DNA from: Synechococcus sp. M44_DOE_062
Lineage (GTDB): Bacteria; Cyanobacteriota; Cyanobacteriia; Thermostichales; Thermostichaceae
Direction: 5' to 3'
DNA length: 61,159 nucleotides
NCBI GenBank assembly: GCA_015295985.1
Contig: DVDX01000021.1
Coordinates: 1-61,159, forward strand
In this document: positions 1 through 61,159 of the stretch, in pieces
Layout: each line of letters opens with the position of its first letter
Position numbering within the stretch: position 1 is the stretch's first letter
Position numbers and translations under genes: made by a program
Notes under the pieces: model-generated
The model's input: the letters and a program-made list of their open reading frames with translations, nothing else
Told to the model about the DNA's origin: nothing
Database searches by the model: none

Positions 1-196
1 TCTCTATCTTGTCAGTGCCCTCTTTTGGCTCAAATAAAAGATCAACACAACCTAGTGGAGCGTTTTGTAGATTCGGTTCACGGCAGATTTTGAAGGGCCT
101 CAGCCCCACTAACGCCAACAGATTCAACAGATCTGACCCCAGGCATGGGATCCACCCCCAAACCCCTTTGCCCCTCAGCCTATCAGAACCCCTTCC

Positions 197-272
197 TCAC
201 CGTTGCCGCATTTGTGGATCCAAGGCATCCCGTAAGCCATCCCCGACAAAATTGATGCTCAGCTCCGCCACC
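197..272 (-). pseudogene. C-terminal remnant of a DppC-type ABC permease
   Basis: Reading the minus strand just past the malic enzyme stop gives an open frame ending ELSINFVGDGLRDALDP, then a few residues and TGA at 197-199. The pattern 'GDGLRDALDP' is the usual C-terminus of oligopeptide/dipeptide ABC permeases (DppC/OppC). The rest of such a gene is absent because malic enzyme occupies the upstream DNA, so this is probably a leftover of a deleted transporter gene. The rest of positions 1-290 shows nothing I recognise. Confidence 0.4.
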
Positions 273-290
273 GGGTGCCCTAGGCAGCCT

Positions 291-1685
291 TCAAGGGATC
301 CCGGCCACGCCCGTTTGTCGGGCAGCCTGGATCACTGCCGCAGCCACCTGGGGAACCACCCGCCCGTCGAAGACCGAGGGGATGATCCAGTGGCGATCCA
401 GGTCTTCGGCAGGGATCAAAGCCGCAATGGCCTGAGCGGCAGCCACACACATCTCGGTGTTGATCTGCTTGGCCCGGCAATCCAGCGCCCCCCGAAACAC
501 GCCCGGAAAGGCCAGCACGTTGTTGATCTGGTTGGGGTAGTCGCTCCGCCCGGTGGCCATCACCGCCACTTGATCGCTCACCAGCTCAGGCTGAATCTCT
601 GGCACGGGATTGGCCAAAGCAAACAGAATGGGATCGGGGGCCATCTTTGCCACCATCTCCACCGTTAGGGCATTGGCCACGCTCACCCCGATAAACACAT
701 CTGCCCCCACCAGGGCTTCCGCCAGGGATCCCTTCTGCTCGACGGCAACTGCGGCTTTTTCCGGGGTGAGATCGGAGCGGGAGCGGCTGAGGATCCCTTT
801 GCGATCGCACACAAGAATGTGAGCTGCCCCGGCCCGCCGCAGCAGTTGAGTGACCGCAATACCGGCTGCCCCGGCCCCGTTGATGACAATGCGCACCTGA
901 TCCAGGGTTTTCTTCACCACCTTGAGGGCATTTAGGAGTGCGGCCAGCACCACAATCGCCGTGCCATGCTGATCGTCGTGAAACACCGGCAGGTTGAGGC
1001 GAGCCTTGAGCTGCGATTCGATGGCAAAGCAACGGGGGGCGCTGATGTCTTCCAGGTTGAAGCCACCGAAGCTGGGGGCCAGATGCACCACCGTCTCCAC
1101 AATTTGCGCCACATCCTGGGTGGCCAGGCACAGGGGGAAAGCATCAATATCGGCAAAGCGCTTGAACAGGGCCGCTTTCCCCTCCATCACCGGCAAAGCT
1201 GCCTCCGGGCCGACATTCCCCAAGCCCAGCACTGCGCTACCATCGGTTACAATGCCCACACTGTTGCCCTTGATGGTGTACTCATAGACCGCGGCGGGGT
1301 TAGCAGCAATTTCCAGGGAAACCCGCCCTACCCCCGGCGTGTAGGCCATGGCCAGATCGGCGGCGCTCTCCAGCGGGCTTTTGCCCACCACCTGTAGTTT
1401 TCCCCCTCGATGCAGCTCAAAGGTGCAATCCACCACCCGTTCTACTTTTACATCGGGCAGGGCAGCCACGGCGGCGCGAATTTGCTGGGCATGCTCGCTG
1501 CTGACGGCATCCACCGCGATCTCTCGTACCGTCTCCGCAGGGGATTGGTGGATGAGGTCAATCTGGCTGAGGCTGCCTCCCACCTTGGCAATGGCCTGGG
1601 TCACACGGGCTAGGGCTCCCGGCTGGTTGAGCAGGCGAATGCGCAGGGCAATGCTATAGCTGGAGCTGGGGGTGAGTTTTGTCAT
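291..1685 (-). CDS. NAD(P)-dependent malic enzyme with N-terminal ACT domain
   Basis: Decarboxylates malate to pyruvate and CO2 with reduction of NAD(P), in the cytoplasm. Residues about 8-85 form an ACT domain (IRLLNQPGALARVTQAIAKV), a small-ligand regulatory module found on many bacterial malic enzymes. The catalytic part follows with YTPGVGRVSLEI, the VTDGSAVLGLGNVGP motif and FHDDQHGTAIVVLAALLNAL (metal-binding acidic pair), then a Rossmann segment IVINGAGAAGIAV. At 464 residues it has the length of short bacterial malic enzymes. The ATG at 1685 faces the start of the cpcT-like gene with only 8 bp between them. Malate dehydrogenase is excluded by the DDQHGTA motif. Confidence 0.9.
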   Translation of the reverse strand: MTKLTPSSSYSIALRIRLLNQPGALARVTQAIAKVGGSLSQIDLIHQSPAETVREIAVDAVSSEHAQQIRAAVAALPDVKVERVVDCTFELHRGGKLQVVGKSPLESAADLAMAYTPGVGRVSLEIAANPAAVYEYTIKGNSVGIVTDGSAVLGLGNVGPEAALPVMEGKAALFKRFADIDAFPLCLATQDVAQIVETVVHLAPSFGGFNLEDISAPRCFAIESQLKARLNLPVFHDDQHGTAIVVLAALLNALKVVKKTLDQVRIVINGAGAAGIAVTQLLRRAGAAHILVCDRKGILSRSRSDLTPEKAAVAVEQKGSLAEALVGADVFIGVSVANALTVEMVAKMAPDPILFALANPVPEIQPELVSDQVAVMATGRSDYPNQINNVLAFPGVFRGALDCRAKQINTEMCVAAAQAIAALIPAEDLDRHWIIPSVFDGRVVPQVAAAVIQAARQTGVAGIP

Positions 1686-1693
1686 AGTCTCTT

Positions 1694-2281
1694 ATGGTAG
1701 ACGAAAAATCCGATTCCGACCTGCACACCTTGGCCGATTGGCTGGAGGGCTACTACAGCAACCGCGCCCAGGCGATGGCGGAGCCGGTGTGGTTTGTGCC
1801 GGTCAGCCTTTGGTATGTGCGTCTGCCCCACCTGTTTTCCCAAGGGATCGGCTTTTTTACCGAACAATTCAACCAACACACGCCAGGCCGGTTTTATCGC
1901 AGCCGGGTGCTCCAGGTATTGGCGGATCCCTTGCGGATTGAGAACTACAAATTGCGGGATCAAGCAGCTTGGGCAGGTGCCTCTCAGGAGCCGCAGCGCT
2001 TGGCACAGCTCTCCTTGGCCGACCTTGAGCATTTGCCTGGTTGTCGTATTTTGGTGGAAAAGCGCCCAGACTGCTACCACGGAGAAATGCTGCCGGGTGG
2101 AGAATGCCGTCTTAACCCTGGCGATAGCACCTACATCCACATCGAATTTGACCTCACAGCCAAAGAATTCATCACCTGGGATCGGGGCTTTGACGCCACC
2201 ACCGGCCAACAAACCTGGGGATCCCGCGCCGGCCCCTACCGCTACCAAAAAGGGATCCCACCGGCTCCCCTTCAGGCCTGA
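1694..2281 (+). CDS. cpcT: CpcT/CpeT-type phycobiliprotein lyase
   Basis: Predicted chromophore lyase that attaches phycocyanobilin to a cysteine of a phycobiliprotein beta subunit (Cys-153 of phycocyanin for CpcT). Family signatures are an N-terminal LADWLEGYYSNRAQA, the RSRVLQVLADPLRIENYKL block around residues 62-85, a LPGCRI segment and a GGECRL turn. At 195 residues it matches the usual CpcT size. It diverges from the malic enzyme gene with no room for separate promoters. CpeT, acting on phycoerythrin, is the alternative name, but nothing in the window suggests phycoerythrin. Confidence 0.82.
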   Translation: MVDEKSDSDLHTLADWLEGYYSNRAQAMAEPVWFVPVSLWYVRLPHLFSQGIGFFTEQFNQHTPGRFYRSRVLQVLADPLRIENYKLRDQAAWAGASQEPQRLAQLSLADLEHLPGCRILVEKRPDCYHGEMLPGGECRLNPGDSTYIHIEFDLTAKEFITWDRGFDATTGQQTWGSRAGPYRYQKGIPPAPLQA

Positions 2282-2285
2282 ACCT

Positions 2286-2642
2286 TCAAAACAGGAAGGG
2301 AAACAGATCGCGAAACCCTTTGCGCAACCTGAGCAGAAAGATCAGCCGCTCCACCTCTGGAGAGACGGATCCGGTTTCGGGCCGAGCTGCCAAGGCTTCC
2401 TGAAGTTCCAAAGCTTCGCTGGCGGTGAGGGGCTGATTATCGACCGGAGAACGAGCCCGCAAATCCGGCTGCGCCCGCAGCACCTCCTCAGGGATCTCAG
2501 AAGCAGGGGGCAGAGCCAAAGCTGGATTGGGGAGATACAGCAGGAACACCAGCAGGCTGGCCCATCTACCGCCCCTTTTGGCCCAATGCTGTCGGTTCAC
2601 TTGGTCAGATCTCCCGGCTAACTCCACCCTGATCCTAGCCAT
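2286..2642 (-). CDS. conserved hypothetical exported protein
   Basis: The protein has about 118 residues from the ATG at 2642; an upstream in-frame start at 2696 is possible. Its N-terminal region carries a hydrophobic stretch (ASLLVFLLYLPNPALALPP) that reads as a signal peptide with cleavage after ALA. The mature part is short, with PPASEIPEEVLR and LTASEALELQEAL, a pattern I associate with small conserved cyanobacterial proteins of unknown role. The C-terminus is basic and hydrophobic (LRLRKGFRDLFPFLF). It lies tail to tail with the cpcT-like gene, 4 bp apart. No function is assigned. Confidence 0.55.
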   Translation of the reverse strand: MARIRVELAGRSDQVNRQHWAKRGGRWASLLVFLLYLPNPALALPPASEIPEEVLRAQPDLRARSPVDNQPLTASEALELQEALAARPETGSVSPEVERLIFLLRLRKGFRDLFPFLF

Positions 2643-2785
2643 CCCAAGGATCTCAGCCCGTCTCTCGGCACCGCAGAACCGGCACGGTGAGATCATCGAA
2701 GGGATCCCAGGGGTATTCCTCGTGGGTTCAATTCTTCAATATCCTACTTAGGACTTGCCCAGGCTATTTTTGGGGTCGAGCCATC

Positions 2786-3397
2786 CTAGCTGGCAATTGC
2801 TTCTGAGCGCTCCTGGATCACCCGGTCTACGATGCCGTAAGCCTGAGCTTCCGTGGCCGAGAGGTAAAAGTCTCGCTCCACATCCCGCTCGATTTTCTCC
2901 AGTGGCTGGCCGGTGGTTTGCGCCAAGATCTCGTTCATGCGCCGTTTGACCCGCAGCGTTTCGCGGGCGCGAATTTCAATGTCGCTGGCTTGGCCTTGGA
3001 TCGTGCCCAGGGAAGGTTGGTGCAGCATGATGCGGGAGTGAGGTAAGGCAAAGCGTTTTCCCTTGGTGCCGGCAGCCAGCAAAAAGGCTCCCATCGAAGC
3101 TGCTTGGCCCACGCAAACCGTAACGATATCCGGCTTGATGTGGTTCATGGTGTCGTAGATGGCCATGCCCGCCGTCACAGAACCGCCGGGAGAGTTAATG
3201 TACATCACAATGTCCTTCTGCTGATCCTGGGAGTTGAGGTAGAGCATGACCCCCACAATGGTATTGGCCAAGCTATCGTCAATGGGCTCGCCGATAAACA
3301 AAATCCGCTCTTGGTACAGGCGATCATCAAGGCTGATCCACTGGCTGTAAGGCTCACCGGGCAGACGGTAGGGAACGCGGGGTACTCCAATTGGCAT
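2786..3397 (-). CDS. clpP3: ATP-dependent Clp protease proteolytic subunit ClpP3
   Basis: Serine peptidase subunit of the Clp protease. The catalytic triad is visible: Ser in [14 protein letters not shown], His in IMLHQPS, and Asp in [29 protein letters not shown] is the oxyanion/handle region. I chose the ATG at 3397 ([14 protein letters not shown], the usual N-terminus of this cyanobacterial paralogue) because GGAG lies about 9 nt upstream; a longer start at 3427 lacks support. It shares the strand with ClpR and ClpC, and in cyanobacteria the ClpP3/ClpR core pairs with ClpC. The paralogue number is inferred from this context. Confidence 0.88.
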
Positions 3398-3431
3398 AAG
3401 TCTCTCCTGGCAAGGTATGAAACACAAAACA

Positions 3432-4019
3432 CTACACAGAACGACGCGCTTGCAAGAGGTCTTCTGCGCTCAACGCTAGCTGGGGCAAAACCGAGGAAAC
3501 AATGCGTTCAGGGCCGGTTTTGACCTCGTCTTCGTATTCCCCGCTAACCCAGCGCAACACGGAAACCGACTGCTTGGCGGGATCCACAATCCAGTATTCC
3601 GGGATCCCACGGGCAGCATAATCTTTGCGCTTGTCTTGATCATCGCGTTTTTCATGGTTCACTCCAGGGGAAACCACTTCCACCACCAGCAGCGGCGGGG
3701 GCATGTGCAACCGAATGGTTCCGCGACCGTTTCCCAGCAAGCTCACATGAGCGGGATGCAAAACCATCACATCGGGGTTGCGAAACCGAGCCTTGGCTGC
3801 GGGCACTTCGACCTCGACTTGGCCCAAGCTCAGGCGTTGGATGGGCAAAAACTTGAGCAATTCTGCAATCAGAAACAGCTCAATGAGGGTGTTAATGCGC
3901 TCCTCGGTTGGCACTTCCCGAATAGACCCGTCTTCAACTTCAACCCGTCCTTCATAAGGCCAGTCCGTGAGGCGTAGGTACTCCTCCGCCGTTAAAGGCT
4001 GTACAGGAACTTGAACCAT
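3432..4019 (-). CDS. Uma2 family (DUF820) putative endonuclease
   Basis: A 195-residue protein of the cyanobacterially expanded Uma2 family, which has a PD-(D/E)XK nuclease fold. Visible landmarks are the N-terminal LTAEEYLRL, the acidic catalytic core [10 protein letters not shown] followed by [28 protein letters not shown], and a LSAEDLL end. Activity and substrate of most members are unknown. It sits between clpR (17 bp upstream) and clpP3 (34 bp downstream) on the same strand, so it is probably co-transcribed with Clp genes. That placement is unusual and suggests insertion of a mobile-prone family rather than a Clp function. Confidence 0.85.
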
Positions 4020-4036
4020 CGACGGATCCCTCTGCT

Positions 4037-4675
4037 TTAGTTTTTGGCTGCTGCCAACCTCGGCAAGACTTTGGAACTGGTCAACACCTGATCGATAAGG
4101 CCGTAGGCTTTGGCCTCTTCCGGGGTCATGAAGAACAGCCGCTCCGTGTCCTTCTTAATTCGCTCCAGAGGCTGACCTGTGCTGCGGGCCAGTTGCTCCA
4201 GCATCATGTTGCGCAAAGTCAGAATCTCGCGGGTGCGAATTTCAATATCGCTGGCCTGGCCGCGGGTGCCACCGTAAGGTTGATGCAGCACGATGGTGGC
4301 ATTGGGCAAACTGGCCCGAAATCCCTTAGCCCCTGCTGCCAACAACATGGCCGCCATCCCAATCGCATTGCCGATGCAAATGGTATGCACAGGCGGCTTG
4401 ATGTAGTTCATGGTGTCCAGAATGGCAAACGCTGCCGTGTCGTAGTTATAGGTGCCCGTCGAGTTGATGTACATCTTGATCGGCTTTTCCCGATCCTCGT
4501 ACTGCAAATACAGCAGTTGCTCGATGATCAGCTTGGTGACGTTGGCATTCGACTCTTCCGCAAGGGGCAAGCCCAGGTAGACAATGCGCTCCTGCAACAG
4601 CAGCGAAGCCAAATCTGGAGGCGGGGTACGAACTGGAGCGCCGCCATAGTAGTAGTAGTAGGTTGATTGCACCAT
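4037..4675 (-). CDS. clpR: ClpR, inactive Clp protease subunit
   Basis: ClpP-fold protein of 212 residues lacking catalytic residues. The serine motif reads GNAIGMAAMLLAAG (Gly in place of Ser), and the Asp position reads TERLFFMTPEEA (Leu in place of Asp), while the His of VLHQPYGG remains. ClpR forms mixed heptamers with ClpP3 in cyanobacteria and plastids and shapes the proteolytic core. The N-terminus has five consecutive tyrosines encoded by a TAC/TAT run, followed by RTPPPDLASLLLQERIVYLG, typical of cyanobacterial ClpR. It is the middle member of a clpC-clpR-uma2-clpP3 string on the minus strand. Confidence 0.9.
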   Translation of the reverse strand: MVQSTYYYYYGGAPVRTPPPDLASLLLQERIVYLGLPLAEESNANVTKLIIEQLLYLQYEDREKPIKMYINSTGTYNYDTAAFAILDTMNYIKPPVHTICIGNAIGMAAMLLAAGAKGFRASLPNATIVLHQPYGGTRGQASDIEIRTREILTLRNMMLEQLARSTGQPLERIKKDTERLFFMTPEEAKAYGLIDQVLTSSKVLPRLAAAKN

Positions 4676-4799
4676 GCCAGAGTTCTCCTACGGCTGAGTC
4701 TACTAAAAAGCAACACTTGAGAACCACAAGGGATCCGCAAAATCCCAACGGATCCCTTGCAGTTTGAGGAACGGGAACCTGCGGATCCCGAAGTCAGCT

Positions 4800-7274
4800 T
4801 TACTCCGCCCCTTGAGGCAAGAGAACCCGCTCCGGCTCCGTGACCAACACCTTGGGCTTGCGCTCCTCATCCACATCGATAAGCACCTCCGATCCCTCGC
4901 GGACGTGTCCGGCCAGGATCTCTTCCGCCAGGATGTCTTCCAGCAAGCGTTGGATGGCGCGACGCAGCGGGCGTGCCCCATAGCTGGGGTTATACCCCTC
5001 CTCCACCACCAAGTCTTTGAAGCGGTCACTGACCGTAAGGCGGATTTTCTTCTCCGTCATGCGGTCAAACACTTCCTTGAGCAGGATGTCGGCAATCTGC
5101 TTCACTTCGTCCTTGGTCAGTTGGCGGAAGACGATGATCTCGTCCACACGGTTGAGGAACTCCGGACGGAAGTACTGCTTCAGCTCTTCGTTCACCAGGT
5201 TGCGGATGCGGTTGTAGTTGGCATCCTCATCGTTGGTGTTGAACTCGAAGCCGAGGCTGCCGCCACCCTTCTCGATCACCTTCGAGCCGATGTTGGAGGT
5301 CATCACCAACAAGGTGTTCTTGAAGTCCACCGTGCGACCTTTGGCATCGGTCAGGCGGCCATCCTCCAGGATTTGCAACAACAGGTTAAACACATCCGGG
5401 TGGGCTTTCTCAATCTCGTCGAAGAGCACCACCGTATAGGGGCGACGGCGTACTGCCTCGGTGAGTTGACCGCCCTCGTTGTAGCCCACATAGCCCGGCG
5501 GGGAGCCAATCAGCTTGCTGACCGTGTGCCGCTCCATGTACTCCGACATGTCAAGGCGGATCATGGCCGACTCAGAACCGAAGAAGTAAGCTGCCAAAGC
5601 CTTGGTCAGTTCGGTTTTGCCCACCCCCGTCGGGCCGGAGAAGATAAAGCTGGCGATGGGGCGGTTGGGATTTTTCAGCCCCACCCGAGCGCGGCGGATG
5701 GCACGGGAGATGGCCCGCACCGCTTCGTCTTGGCCGATGATGCGCTGGTGCAGGGTTTCTTCCATGTTCAGCAACTTCACCGACTCGCTTTCCGTCAGCT
5801 TGGCCACCGGCACCCCCGTCCAGGCGCTGACCACTTGGGCCACGTCCTCTTCGGTTACTTCGGGCATCTCGCTGCGGCTGCTTTCTTCCGCCTTCTTAGC
5901 AGCGGCAATGGCGCGGATCTGCTGCTTGATCTCCATCTCCCGATCCCGCAGCTCACCGGCTTTGTCGAAGTTCTGGGCCCGCACCGCAGCGTCTTTCTCC
6001 TTGAGCACTCGCCGCAGCTCTTGATCCAGCTCCCGCGCCGCCGGGGGCAGTTGAGAGTTGATCAGGCGCACCCGCGAAGCAGCCTCGTCGATCAAATCGA
6101 TGGCTTTATCCGGCAGGAAGCGGTCGGAGATGTACTGGTCGGCCAGCTTGGCCGCTGCATCCAAGGCAGCATCGGAGATCTTCAGCTTGTGGTGCTGCTC
6201 GTAGCGCTCCCGCAGGCCAAACAGGATCTCGATCGTCTCGGAGACGGTCGGCTCACCCACCATAATGGGCTGGAAGCGACGCTCCAGGGCGGCATCCCGC
6301 TCGATGTGCTTGCGGTACTCATCCAAGGTGGTGGCGCCGATGCATTGCAACTCGCCACGGGCCAAGGCAGGCTTGAGGATGTTGGCGGCATCAATCGCCC
6401 CTTCGGCAGCCCCGGCCCCAATCAGGGTATGCACCTCGTCGATAACCAGGATGATGTTGCCGGCATTGCGGATCTCATCCATGATTTTCTTGAGGCGCTC
6501 TTCAAACTCGCCGCGGTACTTGGTGCCGGCCACCAACAGGCCAATATCCAGGCTGATTACCCGCTTGTCGGCCAAAATATCGGGCACATCCCCCTGCACG
6601 ATGCGCTGAGCCAAACCCTCGGCGATGGCGGTTTTGCCCACCCCCGGCTCGCCAATAAGGACGGGGTTGTTCTTGGTGCGGCGACCCAAGATTTGGATTA
6701 CCCGCTCGATCTCCCGCGTCCGACCGACCACCGGATCCAGCTTGCCCTCCTGGGCCAGTTGGGTGAGGTTGGAGCCGAATTCGTCCAGGGTGGGCGTTTT
6801 GGTGCGGCTGGAGGATCCGCCCCCCGCCGTCACTTCGGCAGTCTCGCCCAACATGCGGATGACCTGGGTGCGCACCTTGGAGAGATCCACTCCCAGGTTT
6901 TCCAAAACGCGGGCCGCTACCCCTTCCCCTTCTCGGATCAGGCCCAGGAGCAGGTGCTCAGTGCCGATGTAGTTGTGGCCGAGCTGGCGGGCCTCTTCTA
7001 GGGAGAGTTCCAGCACTCGCTTGGCGCGGGGAGTGAAAGGGATCTCGACGGCCACAAAACCGGATCCCCGACCGATGATTTTCTCGACCTCAATACGGGC
7101 GTCCTTCAAGTTCACTCCCATGGACTTGAGAACTTTGGCGGCGACCCCAGTGCCCTCGCCGATTAACCCCAACAAAATTTGCTCGGTGCCAACGAAATTG
7201 TGACCTAACCGTCTGGCTTCTTCTTGGGCCAGCATGATCACCTTGATGGCTTTTTCTGTAAAGCGTTCAAACAT
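4800..7274 (-). CDS. clpC: ATP-dependent Clp protease ATPase subunit ClpC
   Basis: AAA+ unfoldase of 824 residues that feeds substrates to the ClpP3/ClpR core. Domain order: a duplicated Clp N-domain (about 1-145), AAA module 1 with Walker [14 protein letters not shown] and Walker B VIDEVH, and a coiled middle region with a UVR-like segment ([19 protein letters not shown]). AAA module 2 follows with [14 protein letters not shown] and [12 protein letters not shown], then the C-terminal D2-small domain ending LPQGAE. The UVR segment and length distinguish ClpC from ClpB and ClpA. A 124-bp gap separates it from clpR downstream. Confidence 0.97.
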
Positions 7275-7363
7275 GATCCTCGGGCTCCCTACGCCTGCAT
7301 CAAGGCGGACTTGATAGGGGTAATCCTAGCACAAGTTCAGGCGAAACCAAGGGACGGCAAATA

Positions 7364-7386
7364 CCCCAGACGGAAGCTGTCTGGGG
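7364..7386 (-). terminator. hairpin just downstream of tRNA-Arg
   Basis: A perfect 8-bp stem (CCCCAGAC / GTCTGGGG) with a 7-nt loop lies 7 nt past the 3' end of the minus-strand tRNA. On that strand it is followed by TATTTGCC rather than a clean U tract, so it is a probable but weak intrinsic terminator or processing element. Confidence 0.5.
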
Positions 7387-7393
7387 CCAAAAC

Positions 7394-7466
7394 GCGCCTG
7401 GAGAGATTTGAACTCCCGACACCGTGGTCCGTAGCCACGTGCTCTAGTCCACTGAGCTACAGGCGC
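7394..7466 (-). tRNA. tRNA-Arg (anticodon ACG)
   Basis: The 73-nt minus-strand sequence folds as a complete cloverleaf. Acceptor GCGCCTG pairs perfectly with CAGGCGC, D stem GCTC pairs with GAGC, and anticodon stem CGTGG pairs with CCACG around loop CTACGGA. The T arm is GGGAG-TTCAAAT-CTCTC. The anticodon at positions 34-36 is ACG, read as ICG after deamination, decoding CGU/CGC/CGA arginine codons. CCA is not encoded. Confidence 0.97.
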
Positions 7467-7611
7467 AAGAAGGGCAGGCCAACCACGGTTGACTGTCTGT
7501 CCATATTATCCAGAGATCATCCAGGGATGGACATCTATCAATGTGGCTTAGGCATTCTAGCACAAGAGCGTTCTTTGGAAAGTCCAGCGGGGGTGTAGAT
7601 ATCCGCCAGCG

Positions 7612-8724
7612 TTAACATTGCCCTTGCCAAGGTCGCGGAACTTCTCCCCCCACTTCCAGGCCGGCTTGGGAGCTGGTGGCCGTGAGCACCGGCGTCCAGA
7701 CTTGGCCGTTGCGCTGCCAAAGCTGTAGGTGCAGATGCCCTGATAGGGTATCCCGACAGTTGCGCTGCATCCCTTCGGGGCCAGGGGTGAATACAGTTTG
7801 ACCAGGCCGCCCTGTGTGCCCTTCCAGCCGAATACACCAGAGGGCGCTCTCTCCCCGGATTCGCCAGGATCCCCAGGGATACACTTGCCAGGTCAGCCGA
7901 GCGGATCCGGGTCGCCATTCCAAAAAGGGCTGGGATCCCCATCCATGCAAGCTGATCAGGGCCACTTCTTCGGGGCGGGTGAGCACCTGCCGCTCAGCTC
8001 CGGCACTGGTGAGGCTGAGACCGGGATGCTGGGGAAAGGCGTTGCACTGGATCCAAAACCAGCGGCGAGGAAAGTTTTGGCCCCAATTTTTTTCGGCATA
8101 GGCAGGAGCCTGCTGAAATTCATAGCGCCTGCCTCTCCACTCCACCCAGCCGGTGGCCAAGCCGTGGCTCATGAGGATCTGCCAGCCCGGCTCGAAGATG
8201 GGCAGGAAAGACCATATCCCCATGGTAGCTTGGGGTGGGATCCCATAGGCAAAACGAGGTTGGATGCGGTAAAGCCAGCGAATGGGCTCAGAGCCCAAGG
8301 GATCCGGCAAAATCCCCTGATTGAGGTGGGCGGTGTATTGGTAGCCGCTGGCGGTGCGCTGGAAGAAGGTGAAGGGCTCCTGAAGGCCGCGACAGCCGGG
8401 GCCTGGGATCCCTGAGTGACCTAAGGCCAGACGGGTTGAGCTGGCCCAAAAGCGGCGGGGATTGGGGAAGGTGCGCCAATGCAACTCCTCCTCCGGCCCC
8501 AACACCTGCGCGATGCCCCCGCGCTTGGGATCGATGGCGTACATGAAGGCAAAGCTGATGGGCGGATCCCCGGGCAATGTTAACCGGCTATACCAGCCCT
8601 CAAAAAACGGCTCTGTGCAGCCATCCCAGTGATAGCCGGCATGGGGCAGGGATCCCCAGTCCGTTGAGCTGTTTTGCCCAGAGCAAGCCGCCGTTGAAGG
8701 AAACGCCATCGAGACCTGAGCCAT
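7612..8724 (-). CDS. tocopherol cyclase
   Basis: Homologue of plant VTE1 and cyanobacterial Slr1737, which closes the chromanol ring in vitamin E and plastochromanol synthesis. Characteristic blocks are PHAGYHWDG followed by [13 protein letters not shown] near the N-terminus, [13 protein letters not shown], an [23 protein letters not shown] segment in the middle, and a beta-rich C-terminal half. The length of about 370 residues fits the family. The ATG at 8724 was chosen; a TTG six codons upstream is possible. The gene diverges from the anion transporter operon across a 195-bp region with no clear shared regulator site. Confidence 0.85.
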
Positions 8725-8919
8725 GGCAACTTTGATAGACAAAAGTCTATGAATACCAAAACGATAATTGTATTGTCTCTATATTTATTTGCTCTTAGGA
8801 TATCAACCAAGCTGAGATTTAAGGATTTCTTGAGATTTCACGCAGGGAATCCGTGGGTCAGGCGACTTGAACTGGAAAGCTTCCATCTTGCCTTCACATA
8901 TCCTTTCGATGAGGTGAGC

Positions 8920-10222
8920 ATGACGTCACGTCGTAACTTTTTGCTGTCTGCGGGTGCGGCCACCGTGGGTGGACTCGTGAGTGGCAGCTTAGCACGGGCC
9001 AGCACAGGCTACTGGGTTGCTCAGGCCAGCGGCCCAGAAACCCCCAATCTCAGGTTAGGTTTTATACCGATTGTGGAGTCTGCCCCCCTGATCATCGCCA
9101 AGGAGAAGGGCTTTTTCGACAAGCATGGCATGACCGGTGTCGAGGTGTTGAAGCAGGCCAGTTGGCTGGCAGCCCGTGACAATGTGGTTATCGGCTCGGC
9201 AGGGGGGCATTGACGGCGGCATGTGGCAGATGCCGATGCCTCACATGATCCACATCGGCGCCATCACCAACAATCAGCCGGTGCGTATGGCAGTTCTGTG
9301 TCAGTTGATCACCCAGGGGAACGGAATTGCCATTGCCGGAATGCACGTTGGCAAGGGCTTGGGGCTGGATATCTCCGGGGCCGCGGATTACATCAAAAAT
9401 TTCAGCGCCAGCAACGGGCGCAAGTTCAAAGCTGCCTATACCTTCCCCAACGCCAATCAAGATTTTTGGATCCGCTACTGGCTTGCCGCCGGGGGGGTGG
9501 ATCCAGATCAAGACATTGACCTCCTGACGGTGCCCTCTGCCGAGACAGTGCAGGGGATGCGCAATGGCACCATGGACGCTTTCAGCACCGGGGATCCCTG
9601 GCCCTACCGAATTGTGGCGGATGGAATTGGGTTCATCGCGGCCCTGACCCAGCAGATTTGGCCCTTTCACCCCGAAGAATACTTGGCCATTCGCGCCGAT
9701 TGGGTAGAGCAAAACCCCAGGGCCACACGAGCCACTTTGATGGCGGTGATGGAAGCACAGCAATGGTGCGACGATCCGGCCAACCGCGAAGAATTAGCCC
9801 GCATTCTCTCGGGCCGTGCCTACCTAAATGTGCCGGTTGAAATTCTCACACCTCCTTTTCAGGGCAAGTACGAACTGGGAGATGGCAAGCCGGCTGTCCA
9901 GGATTTCAACGCTGGGCCCTTGTACTGGGAAGATGGCCGAGGCAGCGTCTCTTATCCCTACAAGAGCCATGACCTTTGGTTCCTGACGGAATCCTTGCGC
10001 TGGGGCTTCCACGCTCGCTTCCTAACCGATCTGGATACCGCCCGTCGTCTGGTGGATGAAGTAAACCGTGAAGATCTCTGGCGTGAGGCCGCCCAGGCTC
10101 TGGGGGTGAAGAACATCCCCAACAACACCTCACGGGGAACAGAGCGTTTCTTTGACGGTGTGGTGTTTGACCCACAGGATCCGCAGGCTTACCTGAACAG
10201 CCTGAAAATCAAAAGGGTCTAA
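8920..10222 (+). pseudogene. NrtA/CmpA-type anion-binding protein, frameshifted
   Basis: Periplasmic binding protein of the nitrate/bicarbonate ABC family. The start at 8920 follows GAGGTGA and gives a Tat signal ([10 protein letters not shown]). The first frame runs to [10 protein letters not shown] and stops at about 9213. The rest, from [13 protein letters not shown], continues in another frame to the normal C-terminus LKIKRV. The break is a run of six G at 9200-9205; eight G or five G would restore one frame of about 434 residues. [12 protein letters not shown] at the site where NrtA proteins have HPEK suggests a CmpA-like, bicarbonate-binding type, by my recollection of the CmpA/NrtA structures. 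Sequencing error, recent mutation or recoding could each explain the shift. Confidence 0.8.
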
Positions 10223-10694
10223 TGTCAACCCCGGCCAACACAGACGCATCTCTTGCGCGACAGGGATCCTGCCTACTTGGGGGATCCCACGAGGTCGAAA
10301 AAGGCTATGCCGAGCTTTCTGCTCAAACGATGGAAAGTTGATGCATGCTATGAGCCTCGCGCTTTTTAAAAGTTTTTGAACACTATGTTGAGGATCGGCT
10401 ATGTTGGCTCTACTTCACGTTCCCCACGAACCCTTCAGGGATCCTCCTTTTGAGAAACCGGCCCAGCCCTGCTGGGACAAGCTCATTCTCTCGATAGGGG
10501 TGGGGGCGCTGAGCTTTCTAATTGTCGTGAGAGTTTTGTTGAGTTTGCAATCCCTGTGTTTGCCTCTCCAAGGAAAAGGCAAGGCCGATCCAAGCTCATG
10601 CTCTGTTTCCAACACGTTGTAGAACCCTGCGGCTGGGATGTTCTAAGAGCGCAAAAACAGAGAACCTTGTAAAACCCTATCCTCTCTAGGAGCT
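10223..10694 (+). other. gap between binding-protein and permease genes
   Basis: This 472-bp stretch separates the binding-protein gene from its permease, longer than usual in such operons. It holds one weak reading frame (10401-10622, 73 residues, one hydrophobic segment LILSIGVGALSFLIVVRVLL) without recognisable homology or a convincing ribosome binding site. I do not call it a gene. No promoter is obvious. Confidence 0.4.
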
Positions 10695-11522
10695 ATGACG
10701 ACAACACTTTCTTCTCCGACAAAATCTGCGACGGTGAAGTTTGATTTGGCGAAGTACCGAGATCAGGTTCTCCCCCCTGTGGTGGGCATTGTTGGATTTC
10801 TGCTCGTCTGGCAGCTCTTGGCCAGTGCCAACCTCATTCGGCTGCCGGGGCCCTGGGATGTGTGGATGGATGAGCGCAGCCGATATCTAATCCTGCATCC
10901 TTTGTACCGCAACAGCGACCTCGACCAAGGGTTGCTGCGCCAAACCTTGGCCAGCCTACAAAGGGTGGCCATCGGCTATTGCAGTGCGGCTTTGGTGGGG
11001 ATCACGCTGGGCATTTTGGTGGGAAGCAGCGTGTGGATCAACCGAGCTTTGGATCCCATCTTTCAATTCTTGCGCATGGTAGCTCCCCTAGCTTGGGTGC
11101 CCATTTCCTTGGCTGCTTTGCAACGCAATGAGCCGGCTGCCCTGTTCGTTATCTTTATTACCTCAATTTGGCCCATTCTCATCAACACGGCTGTGGGGGT
11201 GAGACAGATCCCAGAAGACTACATCAACGTCTCCAAAGTGCTCAAACTCTCCAAAGTGGACTTCTTTTTTAAGGTGTTGCTGCCCTCAGCCCTGCCCTAC
11301 ATGTTCACAGGTCTGCGCATTGGCATCGGCCTATCTTGGCTAGCAATTATTGCTGCGGAAATTGTGATGTCAGGGGTACCAGGGATCGGCTTCTTTATCT
11401 GGGATGCCTACCAACAGAACTACGTTACGGAGATCATCGTTGCCGTCATCTACATCGGAGCGGTGGGATTGCTTTTGGATCGCCTGATGTCTGTTTTGCA
11501 AAACAAGATAGCCAATCAATGA
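10695..11522 (+). CDS. NrtB/CmpB-type ABC permease (nitrate/bicarbonate family)
   Basis: Inner-membrane permease of 275 residues with about six membrane spans, starting at an ATG preceded by TCTAGGAGCT. It carries the BPD-type cytoplasmic loop (INVSKVLKLSKVDFFFKVLLPSALPYMFTGLRIGIGLSW) that docks on the ATPase, ending with a VPGIGFFIWDAYQQ segment typical of NrtB/CmpB/SsuC. The ATPase-binding-protein fusion gene starts 69 bp downstream on the same strand. Whether it moves nitrate or bicarbonate cannot be decided from this subunit; the binding protein leans toward bicarbonate. Confidence 0.88.
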   Translation: MTTTLSSPTKSATVKFDLAKYRDQVLPPVVGIVGFLLVWQLLASANLIRLPGPWDVWMDERSRYLILHPLYRNSDLDQGLLRQTLASLQRVAIGYCSAALVGITLGILVGSSVWINRALDPIFQFLRMVAPLAWVPISLAALQRNEPAALFVIFITSIWPILINTAVGVRQIPEDYINVSKVLKLSKVDFFFKVLLPSALPYMFTGLRIGIGLSWLAIIAAEIVMSGVPGIGFFIWDAYQQNYVTEIIVAVIYIGAVGLLLDRLMSVLQNKIANQ

Positions 11523-11591
11523 TGTGTTGGATGTGTTGTCAGCATGTGGTTGGTTTGAGGCTAGACGGGTGATTAGGTTGGGAGGTTTTCT

Positions 11592-13589
11592 GTGTCTGTA
11601 TTGGTCAGTGTGGAGCAGGTGGAAAAATCTTTTCCTCTGCCTGGAGGGCAGGAATACCTTGCTCTGAAAGGGATCGATCTGCAAATCCATCGAGGGGAGT
11701 TTGTCTCCTTAATCGGCCACTCCGGCTGTGGCAAATCCACCCTATTGAACATGGTGGCGGGGCTGTCTTTGCCCACAGGGGGGATCGTGGCTTTGGACGG
11801 GCATACCATCACCGCTCCAGGCCCAGATCGCATGGTGGTGTTTCAGCATTACTCGCTTTTGCCTTGGCTAACGGTTCGGCAAAACATTGCGCTAGCGGTG
11901 AATGCCGTTCTTAAAAACCACTCTCCAGCCGAGCGTCAGCAGATCGTGGAAGAGCACATCGATCTGGTGGGTTTGCGCCATGCAGCAGATAAGCCCCCAG
12001 CTCAATTGTCTGGGGGGATGAAGCAGCGGGTGGCCATTGCCCGTGCCCTGGCTTTGCGGCCCAAGGTGTTGTTGTTGGATGAGCCGTTTGGCGCTTTGGA
12101 CGCGCTCACGCGGGGGAATTTGCAAGAGCAGTTGAGGCGCATCTGCGAAGAACATCAGATGACCACCCTCATGGTCACCCACGATGTGGACGAAGCGGTT
12201 CTTCTATCGGATCGTGTGGTCATGCTCACCAACGGGCCGGGATCCCGAATTGGGAACATTTTAACCATTGATATTCCTCGGCCCCGTCGTCGCTTGGAGG
12301 TGGTCAACCATCCCAGCTACTACAGCTATCGCAGCGAGATCATCTACTTTTTGAACCAACAAAAACGGATTAAGCAATGGCGTGCTCGCCGCAGCACTGT
12401 GGTGGCCAGGCATGGCTTGGAAAAGATCAACTTGGAGATCGGCTTTGTGCCCCTCACTGCCTGCGCTCCGTTGGCTGTGGCCAAAGAAAAAGGGTTCTTT
12501 GCCAAACATGGCTTAGAAGAAGTGAATTTGGTGCGGGAAACCAGTTGGCGAGGGATCCAAGACGGCATTCAGGGAGGTTACCTGGATGCGGCCCAAATGC
12601 CCGCCGGTATGCCAGTGTGGATGTCTTTGGGTGGAGGGGATAACCCGCCTCAGCCGGTGGTTACGGCCCTCACCTTAACCCGCAACGGCAATGCCATCAC
12701 CTTGCATAAGCGGTTCTATGAGCAAGGGATCCACACCCTCAGCCAGTTGAAAGCCTACATTCTGGATAGTCCCAGCCGTCGGCTTACCTTTGGGGTGGTG
12801 CATCCCAGCTCCATGCACAATTTGCTGTTGCGCTATTGGCTGGCAGCCGGTGGGATCCACCCGGATCAGGATGTGGTGCTGAAAACGCTGCCCCCGGCCC
12901 AGATGGTGGCCAACCTAACAGCCGGCAACATTGATGGCTACTGTGTGGGAGAGCCCTGGAATTTGCGGGCAGCCCTGGAGGGCAGTGGCTTTACGGTGGC
13001 TACGGATCTGGAGATTTGGCTGGGCCACCCCGGCAAAGTATTGGGGGTGCGAGAAGATTGGGCCAGGGCTTACCCCAACACCCACATTGCCTTGGTGAAA
13101 GCGCTGTTGGAAGCCTGCCGCTACTGTGAAGATCCGGCCCATCACGACGAGATTCGCGAGCTGCTCAGCCGCCGCGCTTACCTGAGCACCGACCCATCCT
13201 ACATTCATCTGGGGGATCCCCAGCGCCTGATCTGTGACTTGGACAGGCCGATGCGGGAATATGCCCACCACCGCTTCTTTCTGGGAGCTGGCAACCGTCC
13301 CAGCCGCACCGAGCATCTGTGGATGATGACCCAAATGGCCCGCTGGGGGGATCTGCCCTTCCCCCGCAACTGGGTGGAGATTGTGGAGCGGGTGTGTCAG
13401 GTGGGGGTGTTCAGTACGGCAGCCCGCGAGCTGGGGCTGGATGTGTCTTACCAACGGCAGCCCATTCAGTTGTTCGACGGGATCCCTTTCAATGGTGAGG
13501 ATCCCCTGGCCTATCTCAACAGTTTGGCGATTAAGCACGATATTTACGTAGCCGAGGTTGCTTTGGATCGTCGTCCTGTGTTGCTCTAG
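11592..13589 (+). CDS. NrtC/CmpC-type ATPase fused to a substrate-binding domain
   Basis: A 665-residue fusion unique to nitrate/bicarbonate/cyanate-type cyanobacterial transporters. Residues 1-260 are an ABC ATPase with Walker A GHSGCGKSTLLNMVAG, signature LSGGMKQRVAIARAL and Walker B VLLLDEPFGALDA. After a linker at about 260-280, the rest resembles the NrtA/CmpA binding domain ([45 protein letters not shown]). In NrtC and CmpC this cytoplasmic domain regulates transport, for example ammonium inhibition in NrtC. The start is GTG at 11592, 7 nt after GGAGGT. HPGKVLGVREDW is kept here in contrast with the HPEE of the free binding protein. Confidence 0.9.
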   Translation: MSVLVSVEQVEKSFPLPGGQEYLALKGIDLQIHRGEFVSLIGHSGCGKSTLLNMVAGLSLPTGGIVALDGHTITAPGPDRMVVFQHYSLLPWLTVRQNIALAVNAVLKNHSPAERQQIVEEHIDLVGLRHAADKPPAQLSGGMKQRVAIARALALRPKVLLLDEPFGALDALTRGNLQEQLRRICEEHQMTTLMVTHDVDEAVLLSDRVVMLTNGPGSRIGNILTIDIPRPRRRLEVVNHPSYYSYRSEIIYFLNQQKRIKQWRARRSTVVARHGLEKINLEIGFVPLTACAPLAVAKEKGFFAKHGLEEVNLVRETSWRGIQDGIQGGYLDAAQMPAGMPVWMSLGGGDNPPQPVVTALTLTRNGNAITLHKRFYEQGIHTLSQLKAYILDSPSRRLTFGVVHPSSMHNLLLRYWLAAGGIHPDQDVVLKTLPPAQMVANLTAGNIDGYCVGEPWNLRAALEGSGFTVATDLEIWLGHPGKVLGVREDWARAYPNTHIALVKALLEACRYCEDPAHHDEIRELLSRRAYLSTDPSYIHLGDPQRLICDLDRPMREYAHHRFFLGAGNRPSRTEHLWMMTQMARWGDLPFPRNWVEIVERVCQVGVFSTAARELGLDVSYQRQPIQLFDGIPFNGEDPLAYLNSLAIKHDIYVAEVALDRRPVLL

Positions 13590-13660
13590 ATACCCACTTG
13601 GGCACCCTTGCAAAAGCGCATTCCCTGTTGTGAGAAAAGGATGAATTGGAGCACTCCCCG

Positions 13661-14497
13661 ATGACTGCCCTCTTGACAACCTCTACCCCGGTGAACGTAG
13701 CCGCAGAACCCTACCTAAGCCTTGAGAACGTCAGCAAGACCTACTCAACTCCCAAGGGGGATTATCCCGTCTTGCGAGACATCAACCTCAGCGTAAACGA
13801 GGGAGAGTTTGTCTGCCTGGTTGGGCATTCCGGCTGTGGCAAAACCACCCTGCTGAATATGGTTTCCGGCTTTGCTCGGCCCACCAGCGGCTCGGTAAAG
13901 CTGAAAGGGCAGCCGATTACAGCTCCTGGTCCGGAGCGCATGGTGGTGTTTCAAGGGTATGCCCTGTTGCCCTGGCTCACGGTTTATGAAAACGTTTATT
14001 TGGCCGTTCGGTCGGTATTTCCCCACAAGAGCCAGTCGGAAAAGCATCGAATTGTGGAAGAACATCTGGATTTGGTGGGGCTGGGGGAAGCTGCTCAGAA
14101 ATATCCTTCACAAATTTCGGGAGGGATGAAACAACGAGTAGCCATTGCCCGTGCGCTGGCCATCCGTCCAGAAGTGCTGATTTTGGATGAACCTTTCGGG
14201 GCCTTGGATGCCATCACCAAAGAGGAGCTGCAAGAGGAGCTGTTGCACATTTGGGATGAACATCGCTGCACGGTTTTGATGATTACCCATGATATTGATG
14301 AGGCGCTGTTCTTGGCCGACCGCTTGGTGCTGATGACCAATGGCCCTGCAGCCACCATCGGGCAGATCGTGACCATTCCCTTCCCGCGCCCCCGGGATCG
14401 CGAGCGGATTCTTGAAGATCCGCAATACTACCGCCTGCGCAACTCGGTTCTCAGCTATCTCTACGGCCATGAGGCCAACCCAGAGGCGGCCTGCTGA
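13661..14497 (+). CDS. NrtD/CmpD-type ABC ATPase
   Basis: Second ATPase of the heterodimeric pair, about 278 residues. It has Walker A GHSGCGKTTLLNMVSG, Q-loop VVFQGYALLPWLT, signature ISGGMKQRVAIARALA, Walker B VLILDEPFGALDA and switch His in ITHDIDEAL. The ATG at 13661 has GGAG 9 nt upstream; a TTG at 13646 is an alternative start. It is the last gene of the transporter operon, 71 bp after the fusion gene, and ends 64 bp before the convergent ADP-ribosylglycohydrolase gene. Confidence 0.9.
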   Translation: MTALLTTSTPVNVAAEPYLSLENVSKTYSTPKGDYPVLRDINLSVNEGEFVCLVGHSGCGKTTLLNMVSGFARPTSGSVKLKGQPITAPGPERMVVFQGYALLPWLTVYENVYLAVRSVFPHKSQSEKHRIVEEHLDLVGLGEAAQKYPSQISGGMKQRVAIARALAIRPEVLILDEPFGALDAITKEELQEELLHIWDEHRCTVLMITHDIDEALFLADRLVLMTNGPAATIGQIVTIPFPRPRDRERILEDPQYYRLRNSVLSYLYGHEANPEAAC

Positions 14498-14561
14498 TAA
14501 ATCCAGCCCAGAGCAGTTGACGGAGCGAGAGGGTGACCGGGCAGCCGGAACCCCTTGGCCG

Positions 14562-15353
14562 TCAGGGGCAGCGCTTGGGCAGGCGATCCGCAAACCTCTC
14601 TTGGAACTCGCTCACAACATTGCGCAACCGCTCGTCCAAAACGGCCAACGTCTGGGAGGCGATCTCGTCCGGCACACCGCCAAAAAAGGCCTCGGCGATG
14701 CTTCCAGCGATGCAGGCCATGGTGTCTGCGTCTCCACCCAGCGAGATGGCGTTGCGCACCGCGTCTTCAAAACCGTCTGCTTCTAGGAACGCGATGATCG
14801 ACTGGGGCACCGAGCCCTGACAGGAGACATCGAAGCAGTAGTGCTCCCGGATATCGTCCAGCCGCTCGGATAGGCGGTATCCAAACTCTTGCTCGATGTA
14901 CGTCTTGATGTCGGCCTTGGTGTACCCTGACCGGGCCAGAAACACGGCGGCTGCCGTAGCCTGAGCGCCGCGGATGCCCTCTGGGTGGTTATGGGTCACT
15001 TCAGCACTTGCCCGCGCCTGGGCCAGTACTTCTTCCAGCGTGTTGCAGGCGATGCCGATGGGGCTAACCCGCATAGCAGCTCCATTGCCCCAACTGTAGT
15101 ACGGCTTGCGCCAGCGATGCTCGGCCCAGTGGATGAAGCTGCTCCCGTACCCAGCCTCTGGGTAGGCGTGGAAGTACTCATGGTACCAATCGACGTAGCT
15201 ACCGCCCCGCAGCAGCCGCTCGGCCACAGCGACCGTTAAGACAGTGTCATCAGTAAACCGGCTGGCCTCAACGAACAGTGGAAAGTGCTTTGTTTTGGTG
15301 CCAGAGTGCTCATGGACAGAACCGATAACATCCCCGGCAATGGCTCCCAGCAT
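14562..15353 (-). CDS. ADP-ribosylglycohydrolase family protein
   Basis: DraG-like hydrolase of 263 residues that would remove ADP-ribose from proteins, nucleic acids or small molecules. The N-terminal MLGAIAGDVIGSVHE opens the fold. SRFTDDTVLTVAVAERLL supplies the TDDT metal ligands and SLGGDADTMACIAGSIAEAFFG supplies the C-terminal GGDADT ligands, so both dinuclear metal motifs are intact. The ATG at 15353 was chosen because AGGAGAGG lies just upstream. It is 88 bp downstream of the Csx3-AAA gene on the same strand and could be co-transcribed with it, so a role in nucleotide signalling around CRISPR is conceivable but unproven. Confidence 0.85.
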   Translation of the reverse strand: MLGAIAGDVIGSVHEHSGTKTKHFPLFVEASRFTDDTVLTVAVAERLLRGGSYVDWYHEYFHAYPEAGYGSSFIHWAEHRWRKPYYSWGNGAAMRVSPIGIACNTLEEVLAQARASAEVTHNHPEGIRGAQATAAAVFLARSGYTKADIKTYIEQEFGYRLSERLDDIREHYCFDVSCQGSVPQSIIAFLEADGFEDAVRNAISLGGDADTMACIAGSIAEAFFGGVPDEIASQTLAVLDERLRNVVSEFQERFADRLPKRCP

Positions 15354-15441
15354 CAGTACCCTCTCCTTTTTCTTTTCCCGGTTCTCAATCTCGCCGTTTC
15401 CGAAAAGGCTCGCCCGCCCATCCAATTCTGAATCCGCACCC

Positions 15442-16374
15442 CTAGCCAATTAAGCGGCGCACCGCCCGAAGCAGCTCCGCAGGGAGAGGAGAATTGGGAT
15501 CCCAGTGCAGCTCCAGTTGGCATAGATCCCTGGGCAGTTGCCGGTCTTCCTGGGGATGGCCGGGTGAGGTGTGCAGGATGGCCACACAGCGCAAGTTGCC
15601 CCGGTCTCGGCAAAATTCCTGCCACAAGGGTATGGCCTCGGGATCCCGGCTGACCACCAGGTAGTGGGAGCAGGCTTCCAGGATCGGCTGCTTTTGCGGA
15701 TCCACCTTGCCGCCCACATCCACGATCACCAAGCTCTTTTGCCGACGCAAAGCCAGAATGGCCTGGGCATGGAAGCCAAAAAACTCAGGGGTTGAACGGC
15801 CCCGGTACCGCTGTTTGAGGGCTTCGGCCTGTTCTAGGGGTAAGTCCAGAGTCCAATTGCCTTCCCCATCCCAATGGGCCCGTTGCAGATAAATATCGGG
15901 ATGCTCCGGCAGCAGAGCTTTGAAGAGGGCGCGGGCAAGACGGCTTTTGCCACTGTCGGGGGGCCCCACCACCATCACTGCCGCTGCCAATTCTGTTCGC
16001 GTCAGCGGGCCGTAGGCCTTGCCCGGCCTTTCCTGCACCCAGGGAATGACTTGGCCCACCTGCACTTCCGGGGTATGGCTGGAGACCACCACTGCGCCCA
16101 AGCGTGGGTCGTAGCAGGCCACCCAGCGGGTGAAGTGGCACTCGTGCACCAGCCAGCCGTACAGCCAAATAGGGGCCCGCCCCGTCAGAACCACACCCAG
16201 CCGGGCATCGATCCCTGCAGGCAGCCGCAACTGAGCCAGATCCTCTGGGAAAACCAGGCGATCCGGTCGGGTCAGCTCGATTTCAAGGATTTGAAAAGAC
16301 AGTTCTGCAGAGTGGGGTTTCTGCGGGTCTTCGGCCAGATAGCCGGAAAGCAAATGAAGGGCCACAGCAGCCAT
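15442..16374 (-). CDS. csx3: Csx3 (Crn3)-AAA fusion, type III CRISPR ancillary protein
   Basis: Residues about 27-112 match Csx3, the manganese-dependent cyclic tetra-adenylate ring nuclease family: GVVLTGRAPIWLYGW, then ACYDPRLGAVVVSSH. His77, His80, Asp89, Arg91 and His100 keep the spacing I recall for Archaeoglobus Csx3 (H57, H60, D69, R71, H80). A P-loop domain follows, with Walker A GPPDSGKS at 137-144 and a Walker B-like LVIVDVGG. I recall Csx3-AAA fusions from cyanobacterial type III loci. Likely role: clearing the cyclic oligoadenylate alarm. The ATG at 16374 lacks a clear ribosome binding site; a TTG at 16389 is possible. It diverges from the WYL-like CRISPR gene. Confidence 0.88.
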   Translation of the reverse strand: MAAVALHLLSGYLAEDPQKPHSAELSFQILEIELTRPDRLVFPEDLAQLRLPAGIDARLGVVLTGRAPIWLYGWLVHECHFTRWVACYDPRLGAVVVSSHTPEVQVGQVIPWVQERPGKAYGPLTRTELAAAVMVVGPPDSGKSRLARALFKALLPEHPDIYLQRAHWDGEGNWTLDLPLEQAEALKQRYRGRSTPEFFGFHAQAILALRRQKSLVIVDVGGKVDPQKQPILEACSHYLVVSRDPEAIPLWQEFCRDRGNLRCVAILHTSPGHPQEDRQLPRDLCQLELHWDPNSPLPAELLRAVRRLIG

Positions 16375-16538
16375 GGACGGATTTGACAAGACAGGTTGAC
16401 TTTAGTATGGAAAAGATTGGAAGTGGGGGGTTCCAACTTGTGGCAGAGTGGTCAGGCTCTCGTTTGCGCCTTACTTCAAAAAACCCCTGGCCTGAAGTGC
16501 CATCAACTGGTTAACCCAAGCACCAAGGGAACTGTCGG

Positions 16539-17936
16539 ATGAGCCGATTTGAGCTGCCTTTGACGGTAGAGGTGTTGCGCTGGCTGGCCGGCGGGCAGTT
16601 GGCGGAGCGCCTGGAGCGGGCTGTGCGCCTGTGGGTGTTGCTCGATTGCTTGTATGGCGAGGAGGGATGGTGGGATCTGCCGGAAACGTTTGGCTATACC
16701 CACATTCGGGATCGCTTGCTCTCACCGCGGCACCCCAAGCAGGATCTGGCAAAAGGGATCCCTTCATTCTGTCCTGATGGTGACTGCATTTGCTGGAAAC
16801 CCTTGAGGTTTTGGCTGAAGGATCCCAGCCTATTGGCCGCCTTAAAAGCAGAAGTTCCCGATCTGGAAGCGCTGCTATCTGCTCGACCCTTTCACAAAAC
16901 CCATCGCACACTGCGCAAAGAGCTGGATTACCTGGCCGCCCAGGGTTGGCTGCAGCAAATTCAGGCCAACTCCAAGCGGAGAGATAATTTTCGCTGCCGT
17001 GCCCGGGGGGATCATCCCCAATTGCCCGCATCTGCACCGACTTTGACCTTATCGGGCAATCAGCTCAAACAGATTTATCACATTCTCAGCGATGTGGCAT
17101 TTGTACATCCAGATGTGCAGGTTTTGCTGGATGAAATCTGGGAAAATCATCAGCACTCGCAGCGGCGGCTGTTTGTGTGGTTTGAGTACATCCTCTCCGA
17201 CGAACAGCAAGAACGGGTGGACGAATATCAAAGCCAGCTAGAAGCCCTTTGGGCCAACCCACAGGCAGGGGTGATTGGTTTTGACTACGCCACCCGCCAA
17301 CATGGGATCCGGCACATTCTCACCTACCCGGTCTGTTTGTTTTATGCTCGCCGCGCCAAGTATTTGGCAGCCTTTGGTCAGCTCCCCACCCCCGAGGGAT
17401 CCCTGGGCTGGCACAACTTTCGGTTGGATCGGATCCAGTCTAAGCGCTTGGCGGTGATTCCTTGGGGCGATCCTTCCATCCCGGCAGAGCTGGCCATCCG
17501 CAAACGGCAGGAGAAGCTGCCCAGCCCAGAGGAAGTCCAGGCGGCATGGGAAGAAGCCTGGGGATCCGATTTTTACCTGCCCAAGGCGTTGTTGATCCTT
17601 CGATTTTCCCCGGAGTTTGCCCGCCGCTATGTGGAAAGCACGGTGCGACATCCCACCTTCCAGCCCATTGCCTACGAACAGATCCCGGCTTTGGTGCGGC
17701 AGGCAGTGGCCGATGCGCGGGAACGCCAACAGATTTTGGACATTCTCCGGCAAAGACCGGCCAGCGACCGCTATTTTCAGGCCTGGGTGCGGGTGGGGGA
17801 TACCAACTTCACCATGCGTTTGCGCGACTGGCGGCCCAACGGCGAGGTGATCGCGCCACTGGCCTACCGGGAACAGATGGCTCGGGAAGCCCAGGCAGAG
17901 CTGCAGTTTTATCGCCCCGACCTGAAGCTTTCTTGA
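16539..17936 (+). CDS. CRISPR-associated WYL-like regulator (TIGR03985 type)
   Basis: A 465-residue protein that I match to the TIGR03985 CRISPR-associated family of cyanobacteria. Residues 1-150 hold helical, winged-helix-like segments (TVEVLRWLAGGQLAERLERAVRLW; THRTLRKELDYLAAQGWLQ). The middle and C-terminal parts resemble a WYL ligand-sensing fold, with YPVCLFYARRAKYLAAFG, NFRLDRIQSKRLAVIPWGDP, and a WCX-like end (DILRQRPASDRYFQAWVRVGDTNFTMRLRDWRPNGEVIAPL). The likely role is transcriptional control of the neighbouring cas operon. cas1 begins 11 bp downstream. The WYL reading comes from pattern, not a search. Confidence 0.75.
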   Translation: MSRFELPLTVEVLRWLAGGQLAERLERAVRLWVLLDCLYGEEGWWDLPETFGYTHIRDRLLSPRHPKQDLAKGIPSFCPDGDCICWKPLRFWLKDPSLLAALKAEVPDLEALLSARPFHKTHRTLRKELDYLAAQGWLQQIQANSKRRDNFRCRARGDHPQLPASAPTLTLSGNQLKQIYHILSDVAFVHPDVQVLLDEIWENHQHSQRRLFVWFEYILSDEQQERVDEYQSQLEALWANPQAGVIGFDYATRQHGIRHILTYPVCLFYARRAKYLAAFGQLPTPEGSLGWHNFRLDRIQSKRLAVIPWGDPSIPAELAIRKRQEKLPSPEEVQAAWEEAWGSDFYLPKALLILRFSPEFARRYVESTVRHPTFQPIAYEQIPALVRQAVADARERQQILDILRQRPASDRYFQAWVRVGDTNFTMRLRDWRPNGEVIAPLAYREQMAREAQAELQFYRPDLKLS

Positions 17937-17947
17937 TCTTCCTGCCT

Positions 17948-18955
17948 ATGACCACCCTCTACCTAACCGAGCCGGGCACGGTGGTTCACTGCCAAAACCA
18001 AACCCTGCTCATTCGCCGCCGTGATCAAGCGCAGCTTTGCCGCCTTGCGGAGGTGGAGCTGGTGGTGTTGCCTGGGATCCAGTTAACCGGCGCAGCTTTG
18101 GCCCAACTGCTGGATCGAGGCATCGAAACCATTTTTTTGCGTGCGGATGGCAGTTTTCGAGGCCGCCTGCAGGGATCCTTCTCCACCAACCCGGAGAGTC
18201 GTCTGGCCCAGTATCAGCGGGCCTACTCTCCCTGGGGGCTGAGGTGGGCCAAGGTGATTGTGCGCGGCAAGATTCGCAACCAACGGGCGATTCTACAACT
18301 GCACAACCGGGCTACCCGCGGCCAGATTGCCCCCTTGCAGGAGGGTATCGACGTTATCGCCGCCTACCTGCAACAGTTGGATCGCTCCACCGCCCCCCCA
18401 GATCGAGAAGCGCTGATGGGCCTAGAGGGCATTTGCGCCCGCATCTACTACCAATCTCTGCAGCATTGCTTTCCGCATGAGTGGAACTTCACTGGCCGCA
18501 ACCGACAGCCGCCACTCGACCCGATCAACGCTCTGCTCAGTTGGGGTTATGGGGTGTTGCTGGCCCGCGTGTTCTCGGCAGTGGTGATGGCCGGGTTGGA
18601 TCCCTACCTCGGCTTTTTCCACGCCAACTTGCCCTATCGCCCCAACCTGGTACTGGACATGATGGAGGAGTTTCGGCCCTTGGTGGTGGATTGGGCCGTG
18701 CTGCAGGTTGTCAAAGCTGGCTTGCTTACGCCGGAAGACTTTGAGCCGTCGCCGGATGGAACAGGCATATGGCTGGGATCCCTGGCCAAAAAGCTGTTTT
18801 TGGGAGAGCTGGAGCGCCGCTTCCGCGAGCCGTTGCTCTATCCTCCTCAATCTCGCCGCCTGCCCCTCAGTCAAATCGTGCTGGAGCAAGCCCGCTGGCT
18901 AAGCCGTTGCCTGGTGAGCGGTGACCTAGACTATGAGCCTATGGAGCTGCGCTGA
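17948..18955 (+). CDS. cas1: CRISPR-associated endonuclease Cas1
   Basis: Integrase subunit that inserts new spacers into the array together with Cas2. The 335-residue protein has the N-terminal beta domain (LYLTEPGTVVHCQNQTLLI, VVLPGIQLTGAALAQLLDRG, FLRADGSFRGRLQG). The helical catalytic domain follows with Glu160 (MGLEGICARIYY), His225 (LGFFHANLPYRPNLVLDMMEEFRP) and Glu240, the expected metal-binding triad. The ATG at 17948 gives the standard N-terminus; the same frame is open further upstream but overlaps the preceding gene. Its stop TGA overlaps the cas2 ATG by one base, indicating translational coupling. Confidence 0.96.
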   Translation: MTTLYLTEPGTVVHCQNQTLLIRRRDQAQLCRLAEVELVVLPGIQLTGAALAQLLDRGIETIFLRADGSFRGRLQGSFSTNPESRLAQYQRAYSPWGLRWAKVIVRGKIRNQRAILQLHNRATRGQIAPLQEGIDVIAAYLQQLDRSTAPPDREALMGLEGICARIYYQSLQHCFPHEWNFTGRNRQPPLDPINALLSWGYGVLLARVFSAVVMAGLDPYLGFFHANLPYRPNLVLDMMEEFRPLVVDWAVLQVVKAGLLTPEDFEPSPDGTGIWLGSLAKKLFLGELERRFREPLLYPPQSRRLPLSQIVLEQARWLSRCLVSGDLDYEPMELR

Positions 18956-19233
18956 TGCTGTGGTTGGTTTGCTACGACGTGGCGGACGATAAGCGGCGGC
19001 AACAGTTGGCCAAGCAGTTGGAACAGTGTTGCCAGCGGGTGCAATACTCCGTGTTCGAATGCCCACTGGACGCTGCGGAGTTGGAAAACAAGCTGGAACA
19101 GTTGTGGTTGCCCTTGCTGAACCTCAAGGAAGACAGTCTGCGGGCCTACCCTTTGGATGCCACGGCCAAGAAGCAGGCCAAAGTCTTCGGGGGGCCTCCC
19201 CCCTATGAGCCGCCGGACTACCTGATTTTCTGA
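18955..19233 (+). CDS. cas2: CRISPR-associated endoribonuclease Cas2
   Basis: A 92-residue ferredoxin-fold protein forming the centre of the Cas1-Cas2 integrase. WLVCYDVADDKRRQQLAKQLEQC contains the conserved first-strand Asp, followed by RVQYSVFECPLDAAELENKL. The C-terminal extension (AKVFGGPPPYEPPDYLIF) is a little longer than the minimal fold. It is the last plus-strand gene before the mini CRISPR array, with 274 bp of probable leader between. Confidence 0.95.
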   Translation: MLWLVCYDVADDKRRQQLAKQLEQCCQRVQYSVFECPLDAAELENKLEQLWLPLLNLKEDSLRAYPLDATAKKQAKVFGGPPPYEPPDYLIF

Positions 19234-19507
19234 GGCTCTCCACCGGGCCAGAATTGTAAAGTTTTGTGCGCGATCTGTCGGGGCGAGCCATCACCAGCCT
19301 GATTCTGCCGGTGCAAGATTTTAAGGGAAACTTTAGATCTTTTGCCCCGATTGGCCCAAAAACGTGACATAATGACTGCAGCAAGCTCAATTTCCCCGCT
19401 TGCGCTTGGCCGCGAGGGTAATGTTAATATCTGTGTCGAGAAGTCTCCGTACTCCCTCGCTAACGCACCTTGAAAACTGGATGGATTCAGGCTTTTCCGG
19501 GGGTAGG
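19234..19507 (+). promoter_or_regulatory. probable leader of the cas1-cas2-adjacent CRISPR array
   Basis: This is non-coding DNA between cas2 and the first repeat. The repeats read in plus orientation (ending GGAAAC) and the degenerate repeat is at the far right, so the leader should lie here, next to cas2. The sequence is mixed in composition, with an AT-richer patch near 19318-19380; no clear promoter box could be assigned. Confidence 0.5.
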
Positions 19508-19687
19508 GTTGATCCCTACCTTTTCCCCGCAGGGGGACGGAAACTTCAGCGCCGCTTCCTCCTTCTTGGCAACGGAATCCGGGTTGTTGATCCCTACCTT
19601 TTCCCCGCAAGGGGACGGAAACTGAAGAGAAGTGAGTAATGAGCAAAGAGAAGTGAGGTTGATCTCTACCTTCTCCCCGCAAGGGGC
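19508..19687 (+). CRISPR. mini CRISPR array: two full 37-nt repeats plus a degenerate third
   Basis: Repeat 1 is at 19508-19544 and repeat 2 at 19586-19622. They start GTTGATCCCTACC and end GGGACGGAAAC, with a one-base difference in the central CCCCGC(A/G)GGGG hairpin region. A third, decayed copy begins at 19658 (GTTGATCTCTACCTTCTCC) and loses its 3' end near 19687. Spacers are 41 nt (19545-19585) and 35 nt (19623-19657); the second is purine-rich and repetitive. The array lies between cas2 and cas6. Its small size and decayed tail suggest little recent acquisition. Confidence 0.93.
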
Positions 19688-19709
19688 TCAACAAAGTAAC
19701 CCAAGCTAT

Positions 19710-20852
19710 CTATGGAAGACTGCTCGATGAGTAGTCCTGGGATCCAGACTGGAGAGAGCGGCGGGCCAGCTTGGCATAGGTCTTCACCGTCTCGTAGGGC
19801 ATCTCCAAATCAGCGGCAATCTGTTGCAAGCTCTCTCCACCTTCGCGGCGGGCCAGGATCGTCGCCCACAGTTGGGCAGTTTTTTCGGCGCGGGATCCCC
19901 CTTGTCGTTGCCGCTGACTGAGAAAGAGGGCGCTCAGCTCCTCGATCCGTTGGGCCACCTGCTCTTCCCGAGAAGGGACGGAGGAGGCGGGTAGCTCTTC
20001 GGCCAACCAACCCAGGCGGGTTTGCCCCAGTCCAAAGGGGGTTTTGTGGCCGGTGCCGCAGTAGGGGGCAAAGTGGATCAGGGCTTGGAGCTGTTGCTGC
20101 CATAGCTCAGGCGCACGGGAGGAGACAGCCAACTGCACACAGCCGATAAACCCCGTTACGGATCCCTGGCGACCTGCGGTGGTTTTGACCGATTCCAGAC
20201 GGTGCCGCTGAATGATGACTTCCCCATCCACCCAATCCAGAAAAGGCTCCACCTCGATGGGCAGGCCGGAAAAATCGTTCCAACGGCGCAGATAGCTGTG
20301 GAACAGGTTGCGAGGGATCGGCAGGGGCAGATGGTGGCCCCGGTGGCGAAAGCTGGTGGGCGAGACGAAGGAAAGGCTCCAGGAGCGGGGGGAAAGGGGC
20401 TGCTGCAACAGTTGACGATAGGTGCGCGGGGGGATCGAGATCTGCCATCCCAGGATCTGCAGCGGGGATCCCCGCAATTCCAGCCAGGTGGGCAGCCGTT
20501 GGCACCACCCTCGCAGCCACTCCACCACCGGCGGGTTGAGGCCGGTGATCCACCAGCGGAAGGGGAGATGAGGCGGGATCAGCGGTCGCCCCCCCTGCTC
20601 GCGGAACGGCCCCATCAGACGGGAGAGGGTAAAGGGTTTTTCGGATTCTCCATCGTGCAAATAGGCGGATAGCTGCGGATCCGTCTCTTGCACCTGGCTC
20701 AAGAACCAGGCGTGCAGCCCTTTGGCATAGTGGGGATCCAGCAGGTAAGACCGGGGAGCCTGAACTTCCAAGGTGATCCCCACCAGTTCGGATCCCGCCG
20801 GCCACTTGCCATTGGCTTCTCTATCAGCAGATGGCTCCGAGAAACTCAGCAT
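19710..20852 (-). CDS. cas6: Cas6-family crRNA endonuclease with C-terminal helix-turn-helix
   Basis: RAMP-fold nuclease that cuts repeat RNA into crRNAs. The N-terminal half carries RSYLLDPHYAKGLHAWFLS and the C-terminal ferredoxin-like half ends in the glycine-rich loop CGTGHKTPFGLGQTRLG (about residues 265-285), the Cas6 hallmark. Beyond it lies a charged linker and an HTH-like tail (GESLQQIAADLEMPYETVKTYAKLARRSL) resembling sigma-70 region 4 or LuxR-type modules, which ordinary Cas6 lacks. The ATG at 20852 was used; a GTG two codons upstream is possible. It is convergent with the mini-array and divergent from the RAMP gene. Confidence 0.88.
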   Translation of the reverse strand: MLSFSEPSADREANGKWPAGSELVGITLEVQAPRSYLLDPHYAKGLHAWFLSQVQETDPQLSAYLHDGESEKPFTLSRLMGPFREQGGRPLIPPHLPFRWWITGLNPPVVEWLRGWCQRLPTWLELRGSPLQILGWQISIPPRTYRQLLQQPLSPRSWSLSFVSPTSFRHRGHHLPLPIPRNLFHSYLRRWNDFSGLPIEVEPFLDWVDGEVIIQRHRLESVKTTAGRQGSVTGFIGCVQLAVSSRAPELWQQQLQALIHFAPYCGTGHKTPFGLGQTRLGWLAEELPASSVPSREEQVAQRIEELSALFLSQRQRQGGSRAEKTAQLWATILARREGGESLQQIAADLEMPYETVKTYAKLARRSLQSGSQDYSSSSLP

Positions 20853-21071
20853 AAGCACAGCCTGTTCCCAGTCGATACCCAGTCCACAACAACAATCAAC
20901 ACAAAACCCAACTTTCCATTGAGAAAATTTTAGAAGGGATCCCTTCCTATTGGGCTTATCCTCGAATCACCGTCTGTGCAGGCCAAAAAAATCTCACAAT
21001 CTGAAGAAAGCCTTGAAATCGTCTGCAACCCATCGCACTCGATCTATACTGCTAGCAAGCTAGAGGACCAT

Positions 21072-22232
21072 GGCCTTTTAAAAGTCTAGGAAATTCCAGG
21101 TGGCAGGGTTAGGATAATTGCAAACTCCGAGGAGAAGAGGTTGGAATGACATTACTTGAAGCGATCAAAGGGATAGAAGACCCGCGCAAGGCACGGGGGA
21201 TACGGCACGACTTAGGGGCATTGATATTGCTTATTATTTCAGGTTTATTGAGTGGGTATAAGGACTTACATGCGATTTCCCGTTGGGGGCGGAGCTTAAG
21301 TGTGACCCAGCGGGAATTGCTTGGGTTTACGAGGGCAACGCCGTGCTGTGCAACGTTATCAAATATCTTGCGCAGCATTGGAACGAACACTTTGCAAAAG
21401 CAGCTGAATGGATGGCTTGCCAGTCTCTGTGCGCCGGGGGAGCATTTGGCATTGGACGGCAAAACGCTGCGGGCAAGCCACGGCAATCCCATCAACGAAC
21501 AAGTGTATTTACTGAGTCTGTTTTGCCAAAAGAGCGGGTTGGTGCTGCACGACACGCCGATGCAACGCGGAGAAAACGAAATATCCTGTGCGTTGCGGCT
21601 GCTTGAATCAGTTGATCTGGCAGGAAAAACGATCACAGGGGATGCCATTTTTGCCAAAAAAAATATGCGGTATCATCGCCGACAAGGGAGGTGATTACCT
21701 GTTCACCGTCAAAGATAACCAACGAAAATTGCGGCGGGACATTGACCGCTGTCTTGCGTTGTTGGCGGGCTCCTCCCGCAGACAGGACCACACCACCGAA
21801 AACAGCGGCCACGGCCGCAGCGAAACACGACACATCGCCTTGATCCCTGCCCCTGAGGCCCTCAAAAAAACATGGCCGGGTCTTCAGGCCGTGGGCACCA
21901 TCACCCGCACCAGACAACAGCACAAAACCGGCAAAACATCGGTGGAAACCGTCTATTTTATCACAAGCCTTGATAAAACAGCCCCAGACATCCTGGCTCT
22001 CAACCGGGCCCATTGGCGCATTGAAAATAACCTGCACCGCCACAAGGATGTCCTCTTTGATGAAGACCGCTCCACCATCAGATGTAACGCCGCTCCCCAT
22101 AACATGGCGGTCTGCAGAGCCTCAGCTCTCGCTTTCCTTAAATCTCTTCGTCAGCCGCTTCCCCATACCACTCAAGATTTTGCAAGAAATCCTGATGCGC
22201 TTTTCCATGTATTGTTAGACTTTTAAAAGGCC
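21072..22232 (+). mobile_element. ISAs1-like insertion sequence, 1161 bp
   Basis: The element is bounded by a perfect 17-bp terminal inverted repeat, GGCCTTTTAAAAGTCTA at 21072-21088 and its reverse complement at 22216-22232. It carries one transposase gene in two frames; the transposase stop codon lies inside the right repeat. The element splits a RAMP-type cas gene: ATG GCC (21070-21075) precedes it and CTG CCC AAA follows at 22233, so removing the insert with one GGCC restores an MALPKPYE start. No longer target duplication is visible beyond GGCC, which is shared by both ends. Confidence 0.88.
21146..22226 (+). pseudogene. ISAs1-family transposase, frameshifted
   Basis: DDE transposase in two overlapping frames. 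The first (21146-21694) has the family start TLLEAIKGIEDPRKARGIRHDL and the first catalytic Asp in HLALDGKTLRAS. The second, open to 22226, continues with ICGIIADKGGDYLFTVKDNQ and carries the conserved VYFITSL, the DILALNRAHWRIENNLH catalytic-Glu region and DEDRSTIR. The switch is at a run of eight A at 21656-21663; a net one-base removal or two-base gain joins the frames. Either the copy is dead or slippage on the A run allows some full-length protein. Confidence 0.85.
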
Positions 22233-23216
22233 CTGCCCAAACCCTACGAGCTGATCCCGTTTCCCACCCAGCGCCCCACGCTGGAGCGGCCCGCCGGCCA
22301 CGCCCGGTTCCATCCCGATAGGTTGCACGGCACCCTCTTCCTCACCCTAACGGTGCAGACTGCTGTCCACGTCTCCACCGGCCACTTGGCCTTGGGCAGC
22401 GATGTGGGGGTGAAAGGGATCCCGGTGCTCAAAACCATGACCACCACCCCCAACGGAAGGCTTAAAATCCAGGGCAGCTCCCTCAAGGGGGCCATCCGGG
22501 CCATGTACGAGGCGATCACCAACAGCACCCTTGCGGTGATAACGAGCCGGTACAAAAATCAGATCCCCCCGGAGCGGCACCCCTGCCGCAACAAGGAGCA
22601 GCTTTGTCCAGCCAGCCGCGTTTTCGGTGCCTTGAACTGGCAGGGATTGGTGGAGTTCAGGGATGCCATTGCCACCCGTGCCGGATCCGGCGGCGGATCC
22701 CTGCCCCCCCTGTACCGTCCCCGCCCGGATCAGTGCAGAGCTTATTTTCAGAAGGAAAATGGCAAAGTCATTGGGCGCAAGTTCTACTACACCCACAGAA
22801 AGGCTTTGCAGGGCAGTTCAAGGGGAACGCCCACCCAGCAAGCGATACAAAACATGGTTTTCAAAACCCGAATCCACTTCAAAAACCTCACCCCCGCCGA
22901 GCTGGGCACCTTGCTCACGGTTTTGGGGCAGGATCCCAAGCATCCCATGCTGCTGAAGGTGGGGGGCGGAAAGCCCGTTGGCCTGGGATCCCTGCAGGTC
23001 ACCCTTGACAAGATCGAGCGGCCCGGCAACCTAAAAGACCGCTACAGTCGCTATGATCTCCCAGAAGCCGATATCCTGGAAGGAGAACGCCTCCAAGCCT
23101 TTGTGCAGGAGCAAATTCAAGCTGCCCAGGGCTACATCTTGCCCGAACAACTCAGACAATTGGCCACTATCTTGAGTCCCACTGCTCTGCGCGAGCCGCC
23201 CCCCGGAGTGTACTGA
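22233..23216 (+). pseudogene. RAMP-superfamily (Cas7-like) cas gene, 5' end displaced by IS
   Basis: Crispr effector backbone-type RAMP protein. Starting right at the IS boundary the frame reads LPKPYELIPFPTQRP, then GTLFLTLTVQTAVHVSTG, KIQGSSLKGAIRAMYEA, CPASRVFGALNWQGLVEFRDA and a glycine-rich GGGKPVGLGSLQVTL loop, matching Csm3/Cmr4/Csx7-like proteins. The original start ATG GCC is preserved at 21070-21075 on the other side of the insertion, preceded by AGAGGA. Translation now would need an internal start such as TTG at 22323, which would lose the first strand region. Exact subfamily is unresolved. In the absence of cas10 nearby the effector complex is incomplete here. Confidence 0.8.
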
Positions 23217-23286
23217 GGGTTCCCCTATACTGTCAGACGCTGTCGATCTCAGCCCCCAATCTTGGGATCTCGCCCACGGCATCGCC

Positions 23287-23940
23287 ATGACCTTGGCCAA
23301 GAAAGGGGTGGATATTAACGAGCTGAGCAAGTGCATCGCCTATCTGCGCTCGGTTGCCCATCACCCTGATGCGGGATCCCGCTTTTTCCGATTCACCGGC
23401 GAGCTGCCGCGAGAAACGGGTCTATGCCGTACCCAACAAACCAGAGGGTACTATCAGCTCATCGACGAAACCTGCAAAAGGTACCTGCAACCTCTGCAAG
23501 ACAGGCCGGCGGAGATGCTGCAGATCCTGGGCTGGGCAGGCCGGCTGGCCCGCTACTACAAAGATGGGGGGATCCCCATTGGCGAGATTCCACCACCCCA
23601 GGGATCCCGGCCCAACGGCAACTCCGGTCGCCAGGACTCCGTTCCCCAAAGTGCGGAAAGCAAACCCCAGCACGACAAGCAACAGCAAAACCATCAACAC
23701 CAACAAGACCAGGCCCAGCATCAGGCCCGCAAAGCTCGCTTCCAGACCGGGCAAAAACTGAAGGCCACCATCACCAACATCAAGGGCAACGAAGTCACCT
23801 TCCAGATTTTGGGCACGGACACCAAGCTCACCCAGAAGGAGCCCAAACGGGCGGGATCCCTGGCGGTGGGGCAAGAGGTGCAGGTGGAAGTTTTGGATCT
23901 AAGGGAAGATGGCAGAATCCGCAAGGCCAAGCTGCTCTGA
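23287..23940 (+). CDS. CRISPR-island protein: helical N-terminus, Gln/His-rich linker, OB fold
   Basis: I do not recognise this 217-residue protein. Residues 1-95 look helical (INELSKCIAYLRSVAHHP; MLQILGWAGRLARYYKDGGIP), reminiscent in size of type III small subunits but without decisive similarity. Residues about 110-155 form a low-complexity linker rich in Gln, His and Ser. Residues about 157-217 look like an S1/OB nucleic-acid-binding domain (FQTGQKLKATITNIKG, VGQEVQVEVLDLREDGRI). The frame stays open upstream of the ATG at 23287 (SDAVDLSPQSWDLAHGIA), so the true start could be earlier. It lies 70 bp after the RAMP gene and 51 bp before the CARF gene on the same strand. Confidence 0.7.
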   Translation: MTLAKKGVDINELSKCIAYLRSVAHHPDAGSRFFRFTGELPRETGLCRTQQTRGYYQLIDETCKRYLQPLQDRPAEMLQILGWAGRLARYYKDGGIPIGEIPPPQGSRPNGNSGRQDSVPQSAESKPQHDKQQQNHQHQQDQAQHQARKARFQTGQKLKATITNIKGNEVTFQILGTDTKLTQKEPKRAGSLAVGQEVQVEVLDLREDGRIRKAKLL

Positions 23941-23991
23941 GCACGCAGCCGGACGGAGCTCTTGAAAAGAGTTTGAGTTAACCGGCCATCC

Positions 23992-24888
23992 ATGCAGACC
24001 ATCATCATGACCGTGGGCACTTCCTTGCTCACCAATCCCGACAAGAACCTAGAGCCGCAGCGCCCCTGGATAGGACAAAAAACCATCGGGGATCCCCAGC
24101 GTGCTCTGGCCTGGATGAAAAAAGTAGACCTGGAATTGATCAGCGCCGAAACCAACACCTATTTGCGGCTGGATCCCACCTCGAATGATGCCTTGATTTT
24201 GCTGCACTCAGAAACTCCCGACGGATTAGAGTGTGCTCAGATTTTGAAGCTCTTTTTTGAGCAAGAGCTGGGTCAGCAGCAGGTCTCTTTGGTTCCCCTT
24301 CCCGGCATCAACTACGAGCTAGAGGGATCCTCACTGGAGCGGATGGCCGAGCTGTTGAAACAGTTGGCAGAGAGCGCCAAGGGGATTGTTACTTTTGCCG
24401 CTACCGGCGGGTTCAAAGCCCAAGCCATGATCATGGCCGTGGTGGGCAGCCAATTGGGGATCCCGGTTTGCTACATCCATGAGCAATACAAATCCCTGAT
24501 CTACTTGCCCTACCTACAGCCGCAAGTTCAGCCCCGGATCCCACGGGCAGATCTCCCCGATTCAGGGCGAGATCGCTCCCAAGTCATCCAGGTGCGAAGT
24601 GACACCAGCCATCACCGACCCCGCAGTTGGGCCAAAGTGGAAAGACTCCTGCGAGACACTCCCTGGGTGGATCTGGTTCGATACGATCCCCACGCCTACG
24701 CTGCCCCCAAAAACAGCGTCAAAGCCTCAAACCGCAAAACTGAAGATGGCCGCCACATTCTGTGGATCCACCTCCATGAGAGCCAGGACACCCACCTCGC
24801 CGTCAGGGTAGAGACCACCGGTTATACCCCCGAGCACCTAGAGCTGGCTGCCACCGAATTGCGGCAACGCCTCGGTCGTCTGCTTTGA
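23992..24888 (+). CDS. CARF-domain CRISPR-associated protein (APE2256/TIGR02619-like)
   Basis: A 298-residue protein starting TIIMTVGTSLLTN, the first strand and ligand loop of CARF (CRISPR-associated Rossmann) domains. TFAATGGFKAQAMIMAVVGSQLGIPVCYIHEQYKSLIYLP (about 132-171) is the second ligand-binding loop seen in APE2256/Csx1-like proteins. CARF domains bind cyclic oligoadenylates made by Cas10. The C-terminal 120 residues are not an obvious HEPN domain (no R-x4-6-H pair found), so the protein may be a ring nuclease of the Sso1393 sort, a regulator, or an effector with an unrecognised domain. Confidence 0.82.
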   Translation: MQTIIMTVGTSLLTNPDKNLEPQRPWIGQKTIGDPQRALAWMKKVDLELISAETNTYLRLDPTSNDALILLHSETPDGLECAQILKLFFEQELGQQQVSLVPLPGINYELEGSSLERMAELLKQLAESAKGIVTFAATGGFKAQAMIMAVVGSQLGIPVCYIHEQYKSLIYLPYLQPQVQPRIPRADLPDSGRDRSQVIQVRSDTSHHRPRSWAKVERLLRDTPWVDLVRYDPHAYAAPKNSVKASNRKTEDGRHILWIHLHESQDTHLAVRVETTGYTPEHLELAATELRQRLGRLL

Positions 24889-24924
24889 GTTTCCATTAAT
24901 TCCACTTCCCCGAAGGGAAGCGAC
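24889..24924 (-). repeat. solitary CRISPR-like repeat, left copy
   Basis: A 36-nt unit beginning GTTTCCATTAATTCC and ending GGGAAGCGAC, with a CTTCCCCGAAGGGAAG hairpin. It starts at the last base of the CARF stop region. In minus orientation it ends in GGAAAC like the array at 60.6 kb, but its sequence differs from both other repeat types. A matching copy lies 525 bp to the right. Confidence 0.75.
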
Positions 24925-24998
24925 TTATCAGGTACAAGGTTTTTGCCACACAAGCCAGTATATAGCCTATTAAGGACAACGTGGAAAATCGAGGTAAC

Positions 24999-25121
24999 AT
25001 GACAGAACATGAACACCTGAGCACACCAATCAAAATCCTCTTAATTGGAGCGGAGATTCTCTTTGTCGGTATCCTATTCCTCATGCGTTTTGCAATCGCC
25101 GGTTGGCTTATAATCTTATAA
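24999..25121 (+). CDS. small membrane protein, 40 residues
   Basis: ATG at 24999 is preceded by GAGGTAAC, a reasonable ribosome binding site. The product starts MTEHEHLSTPIK and then has one hydrophobic span (ILLIGAEILFVGILFLMRFAIAGWLIIL) to the stop at 25119-25121. It overlaps the start of the next reading frame, suggesting coupling. It sits between two solitary CRISPR-like repeats in AT-richer DNA than its surroundings. No family recognised. Confidence 0.45.
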   Translation: MTEHEHLSTPIKILLIGAEILFVGILFLMRFAIAGWLIIL

Positions 25122-25447
25122 TCATTTTTATTTTTCCAATGCTGCTTATTCTATGGGCGCTCGTGCATCTGGGTTTGATGACCGCGTTCATTAGTGTTCT
25201 CAAATCAAGCAAGATAGATACTGCGCTCTACATTGCCGTCCACTTTTTTTATCTGGGGGCTTGGTTATTCCAACTCGATGCTGACGATACCCGTGTGAAG
25301 TGGGTTATTCGTCTCCTCCCATACACTGACTTTCTGGATCCCTTCCTCAAGGAATGGGGTGGAGTTCCATTTCTCATTATGAGTGCTGCTACATTTGTTT
25401 GCTATTTGATAATCTTCATTTTAATAGTTGTTCGGTTGTTCTTCTGA
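25103..25447 (+). CDS. predicted integral membrane protein, 114 residues
   Basis: TTG at 25103 opens a frame that overlaps the preceding small gene; an ATG at 25139 is the alternative start. Three hydrophobic segments are visible (IIIFIFPMLLILWALVHLGLM; IDTALYIAVHFFYLGAWLF; FLIMSAATFVCYLIIFILIVV) with a soluble DADDTRVKWVIR loop. The frame stops 3 bp before the right-hand solitary CRISPR-like repeat. The codon and base composition is more AT-rich than neighbouring genes, consistent with transfer. I do not recognise the family; the two-gene pair could be a small toxin, immunity or phage-derived module. Confidence 0.45.
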   Translation: MAYNLIIIFIFPMLLILWALVHLGLMTAFISVLKSSKIDTALYIAVHFFYLGAWLFQLDADDTRVKWVIRLLPYTDFLDPFLKEWGGVPFLIMSAATFVCYLIIFILIVVRLFF

Positions 25448-25449
25448 CT

Positions 25450-25485
25450 TTTTCCATTAATTCCACTTCCCCAAAGAGAAGCGAC
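25450..25485 (-). repeat. solitary CRISPR-like repeat, right copy
   Basis: Matches the unit at 24889-24924 at 33 of 36 positions, with changes at positions 1, 24 and 28. The last two weaken the central hairpin (CCCCAAAGAGAAG). The two copies bracket 525 bp holding the two small membrane-protein frames. Confidence 0.72.
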
Positions 25486-25676
25486 TTCCCCCACTTGTAA
25501 CCCTTGCCCAGAGCGGGATCGACCGGGTGAACGGAAGAATCAGGGTTTGAGGCTTGTCGCCGACCCTGTCGCTGACCATGTTGGTGTAGAAATTAACATG
25601 GAGCCCTGTGTTGAGGTTACCAGGGAGCTGTTTCTGAGAAGCTGAAGCAGGGGGCCAATGGAGTGAAAGTGAGAGG

Positions 25677-26357
25677 CTAGGGAGCAACGACATAGCGATC
25701 CTGGGAGAGGCGCTCGTTGCCCCGGTACACGCTCACCTGCAAGTGCTGGGGATCCAGCCGGTGCTGCTCTACACGGATGGGTGGGATCCTCAGGGCGTGG
25801 CGGGATCCCCGTCCCAGCACGGACACGATCAGATTTTGGCCGCGGATCTGAACTCGCAAGCGCACCGGCCAGGGGAACGGGTTGCGCAGCTTGAGGTCGG
25901 CCAAGCCGTACCAAACGGTGGCATCCAGGCCAGGGGGTACCGACTCCACCTGCCGGTAATGGGGGTGCCTTTCCACCACCTCCAGCCCTGCCAACAGAGC
26001 GGCATTGTAGAGGCTAGAGGACACCTGACAGATTCCTCCCCCCACCGAATCTAGGGTTTCGGCCACCATAAACACCGGCGCGGGCACATAGCCTCGTTCC
26101 AGGCTGCGGGGCCCCACCACTTGGTTGAAGGAAAAAATCGCCTGTTCCGGGGAGCGTGCTGCAGGCATGATGTAAACCCCATCCAGGCTTTGGGCGGCTC
26201 GGCGAATGTTGTGGAGCTGAGAAGGGGTGCGCTCCCGCAAAGAAGTGACGTACTGGCTTAGGAGTGTTGGCGTGGGATCCGTCCACCACAAGGCCAGAAA
26301 GGCCAGTAGCGCCCCCACCAGCGCCGCCAATCTCCGCAGATTAACCTTGCTTCTCAC
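25677..26357 (-). CDS. VanW family protein
   Basis: A 226-residue protein with an N-terminal hydrophobic anchor (LAALVGALLAFLALWW) followed by the VanW domain: FSFNQVVGPRSLERGY, then the diagnostic GGGICQVSSSLYNAALLAGLEVVERHPHYRQV. VanW proteins occur beside vancomycin-resistance genes in Gram-positive bacteria but are widespread, probably cell-envelope proteins of unknown biochemistry. The gene follows the anti-sigma factor gene by one base on the same strand, so it may be part of that stress operon. Confidence 0.87.
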   Translation of the reverse strand: MRSKVNLRRLAALVGALLAFLALWWTDPTPTLLSQYVTSLRERTPSQLHNIRRAAQSLDGVYIMPAARSPEQAIFSFNQVVGPRSLERGYVPAPVFMVAETLDSVGGGICQVSSSLYNAALLAGLEVVERHPHYRQVESVPPGLDATVWYGLADLKLRNPFPWPVRLRVQIRGQNLIVSVLGRGSRHALRIPPIRVEQHRLDPQHLQVSVYRGNERLSQDRYVVAP

Positions 26358-26358
26358 C

Positions 26359-27159
26359 CTACACTTTGCCCGTCAGAAGGGGTTTCTCAGGCAGTTGATG
26401 GGCGCCGGTCGCAAAAGAGCTCCGTCCCGCTAGGGCGATCAGCAGCTCTTGGGCGCGGGTACCTGCCGGCAACGTGCGGGATGGGCGTAGGGCCACCAGG
26501 GCGGAACCTTGAGCATCCACCTGAAAGTCGCCACAGTAGAGGAACTCGCCATTGTCCAGCTTGAGCCAGAGGGAGTAGCGCTCCCCCGCCACCGGTTGGG
26601 GCAGATCCCGTGCAGCCAGGATAACCTCCTGCCAGTCTCCTGGGCGAAACAGCACGTTGGCCGTCCCCACTTCCCCCTGCAAATGCACCAGACGGGATCC
26701 CGGCTGTTGCAAGAGATGGGACAATGCCCGCACCGATTCTAACTGGGCCAGTTGCAGGGCTTGCCGCAGTCGCCAGTTGTCCAAGCTGAGCAGAACCAAA
26801 ATGGCTGCCACCAAGCCTCCCAACCAGCGCCACCCCACCCCCACAGCAGGCAGTGGGGAGTGAAGGGGAGTCGCCATCTCCTGTTCGCGCCAGCCGATAG
26901 CCTCCACCTCTGCCATCACCTTATCGCGCAAGCTGGCAGGCGGGAGCACTCCTGGCAATCCGTAGGGCAACAATTCCAAGGTTTCTTGCAAAGCTTGCAG
27001 TTCGGCCACCAACCGAGGGTCTTGAGTTAGGCGTGCCTCTAGAGCACTCGCCTGCTCGGGAGACAAGTCCCCCAGCAGATAGCCGGCCAGTTCTTCCTGT
27101 TCTTCCCATAAAGGGGGCGAGGTGGATAAGGACTCCGTCCCGCCGACGCGATCAGACAT
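26359..27159 (-). CDS. membrane anti-sigma factor, RskA-like
   Basis: About 266 residues from the ATG at 27159; a start at 27189 is possible. The N-terminal cytoplasmic part (EEQEELAGYLLGDLSPEQASALEARL) is the sigma-binding zone, without an obvious zinc motif. One membrane span follows (WLGGLVAAILVLLSLDNW). The C-terminal domain (residues about 170-265) matches the RskA/anti-sigma-K fold, with ANVLFRPGDWQEVILAARDLPQP and GERYSLWLKLDNGEFLYCGDF. It follows the sigma factor gene as expected for a cognate pair. Two stretches, MSDRVGGTES at its start and LAGRSSFATG near its end, are encoded by the dispersed repeat described at 27128 and 26418. Confidence 0.85.
   Translation of the reverse strand: MSDRVGGTESLSTSPPLWEEQEELAGYLLGDLSPEQASALEARLTQDPRLVAELQALQETLELLPYGLPGVLPPASLRDKVMAEVEAIGWREQEMATPLHSPLPAVGVGWRWLGGLVAAILVLLSLDNWRLRQALQLAQLESVRALSHLLQQPGSRLVHLQGEVGTANVLFRPGDWQEVILAARDLPQPVAGERYSLWLKLDNGEFLYCGDFQVDAQGSALVALRPSRTLPAGTRAQELLIALAGRSSFATGAHQLPEKPLLTGKV
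27128..27155 (+). repeat. dispersed repeat, family A, inside anti-sigma gene start
   Basis: This copy contains GGACTCCGTCCCGC followed by CGACGCGATCAG. Read on the minus strand it encodes the first residues of the anti-sigma factor (SDRVGGTESL). Related copies lie at 26418-26445, 27194-27220, 27455-27484, 46525-46547 and 51021-51053. Confidence 0.7.
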
Positions 27160-27193
27160 GGCTATCCCGACATCAGAACTCAACTCCAAACCT

Positions 27194-27220
27194 AGGACGC
27201 CGTCCCGCTAACGCGAGCAG
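27194..27220 (+). repeat. dispersed repeat, family A, at the sigma factor stop codon
   Basis: GGACGCCGTCCCGCTAACGC plus GAGCAG. On the minus strand it supplies the final Cys-Ser-Arg codons and the TAG stop of the sigma factor gene. Confidence 0.7.
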
Positions 27221-27831
27221 AAACCCAGAAGGACGCGCAGGGATCCCCGCAATTTGCAGAGGGCTTGGCGAGAGCGGGTCTTAACCGTTTCCAGGGGGAT
27301 CCCCAATTGGCCAGCAATGTCCACCTGGCTCAACCCTTGGTAGTAAAGCAACTCCAGGATCTGCCGTTGGCTTTCGGGCAGTTGGCCGAGGGCCGCTTGC
27401 ACCGCTTGCCGCCGCTCCTCGATGGAAACCTGCTCAAAAGGGAACGGAGTCTTGCTATCCGTCCCGCTAACACGAACGGCACTGAGAATAGTCTGCCAGC
27501 GTTTCCAAAGCAGTTGGTGGCTGCTCTGAGAACACAGACGGTCGATGGCCCGCGAGCGGGTCAACACACACAAAAAACGGCTCAGGGATCCCTGCCGAGG
27601 ATCATAGTCAGCCCTGCGCCACAGCTCAACAAACACCTCCTGGGTCAGGTCTTCTGCCTCAGCCACATGGCCCAGGATCTTGAAGGCCAGCCCATAGACC
27701 AAGCCGGCATAGCGATCGTAGAGTGCAGCCAGAGCAGCAGGTTGCCTGGCCTTGAGCACTTCCATCAGCTCCGAATCGAGGCGGGTCACCCGCTCGCACC
27801 GGCGGGACGGAGTCCTTGGTTGCTCAGCCAT
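27208..27831 (-). CDS. ECF-type sigma-70 family RNA polymerase sigma factor
   Basis: A 207-residue alternative sigma factor with region 2 (LAALYDRYAGLVYGLAFKILGHVAEAEDLTQEVFVELWR) and region 4 (LPESQRQILELLYYQGLSQVDIAGQLGIPLETVKTRSRQAL), lacking region 1 and 3. The ATG at 27831 was preferred to one at 27864. It forms an operon with the anti-sigma and VanW genes. Three dispersed-repeat copies touch the gene: one encodes VRVSGTDSKTP between regions 2 and 4, one lies near the start, and one supplies the last residues CSR and the TAG stop. Confidence 0.9.
   Translation of the reverse strand: MAEQPRTPSRRCERVTRLDSELMEVLKARQPAALAALYDRYAGLVYGLAFKILGHVAEAEDLTQEVFVELWRRADYDPRQGSLSRFLCVLTRSRAIDRLCSQSSHQLLWKRWQTILSAVRVSGTDSKTPFPFEQVSIEERRQAVQAALGQLPESQRQILELLYYQGLSQVDIAGQLGIPLETVKTRSRQALCKLRGSLRVLLGFCSR
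27455..27484 (+). repeat. dispersed repeat, family A, inside the sigma factor gene
   Basis: Contains CCGTCCCGCTAACACGAACG. It is translated on the minus strand as SAVRVSGTDSK in the linker between sigma regions 2 and 4, so it is tolerated in frame. Confidence 0.7.
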
Positions 27832-27894
27832 GCTACACCCAGCGTCGCCCCACAGAACTATCAATGAAGATAGACCTAATGAAAGCCTATCCCC

Positions 27895-28512
27895 TCAGCC
27901 ACGGCGGGCTGCCCATTCCAAGCTGAGCAAGGCCGTGTTCACCAGCAAGGCCAGGGATCCCACTGCCAGGGAGCCAGCCCAGATCTTGTCGTAGCGACCG
28001 GCCTGGGCAATGCCATCGAACAGCAGGGTTCCCAGTCCCCCCGCCCCAAACTTGGCCCCCACGGTGGCAATAGCAATGGCCACAATCGCCGCCAGCCGCA
28101 GCCCCGCCAAAACAATGGGCAACATGAGCGGCACCTGCACCTGCCACCACCGTTGCCAGAGGTTCATCCCCATGCCCTTGGCCGCTTCCAGAATGGCAGG
28201 CTCAACCGAGCGCAGGCCCACGCAAAAGTGGCGCACCAAGATCACCTGCGTGTAGATCACCATCGCCACCACCACCGAGCGGGCATTCAGGCCGAACCAG
28301 GGCACCAACAAAATAATCAAAGCCAGGCTGGGCACCGTGTACAGGATGCTGAGGATCCCCATGACCGGCAGGGCCAACCAGCGCACCTGATGGATCAGCA
28401 GGGCCAACGGCAGCGCCAGCACCACCGCTATGCCCAAGGTCATCCCCACCATCGCCAAATGCTCTTGGGTGAGCTGCCACACCAGGCCGGGATGGCTGAG
28501 GAGATAGCTCAC
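27895..28512 (-). CDS. osmoprotectant-type ABC transporter permease (OpuCB/YehW-like)
   Basis: A 205-residue permease with about five membrane spans. It carries SILYTVPSLALIILL, the EAAKGMGMNLWQRWWQVQVPLMLPIVLAGLRLA docking loop, and a VGAKFGAGGLGTLLFDGI segment typical of glycine betaine/carnitine/choline permeases. The start is GTG at 28512, overlapping the ATPase stop by 4 nt (GTGA), which supports this start over a longer one. It is the third gene of a binding protein-ATPase-permease operon. The true substrate (betaine, glucosylglycerol or another compatible solute) is not readable from sequence. Confidence 0.87.
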   Translation of the reverse strand: MSYLLSHPGLVWQLTQEHLAMVGMTLGIAVVLALPLALLIHQVRWLALPVMGILSILYTVPSLALIILLVPWFGLNARSVVVAMVIYTQVILVRHFCVGLRSVEPAILEAAKGMGMNLWQRWWQVQVPLMLPIVLAGLRLAAIVAIAIATVGAKFGAGGLGTLLFDGIAQAGRYDKIWAGSLAVGSLALLVNTALLSLEWAARRG

Positions 28513-29477
28513 GCGGATCCCCCTTCCAGCATGGCCAAGCTGCGAATGTGATCCAAGGTCAAAACTCCAATGGCTCGCCCGTCTTCCCACACCGTCAGTG
28601 CTGCTGCCCCTGTGCGCAACAGTAGGGACAGGGCTTGCCGCAAAGTTGCCTGGGGCCTGATCATTGCTCCCTCCTGGATTTTGTGATTGTGAGGGATCCC
28701 GGCCATCGCCGTTTCCACCCGCAGCACACTCAGTTGCCGCACCATGTCATCTGCCCCCAGCAGTTCCCTAACAAAGGGAGTAGCCGGTTGGGTGAGCAGC
28801 CGAAAGGGAGTGTCGAACTGCACCACCCGCCCCTTCTGCATCACCAAAATGCGATCCGCCAGGCGCAGCGCCTCCTCCACATCGTGGGAGACAAACAGGA
28901 TGGTCTTTTTCAACTGCCGTTGCAGGCGCAGGATCTCCTCTTGCAGCTTGCCGCGGGTAATGGCATCGATGGCCCCAAAAGGCTCATCCATCAGCAGCAG
29001 CCCTGGATCCCCGGCCAGTGCCCGAGCCAGACCGACCCGCTGTTGTTGTCCACCCGACAGTTGGGCAGGGTAGCGGTGTCTGTACTCGTGGGGGGGCAAA
29101 TTAACCAAGCTGAGCAGCTCGTCCACCCGCTCGCGGATACGCTCCTTTGCCCATCCCAAAAGTCGCGGCACCACCGCCACATTCTGGGCCACCGTCATGT
29201 GGGGAAACAGCCCCGATTGCTGGATAACATAGCCAATCCGCTGCCGCAGAGCCGTGACAGGGAACTGGCGAATATCTCGCCCGTCCAAGCGAATCTGCCC
29301 TTGGGTGGGATCCAGCAGGCGATTCACCATTTTCAGAAGGGTGGTTTTGCCGCAGCCGGAAGGCCCCAAAATGACCACCAACTGGCCCGATTCTACGGAA
29401 AAACTGCACTCCTCCACAGCCGGCTGGGAACTGTGGGGAAAGCGCAGCGATACCCGCTCAAACTCAACGGTGCTCAC
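28509..29477 (-). CDS. osmoprotectant-type ABC transporter ATPase (OpuCA/ProV-like)
   Basis: A 322-residue ATPase with Walker A GPSGCGKTTLLKMVNRLL, Q-loop YVIQQSGLFPHMTV, signature LSGGQQQRVGLARALA, Walker B LLLMDEPFGAIDAITR and switch SHDVEEAL. The C-terminal 80 residues resemble one CBS-like half (MIRPQATLRQALSLLLRTGAAALTVWEDGRAIGVLTLDHI), as in OpuCA, where CBS domains sense ionic strength. It overlaps the permease start by 4 nt and follows the binding-protein gene by 26 bp. Confidence 0.9.
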   Translation of the reverse strand: MSTVEFERVSLRFPHSSQPAVEECSFSVESGQLVVILGPSGCGKTTLLKMVNRLLDPTQGQIRLDGRDIRQFPVTALRQRIGYVIQQSGLFPHMTVAQNVAVVPRLLGWAKERIRERVDELLSLVNLPPHEYRHRYPAQLSGGQQQRVGLARALAGDPGLLLMDEPFGAIDAITRGKLQEEILRLQRQLKKTILFVSHDVEEALRLADRILVMQKGRVVQFDTPFRLLTQPATPFVRELLGADDMVRQLSVLRVETAMAGIPHNHKIQEGAMIRPQATLRQALSLLLRTGAAALTVWEDGRAIGVLTLDHIRSLAMLEGGSA

Positions 29478-29503
29478 CTCAGGGCCTCATGCAACGGGCA
29501 AGG

Positions 29504-30403
29504 TTATTGCTTGAGAATGCCGGCTTCCACCAAGAAGTCTCTGGCCACCTCCGCTGGCTCCTTGCGGTTGCCGCTCACCTCGTAGTTCAGCCGCTGCATC
29601 ACCTCATCCGTCAGCAGAGGGGAAAGAGCATTCAAGGCAGCGGCAATGCCGGGGTTGGCCTCTAGGGTATCCTTGCGCACCACCGGCGCCACTTGGTAGG
29701 GAGGGAAAAGCTGCTTGTCATCCTCCAGCAGCACCAGGTCAAAGGCAGCAATTTCTCCATCGGTGCCGAAGGCCACCGCCACATCCGCTTCCCCATTGAC
29801 CAAGCCCTGGTAGCGCAGGCCGGGATCCACTGCTTTGTAAGCCTTGAGCCGAAAATTGCCATAGACGGCCTGGATCCCAGGTAGGCCATCTTCGCGGGCT
29901 TGAAACTCTGGTGGCCCGATCATCACCAGCTCGCCCGCCTTGGCCACCATGTCCGAGATGGTGGTGATGCCCAGCTCAGCCGCTCTGGCGCGGGTCATGG
30001 CCAGAGCCTGAGTGTTGTTCATGGGGGCGGGATCCAACCAAATCAGTTGGAACTGGCTCTCGTACTCGCGGGCCACCGTCGCATATACTTCTGCCGGGTC
30101 GCCGCTGGTGGGCAACTTGAGTACCGTCAGCAGGCCGGTGCCGGTGTACTCCGGGTAAAGATCGATCTCGCCGCTCAGCAGGCCCGCATGAGCTACCGGC
30201 GTGCCCCCCAGGTTGAGTTTACGCTCCACCGTGAACCCTGCCGCCTCCAGGGCCAAGGCGTACATTTCCCCCAAAATAAACTGCTCGGTGAAGTCCTTGG
30301 AGCCGACGGTAATGGGCTTGGCGAGGCTCCTCTGGGGAGCGAGAGCAAGAACTGTCAGCCCCGACAGGGCCAGCAGGGCCAGGCGACGAGTGGTTTTCAG
30401 CAT
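29504..30403 (-). CDS. osmoprotectant-type ABC substrate-binding protein (OpuCC/OsmF-like)
   Basis: Exported binding protein of about 299 residues. The ATG at 30403 gives a good signal peptide (KTTRRLALLALSGLTVLALAPQRSLA). The OpuAC-type domain follows with ITVGSKDFTEQFILGEMYALALEAAG and LLSGEIDLYPEYTGTGLLTVL, both typical of quaternary-amine binders, and ends EVARDFLVEAGILKQ. No lipobox cysteine is seen, so the protein would be free in the periplasm. It is the first gene of the three-gene operon. Confidence 0.88.
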   Translation of the reverse strand: MLKTTRRLALLALSGLTVLALAPQRSLAKPITVGSKDFTEQFILGEMYALALEAAGFTVERKLNLGGTPVAHAGLLSGEIDLYPEYTGTGLLTVLKLPTSGDPAEVYATVAREYESQFQLIWLDPAPMNNTQALAMTRARAAELGITTISDMVAKAGELVMIGPPEFQAREDGLPGIQAVYGNFRLKAYKAVDPGLRYQGLVNGEADVAVAFGTDGEIAAFDLVLLEDDKQLFPPYQVAPVVRKDTLEANPGIAAALNALSPLLTDEVMQRLNYEVSGNRKEPAEVARDFLVEAGILKQ

Positions 30404-30725
30404 AGGCAAGGTGAGAAGGGATCCCAGGCTAATGACAAGAGGCCCTGCCGAGAGCATTCCGGCCCGGGCCAGGAAGTTTTGACTGCTGAACCACCATTAA
30501 ACCATTATTCCCCCCGGACTGTGACTGCAAGAACGGACAGTAGAGACTGCCAGCACAGTCGCTTCAAGTTGGTTTGAAATAGACACAGTGTTCCGCGGCG
30601 ACGGCCCCTCTCTCAGAAAAAGAGGGGAGTTAGAAACCCAAGTTAACAGCTTCACTCCTGTCGAGAACAACTCTGAGGTGTCGCTTGGGTCTTGTTGATG
30701 CTTGAGGAGTGGTGAGAACGTCCAA

Positions 30726-31970
30726 TCAGCCTCCGCTTGGGGCTGGGAAAGAGCCTGTTACCGCCCGGATCTTCTGTCGCCGCCCGGCCCGCTCGATCTC
30801 CAGCTCCAAGGTGCTGCCCACCTCGGTGCGCTCCACCTCCTGTTGCACCTGATCGGCTGTGGTTACGGCACGACCATTGATGGAGAGAATGACATCCCCA
30901 GACCGCAACCCCGCTCGTTCCGCCGGGGATCCCTGGATGACTTCGCCAATCAGCACGCCCTGATCCACCGTTATCAAAATGCGGCTATTGGGATCCTGGT
31001 TGAGGCGCTCCTTCAACTCCGAAGTCAGCGTCAGCATGCGGATGCCCAGATAGGGGTGATCCACCCTGCCGCGGGTAATCAGTTGGTTGGCCACCCGCTG
31101 GGCCGTCTCAATGGGAATGGCGAAGCCCAACCCTTGCGCCCCCTGGATGATGGCGGTGTTCACCCCGATCACCTCCCCTTGGGCGTTGAGCAGCGGCCCG
31201 CCGGAATTGCCGGGGTTAATGGCTGCATCCGTTTGGATAAAAGACACCCGCTTGTCGGGCACCCGAATCTCCCCGCTGGAGCGGCCCAAAGCACTGATGA
31301 TGCCAGCCGTAACGGTGTTATCCAAACCCAGGGGGTTGCCGATGGCAATGGCCCACTGGCCCGGCTCCAGGGTTTCCGAGCGCCCCAGCTTCACCGTCGG
31401 TAGGTTTTGCGCTTGGATCTTCACCACCGCAATATCCGTAACCGGATCCGAGCCGATGACCTGCCCATCAAAGCTGCGGGTATCCTTAAGCGTCACCGTC
31501 ACCTTGTCGGATCCCTCGACCACATGGGCATTGGTGATGATCTGGCCATCCGGGCTGATGATGAACCCAGAGCCGGTTCCCTGCTGCCGCCGCTGCCGAG
31601 GGATAGAAGGGATCGCTTGGCCGAAGAAATCCCGGAAAAAGGGATCGCTGAAAAACTCCTCAGGAAAAGGTGCAGGGGCGCGCACCGTCCGCTCCGAATC
31701 AATGCGAACCACTGCCGGCCCCACCTTTTGGGCCACATCGGCGATGAAGTTCAGGTTCAGTTGGGGCAGAGTTGCCGTTGTTTGGGCAGATACCCCCTTG
31801 CCCCCCATCAGAGCTGCTCCCAGCCCAATGCCCAGCAGCACCAGCAGCACCGACGAGAGAAGAGACTTCCAAGTGGAAACAGCAAAAGGCTTGAACAAGG
31901 ATTGGGCAGGTTGGGCAGAAGCTTCTGACCGGGGAGAGGGCTGGCCTGGCATGGATGTGCTGCGCTTCAT
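30726..31970 (-). CDS. HtrA/Deg-family periplasmic serine protease with PDZ domain
   Basis: Protein quality-control protease (HhoA/HhoB/HtrA group). An N-terminal membrane anchor or signal (WKSLLSSVLLVLLGIGLGAALMGG) precedes a trypsin-like domain with His in ITNAHVVEG, Asp in DPVTDIAVV and Ser in NPGNSGGPLLN. One PDZ domain follows (DQGVLIGEVIQGSPAERAGLRSGDVILSINGRAV), ending with a short basic tail. About 414 residues, the size of cyanobacterial Deg proteases. The ATG at 31970 was used; a GTG two codons earlier is possible. Assignment among HhoA, HhoB and HtrA needs a tree. Confidence 0.92.
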   Translation of the reverse strand: MKRSTSMPGQPSPRSEASAQPAQSLFKPFAVSTWKSLLSSVLLVLLGIGLGAALMGGKGVSAQTTATLPQLNLNFIADVAQKVGPAVVRIDSERTVRAPAPFPEEFFSDPFFRDFFGQAIPSIPRQRRQQGTGSGFIISPDGQIITNAHVVEGSDKVTVTLKDTRSFDGQVIGSDPVTDIAVVKIQAQNLPTVKLGRSETLEPGQWAIAIGNPLGLDNTVTAGIISALGRSSGEIRVPDKRVSFIQTDAAINPGNSGGPLLNAQGEVIGVNTAIIQGAQGLGFAIPIETAQRVANQLITRGRVDHPYLGIRMLTLTSELKERLNQDPNSRILITVDQGVLIGEVIQGSPAERAGLRSGDVILSINGRAVTTADQVQQEVERTEVGSTLELEIERAGRRQKIRAVTGSFPAPSGG

Positions 31971-32256
31971 AGCCACAGGAGAACGGAAGAAAAGGGCTGG
32001 GATCGGTGAAAGACTTCGGCCCCACGCAGGGGAAGAAACCTAGAGCCTAATCTAACATGGACAGCAGGGATCCCAGAGGGGGCAACCCTGGCGCTTTGCC
32101 GTACTTCCATCTGGAGCGAAGAGCAGTGGAATCTGCTCACCCAAGGTAGCCCATCTCACATCCAACTGGCTTTGATCAGAGGAGAAGGCCCAAAAAGCTT
32201 TTGCTTTGTTCCCGGCTTTGCCCGGTCTGCAGCTAATATTAAGTGGGGGTAAGACC

Positions 32257-32964
32257 ATGACCAACCCAGCCAGCCGCCTGTTGGCTCCTCTGCTTGGTGG
32301 ATTGCTCTCGGCACAGATGGCCGCCCCAGTTTTGGCGCAAATGGGGCCCTTGCCACCACCGCCTCCTGGAGAAGGATGGCGTCCCGTGAATCCTCGCCCC
32401 CTTCCCCCTGGCCCTCAACCCCTGCAGCCGGGCCAGCCCTTTCAATTGCAGACCACCTTGCTATTGCGATCTGGGGATCTGATCCAAGCGGTGCATCGCT
32501 CTCCAGAAACCCTCTTGATTGCCCCTGGGGAAACCCATGCCGTCAGCCTCAGCCTGGATACTCCTCTGCGGGACATCTACGGCAACACGGTCGTCCCGGT
32601 GGGGGCCGTTTTGGAAGGCCAATTTCAGCCGGTGAGCGGCGGCACCCAGTTTGTTTCGCGGGCCCTGATTTTCAACGGCCAATCCTACCCTCTCTACGCC
32701 CAGAGCCAGGTTATCCCGCTGCGCAAGGATCCCCGCCACACTTCCGGGGAAGCGATTGTGCAGGATGCCTTGATTGGGGCAGCCGCAGGAGCGATCTTGG
32801 GGGGCCTCTTCGGCGACCGGGTGATCTCGACGGAGAAAGTGCTGGGTGGAGCAGCGGCAGGGGCTGTCATCGGCAATGTAACGGCACCGGAAGTGGCGGT
32901 GATCGACGCCAACGCCACCCTGACGCTGACGGTCACCCAAGATTTTCAGCCCTACCTGCCCTAG
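32257..32964 (+). CDS. exported protein with glycine-zipper region, function unknown
   Basis: A 235-residue protein with a signal peptide (SRLLAPLLGGLLSAQMAAPVLAQ), a proline-rich segment (about 27-60), a beta-rich middle (LDTPLRDIYGNTVVPVGAVLEGQFQPV), then an Ala/Gly hydrophobic stretch AAAGAILGGLFGDRV and GGAAAGAVIGNVTAP, resembling glycine-zipper outer-membrane or envelope proteins. The ATG at 32257 follows a GGGGG run. The middle pattern (GTVVPVGAVLEGQ) recalls TrbI/conjugal-type or cyanobacterial envelope proteins. No function assigned. It is divergent from the Deg protease. Confidence 0.65.
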   Translation: MTNPASRLLAPLLGGLLSAQMAAPVLAQMGPLPPPPPGEGWRPVNPRPLPPGPQPLQPGQPFQLQTTLLLRSGDLIQAVHRSPETLLIAPGETHAVSLSLDTPLRDIYGNTVVPVGAVLEGQFQPVSGGTQFVSRALIFNGQSYPLYAQSQVIPLRKDPRHTSGEAIVQDALIGAAAGAILGGLFGDRVISTEKVLGGAAAGAVIGNVTAPEVAVIDANATLTLTVTQDFQPYLP

Positions 32965-33001
32965 TGAGCTCTTGAAAACAGCTCTGGCCAGGGATCCCTT
33001 T

Positions 33002-33691
33002 CTAGGGACTGGCAGTGAGCCGATCCAAAATCTCGTCGTGGGAGAGGCCCTTGTGCACCCATTCCTCGCAGTGGTGCAGCCGCTGGGCCGTACCGATGAG
33101 GAAGCGGTTGAGATCGGCTCCCAGGGATTCGCAGGTGGTCTGCACGCAGATGAGATCCCGCCCTGAAAGCAAGGAGAAGAGGCTGGCCAGCATTCCCGCC
33201 TCCAAATATCCGGCAGGCTCTCGCCGTGTAGAAGGTTCCTCCGGCTTGAAGCTGGCGCGAGCGGCAAGGGCAAACCCGGAATTGCGGATCCCGGCTTGAA
33301 CCAAGCCGTGGTCGGCGGCGGAAAAATCCAGCTCCAGACGTCCCCAGCCGTGGGTAGCCCAGAGATCGCTGAGGGCATCCAGGAAGATCCCCATCGGCAA
33401 TTCCTGCAGCGGCTGCTGGTAGTAGCCGGAAAGCTCGTCTTCAATACGGCGGAAAAACGCCTCTCCCCAATCGCGGCCACAGTTGTAGAGAATGACGCGG
33501 GTGGCTTGGCCGGTTTCGTAGCGCAGGCCGGAGTAGAGAGCTTCCAGCAGGGGCATGGGAAAGGCCGCCAAGCGGTACCCTCCACGGCTGTACAGCAGTC
33601 CGGTGTGGATGTCGGGGCGGATGTAGTAGGCGGGGCTGAAGCAGTGTCCGGGCAAGATCTGGTCTTGCAGAATCTCTTGCAGGGAGATCAT
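33002..33691 (-). CDS. V4R-domain protein, PAP-operon type (Slr0147-like)
   Basis: A 229-residue protein from the ATG at 33691. A V4R (4-vinyl reductase) small-molecule-binding domain occupies most of it: GYRLAAFPMPLLEALYSGLRYETGQATRVILYNCGRDWGEAF and later YLEAGMLASLFSLLSGRDLICVQTTCESLGADLNRFLIG. In Synechocystis, slr0144 and slr0147 encode V4R proteins of the PAP operon, which supports photosystem II assembly. V4R domains are thought to bind tetrapyrrole-like or lipid ligands. It is the last gene of the minus-strand cluster that begins with the ferredoxin at 36817. Confidence 0.78.
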   Translation of the reverse strand: MISLQEILQDQILPGHCFSPAYYIRPDIHTGLLYSRGGYRLAAFPMPLLEALYSGLRYETGQATRVILYNCGRDWGEAFFRRIEDELSGYYQQPLQELPMGIFLDALSDLWATHGWGRLELDFSAADHGLVQAGIRNSGFALAARASFKPEEPSTRREPAGYLEAGMLASLFSLLSGRDLICVQTTCESLGADLNRFLIGTAQRLHHCEEWVHKGLSHDEILDRLTASP

Positions 33692-33880
33692 GGCTATTCT
33701 CGCAGTCAGGTGGACAAGAGGGCAGGGATGGATAGATTGGGGAGCGGCTGGAGTTTTTAGCGTGAGGGAATGAATGATTAGGGAGTGAGCTGTATACAGT
33801 AAATCGGGGTAAATCGGGAGAAGGAGATCGCTATCCGGGGGCGCAGGGAACTTTGGTGAATGGATTGAGGGCAAATGGAC

Positions 33881-34351
33881 TCAGTTAACCAGCATGGATT
33901 TGGCCAAAAGCAGATAAGGGCGGATCATTTCGCTCTCTTCTGCTCCAAAGCTGTAGGTCAGGGAGTCGAGCATCAACTTGTAGGCGGGCTGGCATTGGTC
34001 GCGCATCTTGAACGATTTCAGGATCGTCTCCAGCCAGTAGAGCAATTTATCCCGCAGATAGTCTTCGTCGTTGAGCAGCATAGCCATGCAGCAGTAGCGC
34101 CACACCATGCTCAGATCCCGGCGGCAGCGCTCCCAAGCCAGGCGACCATGTTGGCGGGTCAAATCCGGCATCATCGGCTGAAACTTCTCCATCACCCGAT
34201 CCAGCAACTCTTGTTCTTTGGCCTGGAGAACCTGGTAAAGGCGTACCCGCCTCGGGATCCCTTCCACGTAGGCGTGTAGAGTTTTCAACTCATCTGGGCG
34301 CAGATAGCGGCCCTCGCTTTGGTGCATCAGCTCGGCAACCTTTGAATTCAT
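33881..34351 (-). CDS. phycobilisome-like (globin-fold) protein of the PAP-type cluster
   Basis: A 156-residue protein whose middle (RLAWERCRRDLSMVWRYCCMAMLLNDEDYL) resembles the C-x-R-D / R-Y-x-x-Y-A helix of phycobiliproteins, where the cysteine binds a bilin. Overall it is divergent, so it is a phycobiliprotein relative rather than an antenna subunit. The N-terminal segment EGRYLRPDELKTLHAYVEGIPRRVRLYQVLQAKE is shared in pattern with the next gene upstream (EGDYLTPDDLQDLIRYSLSFQERLELYQVLQ), so the two are paralogues. Likely equivalent to slr0146 of the PAP operon, by position. Confidence 0.7.
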   Translation of the reverse strand: MNSKVAELMHQSEGRYLRPDELKTLHAYVEGIPRRVRLYQVLQAKEQELLDRVMEKFQPMMPDLTRQHGRLAWERCRRDLSMVWRYCCMAMLLNDEDYLRDKLLYWLETILKSFKMRDQCQPAYKLMLDSLTYSFGAEESEMIRPYLLLAKSMLVN

Positions 34352-34382
34352 AGACAGATCCTCCGTTAGTTGGCTAGTTGGC

Positions 34383-34997
34383 TTACACGAACATTTCCGC
34401 CAAGGTGAGAGCCCGCTCCGGCGGAACTGTGGGCAGGTCAACCTCGATCTCAGAAGAAGAGGGGGAAGGGGATTGGGCCTGAGAAGTGGCGCAGACAGCT
34501 TGTAGCTCTTGCCAGTAGGGGGCAAGCAACCCCTGCTGATCCGCCGGCAGGGATCCCTGCACCACCGCCTGCAACTGCTGGAGCGCTGTCGGCACCCCCA
34601 GGTGCCGTTCCATCACCCCACAAGTCCATTGCCGCAGGGGCAAGGGATCCCCTATCAACAGGCTCAGGCCCAGGGAGCGCAAACAAAAGGCCAATTGACG
34701 AGCCAAGAGGCGCTGAGCTGGGGTTAGAGAAGGTTCTGCCCCACCCGCCCCCCCTCTAGCGGGATTGCTGCCATGCAGCGCTGTCACGATGGGGCTGCCA
34801 ACGGTGGTTGAGGGGTGCTCCTGCTGTTGCAAAACCTTTTGGATCCAGGTCAGCTCCTGCTGCTGTAAGACCTGATAGAGTTCCAGCCGTTCTTGAAAAG
34901 AGAGAGAGTAGCGAATCAAATCTTGCAGATCATCGGGTGTTAGGTAATCCCCTTCTCGCTCGGCGATGCGCTCCGGCCAAGAGTGAAGGTCATCCAT
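34383..34997 (-). CDS. second phycobilisome-like protein of the PAP-type cluster
   Basis: A 204-residue paralogue of the preceding gene. The N-terminal block REGDYLTPDDLQDLIRYSLSFQERLELYQVLQQQE matches it, and RLLARQLAFCLRSLGLSLLIGDPLPLRQWTCGVMERHLGVP is a degenerate phycobiliprotein-type core. A Pro/Ser-rich stretch (SQAQSPSPSSSEIEVDLP) precedes a conserved-looking LTLAEMFV end. The ATG at 34997 was chosen over one at 35048. It is separated from its paralogue by 31 bp, consistent with tandem duplication in one transcript. Confidence 0.68.
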   Translation of the reverse strand: MDDLHSWPERIAEREGDYLTPDDLQDLIRYSLSFQERLELYQVLQQQELTWIQKVLQQQEHPSTTVGSPIVTALHGSNPARGGAGGAEPSLTPAQRLLARQLAFCLRSLGLSLLIGDPLPLRQWTCGVMERHLGVPTALQQLQAVVQGSLPADQQGLLAPYWQELQAVCATSQAQSPSPSSSEIEVDLPTVPPERALTLAEMFV

Positions 34998-35072
34998 GGG
35001 TGAAGTCTCCTTAGAGTATGGATTAGAGTACGGATCGAGAGAGCACAACTGAGAGCCCTGAACAAACCAGAG

Positions 35073-35354
35073 CTAGAGCAAAGCTCCGCCAAACAAGGCA
35101 GCAAAATCCTCAAGGGTAAAGGGATCCTCCGCCGGCAATTCCGGCAGCGGTTCTGAGCGTGGGCAGATACCCGACCAATTGAAGCCGGCAAAAAACTGTC
35201 CCACCGATTGGGCAAAGAGCATGGGGGACTGCGGCGGCGGCTCTTGAGCAAAGGGAGCCTTGGCCGGGGGTCGGTTATCCCAGTTCAACCCCTGCAAAAA
35301 GACCGCCAGCGGCTGGGTTAAGTCCAGATCGGTGTCTAAGTTGAAGGTGACCAT
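35073..35354 (-). CDS. small repeat protein of the PAP-type cluster (Slr0145/Slr0149-like)
   Basis: A 93-residue acidic protein with two copies of an aromatic motif, FLQGLNWDNRPP and FFAGFNWSGICP, separated by a proline-rich linker, and ending DPFTLEDFAALFGGALL. The [FL]xG[FL]NW motif recurs in small cyanobacterial proteins of the slr0144-slr0152 region. Role unknown. It lies between a V4R gene and the phycobilisome-like pair on the same strand. Confidence 0.65.
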   Translation of the reverse strand: MVTFNLDTDLDLTQPLAVFLQGLNWDNRPPAKAPFAQEPPPQSPMLFAQSVGQFFAGFNWSGICPRSEPLPELPAEDPFTLEDFAALFGGALL

Positions 35355-35413
35355 GGGCGTTTCTCCAAAGTGTCGAGGGATCCCAGAGAGCCTTCAAAAG
35401 CTACAAGCAAGCC

Positions 35414-36097
35414 TCACAACTGGTGCAAACGCTGCTCGATCTCGCGGGCGCTGGCCCCTTCGGTGATCCAAAAATTGGCGGCATCAATGCGTTCTTGCCC
35501 GCCCAATAGGAATTTGCAGTAGGTTTCCCCCATGGCGTAGCACTGAATCTCAATGCAGCCCAGTTCCCGTGAGGTCATGGCGGTGAAAAATCCGGCAAAC
35601 AAACCGGCATAGAGATGGCAAACCGGCTTGCCCACATCCCCAAGGGTGCGAGCCACCATTGAATCGAACAAGTTGATGAACAAAAACCCCTTCTGCTTGG
35701 ACTCGGTTTCCACCTCCCACTTGCCCCAGCCCTGAGCTGTAAAAGGCCACCACCAAGTCTCCAGCAAGAAAAGAAGGTTGGATTGCTTAACCCCAACCCC
35801 GTACTCCCGCTCGTACCACTTGGAGAAGTGCTTGGCATCGCGGGTGCCCCAATCCATCCCAATCGTGTACATCACCGCCGCCGAAGCATCCCCCACCTCC
35901 CGCTCCAAGCCTGTTTGCAAGCCTACAATAAAGTCTTCGCTCAACAGCAGATTTTGGGTGTTGTTCCAATCGATAATCGTTCCCTGATCTCGGTTGAAGC
36001 GGAAGAAATCGCGGTAACTGTAGTGAGCATGCTTGCCACGGCCCACAGGCATGGTGACTGCAGGACGGGGATCCGGTCGAGATGGAGTGGTGACCAT
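35414..36097 (-). CDS. V4R-domain protein, PAP-operon type (Slr0144-like)
   Basis: A 227-residue protein with YSYRDFFRFNRDQGTIIDWNNTQNLLLSEDFIVGLQTGLE, a predicted ligand-binding V4R fold, and its C-terminal hallmark FAGFFTAMTSRELGCIEIQCYAMGETYCKFLLGG. It matches Synechocystis Slr0144 in length and arrangement. By family knowledge the PAP operon products associate with photosystem II assembly. The gene follows the 2Fe-2S gene by 234 bp, so it may have its own promoter within 36098-36331, where an imperfect inverted repeat (TAGCTAAGC / CTTAGTCAGCTA) occurs. Confidence 0.8.
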   Translation of the reverse strand: MVTTPSRPDPRPAVTMPVGRGKHAHYSYRDFFRFNRDQGTIIDWNNTQNLLLSEDFIVGLQTGLEREVGDASAAVMYTIGMDWGTRDAKHFSKWYEREYGVGVKQSNLLFLLETWWWPFTAQGWGKWEVETESKQKGFLFINLFDSMVARTLGDVGKPVCHLYAGLFAGFFTAMTSRELGCIEIQCYAMGETYCKFLLGGQERIDAANFWITEGASAREIEQRLHQL

Positions 36098-36331
36098 GGC
36101 GCTCTCCTAACAAAAAACAGATGAGTCTAGATCGCGATGCAACAGGATTCGGTGGGATTTAAGGGATCGATAATCGAGTCAGCCAATGCAAATGGGCCAA
36201 TGAAATGAATAGCTAAGCATTTGATAAACTTAGTCAGCTATTCGAGGGATCCAACATTGTTCAACCCTTTTTTGGTCGTCTATAAGACAACACCTGCCGA
36301 ACTCAAGGGATCCCTGAACATCGACAATCCA

Positions 36332-36817
36332 TCAAACTTCCCGAGTTTGGGCAAGTGTACTGCCGATGATGCGGAAATCTTCATTTTCTAGCTGCTTAAC
36401 GGTAGAGCGAGTGATGATCTTGCCCTGCTCCACCAAAACTCTCCCCGTCCGCGGGTGCAACAGGTCTTGTTCAGCCCGCCGACCGATGAGCACTTCGATA
36501 TCTTTCAGAGAGTTCACGTACATTCCCGGCGGCAGCTCCACCACCACGCCATCGGAAACCACCCTGGCCTGGCAGGCCAGACGAGAATTGCTGCGGGCGC
36601 TGGTGATCACTTCCAGAGTTTTTGCTTCGCGGGGGGTGATGGGGGTGAGACTATCCATCCCCTCTTTCACGTAAACATGACAGGTGGCACAGATGCCGCG
36701 ACCACTACATTCCCGCGAGACATGCAGCTCCTCCGACAAAATGGCCGACAGAAGATTGCTGTAGGTATCGACCTCTGAGACGCGAGATAAAGGCTCTAGC
36801 CGGATTTGTTTAACCAT
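36332..36817 (-). CDS. 2Fe-2S ferredoxin-like protein (Slr0148-like)
   Basis: Electron carrier of 161 residues. The cluster ligands are in SRECSGRGICATCHVYV (C-x4-C-x2-C) with the fourth cysteine in RLACQARVV, a plant-type/adrenodoxin-type arrangement. The C-terminal 50 residues (VLVEQGKIITRSTVKQLENEDFRIIGSTLAQ) extend past the ferredoxin fold. The ATG at 36817 gives the usual VKQIRLEPL start; a start at 36847 is possible. In Synechocystis slr0148 belongs to the PAP operon, matching its place at the head of this cluster. Confidence 0.82.
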   Translation of the reverse strand: MVKQIRLEPLSRVSEVDTYSNLLSAILSEELHVSRECSGRGICATCHVYVKEGMDSLTPITPREAKTLEVITSARSNSRLACQARVVSDGVVVELPPGMYVNSLKDIEVLIGRRAEQDLLHPRTGRVLVEQGKIITRSTVKQLENEDFRIIGSTLAQTREV

Positions 36818-37399
36818 AGATGGGATCCAAACGCTAAGGGCAGGCAAGAAACCCCGGCGGGCAAGATCGACTGCAAAAGCAACGCAAACAAATTACAACA
36901 ATTAACTCCCTTCCCTGCAGTCCTTCTGCAGGTCTACGGCAACACCTGATTTCCCAGTCGATTAAAGTTAAATGTAGGTCAACTCAGATGATGAGTCCCG
37001 CACAAGCGACTCTGGGGAAGGCTATATTCTTATTTTGGATTTGGATCAGGTCACTCCGGATGGAAATGTTATAATCCTTAACTACGAATAAACACGGAAT
37101 CTTTTTTCGCCCAGAAAGCCACAAAGTGAAATCACGTAAATCAGAGCCAACGACAATCCTTTTGTAAATATTTATCGCGGATCTACGTCGGTTGTTCTAT
37201 TGGCAAGGTAAATCTTAAGTAGGCTCTTCACAGTCTTTTGTTGGCAGTTTTGTTGCAGAGAGATGTGCTGAAGTCCGCCGTAAAAGCATATCGAGCCATT
37301 TGCTATTCCCTTCACAATTTCTTTAAAGTAGTCCCTCATTTTGTCTGTAAATTGATCTTTTTTTGTTTTTGTTGACTTCGTCGATTGGGAGCTAGGGTT
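36818..37399 (+). promoter_or_regulatory. AT-rich intergenic region upstream of the linker gene
   Basis: No gene is seen in these 582 bp between divergent genes. A CCTGCAG-TCCTT-CTGCAGG hairpin sits near 36916-36934, and TATAAT-like boxes occur near 37069. Several T runs (37360-37375) precede the linker start. It probably holds the promoters of both flanking genes and a long 5' leader, but no specific regulator site could be named. Confidence 0.4.
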
Positions 37400-38089
37400 A
37401 TGGAATCGCGCCAGCGCCGGCAGGATCCGCAAGCGTTGCAAAACCTGTTGCGGGCCGCCTATCAGCAGCTTTTGGAACGCCAGCCCTACCAGCACGAGAA
37501 AACGGGAGAGCTGGAGAAAATCGAGCAGGACTTTCTCCGCGGGCGGATTGGGATCAAACGTTTGGTTCGCCAAATCGGGGGATCCCGTCTTTATCAGCGG
37601 CTGTTTTTCAGTACCGGCTGCAACACCCGCTGTGTAGAGCAGGGTTTCAAGCACTTTTTGGGGCGGGCCCCGGCTAGCAAGGAGGAGGTGGCCACCTACC
37701 ACAACATCTTGGTTCACCAGGGCTTTCAAGCCATGGTCAATGCCTTTATCGACTCTGAGGAATACCGCCACCATTTCGGCAACGACCATCTGCCGCAACC
37801 CCGTCAACGGCTGAGCGGCCACCCCCCCTTGGCCTACTTATTGACGGATCAGATGAACCGGCGCCAAGAGCTGGCATTCGCGACAGGGGTGCAGAGCACT
37901 TTGCAGGGATCCTCACTGTTGCACAGTTTGGCAGCGACGTCAGTTGGGGATCCCTCAGGCGCTCCTGTTGGGGAGAAAGTCGAGGGTGTAGGCTTGTCTC
38001 ACATCCAAGTTGGCTTCTGCCGTTCCCAAGGCAACCATCTCCTGGAAGTAGGTTTGCCAGCGCTGGTGGGTCATGGCCCCAATCCCTAG
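37400..38089 (+). CDS. phycobilisome linker-domain protein with aberrant C-terminus
   Basis: Residues about 1-130 form a phycobilisome linker (Pfam PBS_linker-type) domain: LLRAAYQQLLERQPYQHEKTGELEKIEQDFLRGRIGIKRLVRQI, SRLYQRLFF, KHFLGRAPASKEEVATYHNILVHQGFQAMVNAFIDSEEYRHHFG. Such domains organise phycobiliproteins into rods or attach rods to the core. The ATG at 37400 has GGAG upstream. After residue 155 the protein reads through a dispersed repeat (37877-37904) and then through the antisense of the next gene, so the last 65 residues look non-native. Its normal stop was probably lost. Confidence 0.78.
   Translation: MESRQRRQDPQALQNLLRAAYQQLLERQPYQHEKTGELEKIEQDFLRGRIGIKRLVRQIGGSRLYQRLFFSTGCNTRCVEQGFKHFLGRAPASKEEVATYHNILVHQGFQAMVNAFIDSEEYRHHFGNDHLPQPRQRLSGHPPLAYLLTDQMNRRQELAFATGVQSTLQGSSLLHSLAATSVGDPSGAPVGEKVEGVGLSHIQVGFCRSQGNHLLEVGLPALVGHGPNP
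37877..37904 (-). repeat. dispersed repeat, family B, inside the linker gene
   Basis: Plus-strand TTCGCGACAGGGGTGCAGAG plus CACTTTGC is a copy of the element whose other orientation reads AGTGCTCCGCACCGCTGTCG. It marks the point where the linker protein loses similarity to its family. A sister copy lies at 39178-39203. Confidence 0.65.
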
Positions 38090-39055
38090 GGTGGCCGCGT
38101 CTCCTGAGGTGAGAATGCCGTAGTCTTTCAAAGCTTGGCGGCTGTAGGCCAAGAGGGCCTCGCTCATGTTGGGGTTGTCTTGCCGGATGAGGCGGTTGCC
38201 GGGGCGGGGATCCTCCAGGTAGCTGTGCCATCCCTGAATGGAGGCGGCCACAAATTTTTGCACTTGCTCAGGATGGTCTTCGGCAAAGCGGCGGGTGGTC
38301 TCCAGGGTGGTGGCGTAGGGGGAATAGCCGTAGTCGGCCAGCAGAAAGACGACGGGATCAAATCCCCCTTCCTGGCGCACGCGGAATGGCTCGGCGGTCA
38401 CATAGCCCTGCTGAGCAGAATATTTGTCCAGCAAGAAGGGGGTGAGGCTGAGGTTGTAGGGGCGTTTTTGCTCGTCGCTGAAGCCAAACTTGGCCCGCAA
38501 AAAAGGCCAGTAGGTGAGGTTGGCTCCCGGTGACACCCAGATGGGCTTACCCCGCAGATCCTCTAGCCGCTCGATGCCCACTCCCGGATGGGCCAACAAA
38601 CATTGGGGATCCTTCTGAAAAAAGGCGGCCACTGTCACCAATGGGATCCCAGCTTGCAGAGCCGCCAAGGCGTCGGGGCTGGAGCCAAGGACAAAATCTG
38701 CCGCTCCCCCTGCCAGCAGTTGCAGCACGTTGACTGCCGCTCCCCCCATGCGGATTTCCACTTGCAGGCCATAGTCGGCATAAATGCCGGTGGCCAAGGC
38801 TTGGTAGAACCCGCCGTGTTCCGCTTCCGCATACCAGTTGGTCACCAACCGCAGAGGCCGGGATCTCTCCGCTCGCGCTACTTGGATGGAGTCCTTGCGA
38901 AGGGAAGAAGTAAGAGGGTGGAGGAGAGAGGTCGTCTTTCCTCTTGGCTCTCCGCTTTCTCCTTGAGTTGGGGATCCCCCTCCCACCGCCAACAGGGCGG
39001 CTCCATTAGCCAGAAAACGCCGTCGGGGCCAACGCTCGCCGGTTGTACCAGACAT
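37955..39055 (-). CDS. Tat-exported ABC substrate-binding protein (NMT1/SsuA/ThiY-like)
   Basis: A 366-residue solute-binding protein with a twin-arginine signal (RWPRRRFLANGAALLAVGGG). The NMT1/THI5-like domain starts RLVTNWYAEAEHGGFYQALATGIYADYGL, followed by GAADFVLGSSPDALAAL and LLAHPGVGIERLEDLRGKPIWVSPG. The opening pattern fits pyrimidine-precursor or nitrate/sulfonate/taurine-type binders; ThiY-like is my best guess. No permease or ATPase genes are adjacent, so partners must lie elsewhere. Residues about 53-68 (KDSIQVARAERSRPL) are encoded by a diverged dispersed repeat. It overlaps the convergent linker gene by 135 bp. Confidence 0.8.
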   Translation of the reverse strand: MSGTTGERWPRRRFLANGAALLAVGGGSPTQGESGEPRGKTTSLLHPLTSSLRKDSIQVARAERSRPLRLVTNWYAEAEHGGFYQALATGIYADYGLQVEIRMGGAAVNVLQLLAGGAADFVLGSSPDALAALQAGIPLVTVAAFFQKDPQCLLAHPGVGIERLEDLRGKPIWVSPGANLTYWPFLRAKFGFSDEQKRPYNLSLTPFLLDKYSAQQGYVTAEPFRVRQEGGFDPVVFLLADYGYSPYATTLETTRRFAEDHPEQVQKFVAASIQGWHSYLEDPRPGNRLIRQDNPNMSEALLAYSRQALKDYGILTSGDAATLGIGAMTHQRWQTYFQEMVALGTAEANLDVRQAYTLDFLPNRSA

Positions 39056-39311
39056 GGTTCAGGGATCCCTTGGTCAATCCGTCGGAAGTTGGAAAGCTTT
39101 TTTCAGCCTATCGCAGGTGAGGGTTGCAGCGATCGTTGATGGGCAACTGCCTTATCGCTAGGCGACACTTTCGCCAACACGCCAGGGGTGCAGAGCACTT
39201 TGGCCGGTCAATCTCGGTTGGATAGGCGGGATCTCAGACAGGGGCTCCACTTTTGCGGCAGGATCACTACAACGGGATCCAGATCCGCAAAAAAGAAGTG
39301 GTAGATCCGGT

Positions 39312-40847
39312 ATGGGTAAGGTGTATTTGCTGGGGGCTGGGCTGGGCGGGCGGGCGGGTCTGACGCAAGGGGCGCTCGAGATTCTGCGGCAGGCTGACGC
39401 AGTTTGGATTGACGAACTGGTGGATGAGCGTTTGTTGGCGGAGTTGCCCCCGCAGGCGCAGGTGTGGCGGCGTTCGGGAGAAGCAGGTTTGCAGCAGGGT
39501 ATCCTCTGGTTGATTCAGGGCTGTCGGGAAGGCAAGCAGGTGGTTCACCTTAAGTCAGGGGATCCGCTGATCTTTGGCCGCACCCGCGAAGAGATCCAAG
39601 CCCTCAGGGAGGCGGGCTGTCCGTTTGAGATTTGGCCGGGGCTGTCTTCGGCGCTGGCTGGCCCCTTTTGGGCAGGGATCCCGTTAACGGATAAATACTT
39701 GAGCCGTGCTTTTGCCGTTCTCACCGCCCACGAGCTGGAAGCTCTGCCCTGGGGTGCTCTGGCCCAGTTGGATACTTTGGTGATTTTGATGGGATCCCGG
39801 CAGCGACAGCACATTGGCGCACGGCTGATGGAGTCTGGGATCCCGGCAGACCGACCGGTGGCTGTGATCTGGGGAGCGGGGCAGGCAGAGCAACAGGTGT
39901 GGGTAGGCACCTTGGCGGAGCTGCAGCAGGAGGCGGGTCAGGCGAAGTTGCCGGGTCTGCTGGTGGTCGGGGAGGTGATCCGGTTGCGGCAGGACTTTTT
40001 GCCGGGGATCCCTCCTTTGCCTGCGTTGGCTCCTCTGGCAGGCAAGACGGTTCTCGTCACCCGTTCCGAGGGGCAATCCCCAGCTTTTCGGGAGCTGCTA
40101 CAGGCCCAGGGAGCGCGGGTGCTGGAAATGCCCACCCTGGTGATCCAACCGCCTAGCAGTTGGGATCCCTTGGATGCCGCCATTGCCCACCTGGGCCAAT
40201 TCAACTGGCTGTTGCTGACTTCGGCCAACGGGGTGCAGGCTTTCTTTGAGCGGTTGCACCGGCAGGGTCGGGACAGTCGGGCTCTCCACCCCGTACAAGT
40301 GGCGGTGGTGGGATCCAAAACGGCTTCCGTGCTCGCCCAGTACGGCATCCATCCCGATCTCATGCCCCAAGAGTTTATGGCCGAGGCCCTGCTCCAAGTT
40401 TGGCCGGAGCCGATCCCAGGGCAGCGGATTCTCTTTCCCAGGGTGGAGTCGGGGGGCCGGGAGGAAGTGGTGCAGGGGTTGCGGCAGCGAGGGGCAGAGG
40501 TGGTGGAGGTGGCTGCCTATCAATCTGCCTGTCCGGCGACGGCGGATCCCCAGGTGGTGGAGGCTCTAAAGGCTCATCAGGTGGATATCTTCACCTTTGC
40601 CAGCTCCAAGACGGTGCAGCATTTTGCCCACTTGATCCAGCAGGCAGGACTGGGCCCAGAGGTGTGGGATCCGCCGGTGCAGATTGCCGCCATTGGCCCC
40701 AAAACCGCCGAAACCTGCAAAGCCGTATTCGGTCGGGTGGACATCGAAGCGCAGGAGTATACTTTGGAAGGATTGGTGGCAGCCCTCATCCATCACGTTC
40801 GCGGCCCAAGGGCTCCTCTATCGCGACAGCGGTGCGGAGCACTTTAA
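39312..40847 (+). CDS. cobA-hemD: fused uroporphyrinogen-III methyltransferase / uroporphyrinogen-III synthase
   Basis: Bifunctional tetrapyrrole enzyme of 511 residues. Residues 1-235 are the SAM-dependent methyltransferase (CobA/SUMT) that starts the siroheme and cobalamin branch: KVYLLGAGLGG, VHLKSGDPLIFGRTREE and LLVVGEVIRLR. Residues about 245-495 are HemD, which cyclises hydroxymethylbilane: KTVLVTRSEGQSPAFRELL, LLTSANGVQAFF, VAVVGSKTASVL, FTFASSKTVQHF and AAIGPKTAETC. Such fusions occur in several bacteria. The last residues SRQRCGAL and the TAA are encoded by a family B repeat. Confidence 0.9.
   Translation: MGKVYLLGAGLGGRAGLTQGALEILRQADAVWIDELVDERLLAELPPQAQVWRRSGEAGLQQGILWLIQGCREGKQVVHLKSGDPLIFGRTREEIQALREAGCPFEIWPGLSSALAGPFWAGIPLTDKYLSRAFAVLTAHELEALPWGALAQLDTLVILMGSRQRQHIGARLMESGIPADRPVAVIWGAGQAEQQVWVGTLAELQQEAGQAKLPGLLVVGEVIRLRQDFLPGIPPLPALAPLAGKTVLVTRSEGQSPAFRELLQAQGARVLEMPTLVIQPPSSWDPLDAAIAHLGQFNWLLLTSANGVQAFFERLHRQGRDSRALHPVQVAVVGSKTASVLAQYGIHPDLMPQEFMAEALLQVWPEPIPGQRILFPRVESGGREEVVQGLRQRGAEVVEVAAYQSACPATADPQVVEALKAHQVDIFTFASSKTVQHFAHLIQQAGLGPEVWDPPVQIAAIGPKTAETCKAVFGRVDIEAQEYTLEGLVAALIHHVRGPRAPLSRQRCGAL
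40821..40845 (-). repeat. dispersed repeat, family B, forming the HemD C-terminus
   Basis: Plus-strand TCGCGACAGCGGTGCGGAGC plus ACTTT; the reverse reads AGTGCTCCGCACCGCTGTCG. It encodes the final residues of the CobA-HemD protein and two bases of its stop codon. Confidence 0.72.
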
Positions 40848-40910
40848 TGAACCCGCCCATGCCGCCCGCGTCAGCCAGCCGGGCATCCCAAGCAGACACA
40901 CCCAGACACC

Positions 40911-41735
40911 ATGTGGCAGACGGCCAAGCTCTACGAAGACATCCTTTACGAAAAAACGGATGGCATTGCCAAGATCACCATCAACCGTCCCCACAAGCGC
41001 AACGCCTTTCGCCCTAAGACCATTGCCGAGCTGATCGATGCGTTTGCCGATGTGCGAGAGGATCCCCGTATCGGGGTGGTGTTGTTGACCGGGGCAGGGC
41101 CCCACAGCGACGGCAAGTATGCCTTTTGTGCCGGTGGGGATCAAAGCGTACGGGGCGAGGCTGGCTATCTGGATGAGGCCGGGATCCCTCGCCTAAATGT
41201 GTTGGACTTGCAGCGCATCATCCGCTCCTTGCCCAAGGTGGTAATTGCCCTGGTGGCAGGCTATGCCATCGGGGGTGGCCATGTTTTGCATCTCATCTGC
41301 GACCTAACCATCGCCGCCGATAATGCCATCTTTGGGCAAACTGGCCCCAGGGTGGGTAGCTTCGACGGGGGCTTTGGGGCTGCCTACCTAGCACGAGTGG
41401 TGGGACAAAAAAAAGCCCGCGAGATTTGGTTCCTCTGCCGTCAATACACCGCAGCCCAAGCCCTGGAGATGGGTCTGGTGAATGCAGTAGTGCCGGTGGA
41501 AGAGCTGGAAGCCGAAGGGATCCGCTGGGCGCAAGAGATTCTCCAGCACAGCCCCCTGGCCATCCGCTGCCTCAAAGCCGCCTTTAATGCCGACTGCGAT
41601 GGGCAGGTGGGGCTGCAGGAGCTGGCCGGAGATGCGACGTTGCTGTTCTACATGACCGAAGAAGCTGCCGAGGGCAAGCGCGCCTTTCTGGAAAAGCGCC
41701 CCCCCAACTTCCGCCAGTTTCCCTGGCTACCCTAG
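40911..41735 (+). CDS. menB: 1,4-dihydroxy-2-naphthoyl-CoA synthase MenB
   Basis: Crotonase-fold enzyme of phylloquinone (vitamin K1) synthesis, needed for the photosystem I A1 cofactor. It closes the ring of o-succinylbenzoyl-CoA. Motifs: [99 protein letters not shown] and a NFRQFPWLP end, all typical of MenB over other enoyl-CoA hydratases. At 274 residues it has the standard length. Confidence 0.95.
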
Positions 41736-41738
41736 GTT

Positions 41739-41861
41739 GTGTTGATCTTCTGGTATCCGGCCTACGAGAATCGCAAGACTCGGCATCTGGTGATTGCTCG
41801 ACTGGATCGCTTTTCTCAACAACTGAAACGCCTTAAGAGCAACAGTTGCGGCCTAGAGTGA
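41739..41861 (+). other. short unassigned reading frame after menB
   Basis: A 40-codon frame from GTG at 41739 (LIFWYPAYENRKTRHLVIARLDRFSQQLKRLKSNSCGLE) lies directly behind the menB stop. The composition looks protein-like, but it has no ribosome binding site and matches nothing I know. It may be a fragment of a lost gene. Confidence 0.25.
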
Positions 41862-41904
41862 ACTCGACGCAGACAAGACAGAGCAAATCAGGACACTGAA
41901 GGTC

Positions 41905-42744
41905 TCACTCCGGCAGGCGAGCAAAGCTGACCCCTCGGTAGTAGTAGGCCAAAATTTGGCGGTAAGTCCAGCCTCGGCGGGCCAATTCTTGAGCGCCCCA
42001 CTGGCTCATGCCAATGCCATGCCCAAACTTGGGATAGGGGCTGACATCCGGTAAGCTTATCAAATAAGGGATCCCACTCACCCCGACGGTTTGGCCACCG
42101 CTGCTGGCGCTGTACATGGCATTGACAAACTGACCCCCATACACCATGACCACACCACGGGTGGCCTGCGTTGCTTCCAGGGCGGCTGCCGACCGCTGGG
42201 AAAGCCCCCGGTACACCTGGGAGCGAGTATCGCTAAACACATCAAACCAACCGCGGGAATTGCGATGGTAGAGAACGTAGCTGCGGGCCGCCACCGCCTG
42301 CGCCTTCAGGGCCTCTGGGAGAAAACGGGATCCCATTTCTGCATCCACCACACTGGCCACATAGTCTTCCAGATCCACGTAGTTGATGGCCATCACCAGG
42401 TTGTACCCGGTCAAGAGCACCTTGCCGGAGTACCAGCGGCCATTCACCGCCACTAGGCCGCCCTCCTGAGGTTCGATGAACAGCACCGGGTCAACCACCC
42501 CATGCAGCCGCACCCCTCGAAGGCCGGGCTGAGCCAAAAACCCTTGCATAGGGGGTAGCTCCGCCAGCACCTCTCCCCGACCGTTGATCAATTGGGCAGG
42601 GAGAGAAACTCCTACCACCAGGGGGGCAGTGGTATGGGCCAATTGCACTCGCACTGTCACCCCCCAGACGGCTTCCACCCATCCCCAGAAGGCACTGACC
42701 ACCAGGGATCCCATCACGGCAAGCCAATGCCGCGCTTCCATCAT
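41905..42744 (-). CDS. SpoIID/LytB domain protein
   Basis: Exported protein of about 279 residues from the ATG at 42744, with a signal segment (HWLAVMGSLVVSAFWGWVEAVWG). The SpoIID domain follows: GYNLVMAINYVDLEDYVASVVDAEMGSRFLPEALKAQAVAARSYVLYHR, then TRGVVMVYGGQFVNAMYSASSGGQT and GHGIGMSQWGAQELARRGWTYRQILAYYYRGV. SpoIID is a peptidoglycan lytic transglycosylase in sporulation; cyanobacterial homologues are presumed envelope enzymes. The catalytic Glu of AEMG is present. A TTG at 42780 is an alternative start. Confidence 0.9.
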   Translation of the reverse strand: MMEARHWLAVMGSLVVSAFWGWVEAVWGVTVRVQLAHTTAPLVVGVSLPAQLINGRGEVLAELPPMQGFLAQPGLRGVRLHGVVDPVLFIEPQEGGLVAVNGRWYSGKVLLTGYNLVMAINYVDLEDYVASVVDAEMGSRFLPEALKAQAVAARSYVLYHRNSRGWFDVFSDTRSQVYRGLSQRSAAALEATQATRGVVMVYGGQFVNAMYSASSGGQTVGVSGIPYLISLPDVSPYPKFGHGIGMSQWGAQELARRGWTYRQILAYYYRGVSFARLPE

Positions 42745-42887
42745 CCGTACCCAGAGTTGCTTTTTGTACACCAACTCCAACCTAGGATAGGGCGAATTTC
42801 CGGAAATGGGCTGGTTGGTTGGCAGAAATTGCAGAGAGCTTAAGTCTCCATTACATGCGGAGCATGGGGGATCTATGGGGATCTATC

Positions 42888-44204
42888 TTATGAACGGGAT
42901 CCCGTCTCTAGAGGAGCGGGCCGATCCGGCGGCTCCAGCAGGTCGGGTTCCTGGGGCCCAAGCCGGTTGTGGCTGACTCCCAGATGAGTTGAAGAGCTAT
43001 CCGGCGCCAAGCCCAGGGCAAAGCGCAGCGAGTCCCCCGGTTGCCCATTGGAGAAGAAGAGAAAAGAGCCCAAGGAAGCTAAGGAAAGAAGAGCGGCATA
43101 GCCAAACATGGCTCGATAGCCGGATCCCGCCGCCAAGGTGCCCAAAAGGGGCCCCGCCAGGCCGATGCCCAAATCAAAGCCACACATCACCAAGCTAAAC
43201 AGGCGACCCCGCTCCGCCGGCTCCGAGCGATCGGCCACGAGGGCAGAAATGAGAGGGATCAAAGTCCCAAAACCACAACCCACCGCGATCCCAGCAGCCA
43301 GAAAAGCGCCGGTGCTATTGGCAACAATCAGGAGCCCCATCGCCAAGGCATAGGTGGCCAAACTGAAGGAGATAAACGGCCCCCGCCCATAGCGATCGGA
43401 AGCGCGACCGGTGAGCAAGCGCACCCCAAAGCTGGCAAAGGCCACTGCCGCATAAAAAAGACCTGGATTCAGGGGAACTCCGACTTCTTGGATCAACAAG
43501 GCCACAAAGGTGGTCTGGGTGCCGAAGGCCAACCCCACCAAAAACATCACCCAAGTGAGGGAGCGCACCTTCGGGCTGCCCAGAAGGCTCCAGAAGTCCC
43601 CATTCATCGGCAGGGATCCCCAATGCTCACGTCGTTGTTCTCGAACCAGTTGGGTACAGAGAAAGCCCACCAACCCCAGCAGAGCAGAGAAGAGAAACGC
43701 AGGGCCATAGCCGGCAAACTCCTGCAGAAAGCCGCCCAAAGCAGGGCCAATGGCTGCACCAATCGGATTGACCAAGCTCATGTAACCCAGGATCTCGCCT
43801 CGTTTTTCTTCTGGGGCAAAGTCCACCACCAAGGTTACGTAGGCGGTGGCAAAAGCGGCAATGCTAACCCCATGAAAGGCTCGCACCAGCGCTACCCACG
43901 GGATCCAATCGGAGAGCCAGTATCCTATGGGGGCCATTCCCACCACCCCCATACCGATGAGCAGCACGATCTGCCGGCTGTGGCCATCCGCCAGGCGCCC
44001 CAACCAAGGGCGAAAGGCCAGCAACCCGATCGAGAAGGCCCCCATCACCAAGCCCACCTGCTGGCTGGTGCCACCGGCATCCCTGACGTAGAGCGGCAAC
44101 GTGGGCAGCAGCGAGGATAAACTGGCCCAAAAGAGCAGCCCAGCCACAAACAAAATGCCCAAGTTGCGCCGCTGTGCCGGCTGTAGCTGCTCGAATACCC
44201 TCAC
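42888..44204 (-). CDS. major facilitator superfamily transporter, drug-efflux type
   Basis: A 438-residue permease with 12 predicted membrane spans. MFS signatures include GAFSIGLLAFRPWLGRLADGHSRQ (loop 2-3), LGYMSLVNPIGAAIGPALGGFLQEFAGYGPAFLFSALLGLVGFL (motif C, typical of exporters), and GVRLLTGRASDRYGRGPFISFSL. The start is GTG at 44204, 7 nt after AAGGAG, giving RVFEQLQPAQRRNLGILF; a much longer upstream frame lacks support. The C-terminal 50 residues are proline-rich and probably disordered. Substrate unknown. Confidence 0.87.
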   Translation of the reverse strand: MRVFEQLQPAQRRNLGILFVAGLLFWASLSSLLPTLPLYVRDAGGTSQQVGLVMGAFSIGLLAFRPWLGRLADGHSRQIVLLIGMGVVGMAPIGYWLSDWIPWVALVRAFHGVSIAAFATAYVTLVVDFAPEEKRGEILGYMSLVNPIGAAIGPALGGFLQEFAGYGPAFLFSALLGLVGFLCTQLVREQRREHWGSLPMNGDFWSLLGSPKVRSLTWVMFLVGLAFGTQTTFVALLIQEVGVPLNPGLFYAAVAFASFGVRLLTGRASDRYGRGPFISFSLATYALAMGLLIVANSTGAFLAAGIAVGCGFGTLIPLISALVADRSEPAERGRLFSLVMCGFDLGIGLAGPLLGTLAAGSGYRAMFGYAALLSLASLGSFLFFSNGQPGDSLRFALGLAPDSSSTHLGVSHNRLGPQEPDLLEPPDRPAPLETGSRS

Positions 44205-44434
44205 GCCAACTCCTTGTGCAAAATGGAACTCAAAGCGTGCTCCCAGAACCGCGCCCTGGGGTAAAGCCACCTTCGCTGGATCCCTCAGCCCAAAATATTT
44301 AGGTGCTAACCTTTCTGATTGTAACCGTATGGCCTGAGGCTGTGAACCGGCCCTGCTCAGCTTTGAAGGTGCTTCCGGTTTGGGACAACAGTTAACCCAA
44401 GTCACCTCGAGATGCGCTTTTTGGACTCCGACCC

Positions 44435-44725
44435 ATGCCCGAACAATCGGATCCCCTCACTCGCAGCTTGATTGCCCTGATCCGGGGTTACCAGGTGGGC
44501 ATTTCTCCTTGGCTGCCACCTGCCTGTCGCTATTACCCTACCTGCTCCCAGTACACCTTGGAAGCAGTGCGGCGCTACGGTGCCCTACGAGGGGGTTGGC
44601 TGGGGATCCGTCGCCTCTGTCGCTGTCATCCCTGGCACCCAGGGGGCTACGATCCGGTTCCCGATTTGCCGGGATCCACGCCAACCCAGAAACCCTCCCC
44701 CCAGACCCACTCCAGAGACACTTAG
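44435..44725 (+). CDS. yidD: membrane protein insertion efficiency factor YidD
   Basis: A 96-residue small protein with the family core [65 protein letters not shown], including its conserved cysteines. YidD helps insertion of membrane proteins with YidC. The C-terminal tail ([16 protein letters not shown]) is variable. It ends overlapping the ridA gene tail by 4 bp on the opposite strand. Confidence 0.95.
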
Positions 44726-45177
44726 GTTGATTGTGGGTAGCAAGCCACAACCTCGATTTCTACTCGGGCATTGAGGGGCAGGCGAGCCACCTGCACGCAA
44801 GAGCGGGCCGGAGCCGGATCGGTGGCAAAAAACTCTCGATAAACCTCGTTCATGGCCGCAAAATCCTCCATATCGGCCAGGAAAACTGTTGTCTTCACCA
44901 CCTTGGAGAGAGTGGTGCCCCCCGCTTCCAGCACCGCCTGCATGTTCAGCAACGCCTGCCGGGTTTGAGAAACAATGTCCTCCCCCACCAGTTTGCCGGT
45001 TTTGGGATCCAGGCCCACCTGTCCGGCGGTAAACAGAAATGGCCCCAGAGCAGCAACACCCTGGCTGTAGGGACCGACTGGAGTGGGGGCAGCTTCGGTC
45101 TGCACAGCCCAAAGACTTGGCCCGGGCTGACCCTGGTGGCAGCCAGTCTCTGGCTTAGCCGGCTTCGTCTGCTCCAT
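44722..45177 (-). CDS. ridA: RidA family (YjgF/UK114) deaminase
   Basis: Enamine/imine deaminase of 151 residues that detoxifies 2-aminoacrylate. Core motifs are [74 protein letters not shown] and the signature [23 protein letters not shown] with its key arginine. The first 25 residues are an unusual extension ([16 protein letters not shown]), so the real start may be an internal GTG near residue 25, though it lacks a ribosome binding site. Confidence 0.92.
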
Positions 45178-45276
45178 AGAGGTTTGCCCAACTCTGTCGC
45201 TACGCTACCACCGGTGGATCGTCGAAGAGCGGGGCTGAGAATGTCAAGATGAATTCGTTGAGAGGGAGAGGGATCC

Positions 45277-45627
45277 ATGCCGTTGATCAAGCTGCAAACG
45301 TCTATGCAACCAGAAACCGCCGCAGTAGAGGAGCTGCTCAAGGCGCTGTCTGCTGCTCTATCTGAACAGTTGGGCAAGTCGGAAGCCTACGTGATGACCG
45401 CCTTTGAAGGTGGGATCCCGATGACCTTTGCCGGCAGTGGGGATCCCTGTTGTTACGTAGAAATCAAGAGTATCGGGCAATTTTCCGCCCAACAAACCCG
45501 AGCCATGAGCGAGTTTTTCTGTGGCACCATCGAGGCCCGATTGGGGATCCCCAAGAAGAGGATTTACATTGAGTTCAGCGACGCCAAAGGCTATCTTTGG
45601 GGATGGAATGGCACGACTTTTGGCTAA
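45277..45627 (+). CDS. MIF-like tautomerase superfamily protein
   Basis: A 116-residue homologue of macrophage migration inhibitory factor. Pro is residue 2, exposed as the catalytic base after Met removal (PLIKLQTSMQ). GKSEAYVMTAFEGG carries the conserved Lys, and the pattern CYVEIKSIGQFS fits the family. The end AKGYLWGWNGTTFG has the aromatic tail. It shows phenylpyruvate or dopachrome tautomerase activity in relatives; the cyanobacterial role is unknown. GAGAGGGAGAGGG precedes the ATG. Confidence 0.9.
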   Translation: MPLIKLQTSMQPETAAVEELLKALSAALSEQLGKSEAYVMTAFEGGIPMTFAGSGDPCCYVEIKSIGQFSAQQTRAMSEFFCGTIEARLGIPKKRIYIEFSDAKGYLWGWNGTTFG

Positions 45628-45705
45628 CGATACTTCCCCCCTCTGAGAGCTGTTTACTCTAGCTTGTCCCAGCTCACCTCACAGAAACTTTGTAGGAGTT
45701 TGGCC

Positions 45706-46452
45706 GTGCAAGAGCTGCCCCAACCCAGTACAAATCCCCAAAAGCAGCGGATTTTGCTCAAGCTTGCTGCGGTTTTGGGCTCGGCCATTTTTATCTTTTG
45801 GGCAGCACATCGATTGGGATTTTTTGGGGTTATTCAAGACTGGCTCACCGGGGCTCTGGCTTGGATGGAAAGCTTGGGGCCGCTGGGGCCAATTCTCTTC
45901 ATCGCCATTTACATTGTGGCGACGGTGCTGCTTCTACCGGCTTCGGTGCTGACCTTGGGGGCAGGAGCTGTGTTCGGGGTACTGGCTGGAACTGTGTATG
46001 TGCTAATCGGGGCAACCATTGGAGCCAATTTGGCCTTTTTGATCGGGCGCTATTTGGCGCGGGAGCAGGTGGCGAAATGGATTGAGGGAAATGCCAAGTT
46101 TGCGGCTATCGATCGAGCAGTGGGACGTGAGGGATGGAAAATAGTCGGCCTGATTCGGCTGTCGCCTGCGTTTCCCTTCAATGTGCTCAACTACGCCCTG
46201 GGACTGACCCAAATTTCTTTTCTGGATAACTTGCTGGGCACTGCTGGGATTGTGCCGGGCACTTTTATGTATGTGTACATCGGCTCGTTGGCGGGATCCC
46301 TGGCCAACATGGAAGGCGCGGAGTTGGATCCTCAGGCTCAAGCCGCCCAATGGGTTGTTCGCCTCGTGGGGCTTATCGCCACCGTAGCTGCCACCGTCTA
46401 CGTCACTCGCGTTGCCCGCCAAGCCCTACAAGAAGCGGTGGAGCCTGTTTAG
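45706..46452 (+). CDS. TVP38/TMEM64 family membrane protein
   Basis: A 248-residue integral membrane protein of the DedA/VTT superfamily. FIAIYIVATVLLLPASVLTLGAGAVFGVLAGTVYVLIGATIGANLAFLIGRYLARE is the VTT core, and RLSPAFPFNVLNYALGLTQISFLDNLLGTAGIVPGTFMYVYIGSLAG holds the conserved re-entrant loop. Members act in lipid scrambling or membrane homeostasis. GTG at 45706 is chosen because AGGAG lies 7-8 nt upstream; an in-frame TTG at 45664 is possible. It is followed by a transposon-derived gap. Confidence 0.88.
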   Translation: MQELPQPSTNPQKQRILLKLAAVLGSAIFIFWAAHRLGFFGVIQDWLTGALAWMESLGPLGPILFIAIYIVATVLLLPASVLTLGAGAVFGVLAGTVYVLIGATIGANLAFLIGRYLAREQVAKWIEGNAKFAAIDRAVGREGWKIVGLIRLSPAFPFNVLNYALGLTQISFLDNLLGTAGIVPGTFMYVYIGSLAGSLANMEGAELDPQAQAAQWVVRLVGLIATVAATVYVTRVARQALQEAVEPV

Positions 46453-46524
46453 GGAATTTGCAATGATTTCAGGTTACGATGAGACGCATAGGCTACTGTG
46501 TTGCTACGCAACGCTGACGTGACC

Positions 46525-46547
46525 GCGCTAGCGGGACGGAGTCCTTG
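46525..46547 (-). repeat. dispersed repeat, family A, intergenic copy
   Basis: GCGCTAGCGGGACGGAGTCC plus TTG, the reverse orientation of the family A element. It lies between the TVP38 gene and a TnpB fragment. The interval 46453-46783 otherwise holds only that fragment. Confidence 0.65.
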
Positions 46548-46572
46548 AAAAGTCTTCTGATCCCCTGCATTA

Positions 46573-46758
46573 TTGCTCCGCAACGCCGACGCGACCGAGG
46601 TGGGATCAAGCGAAACAATTCGAGGATCGGATGGGATCTGTATGCACCGAGACTTGAATGGCGCACGTGGGACTTTCCTGCGTGCTTTGGGAGAGCTCCC
46701 CTGGTTGAGGGAATTGTTCCTGCAATCTGCATTGGTGAAAAATGCTGGTGTTTGTTAG
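46573..46758 (+). pseudogene. C-terminal remnant of a TnpB (IS605/IS1341-type OrfB)
   Basis: The frame ending at 46758 reads DGICMHRDLNGARGTFLRALGEL followed by a hydrophobic tail. The H/D-R-D-L-N-G-A-R motif is the final RuvC-like catalytic segment of TnpB proteins, just after the zinc finger. Everything upstream of it is missing or replaced by dispersed-repeat sequence, so only the last 45 or so residues remain. Confidence 0.65.
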
Positions 46759-46783
46759 CGTTGAGTAGCTAAAAAAGCTTGGC

Positions 46784-47920
46784 TTAGCCAACAACTTGGC
46801 AGAGGGTTTCCTGCCGCTCTTGGTCTTGTTCGGCCAGCTCCTGGATGGCCTGTTGGTACACTTGGGCAGGCGTGGATCCCTGGTTGACTTGTTTCAGCCA
46901 GCGTTGGGCCTCATTGCCCTGGTAGAGCAGGGTTTGCAAGGGAGCTAGAAAACAGCCCAAACCCTGAGGTTGGCCAATGCGCCAAGCTTCGGTCAGCAGC
47001 TCTTCGATCCACTCTTGGGCCGCCCGTTCCCGGCCTGTCCGCCAATCGACCAGACGAGATTGCAGCGATTCTCGGGCAGCAGCCTGCTCGTTGGCTTCGC
47101 AAAGGCTCTCCAGCTCTGCCGGGGTAAAGGGCCCCCGCAAGGGATCCAGCGCTTCCGGCTGGGCCAGCAACTGCCAGAGACGGGCTTCCACCAAGGCAGT
47201 AATGGCCAGAACCATCACCGGATCCCCTACCAGATCGCAAATGCGCAGCTCCACCCGGTTGAGATGGTAGGGCCGATCCGGGCCGTTGGGCCGCACCGAA
47301 GCCCAGAGGTGGCGCACATTCTGCATGGTGCCCAGGGCTAGCTGCTCCTGGATCCAGGCAATGTAGTGGGCATGATCCCGGAAGAAGGGCACCTGGGCCG
47401 GCGTTTTGGGGAACACCTGCCAACGGGTGGAGTGGGATCCCGTCACCCGTCCGTCCAGAAAAGGAGAGGAAGCGCTCAGGGCCAGGTAGAGAGATGCTTC
47501 CGCCCGCAATAGGCGGCAGGCCCGGAAGATAGCCTCAGTATCCGGCAGGCCGACATTGATGTGAATGCTGGCAGTCACTACCCGCGTGCCGTAGGTGCGT
47601 TCGATGTAATCGTGGTAGGGGTTGCCGGGATCCGATCGCTCGAAGTGATCGCTGCCACCCGAAGCTAGCGTGCTCCCTGGCAGAAGGGTGTAAGGGCCAA
47701 GACGGCGCAAAAATTGCCGCAACTGCAGGCGAGGCCGCAACAAGGCACAGAGTAGGTCTTCGTAGCGGCGGAGAGGGGGGGTGATGTACTCTACATTGCG
47801 CCGATCCGGCTCCTGCACAAACCCCGGCAAAGCTTGGCAAATGCGATCCGATAGACCCACCACTTCCCCGGCGGCGGTGCCGGTGTACATTTCCACCTCA
47901 AAGCCCTTGGTCAACAGCAC
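46784..47920 (-). CDS. gshA: glutamate-cysteine ligase, cyanobacterial type
   Basis: First enzyme of glutathione synthesis, joining glutamate and cysteine with ATP. The 378-residue protein has the cyanobacterial GshA pattern: LLTKGFEVEMYTG, the NVEYITPPLRRYEDLLCALLRPR block, LASGGSDHFERSDPGNPYHDYIERTYGTRVVTASIHINVGLPD, and RPYHLNRVELRICD. It is unlike the E. coli GshA fold group in length and motifs. The start is ATG at 47920. A 190-bp repeat-rich gap follows upstream. Confidence 0.92.
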   Translation of the reverse strand: MLLTKGFEVEMYTGTAAGEVVGLSDRICQALPGFVQEPDRRNVEYITPPLRRYEDLLCALLRPRLQLRQFLRRLGPYTLLPGSTLASGGSDHFERSDPGNPYHDYIERTYGTRVVTASIHINVGLPDTEAIFRACRLLRAEASLYLALSASSPFLDGRVTGSHSTRWQVFPKTPAQVPFFRDHAHYIAWIQEQLALGTMQNVRHLWASVRPNGPDRPYHLNRVELRICDLVGDPVMVLAITALVEARLWQLLAQPEALDPLRGPFTPAELESLCEANEQAAARESLQSRLVDWRTGRERAAQEWIEELLTEAWRIGQPQGLGCFLAPLQTLLYQGNEAQRWLKQVNQGSTPAQVYQQAIQELAEQDQERQETLCQVVG

Positions 47921-48110
47921 AGGCCAGCCTCCAGCCGCAGCCTCACCAGTCTAACCTTTCTCTTCTCCCCTCATTGTCCTGGGTTTTGGCAGGGAATTGG
48001 CCGGTGGTAGGAAAGTTCCTCGACCTGTTTTAGCTAGCCCGCCGGGGAGCTCTGCCCTCTGTCCGTAGGACGGTCGCGTAGCGTTGCGTAGCAACATAGG
48101 GTCGTAAGGC

Positions 48111-48545
48111 CTACGGCCCGCTACCGCGAACGGGAAAGGCGGGAGTATTTTGGTTTTCAATGTACTGGCGCAAAACCGAGACAGTAACCCCACCACAGGA
48201 AGCAATAAAATACGATTCATGCCACAGAACATCTTTCCAATCAATCTTGTTCATGTAATCTGCAAACTGGCTTCTAATCCTGCGGCTAGAAACGGACTGG
48301 ATATTGTTTACAAACTTGGACAAGTCCATCTGTGGATAATACTGGAATAGCAGGTGAATGGGGTCTGCTTCGCCATTAAACTCAATAAGTCTACAATTCC
48401 ACTTTTGACACAGGTCACGCAGAATTTCATGTAATCGTTGCAACATTTCGCCAGTAAACGCCTTGCGACGGTATTTGGTAGTTAAGACTCAATGCACCTT
48501 TAAATCGGATACAGCCCTGCCACCAGAAACAAAGTCATTTTTCAT
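48111..48545 (-). pseudogene. IS200/IS605-family transposase TnpA with internal stop
   Basis: Y1 HUH transposase remnant. From the ATG at 48545 it reads KNDFVSGGRAVSDLKVH then TGA at 48489-48491, where the family has a tryptophan (H-W-V-L-T-T-K-Y-R). The frame continues LTTKYRRKAFTGEMLQRLHEILRDLC, KWNCRLIEFNGEADPIHLLFQY (HUH-type His region), and SYFIASCGGVTVSVLRQYIENQ (catalytic Tyr). The last residues PVRGSGP and the TAG come from a dispersed repeat. A TGG to TGA change probably killed it. Confidence 0.85.
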
Positions 48546-48676
48546 GGTTACTTTTACTCTAGTACCAGTATAATGAGTGTAGCAGGATTTTGACGCTCTC
48601 ATCCTCATCATGAGAACTGCTTACAGCCTATTAATTAAGATAGGATACAAGTATTCAAGAGGAAGGAGAGAGGAAC

Positions 48677-49240
48677 ATGCCAACCCATTCGCTAGACTTA
48701 CGGCAAAGAGTTGTGGCCGCTTATGAGGCCGGTAAGACCTCCATCCGCCAGGTGGCCAAACGGTTCATGGTGACCAAAAGAACCGTACATCGCTGGGTGC
48801 AACAGTATCGACAAACTCAGGACTTAACTCCCAAGCAAGTCGGCACGTTAGGCTGTGCCGTGCCGGAGGCATAGCGAGTGGGTATCTTGGAACAACATCG
48901 ACAGGCAGTGATACCAATCATTGAAGAACACCCAGACTTCTACCTGTGGCAGTATCAAGAACTCTTACGAGAGCGGTTGGGTATTGATGTGAGCACCGTT
49001 ACAATACACAACTTTTTAAAAAAGCAAGGAATGACTCTGAAAAAAGACTTACCGCAGTGCGAAAGTCAAAGAAGAGGAGGTGCAAAGAGAACGATTAGCT
49101 TATAGTCAAGCAGTCCAGAATATTTCGGTGGAGGATTGAGTTGCCCTAGACCAGACAGGGGTGCGGGAGGGAATGGAACGGAGAGTATCTTGGAGTTTGC
49201 GCGGTCAAAGAGCTTATCATTATCGTCTGGGCTGTTGAGA
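48677..49240 (+). pseudogene. IS630-family transposase, multiply broken
   Basis: Pieces of one Tc1/mariner-like transposase in succession. The first is the HTH SLDLRQRVVAAYEAGKTSIRQVAKRF (stop near 48874), then QAVIPIIEEHPDFYLWQYQELLRERLGIDVSTVTIHNFLKKQ. After a frameshift comes VKEEEVQRERLAYSQAVQNISVED, a TGA, then VALDQTGVREGM with the first catalytic Asp, ending at another TGA near 49240. The remainder of the catalytic domain is absent. A clear ATG (48677) with GGAAGGAG upstream survives. Confidence 0.82.
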
Positions 49241-49348
49241 AAAGCCTCTGGCCGCGTGCATTATTGCTATGCCTACGGCACCCGGACGGGAACCGCACCG
49301 CTGACGCGAAAAGGAGAGGGGGGCTAGGGATAATCCAACGAAGCGGTT

Positions 49349-51706
49349 TCACTGGGATTGGAAATGACTGGGGTCTGGATGGTCTGCAAAGGTGCCGTGA
49401 TAGGCAGCCTGCATAGCCGCCAAAGACACCGACAACACGGGATCCCCTTCTGCCGTGGTCAACACCAAGGGATCCTCAGGGGATCCCACCTGCCCCAAAA
49501 ACTGCCACTGGCCTGGCAGTTGGGATTCCAAATAGGCTTCCCAGAGGGAGCGATGGGCTGGGTTTACAGAGACTAGGATGCGGCTGGATCCCTCTCCAAA
49601 CAGGGCTTGATCCCAACGGCCTGAGGGTGCGGGAAGGCAGAGGGTGGCTCCCTGGCTGCCGCTGAGACAGGCTTCTGCCAAGGCCACTGCCAGCCCGCCG
49701 TCGCTGCAGTCGTGGGCCGAGCGCACCCACCCCTGGCGGATCCCATGGCGGCAGGCAGCCTGCACTTGCTTTTCCAATTCCAGATCCACAGGGGCAGGCC
49801 GGCCCGTGACCTTCTGGTGAATGACCGCCAAATACTCGCTCCCTCCCAAGCTAACGGGGGCCTGGGATCCCAGCAGGTAGACGAGATCCCCTGCCTGCTG
49901 CCACCCTTGGCCACAGATCAATTGCAAATCGGGAACCAGGCCCACCATGCCAATGACAGGGGTGGGGTAAATGGCTTGGGAGCCGGTGGGGGTAAGGGTT
50001 TCGTTGTACAGGGAAACGTTCCCCCCCGTTACCGGTGTACCTAGGGCTCGACAGGCATCCCCAATCCCCTGACAGGCCAGAGCCAACTGCCAGTACACCA
50101 CCGGGTTTTCCGGGTTGCCGAAATTGAGGTTATCGGTCACAGCCAAGGGATCCGCCCCCACACAGGAAAGGTTGCGGGCCGCTTCTGCCACGGCTGCCTT
50201 GGCCCCCTCATAGGGATCCAAATACACCCAGCGGCCATTGCCGTCGAGGGTGGCAGCCACCGCCTTGCGAGAGGGCCGGAGAGCGGGCACTTCTCCTGAA
50301 CCAAACTTCTGAGAGCGGATGCGGATGACGGCAGCATCCCCCTGCCCCGGCCAGAGGACGGTGTTGTTTTGCACCTGATGGTCGTATTGGCGGTAAATCC
50401 AGGCTTTGCTGGCAAGGGTGGGGCTGGCCAAGAGCTGCAGCAGCACCTGTTCCCACTCCCGAATTTCCTGACCTAGCTGGATCCCTCGGCAGTTACAGGG
50501 GGGCAGCGTGGCGGGATCCCACTGCCAAGCCTCTTGGACATAGGTGGGGGGCTCCTGCAAAACGGGCCGCACATACACAGGGGTCTCTTCCGCCAAAGCC
50601 CGCGCCGGCACCTCCACCACCCGGGATCCCTGGTGCCAGACTTCCACCACCGGCTCTGCCAGCACCTCCCCAACCACACGAGCTTGGAGGCCCCAGCGCT
50701 GGAAGATCTCAATTAACTCTGCCTCGTGGCCTTTCTGAGCCACCAGCAGCATCCGCTCCTGGGATTCCGAGAGCAGGTATTCCCAGGCTTGTAGGCCGCT
50801 TTCCCGCGCCGGCACTCCATCCAAATCCAGCCGGATGCCCACCCCTCCCTTGGCGGCCATTTCCGAAGTGGAGCAGGTGAGGCCAGCCGCCCCCATGTCT
50901 TGGGCCGCCACCACGGCTCCTGTGGCAAAAGCTTCCAGACAGGCTTCGATGAGACATTTGCCCAGGAAGGGATCCCCCACCTGCACCGCTGGCAGATCCT
51001 GTTGACAGTGCTCCCCAAGCAAGGACTCCGTCTCGCTGACGCGAACGGCGCTGGCAAAGCTGGCCCCACGGATCCCATCCCGCCCTGTAGTGGAGCCTAC
51101 ATACAAAACCGGGTTTCCCACCCCTTGGGCTGCAGATTTGACAACCGTAGGCGTCTCCAGCAGCCCCAAGGTCATCACATTCACCAGAGGATTGCCCGTG
51201 TAGCAGGGATCCACGGCCACCTCGCCGCCTACAGTGGGTACCCCAACACAGTTGCCGTAGTGGGCAATGCCCTCCACCACCCTGGCCATCAAGCGGCGGT
51301 TGCGGGGATCGGTCAGGGGCCCAAAGCGCAGCGAGTTGAGAAGGGCAATGGGACGAGCGCCCATGGTCAAGATATCCCGCAGGATCCCGCCCACGCCTGT
51401 GGCTGCCCCCTGAAAGGGCTCCACTGCTGAAGGATGGTTGTGGGACTCGATCTTAAAAGCCAGCCAATCCCCCTCCCCCAGATCCACCACGCCGGCATTT
51501 TCCCCCGGCCCCACCACCACCCGCTCTCCAGTGGTGGGAAAGTTTTTCAGCAGAGGACGGGAGTTCTTGTAGCAGCAATGCTCCGACCACATCACCCCAA
51601 ACATGGCCAGCTCCGTGGGGTTGGGATCCCGTCCCAGTTGCTGCTGGATCTTCTGGTATTCGTCCAGGGAAAGGCCGTGGGCCTTTAAGTCTTCGAGGGT
51701 ATACAT
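49349..51706 (-). CDS. purL: phosphoribosylformylglycinamidine synthase subunit PurL
   Basis: Purine synthesis enzyme converting FGAR to FGAM with ATP and ammonia from PurQ. The 785-residue length matches the small PurL form that works with PurS and PurQ. Motifs include [73 protein letters not shown] and [14 protein letters not shown]. The start ATG is at 51706, 12 bp after the end of recG. Residues [14 protein letters not shown] are encoded by a family A repeat at 51021-51053, inserted in frame. Confidence 0.96.
51021..51053 (+). repeat. dispersed repeat, family A, in-frame within purL
   Basis: AAGGACTCCGTCTCGCTGAC followed by GCGAACGGCGCTG. It is translated on the minus strand as [10 protein letters not shown], nearly the same peptide (VRVSGTDS) that another copy encodes in the sigma factor. 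Confidence 0.75.
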
Positions 51707-51718
51707 CGCCTATAGCCA

Positions 51719-54226
51719 TTAGGTCAGCAACCCGGGGCCCAGGAGACGGGCCTGCCGCTCTTCCAGTATGCGGCTTAAGGGGGGCCACTGCTTCAAGTCG
51801 GGGTCAAGGGCCAGGAGCTGTTCTGCCGCTTGGCGGGCCAGGTGCAGCACTTCTTGATCGTCCATGAGGCTGGCCAGGGCAAAATCCGGCAGCCCCGACT
51901 GGCGGGTACCCATCACTTCCCCAGGTCCTCGAAAACGCAAGTCCATCTCGGCAATGAAAAACCCGTCCTGGGATTGCTCCAGCACCTTCAGCCGCCGCAG
52001 GGCCTCTTCTCCTTTGGATCCCGTCATCAGGATGCAATAGGCTTGGTCGGATCCCCGTCCCACCCGTCCCCGCAGTTGGTGCAGTTGGGAGAGCCCGAAG
52101 CGCTCTGCATGCTCCACCAGCATCACTGAGGCGTTGGGCACATCCACCCCCACTTCCACCACCGTGGTGGAAACCAGAATATCCAGCTCCCGGCGGCGGA
52201 AAGCTTCGATGACCCTCTCCTTCTCGCTGCTGGTCATGCGCCCGTGCAGCAGGCCCACCCGGAACTGAGGGAAGACCTTTTCCTGCAGGCGCTGGTGTTC
52301 CTCGATGGCGGATTTCAGATCCAGCTTCTCCGACTCCTCAATGAGAGGCAGCACCACGTAAGCCTGCCGCCCTTGGGCAATTTCCCGCTCTATCAGCCGC
52401 ACCACTTGCAGGCGATCCCCAGGTCGAGCTACCACCGTATGCACGGGCTTGCGCCCCGGCGGCAACTCGTCAATTTGGGTAACATCCAGATCCCCATGCA
52501 GGGCCAGGGTGAGGGTGCGGGGGATGGGGGTGGCAGTCATGGTGAGCACATCGGGGTGATCCCCTTTTTGTTGCAGGGCGGCCCGCTGCTCTACCCCAAA
52601 GCGGTGCTGCTCGTCGATGATGACTAGGCCCAGGTTGCGAAACTGCACCGCCGGTTGGATTAAAGCATGCGTGCCCACCACTAAGGGCAATTCCCCAGTC
52701 TGCAACTGCCGCAGGATCTCCCGCCGCTTGCCGGGAGGCGTGGATCCGGTCAACAGTTCAACGGGCACCTGTAGCTGGCTTAGCCATTCCACCAACTTGC
52801 GGTAGTGTTGCTCGGCCAAGACCTCGGTGGGAGCCATCAGGGCTGTTTGCCAACCGGATTGAATGGCCGCCAGCAAAGCCGCTACCGCCACCACGGTTTT
52901 GCCGGATCCCACATCCCCTTGCAGCAGCCGGTTCATGGGCAAGGGATCCCGCAAGTCCGCCAGGATCTCGTCAATGGCCCGCTGCTGGGCAGCCGTGAGC
53001 TGAAAGGGCAGGATTTGATAGAAGCGATCCAACAGCTCCCCTCGAGCCGGATGGTAGCGGGGTACGGCCTGGGCTTGGGTGCGGTAGCGCTGCCGCCGCT
53101 GCAGGAGGCCCAATTGCAGGTAGAAGAACTCGTCAAACACCAGCCTTCGCCGCGCTTGGGCCAGACGTTCTGCCGTCTCGGGAAAATGAATCTGCTGCAG
53201 CGCCGTGGGCAGATCCAACAGGTGAAACTGCTGTTTTAAGTGGGGGGGCAAGGGATCCTCCACCAACGCCGCTGCCGGCAGGGCCAGTTGCACCGCCTTA
53301 CGCACCAGATCGGCGGGGATCCCTTCCGAGAGGGGGTAAACGGGCAGGATCTTGCCAACCCCAGAACTGTCCTGCAGGCTGCCCTCGCTGGCCAGTACTT
53401 CAATTTGGGGGTTGTCCAACGTCAGGCCCAGCCTGCCCTTTTTCACCAGGCCACTGGCAGCCACCACCGCTCCCTTGGGGTATTGCCGCTCCAGAGAAGC
53501 TTGCCAACTGCGCTGGGCAAACTGCCGCCCGCTGTAGAAGCGGCTGAGGGTGAGGGTGCCGCTCTTGTCGGCAATCTTCAAGTTAAAGATGGTCAGAGAG
53601 GGGTTTTTGGGGCTGGTGAAGCAGGTGCAGCTTTTAACCGTCCCCACCAGAGTCACGGTTTCTCCCACCTTGGCCTGGCGGATGAGCACCTGCTGGGAGT
53701 AGTCCAGATGATCCCGGGGAAAGTAGTAGAGGGCATCCCGCACGGTGTGCAGGCCCAGTTGTGCCAGTTTTTCCGCCGACTTGGGGCCAATCCCTTTGAG
53801 AAATTGCAGCGGCTGCTCTAGGCTAAGGCCAGCGGGGAGAGGCGGGGAAAGGGTGCTCTGGGAACCCCACCGCTGTTGCGACGAGGCCGGGCTAGGTGGG
53901 TGGGAACGAGGGCTCTGCCCCGCTGGCACCAGCGGTCGGGAAAGCTCTTGCTGACGTCGGACTCGCTCTAGCCAACGGCGAGTTTCGGCCACCAAGTGCT
54001 GGCGTTCGGGCAGCTCTAGCTCCGGGTACAGGGTATAGCGGGATCCCAGTTCTTTCCATCGCCGCTGGTCATCTCCATCGAGCACCCAGTCGGAGGGGGG
54101 ATCCTGTCTGAACACGCTTCCCACAAACTGAGAGAAGGTTTGCTCTCGCCCCCGGAGATTGGTAAACCCCAACTCTGCTTCCAGAGAAAGGGCACGCTGG
54201 AGCCGCTGTAGATCCACTTGTGTCAA
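51719..54226 (-). CDS. recG: ATP-dependent DNA helicase RecG
   Basis: Branch-migrating helicase that processes stalled forks and Holliday junctions. The 835-residue protein has an N-terminal extension, a wedge OB domain (VGETVTLVGTVKSCTCFTSPKNPSLTIFNLKIADKSGTLTLSRFYSGRQF) and helicase motifs LLQGDVGSGKTVVA (I), MAPTEVLAEQH (Ia), IIDEQHRFGVEQR (II), TATPIPRTLTLALHGDLDV (III), STTVVEVGVDVPNA and LRGRVGRG (V-VI). The N-terminal 130 residues are a cyanobacterial-type extension. The start appears to be TTG at 54226. It is co-directional with purL 12 bp away. Confidence 0.95.
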   Translation of the reverse strand: MTQVDLQRLQRALSLEAELGFTNLRGREQTFSQFVGSVFRQDPPSDWVLDGDDQRRWKELGSRYTLYPELELPERQHLVAETRRWLERVRRQQELSRPLVPAGQSPRSHPPSPASSQQRWGSQSTLSPPLPAGLSLEQPLQFLKGIGPKSAEKLAQLGLHTVRDALYYFPRDHLDYSQQVLIRQAKVGETVTLVGTVKSCTCFTSPKNPSLTIFNLKIADKSGTLTLSRFYSGRQFAQRSWQASLERQYPKGAVVAASGLVKKGRLGLTLDNPQIEVLASEGSLQDSSGVGKILPVYPLSEGIPADLVRKAVQLALPAAALVEDPLPPHLKQQFHLLDLPTALQQIHFPETAERLAQARRRLVFDEFFYLQLGLLQRRQRYRTQAQAVPRYHPARGELLDRFYQILPFQLTAAQQRAIDEILADLRDPLPMNRLLQGDVGSGKTVVAVAALLAAIQSGWQTALMAPTEVLAEQHYRKLVEWLSQLQVPVELLTGSTPPGKRREILRQLQTGELPLVVGTHALIQPAVQFRNLGLVIIDEQHRFGVEQRAALQQKGDHPDVLTMTATPIPRTLTLALHGDLDVTQIDELPPGRKPVHTVVARPGDRLQVVRLIEREIAQGRQAYVVLPLIEESEKLDLKSAIEEHQRLQEKVFPQFRVGLLHGRMTSSEKERVIEAFRRRELDILVSTTVVEVGVDVPNASVMLVEHAERFGLSQLHQLRGRVGRGSDQAYCILMTGSKGEEALRRLKVLEQSQDGFFIAEMDLRFRGPGEVMGTRQSGLPDFALASLMDDQEVLHLARQAAEQLLALDPDLKQWPPLSRILEERQARLLGPGLLT

Positions 54227-54342
54227 GTTGCTTGGCTGTTGGGAGTGCTCCTTGTCAATCCAACTTTAGCCAACAACAGCAGGACAACCGCAGGAGTACA
54301 GCAGCACAAGCCACACTTTCCATCTCTTGTTGACATACTCCC

Positions 54343-54356
54343 TGCCCTGAAGGGCA
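54343..54356. repeat. IS200/IS605-end-like hairpin
   Basis: TGCCCTGAAGGGCA forms a perfect stem within ACTCCCTGCCCTGAAGGGCA, a form common at ends of IS605-type elements in cyanobacteria. Similar CCCCGCCCTAAAG and CCCCGTCCTTTAG strings occur near 54575 and 54850. No intact transposase lies between; the region 54227-54684 otherwise contains only dispersed-repeat copies and psaM's terminator. Confidence 0.5.
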
Positions 54357-54606
54357 AGGATTCTTGACGCTTCAACAACCGCTGCTGGCAAGCCAGGCTT
54401 ACGCAGTCTCCGCGTCCGTTTTAGTGCTACGCACCGCTAACGTGAAAGAGCCGGGCGCTCGCCTCGACGGCGCGGAGCGCTTTGCCCCATCCCGACTGCG
54501 GAAGTTTGACTTTAACTTTCTTAGCCAAGCTGAGCACAAGGCCACCCTGTCGCGTCAGCGAGCCGTAGGCTTTAGGGCGGGGTTTTAGACCCAGGTTTCT
54601 GATAAA

Positions 54607-54655
54607 GAAAAAAGCCTGCCTTGTTACTGTGCAACACTATCGCAACGGGGCAGGG
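54607..54655 (-). terminator. putative terminator of psaM
   Basis: On the minus strand, GGGCAGGG-type and GCCTGCC-type arms (6 of 7 pairs; 54614-54620 with 54649-54655) are followed by TTTTTTC. The loop is long (28 nt) but can fold internally. It lies about 30 bp past the psaM stop. Confidence 0.45.
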
Positions 54656-54684
54656 CAAAGGGATCCCTGGGGATGAGGAGAGCG

Positions 54685-54777
54685 TCAGCTACGGGCCAAG
54701 GCGGATCCCAAAAGCAGGGCCATCACTGCCGGAACCAAGGCAATGGCCAGGATGGTGAAAACTTGTGCGTCCGTCAT
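54685..54777 (-). CDS. psaM: photosystem I subunit XII PsaM
   Basis: A 30-residue membrane protein, too short for ordinary gene calling. It starts TDAQVFTILAIALVPAVMAL and ends LLLGSALARS, matching the PsaM pattern TDTQVYVALVIALLPAVLA of other cyanobacteria in its N-terminal half. PsaM is a single-span subunit near the trimerisation region of photosystem I. The ATG at 54777 has GGGAG 7 nt upstream. It is an isolated gene in a repeat-rich 900-bp interval between recG and the metalloprotease. Confidence 0.85.
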   Translation of the reverse strand: MTDAQVFTILAIALVPAVMALLLGSALARS

Positions 54778-55130
54778 AACCAACTCCCTAACAGTGGAAT
54801 TGCACAAAAGCCAGTCCCCTCACTTTACCAAAAAACTGGGTCTCAAGCCCCGTCCTTTAGGATGGCTTTGCGACATACTCAGGGCAGCAGCAGGGTAGTC
54901 AACCGCTCTCGCCTACGGCGGCGCGGATCGCTATATTCCTGCAAGCGGGCTGTAGGCCAAGAAAGGGAACGACTGGGGAGAAAGGCCTACGGCCCGCTAC
55001 CGCGACAAGCACCGCTGTCGTAACCAGGGATCCGAATCCTCGCCCTACCGCTACGCGGTTTGCCTTGGCGGTTCGTAGGCTTTAGTAAGCTAGTAGGGCG
55101 GGGAGAGACCGGTGCAGAAAGGCAGCTTTG
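54778..55130. other. repeat-rich gap upstream of the metalloprotease gene
   Basis: No gene is seen. The interval has IS605-end-like strings (CCCCGTCCTTTAGGATGGC near 54850), a dispersed-repeat mosaic (GCCTACGGCCCGCTACCGCG near 54984) and a long hairpin with 8-bp arms CGCCCTAC / GTAGGGCG (from about 55042 to 55101). It probably holds the psaM promoter at its left edge. Confidence 0.45.
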
Positions 55131-55883
55131 ATGCGGCGGCGCATTCTACAGCTTTGCATCCTCGGCTGGGCGATGCTCCTCACCCTGGCAGCGGGGGGCG
55201 GGGGATCCCTGCCAGTTCCCCACTTTTTTGGCATTGAGACTCTTCAGGCCCAGGCTCAAACTTCAGCCGGAGAACTGCCACAGCCGGTGCGCCTGCAACT
55301 CCCCCCTGGCCTGGCCCGCTACACCTACGACCGGTCAGTGGGCGATTATTTTGAGGAGATCGAGCCGCTGCTGCCGGGCGGAGCCTATGCCCAGTGGGCT
55401 TTCTACCCGATCCCGGTCTATATCCAAGGGGATCACGCCCAGTGGAAAACCTTTGTGGAGCAGGCGGTCAAGGATTGGTCTGCCTACATCCCGATGCGGG
55501 TGGTGGCCAAAGAAGAAGAAGCCCTGTACGGGATGAGTATTTACCGCGTTCCCCCGATTGGTGGCGGGGTAGTAGGGGCAGCCCGACCTGAGTTTTTCTT
55601 CGCCTCGGATGGCTCTTTACAGCAGCGGGTGCGCATCATCATTGCAGAAGGACAGGGGTTGGCCGAAGTAACGGCGGTGGCTCGGCACGAGATCGGGCAT
55701 GGGTTGGGGTTGTGGGGCCATAGCCCGAACCCGCGGGATCTGATGTACGGCGGACACCATGCGGCGGCCACCGGCAATCGACGGGTGTTGCGGGTGCCCA
55801 ACATTACCAAGCGGGATCTGAACACCCTGAAGCGGCTCTACGAACAGCCTACCTTGATCGGACAAATCTTTCCCGAAAGCTAA
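55131..55883 (+). CDS. secreted matrixin-like zinc metalloprotease
   Basis: A 250-residue protein with a signal peptide (ILQLCILGWAMLLTLAAGGGG). The metzincin motif HEIGHGLGLWGHS (H-E-x-x-H-x-x-G-x-x-x-H) holds the zinc ligands and catalytic Glu, followed by SPNPRDLMYGG with the Met-turn (LMYG). The region WKTFVEQAVKDWSAYIPMRVVAKEEEA matches the helix and strand before the active site of matrixins. The ATG at 55131 is chosen. The TAA stop merges with a family B repeat at 55882. Confidence 0.88.
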   Translation: MRRRILQLCILGWAMLLTLAAGGGGSLPVPHFFGIETLQAQAQTSAGELPQPVRLQLPPGLARYTYDRSVGDYFEEIEPLLPGGAYAQWAFYPIPVYIQGDHAQWKTFVEQAVKDWSAYIPMRVVAKEEEALYGMSIYRVPPIGGGVVGAARPEFFFASDGSLQQRVRIIIAEGQGLAEVTAVARHEIGHGLGLWGHSPNPRDLMYGGHHAAATGNRRVLRVPNITKRDLNTLKRLYEQPTLIGQIFPES

Positions 55884-55910
55884 AGTGCTCCGCACCGCTG
55901 TCGCGAACGC
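55882..55910 (+). repeat. dispersed repeat, family B, at the metalloprotease stop
   Basis: AAAGTGCTCCGCACCGCTGT then CGCGAACGC. Its first bases complete the TAA stop of the metalloprotease. It is the best-preserved copy of the family in this window, together with 40821-40845. Confidence 0.72.
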
Positions 55911-55918
55911 AAGCTGTT

Positions 55919-56755
55919 CTAAGTTCCCAGGATCTTTTGCGCTCCCCGCCACCCCATGGCCAGCAGGAAGAACATCAACTGGGTGGCGACAATGCTGGGG
56001 CCAGAGGGCAGGTTCAAGGCTGCCGAGGCGATCATCCCCAACACTGCACTCAGGCCCCCAATGCCCATGGCCAGCATCACATAAGTCGTGAACCGGGATC
56101 CCAACATCTGCGCCGTCGAGGCCGGGATGACCACAAAGGCGCTCACCAGCAACACCCCCACCGAGCGAATCGCCAGGGCCACCACCAAAGCCAGCAACAC
56201 CACAAAGGCCAGCCGCTGCCAGCCCACCTGAACCCCTCGTGCCCGCGCCAGCGGCTCATCCAAGGTGAGCAACATCTGAGAGGGCAAAGTCAATCCCACA
56301 TAGGCCAAGCCGGTGAGCAAGAGGATCCCGCTCGTCCACAGGGCCGCTGTGCTGATCCCCAAAATGTCCCCGAACAGCAACTGGTTGAGGTTCCCCCGAT
56401 AGCCGGGCAGCAGGCTGAGGGTGATAACGGCCAGCGCCAAAGAGGAAGAGTAGATGATGTTCAGCACTGCATCCGCCGACAGTTGGGTGCGCTCCAAGAC
56501 AAAGGTGACGCCCAAGGCAAACCCCACCCCAAACACCATCAGCACCACGGTGGGATTCAGCCCCAGCAGCACTCCCAAAACCATCCCCAGCAGAGCCGAA
56601 TGCCCCAAGGCATCGCTAAAAAACGACAGTTGCCGCAAAATGACAAAGCTGCCCAAGAGCCCTCCGGTTACCCCAGTAAGGATCCCGCCCAGCATGGCCC
56701 GCTGCATAAAGGGCAACTGCAACAGCTCCACCACCTGCACCCAGCCTTCCAACAT
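55919..56755 (-). CDS. znuB: zinc/manganese ABC transporter permease ZnuB
   Basis: A 278-residue metal ABC-3 family permease with eight or nine hydrophobic spans. Features are MQRAMLGGILTGVTGGLLGSFVILRQLSFFSDALGHSALLGMVLG at the N-terminus and AIRSVGVLLVSAFVVIPASTAQMLGSRF near the C-terminus, which are hallmarks of ZnuB/MntB proteins. The start at 56755 follows AAAGAG; the longer upstream frame only overlaps znuC. It is the last gene of a sufE-znuA-znuC-znuB operon. Confidence 0.9.
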   Translation of the reverse strand: MLEGWVQVVELLQLPFMQRAMLGGILTGVTGGLLGSFVILRQLSFFSDALGHSALLGMVLGVLLGLNPTVVLMVFGVGFALGVTFVLERTQLSADAVLNIIYSSSLALAVITLSLLPGYRGNLNQLLFGDILGISTAALWTSGILLLTGLAYVGLTLPSQMLLTLDEPLARARGVQVGWQRLAFVVLLALVVALAIRSVGVLLVSAFVVIPASTAQMLGSRFTTYVMLAMGIGGLSAVLGMIASAALNLPSGPSIVATQLMFFLLAMGWRGAQKILGT

Positions 56756-56766
56756 CTCTTTATCTC

Positions 56767-57558
56767 TCAGTGACGGTGGATGTAGCGAACAAAACAGTGC
56801 TTCGCGCCACTGTCGCGAACAGGCCCATAAACGCGGCTCAGCACCTCTGGCGCCAAAGCCACCTGGGGGGATCCCTGGCAGATGAGGGATTGGTTGAGGC
56901 ACAGCACGCGGTCGCAATAGCAAGACACCATCTCCAGATCGTGGGAGATCTGCAAAATGGCCCAGCCCAGAGATTGGCGCAGCTCTTCCAAGAGCTGGTA
57001 AAACTCCCCCTCGCTGGGTGTATCTAAGCCTGCCGGTGCCTCGTCGAGGATAAGCAACCGCCGCGGCCAAGCCAAGCAATAGGCCAACAGCACCCGTTTC
57101 AGCTCCCCGCCGCTGAGCTGGCCCAGAGCCTTAGAGAACAAGTGGGATGCACCGGCTCGCTCCAGCGCCTCTTTCACCGCCTGCCGCCGAGCAGAGCGCT
57201 GCTGCCAAGGCCAACGGGGTTGCAACGCCCCCCAACCCAAGCCCACAAACTCCTCCACCAGCATGGGGAACCCAGGGTTGAATTGAAAACGCTGGGGCAC
57301 GTAAGCCACCTGCTGCCGCACCGAGGGGGGCAAATAACCGGATAGGCGCACCGGCTCTCCCAGAATGCAAACCGAGCCGCACTGCCGCGGCAGGATCCCC
57401 AAAATCGCTTGCACCAAGGTACTCTTGCCGGCTCCATTGGGGCCAACAATGGCCGCATGGGATCCCGCCCTCAGCTCAAATGACACATTCTGCACTGCCA
57501 AGCGGGATCCCCGATAGACCGTCAGCCCCTCTACCCGAAGGACAACCTCGCCGGTCAC
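56767..57558 (-). CDS. znuC: zinc/manganese ABC transporter ATPase ZnuC
   Basis: A 263-residue ATPase: Walker A GPNGAGKSTLVQAILG, Q-loop VAYVPQRF, signature LSGGELKRVLLAYCLA, Walker B LLILDEAPAGLD, switch ISHDLEMV, the usual metal-type set. The start is GTG at 57558, overlapping the znuA stop by 4 nt (GTGA). The C-terminus PVRDSGAKHCFVRYIHRH is partly encoded by a family B repeat (56794-56820), so it is probably a recently acquired tail rather than a functional metal site, although it ends in His. Confidence 0.9.
   Translation of the reverse strand: MTGEVVLRVEGLTVYRGSRLAVQNVSFELRAGSHAAIVGPNGAGKSTLVQAILGILPRQCGSVCILGEPVRLSGYLPPSVRQQVAYVPQRFQFNPGFPMLVEEFVGLGWGALQPRWPWQQRSARRQAVKEALERAGASHLFSKALGQLSGGELKRVLLAYCLAWPRRLLILDEAPAGLDTPSEGEFYQLLEELRQSLGWAILQISHDLEMVSCYCDRVLCLNQSLICQGSPQVALAPEVLSRVYGPVRDSGAKHCFVRYIHRH
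56794..56820 (+). repeat. dispersed repeat, family B, inside the znuC 3' end
   Basis: ACAGTGCTTCGCGCCACTGT then CGCGAAC. On the minus strand it is translated as VRDSGAKHC close to the ZnuC C-terminus. Confidence 0.68.
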
Positions 57559-58658
57559 CGCCCCCTCGCCAGCAGTTGTTCCAGGGAAGCCTGCCCCAGC
57601 CAGGGCAGCTCCAGCGGCACCAAGGCCGTCTCCTTCTCAAAGGCTGAGATCAAGTTATCCACGTTCTGCCGCAGGATGGTCAGGTAATATTCCGGCTCGA
57701 TCCCCTCAGGGCCGGCAGTCTCGATGGGATCGAAAATCCGCACTTCCACCCCCAAATCCTTGGCCAGGATCTGGAAGGGGTTGTCGTCTCCCACCTGGGG
57801 TTCCACCAAGATGGTCTTCAGGCCCGACTTCCGCACCGTCTCCATCACCCGCCGCACATCTTCTGGAGAAGGATTGGCCTCTGGGATCTCCACCAAGAAC
57901 TCGGCTTTGAGGTTGTAGCGCTCGGCAAAATAGGGGGCAAAGTCGTGGAAGACCACAAAGCTTCTTCCGGCAAAGGGCGCCAATCGAGCGGCAATCTCCT
58001 CATCCAAAGCCTTGAGCTTCTCGATAAAAGCAGCCGCATTGGCCCGGTAAATCTCTGCCCCTGCCGGATCTGCAGCGATTAAGCCGTCGCGGATGTTTTC
58101 CACCTGCTGAATGGCCCGCCTGGGATCCAGCCAAATGTGGGGGTTGAACTTGCCGTGGCTGTGCCCATGAGAGTGTCCATGACCGTGTCCGTGAGAATGG
58201 CCATGAGCGTGTCCGTGACTGTGGCCGTGCCCATGCTCTGGCTTCTCCGTCTGCAAAGTCGGGATCCCTTCGCTGCTGTCGATGGTTCGCAACCGAGGAT
58301 TGGCGGCATTGGCGATCAACCCCTCCAGGAAAGTTTCCATTCCCAGCCCATTGATCACCAACACATCCGCCTGAGCCAGCAAACGAACATCCTCAGGTCG
58401 AGCCTGAAAATCGTGCGGCCCCACCTGAGGGGGAATGAGCGGCGTGACTTCTGCCCGATCCCCAACCACAGCGCGAGTAAATTGCGTTATCGGCAAAATC
58501 GTGGTCACCACTTTGGGGGGGGTGGATCCCTGCTGAGCTTGGGATCCCTCCTGTCGAAGGTGCAAGCCGCCCAGGATCCCAACCGAAAGAGCGGCCACCA
58601 GAGATACCAGCGATCGCATGGGTCGAACAGAGGGAAGAGAGCTAAACCTATCGGTCAT
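57555..58658 (-). CDS. znuA: zinc ABC transporter substrate-binding protein ZnuA
   Basis: Periplasmic metal-binding protein (cluster A-I) of about 367 residues from the ATG at 58658; starts at 58682 and 58619 are possible. A signal segment (LVSLVAALSVGILGGL) leads to VVTTILPITQFTRAVVGDRAEV. The metal ligand His of GPHDFQ (about 80) is followed by a His-rich loop of about 29 residues (His alternating with Gly, Ser and Ala), the ligand in FNPHIWLDP and the ligand in FVVFHDFAPYFAERYNL. The His-rich loop marks ZnuA rather than MntC. It follows sufE. Confidence 0.92.
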   Translation of the reverse strand: MTDRFSSLPSVRPMRSLVSLVAALSVGILGGLHLRQEGSQAQQGSTPPKVVTTILPITQFTRAVVGDRAEVTPLIPPQVGPHDFQARPEDVRLLAQADVLVINGLGMETFLEGLIANAANPRLRTIDSSEGIPTLQTEKPEHGHGHSHGHAHGHSHGHGHGHSHGHSHGKFNPHIWLDPRRAIQQVENIRDGLIAADPAGAEIYRANAAAFIEKLKALDEEIAARLAPFAGRSFVVFHDFAPYFAERYNLKAEFLVEIPEANPSPEDVRRVMETVRKSGLKTILVEPQVGDDNPFQILAKDLGVEVRIFDPIETAGPEGIEPEYYLTILRQNVDNLISAFEKETALVPLELPWLGQASLEQLLARGR

Positions 58659-58671
58659 GTGCTGAAATACC

Positions 58672-59115
58672 TCACCAAACAACAGAGACAGCAGAACTTG
58701 CAGAACCCGACCTTTGAAAAGCCAAAGCCCTCTGCTGAAGCAAAGAAAACATGCTCACCAGACCATTGCTCCTGGAAGGGCTAAGACTGAAGTTCAGGCC
58801 CATTTCCTCAACAAAGCGGAGAGAAACTCGCAGAATCTCCTCCGGCGAGAGGCCACTCAATCCCTCTACCAAAACCGCAACCAAACCCTTCACCAACTGG
58901 GCATCGGCATCCCCTTGGATGTAGAGCTTGCCATCCCGGAAATCAGTGGCCAGCCATACCCGCGACGCACAACCTCTAACCAGGTTCTCCTCCCTTCTCT
59001 CCCCTTCGGGCAAAGGGGGCAGCCGTTTGGCATAAGCCAACAGAAGCTCATACTTCTGCTTAGAAGTTTTGGCTTTTTGGAAGCGCTCAACAATTTGCTG
59101 CAGAGCTTCGGGCAT
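58672..59115 (-). CDS. sufE: cysteine desulfuration protein SufE
   Basis: Accepts sulfur from the cysteine desulfurase SufS for iron-sulfur cluster assembly. The 147-residue protein has the SufE core RFQKAKTSKQKYELLLAYAKRLPPL and the active cysteine in LVRGCASRVWLATDF, then GLSGLSPEEILRVSLRFVEEMGL. The C-terminal 30 residues (NGLVSMFSLLQQRALAFQ) are the family end. It is the first gene of a transcript continuing into znuA, 13 bp downstream, and a Zur/Fur-like box precedes it. Confidence 0.9.
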   Translation of the reverse strand: MPEALQQIVERFQKAKTSKQKYELLLAYAKRLPPLPEGERREENLVRGCASRVWLATDFRDGKLYIQGDADAQLVKGLVAVLVEGLSGLSPEEILRVSLRFVEEMGLNFSLSPSRSNGLVSMFSLLQQRALAFQRSGSASSAVSVVW

Positions 59116-59132
59116 CCGTTAGCTCGTCTGAT

Positions 59133-59151
59133 GAGAATGATAATCAGATCC
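59133..59151 (-). promoter_or_regulatory. Zur/Fur-like operator upstream of sufE-znuACB
   Basis: GAGAATGATAATCAGATCC matches the 19-bp Fur/Zur box (GATAATGATAATCATTATC) at 13 to 14 positions, including the whole central AATGATAATCA. It lies 18 bp upstream of the sufE ATG. As the operon carries znuABC, Zur repression under zinc sufficiency is the likely control. Confidence 0.65.
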
Positions 59152-59354
59152 ATAATAACACCCTTCCCAGGGAAGTTGGTTGCTCAGCCGGGATCCCTAC
59201 CGGGCCGGCGGTTTCTCCGTGGAGGCCTGTTCTGGACTGAGTTCGTTGTTCTTCGCGGGGGAAGCCTATTCTGCGTGACAGGGATCCGGCTCGATCTGTG
59301 AACCCCTTGTGCAGTTGGGAAAGGCCGTGTGGGTGGGGTTATTCCGACCTCTCG

Positions 59355-60494
59355 CTACCGCACCGAGCGATAACCGCCACTCACCCCCTGGGGTGAGAGG
59401 ATCAGTTGCCAAAGCTGACTGGCCCGTGCCTTGAAGCTACCAGCGCTCATCAGGAGATAGAGCCGCCACATGCGGCGAAAACGCTCATCGTAGCGGACGG
59501 CCAATTGGGGCCATGCCCGCTCAAAATTGGTGTACCAGGCTTTCAAGGTGGCCACGTAATTGATCCCAAAATTGTGCCAGTCTTCCAGCACAAAGAGACC
59601 TTCAAAGGCTGCAGTAATCAGATGAGGCGAGGGCAGCATCGAGTTGGGAAAAATGTAGCGTTCAATCCAGGGATCCCGCCCCTGGTAGGCCACGTTGCTG
59701 CCGATGGTGTGCAGGAGAAACAAACCATCGTCGGTTAACAAGCGTCGGGCTACCTGCACAAATGTCCGGTAGTTTCGGTAGCCAACATGTTCAAACATGC
59801 CGACAGAAAGAATCCGATCAAACTTTCCCTGGGTCTGGCGGTAGTCCTCTAACCGAATCTCAACCGGCAGGCCGCGGCAGCGTTCACTGGCCAGTTTGGC
59901 TTGCTCTTTTGAGACGGTGATGCCCACAACCTGCACCCCATAGCGTTCGGCCAAGTACTGCGCTGTGCCTCCCCAGCCACAGCCGATGTCAAGCACCCGC
60001 ATGCCGGGTTGGAGACCTAGCTTGCGGGCAATGAGGTCAAGTTTGGCCTCCTGGGCTTCATCCAGAGTTTGTGCACCCCCCTCCCAATAGGCACAGCTAT
60101 AGATCATGCGGCGATCCAGCATGGCCTCATAGAGATCATTGCCAATGTCGTAGTGGCGCCGGCCAATGACAAATGCCCCCTTGCCCCGCTGGCGATTGAT
60201 GAGGCGACTATCCAACCCAAGCAGGGGCTGAATTAGCCAACCCACCCGCTGCGGTGCCTGAGTGGTCAGGAGACGACAAATTAACTCATCAATGGCGGCA
60301 CAATCCCACCAGCCTTCCACGTATGCCTCGCCAAGGCCCAGGGATCCGTAGAGCAGGCAGCGCAGGTATATCCGCTCGTCGTGAACTTGAATATCCCAGG
60401 GTTGCGAGCCATTGAGGGTTATACCAGCAGCATCCAGAACCCGAAGTGCATGCTGACGCGCCAGCCGGTGCAAGCCGTTGAGTCCTTTCCCCAT
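59355..60494 (-). CDS. cyclopropane-fatty-acyl-phospholipid synthase family protein
   Basis: A 379-residue SAM-dependent methyltransferase of the Cfa family. Motifs are VIGRRHYDIGNDLYEAMLDRRMIYSCAYW, the SAM-binding LDIGCGWGGTAQYLAERYGVQVVGITVSKEQAKLA, and SVGMFEHVGYRNYRTF, LHTIGSN, DPWIERYIFPNSMLPS, FGINYVATLKAWYTNFERAW, all characteristic. The ATG at 60494 was chosen because the upstream in-frame extension lies in the CRISPR repeat and has no support. It may act on membrane lipids, but relatives in other bacteria have other acceptors. Confidence 0.9.
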   Translation of the reverse strand: MGKGLNGLHRLARQHALRVLDAAGITLNGSQPWDIQVHDERIYLRCLLYGSLGLGEAYVEGWWDCAAIDELICRLLTTQAPQRVGWLIQPLLGLDSRLINRQRGKGAFVIGRRHYDIGNDLYEAMLDRRMIYSCAYWEGGAQTLDEAQEAKLDLIARKLGLQPGMRVLDIGCGWGGTAQYLAERYGVQVVGITVSKEQAKLASERCRGLPVEIRLEDYRQTQGKFDRILSVGMFEHVGYRNYRTFVQVARRLLTDDGLFLLHTIGSNVAYQGRDPWIERYIFPNSMLPSPHLITAAFEGLFVLEDWHNFGINYVATLKAWYTNFERAWPQLAVRYDERFRRMWRLYLLMSAGSFKARASQLWQLILSPQGVSGGYRSVR

Positions 60495-60566
60495 CCTTGG
60501 GAATCCCTCACCACAGGGAAACTGACTCAACAAATACAACCCAACATGGCAAGGGATCCAGCAAAA

Positions 60567-61159
60567 GTTTCCAATTTCTAGGGATCCCCCCGAAGGGGGA
60601 ACACTACCGCTATTTGGCTCCGCAACATCCACCCACCGGATGTTTCCAATTTCTAGGGATCCCCCCGAAGGGGGAACCCGAATTCAGGGAGGCGAACCTC
60701 GTTGACACCGAGGTCGTTTCCAATTTCTAGGGATCCCCCCGAAGGGGGAACTGTAGGGTCCTCTCGCCTCGGAAAATCACCCTTTCCGGTTTCCAATTTC
60801 TAGGGATCCCCCCGAAGGGGGAACAGGTGGGTACCGGTAGTCCGGACATTGGCTGAGCAGCCCGCCGGTTTCCAATTTCTAGGGATCCCCCCGAAGGGGG
60901 AACACCAATTGGTCTGGTCGCCCCGCCCGATTGGGAGGTTGTTTCCAATTTCTAGGGATCCCCCCGAAGGGGGAACTGGAAAGCCAGTTTTTGGATCGGT
61001 CCGACCCTCTGCAGTTTCCAATTTCTAGGGATCCCCCCGAAGGGGGAACCGTTTACACCCCGCAATACCGCGCGCGCCTTCTCCAGGAGTTTCCAATTTC
61101 TAGGGATCCCCCCGAAGGGGGAACAGCACTGTTTGATACCGCCGTCCAATTTGGGACCC
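60567..61159 (-). CRISPR. CRISPR array, at least eight identical 36-nt repeats, continues past the window
   Basis: Repeats start at 60567, 60642, 60716, 60789, 60868, 60941, 61014 and 61089. All read GTTTCCAATTTCTAGGGATC then a C run, GAAGGGGGAAC. Spacers are 39, 38, 37, 43, 37, 37 and 39 nt, with a partial one after the last. Read on the minus strand the repeat ends GGAAAC, so transcription is probably leftward and the leader lies beyond the right edge; the left end is then the old, trailer end. The repeat contains the genome-wide palindrome GGGATCCC and an imperfect GGGGG/CCCCCC hairpin. No cas genes adjoin it here. Confidence 0.97.

Follow-up and report, generated by a model that had tools for sequence, protein, structure and literature searches.

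The window, that is, the whole analysed stretch of 61,159 nucleotides from Synechococcus sp. M44_DOE_062, encodes a protein in which a Csx3/Crn3 domain is joined to a P-loop NTPase domain. The protein is an ordinary member of an architecture that has already been named, as Csx3-AAA in PADLOC and as Csx3' in eLife 2020. Our reading of it, tentative and somewhat short of an even call, is a Crn3/Csx3-type cA4 off-switch whose own SIMIBI NTPase domain would control Csx3 assembly or product release.

The protein was assigned to the named kind because it matched the PADLOC Csx3-AAA model (PDLC01045) over the full length (E 3.6e-108, protein residues 1-309 against model positions 1-284 of 286). Its two domains and their order are those of Csx3-AAA, Csx3', and slr7080 of Synechocystis, the cyanobacterial type III setting is shared as well, and there is no essential difference in the protein itself; the difference lies in the label, as both structure models and the Walker B motif led us to read the second domain as SIMIBI and not AAA. 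Such fusions had been placed in cyanobacterial type III loci by a sequence-only reading of this DNA, and they are indeed described in PMC7371418 (Fig 1 legend), in PMC12409355, and, as slr7080, in PMC9676260, besides the PADLOC entry. The literature gives the function of the second domain of Csx3' as unknown, and the literature examined yielded no biochemical evidence on a Csx3-NTPase. PADLOC C3a67 (AAA-Csx3) also joins a P-loop part, which matches residues 131-269 of the window protein, to Csx3, but in the reverse order; no full-length match to C3a67 was found in 386 cyanobacterial genomes.

The two domains of the fusion protein

The gene lies on the minus strand, which the sequence-only reading had not given (Table 1). 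Csx3 profiles matched the protein far beyond chance (PF09620, 8.9e-35; TIGR02579, 1.3e-41), and AF1864 structures matched the N-terminal domain with an E-value of 1.7e-18. The alignment to AF1864 was gapless between the five functional residues, so that H77, H80, D89, R91, and H100 correspond to H57, H60, D69, R71, and H80 of Archaeoglobus fulgidus Csx3, whose roles were taken from PMC7371418; the claimed fusion of a residue-retaining Csx3 with a Walker A domain, and the claimed Archaeoglobus-like spacing, were thereby borne out. An AlphaFold2 model of the full-length protein, built with 54 relatives as the alignment (pLDDT 87, pTM 0.82), showed the Csx3 fold in its N-terminal part (Z 15.0, 1.7 A over 98 residues to 6vjg) with the P-loop domain beside it, and the absence of a Csx3 fold, which would have counted against the sequence-only reading, was not observed. 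The A. fulgidus protein (Crn3, AF1864) shares the fold and all five residues, but it has 110 aa and lacks the NTPase domain, and its ring-nuclease activity has been demonstrated, whereas the window protein is known from sequence. By family knowledge, the window protein probably cleaves cA4 in a Mn-dependent manner.

Table 1. Features of the csx3'-NTPase gene and its surroundings in the window
Feature	Position	Strand	Evidence or remark
ADP-ribosylglycohydrolase	14562..15353	minus	likely ATG 15353, longest frame to 15449; PF03747 2.1e-35
csx3'-NTPase gene	15442..16374	minus	ATG 16374, stop 15442, 310 aa, no internal stop
SIMIBI-like P-loop NTPase domain, residues 128-310	15445..15993	minus	two models, fold matches, motifs
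Walker B / switch II LVIVDVGG, residues 215-222	15709..15732	minus	D219 at 1.00 of 115 domains
Conserved DGEG motif, residues 169-172	15859..15870	minus	D169, G170 at 1.00 of 115 domains
Walker A GPPDSGKS, residues 137-144	15943..15966	minus	G137, G142, K143 at 1.00 of 115 domains
Csx3/Crn3 domain, residues 1-117	16024..16374	minus	PF09620 8.9e-35; Z 15.0 to 6vjg
H100 (Af H80)	16075..16077	minus	AF1864 alignment; residue census
D89-P-R91 (Af D69/R71, cA4 face)	16102..16110	minus	AF1864 alignment; residue census
H77-x-x-H80 (Af H57/H60, presumed Mn site)	16135..16146	minus	AF1864 alignment; residue census
TIGR03985 HTH-WYL CRISPR-associated regulator	16539..17936	plus	divergent to csx3'; TIGR03985 3.6e-105; WYL PDLC01046 1.2e-180
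cas1	17948..18955	plus	TIGR00287 2.2e-78
cas2	18955..19233	plus	TIGR01573 6.6e-22
CRISPR remnant, three repeats	19508..19695	plus	repeat reading
cas6	19710..20858	minus	TIGR01877 3.6e-27
Transposase-like ORFs over two frames, interrupting former type III module	21146..22226	plus	ORF reading only
TIGR03986 / III-D Cas7-like RAMP, C-terminal remnant	22323..23216	plus	best stretch covers only 324-529 of 568; PADLOC
Csx21	23287..23940	plus	PDLC01516 1.4e-64
CARF / CARF-RelE protein (TIGR02619, SyCsm6-like)	23992..24888	plus	TIGR02619 9.5e-55; CARF_RelE 2.7e-60

K143 is the Walker A lysine of the second domain, and it was invariant across 115 domains together with G137, G142, D169, G170, D219, and W251. 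Residues 129-310 matched the folds of MinD (Z 13.8, 165 residues), TM0796/DUF1611, CTP synthase, ParF, the GPN GTPase PAB0955, and dethiobiotin synthetase, and modelling of the split-form relative L119 from a different alignment (pLDDT 90) gave the same picture (MinD, Z 13.9); over the two models, the SIMIBI matches had Z values of 12-14 over 150-180 residues. The Walker B motif has the form hhhD-x-GG (DVGG, a DxxG-like switch II) and lacks an ASCE-type acidic residue after the aspartate: the motif was located in 108 domains, and there this position was V in 89, I in 11, L in three, F in three, and T in two, and was acidic in none. The AAA+ label was rejected, since the Walker B motif does not fit (no hhhhDE). 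Among the 50 fold matches listed, a set too limited to prove absence, no AAA+ structure occurred, and the P-loop entries were SIMIBI-class or related. Pfam AAA_16 matched weakly in 17 of 54 members, with the window protein below the curated cut-off, and the other Pfam P-loop matches of the window protein were likewise sub-threshold only. The 'ATPase' part of the sequence-only reading thus stands as a P-loop domain, for which SIMIBI-class is a better description than AAA. On the models and motifs, we read it as a SIMIBI-class NTPase forming a family of its own: the fold is shared with MinD/ParA and with dethiobiotin synthetase/CTP synthase (Z about 12-14), but identity to these is about 8-19%, the MinD/ParA signature lysine (deviant Walker A, GKGGxGKS/T) was found in none of 114 P-loops, and the domain has motifs of its own (DGEG; DVGG; H237 and W251) and no defined substrate or partner surface.

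The fold alone does not separate a switch from a phosphotransferase. Several of dethiobiotin synthetase, CTP synthase, and TM0796 transfer phosphate, and the C-terminal domain could be a small-molecule phosphotransferase of this kind, phosphorylating or adenylating a nucleotide such as linear A2-P, the product of the Csx3 domain, so that a signal with some remaining activity would be removed or recycled. The shared fold, the missing signature lysine of the switch ATPases, the invariant D169-G170 of DGEG, and the name 'kinase/transferase' given to the domain by the eLife authors (PMC7371418) are consistent with such an enzyme. However, the domain shows no recognisable substrate-binding motif of known kinases and its Pfam P-loop matches stayed below threshold, and an enzyme acting on free product would not need the strict linkage to Csx3 described below; we consider this alternative unlikely.

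Type III context and neighbouring genes

The local type III module of the window is broken. It lacks cas10, and what remains of its RAMP gene stands beside transposase-like ORFs (Table 1), as would be expected if the csx3' gene were a leftover of a dead locus with no current role in this genome. We regard such a relic as highly improbable, because all the residues are intact, both domains are under purifying selection by comparison with a congener (protein kept there at 88% identity; dN/dS of 0.13 for the Csx3 domain, 0.17 for the P-loop domain, and 0.29 for the two terminal tails), and the same genome carries on contig C83 a III-B module with an intact-looking Cas10b (GGDD), Cmr4, Cmr5, Cmr6, and Csx1. 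As a Cas10b with GGDD is encoded there, the C83 module could be the source of cA4 for the csx3'-NTPase, which is present as a single copy in this genome. The corresponding locus of the congener has a 774-aa Cas10 with GGDD near csx3'. Among single-fusion loci, cas10 was found within the examined flanks in 49 of 53, and 45 of these encode GGDD; related loci therefore link csx3'-NTPase to a cOA-producing type III system. Two further repeat features were seen in the window: a pair of 37-base repeats, 561 bases apart and resembling CRISPR-repeat remnants, around a small ORF at 25103-25447 (24890-25487), and a CRISPR array at 60567-61151 with at least eight repeats (GTTTCCAATTTCTAGGGATCCCCCCGAAGGGGGAAC), which reaches the contig end and whose repeat differs from that of the array at 19508.

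The constant neighbour of csx3' is the divergent TIGR03985 WYL gene. In loci of at least 9 kb, it accompanied 49 of 53 single fusions, 16 of 21 split pairs, and 15 of 19 divergent-type pairs (the pair types are given below), usually upstream of csx3, in the opposite direction and within a few hundred bases, as in the window. Transcription of the csx3' locus may be controlled by the WYL protein. The same adjacency in all three groups suits another proposal, in which the fusion protein would signal the cA4 status to the regulator and thus allow a transcriptional reset of the CRISPR module once cA4 is gone. We consider this very unlikely, since plain transcriptional control would equally give a divergent adjacent regulator, and we know of no ligands for WYL proteins of the TIGR03985 family.

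The ADP-ribosylglycohydrolase gene does adjoin csx3', as the sequence-only reading had stated, but the functional pairing suggested there was rejected: among the loci compared, the gene stood beside csx3 only in two genomes of this genus (L001 and L002), and it is probably outside the system. A gene related to RelA/SpoT hydrolases (HD) adjoins the WYL gene in about 16 split and divergent-type loci (e.g., L133:5674-6306, L132:201-779, and L055:4390-5010) and in only two single-fusion loci (L060 and L114). On a plasmid of Allocoleopsis PCC 7113 (L181:5217-9968), cas10 is separated from the WYL/csx3 pair by TnsA-like, ATP-binding, and TniQ genes.

Active and degenerate Csx3 copies in cyanobacteria

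The protein search of the 386 cyanobacterial genomes gave matches in 51. Besides 71 distinct single fusions (the window protein included), mostly with active residues, we found 23 fused proteins in split pairs (a free Csx3 with a Csx3-NTPase), 16 in divergent pairs (a Csx3-like protein of about 101 aa with a Csx3-like-NTPase), five tandem Csx3-Csx3-NTPase proteins, and two loci with separate Csx3 and NTPase genes (L035 and L050). A search with the P-loop family found it in 46 of the 386 genomes; in all of these but one (G300, with a broken 135-aa frame), Csx3 is encoded by the same or an adjacent gene. These association counts are uncorrected for phylogeny. Csx3 was found without such an NTPase in five sampled genomes (G062, G352, G039, G099, and G203). 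As the NTPase occurs almost exclusively beside Csx3 and Csx3 also occurs alone, the NTPase depends on Csx3 and not the reverse. Independent events are few, because the split form is essentially one clade in the P-loop tree.

Of the 71 single fusions, 59 had both catalytic faces intact, as had 22 of 24 free partners (one of the 24, in L104, being a divergent-type protein) and none of the 23 NTPase-borne partners; given the clade structure of the split form, these counts are not independent. In the NTPase-borne copies, the histidine face was broken in all 23, the D/R pair in 13, and R66 was lost in 19. The two genes of a split pair are mostly separated by -4 to +51 bp; such pairs may have been described before. 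Among the single fusions, 12 of 71 departed from the five-residue set in at least one position, one of the 12 being an incomplete row. Two ideas found no support: that degraded single fusions are always backed by another Csx3 in the genome (at least one such genome, L071 in G386, has no other), and that the dead platform retains one complete half-site, as no more than 10 of the 23 copies have kept the D/R pair. A tandem protein (L024:982-2358) has lost the histidine face in both copies in a genome with no other Csx3 match, and it is possibly a non-catalytic family member, judging from these residues. In Allocoleopsis PCC 7113, both members of the split pair are publicly annotated as the ring nuclease Crn3/Csx3, including the NTPase-borne one without catalytic residues (L181:12358-13260). 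Because dead copies carry this label, counts of ring nucleases by domain match alone are overestimates.

One protein (L114, from cyanobacterium CCP2) carries the two types in a new combination: its P-loop domain belongs to the split clade (97/84 node), and its Csx3 domain has all five residues, is of the free-partner type (EGK), and groups with the free active Csx3s (96/87 node). These placements indicate that an active Csx3 replaced the dead copy on the same NTPase, which is a second origin of the active fusion. Since an active Csx3 was re-fused onto a split-clade NTPase, physical cooperation of Csx3 and NTPase is argued for.

The degenerate residues of some members (L024 and L111) would also suit a sensor, and effectors that are activated by filaments and contain a built-in ring nuclease are known (discussion of the Csx15 paper, PMC13148439). 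By this precedent, cA4 binding by Csx3 filaments would activate the NTPase as an effector, through NTP depletion or signalling, with cA4 cleavage as a built-in timer. We consider it quite unlikely, because the split loci retain a separate Csx3, intact in nearly all, because the dead platform, without R66 in 19 and without the D/R pair in 13 of 23, is no obvious cA4 receptor, and because CARF proteins are already present in many loci.

We favour, tentatively as stated, the off-switch with NTPase-controlled assembly or release; powering of ring-nuclease assembly was, like the effector role, among the possibilities named in the sequence-only reading. Many SIMIBI proteins switch by dimerising. The active site of Archaeoglobus Csx3 does not exist until two dimers have stacked head to tail around cA4, and complex formation or product release is the step that limits its turnover (PMC7371418). 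In the proposed sequence of events, the Csx3 domain would linearise cA4 made by the type III Cas10, whereupon cA4-dependent effectors would stop; the C-terminal domain, by binding and hydrolysing NTP, would drive or undo Csx3 stacking and so set the rate of cA4 removal; and relatives would split the job between an active Csx3 subunit and an NTPase that uses a dead Csx3 copy as a docking platform. We infer NTP-coupled assembly or release: a change of association with nucleotide state would bear on the limiting step itself, and would account both for the strict dependence of the NTPase on Csx3 and for its acceptance of a dead copy as a docking platform. The coupling is not essential to ring-nuclease chemistry, since several Csx3s work without the NTPase, and an ATP-sandwich dimer may not apply, since the P-loop lacks the MinD/ParA signature lysine. 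The residue differences in 12 of 71 single fusions, the tandem protein L024 with no intact Csx3, the small number of independent events, and the lack of cas10 in the local module also speak against the favoured reading. The bolder proposal, that this is a new kind of NTP-driven cA4 off-switch in which a SIMIBI NTPase on a Csx3 or pseudo-Csx3 platform builds or breaks Csx3-cA4 stacks, with catalysis and platform separable and fused more than once, seems to us somewhat unlikely; if it is true, the decay of the alarm in cyanobacterial type III systems would be set by the nucleotide state. Owing to the split pairs, the dead platform, and the L114 re-fusion, the role of the NTPase can be approached directly with two subunits.

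Viral Csx3 and a possible relative

A phage origin of the fusion was rejected, as 50,697 phage records contained no match and viral contigs yielded stand-alone Csx3 only. Six IMG/VR viral contigs (L140-L145) encode such stand-alone proteins, with matches at about 5001-5260, and no NTPase domain was found beside them. The five functional Csx3 residues align in five of the six contigs, and L144 has four of five (gap at the H80 position); judged by these residues, the proteins are candidate viral ring nucleases. Positions 53-111 of the family profile (alignment A2) gave a weak match (E 7e-4) to the CRISPR-associated TIR filament protein Cat1, at its residues 201-259, and Csx3 is possibly related to the Cat1 sensor.
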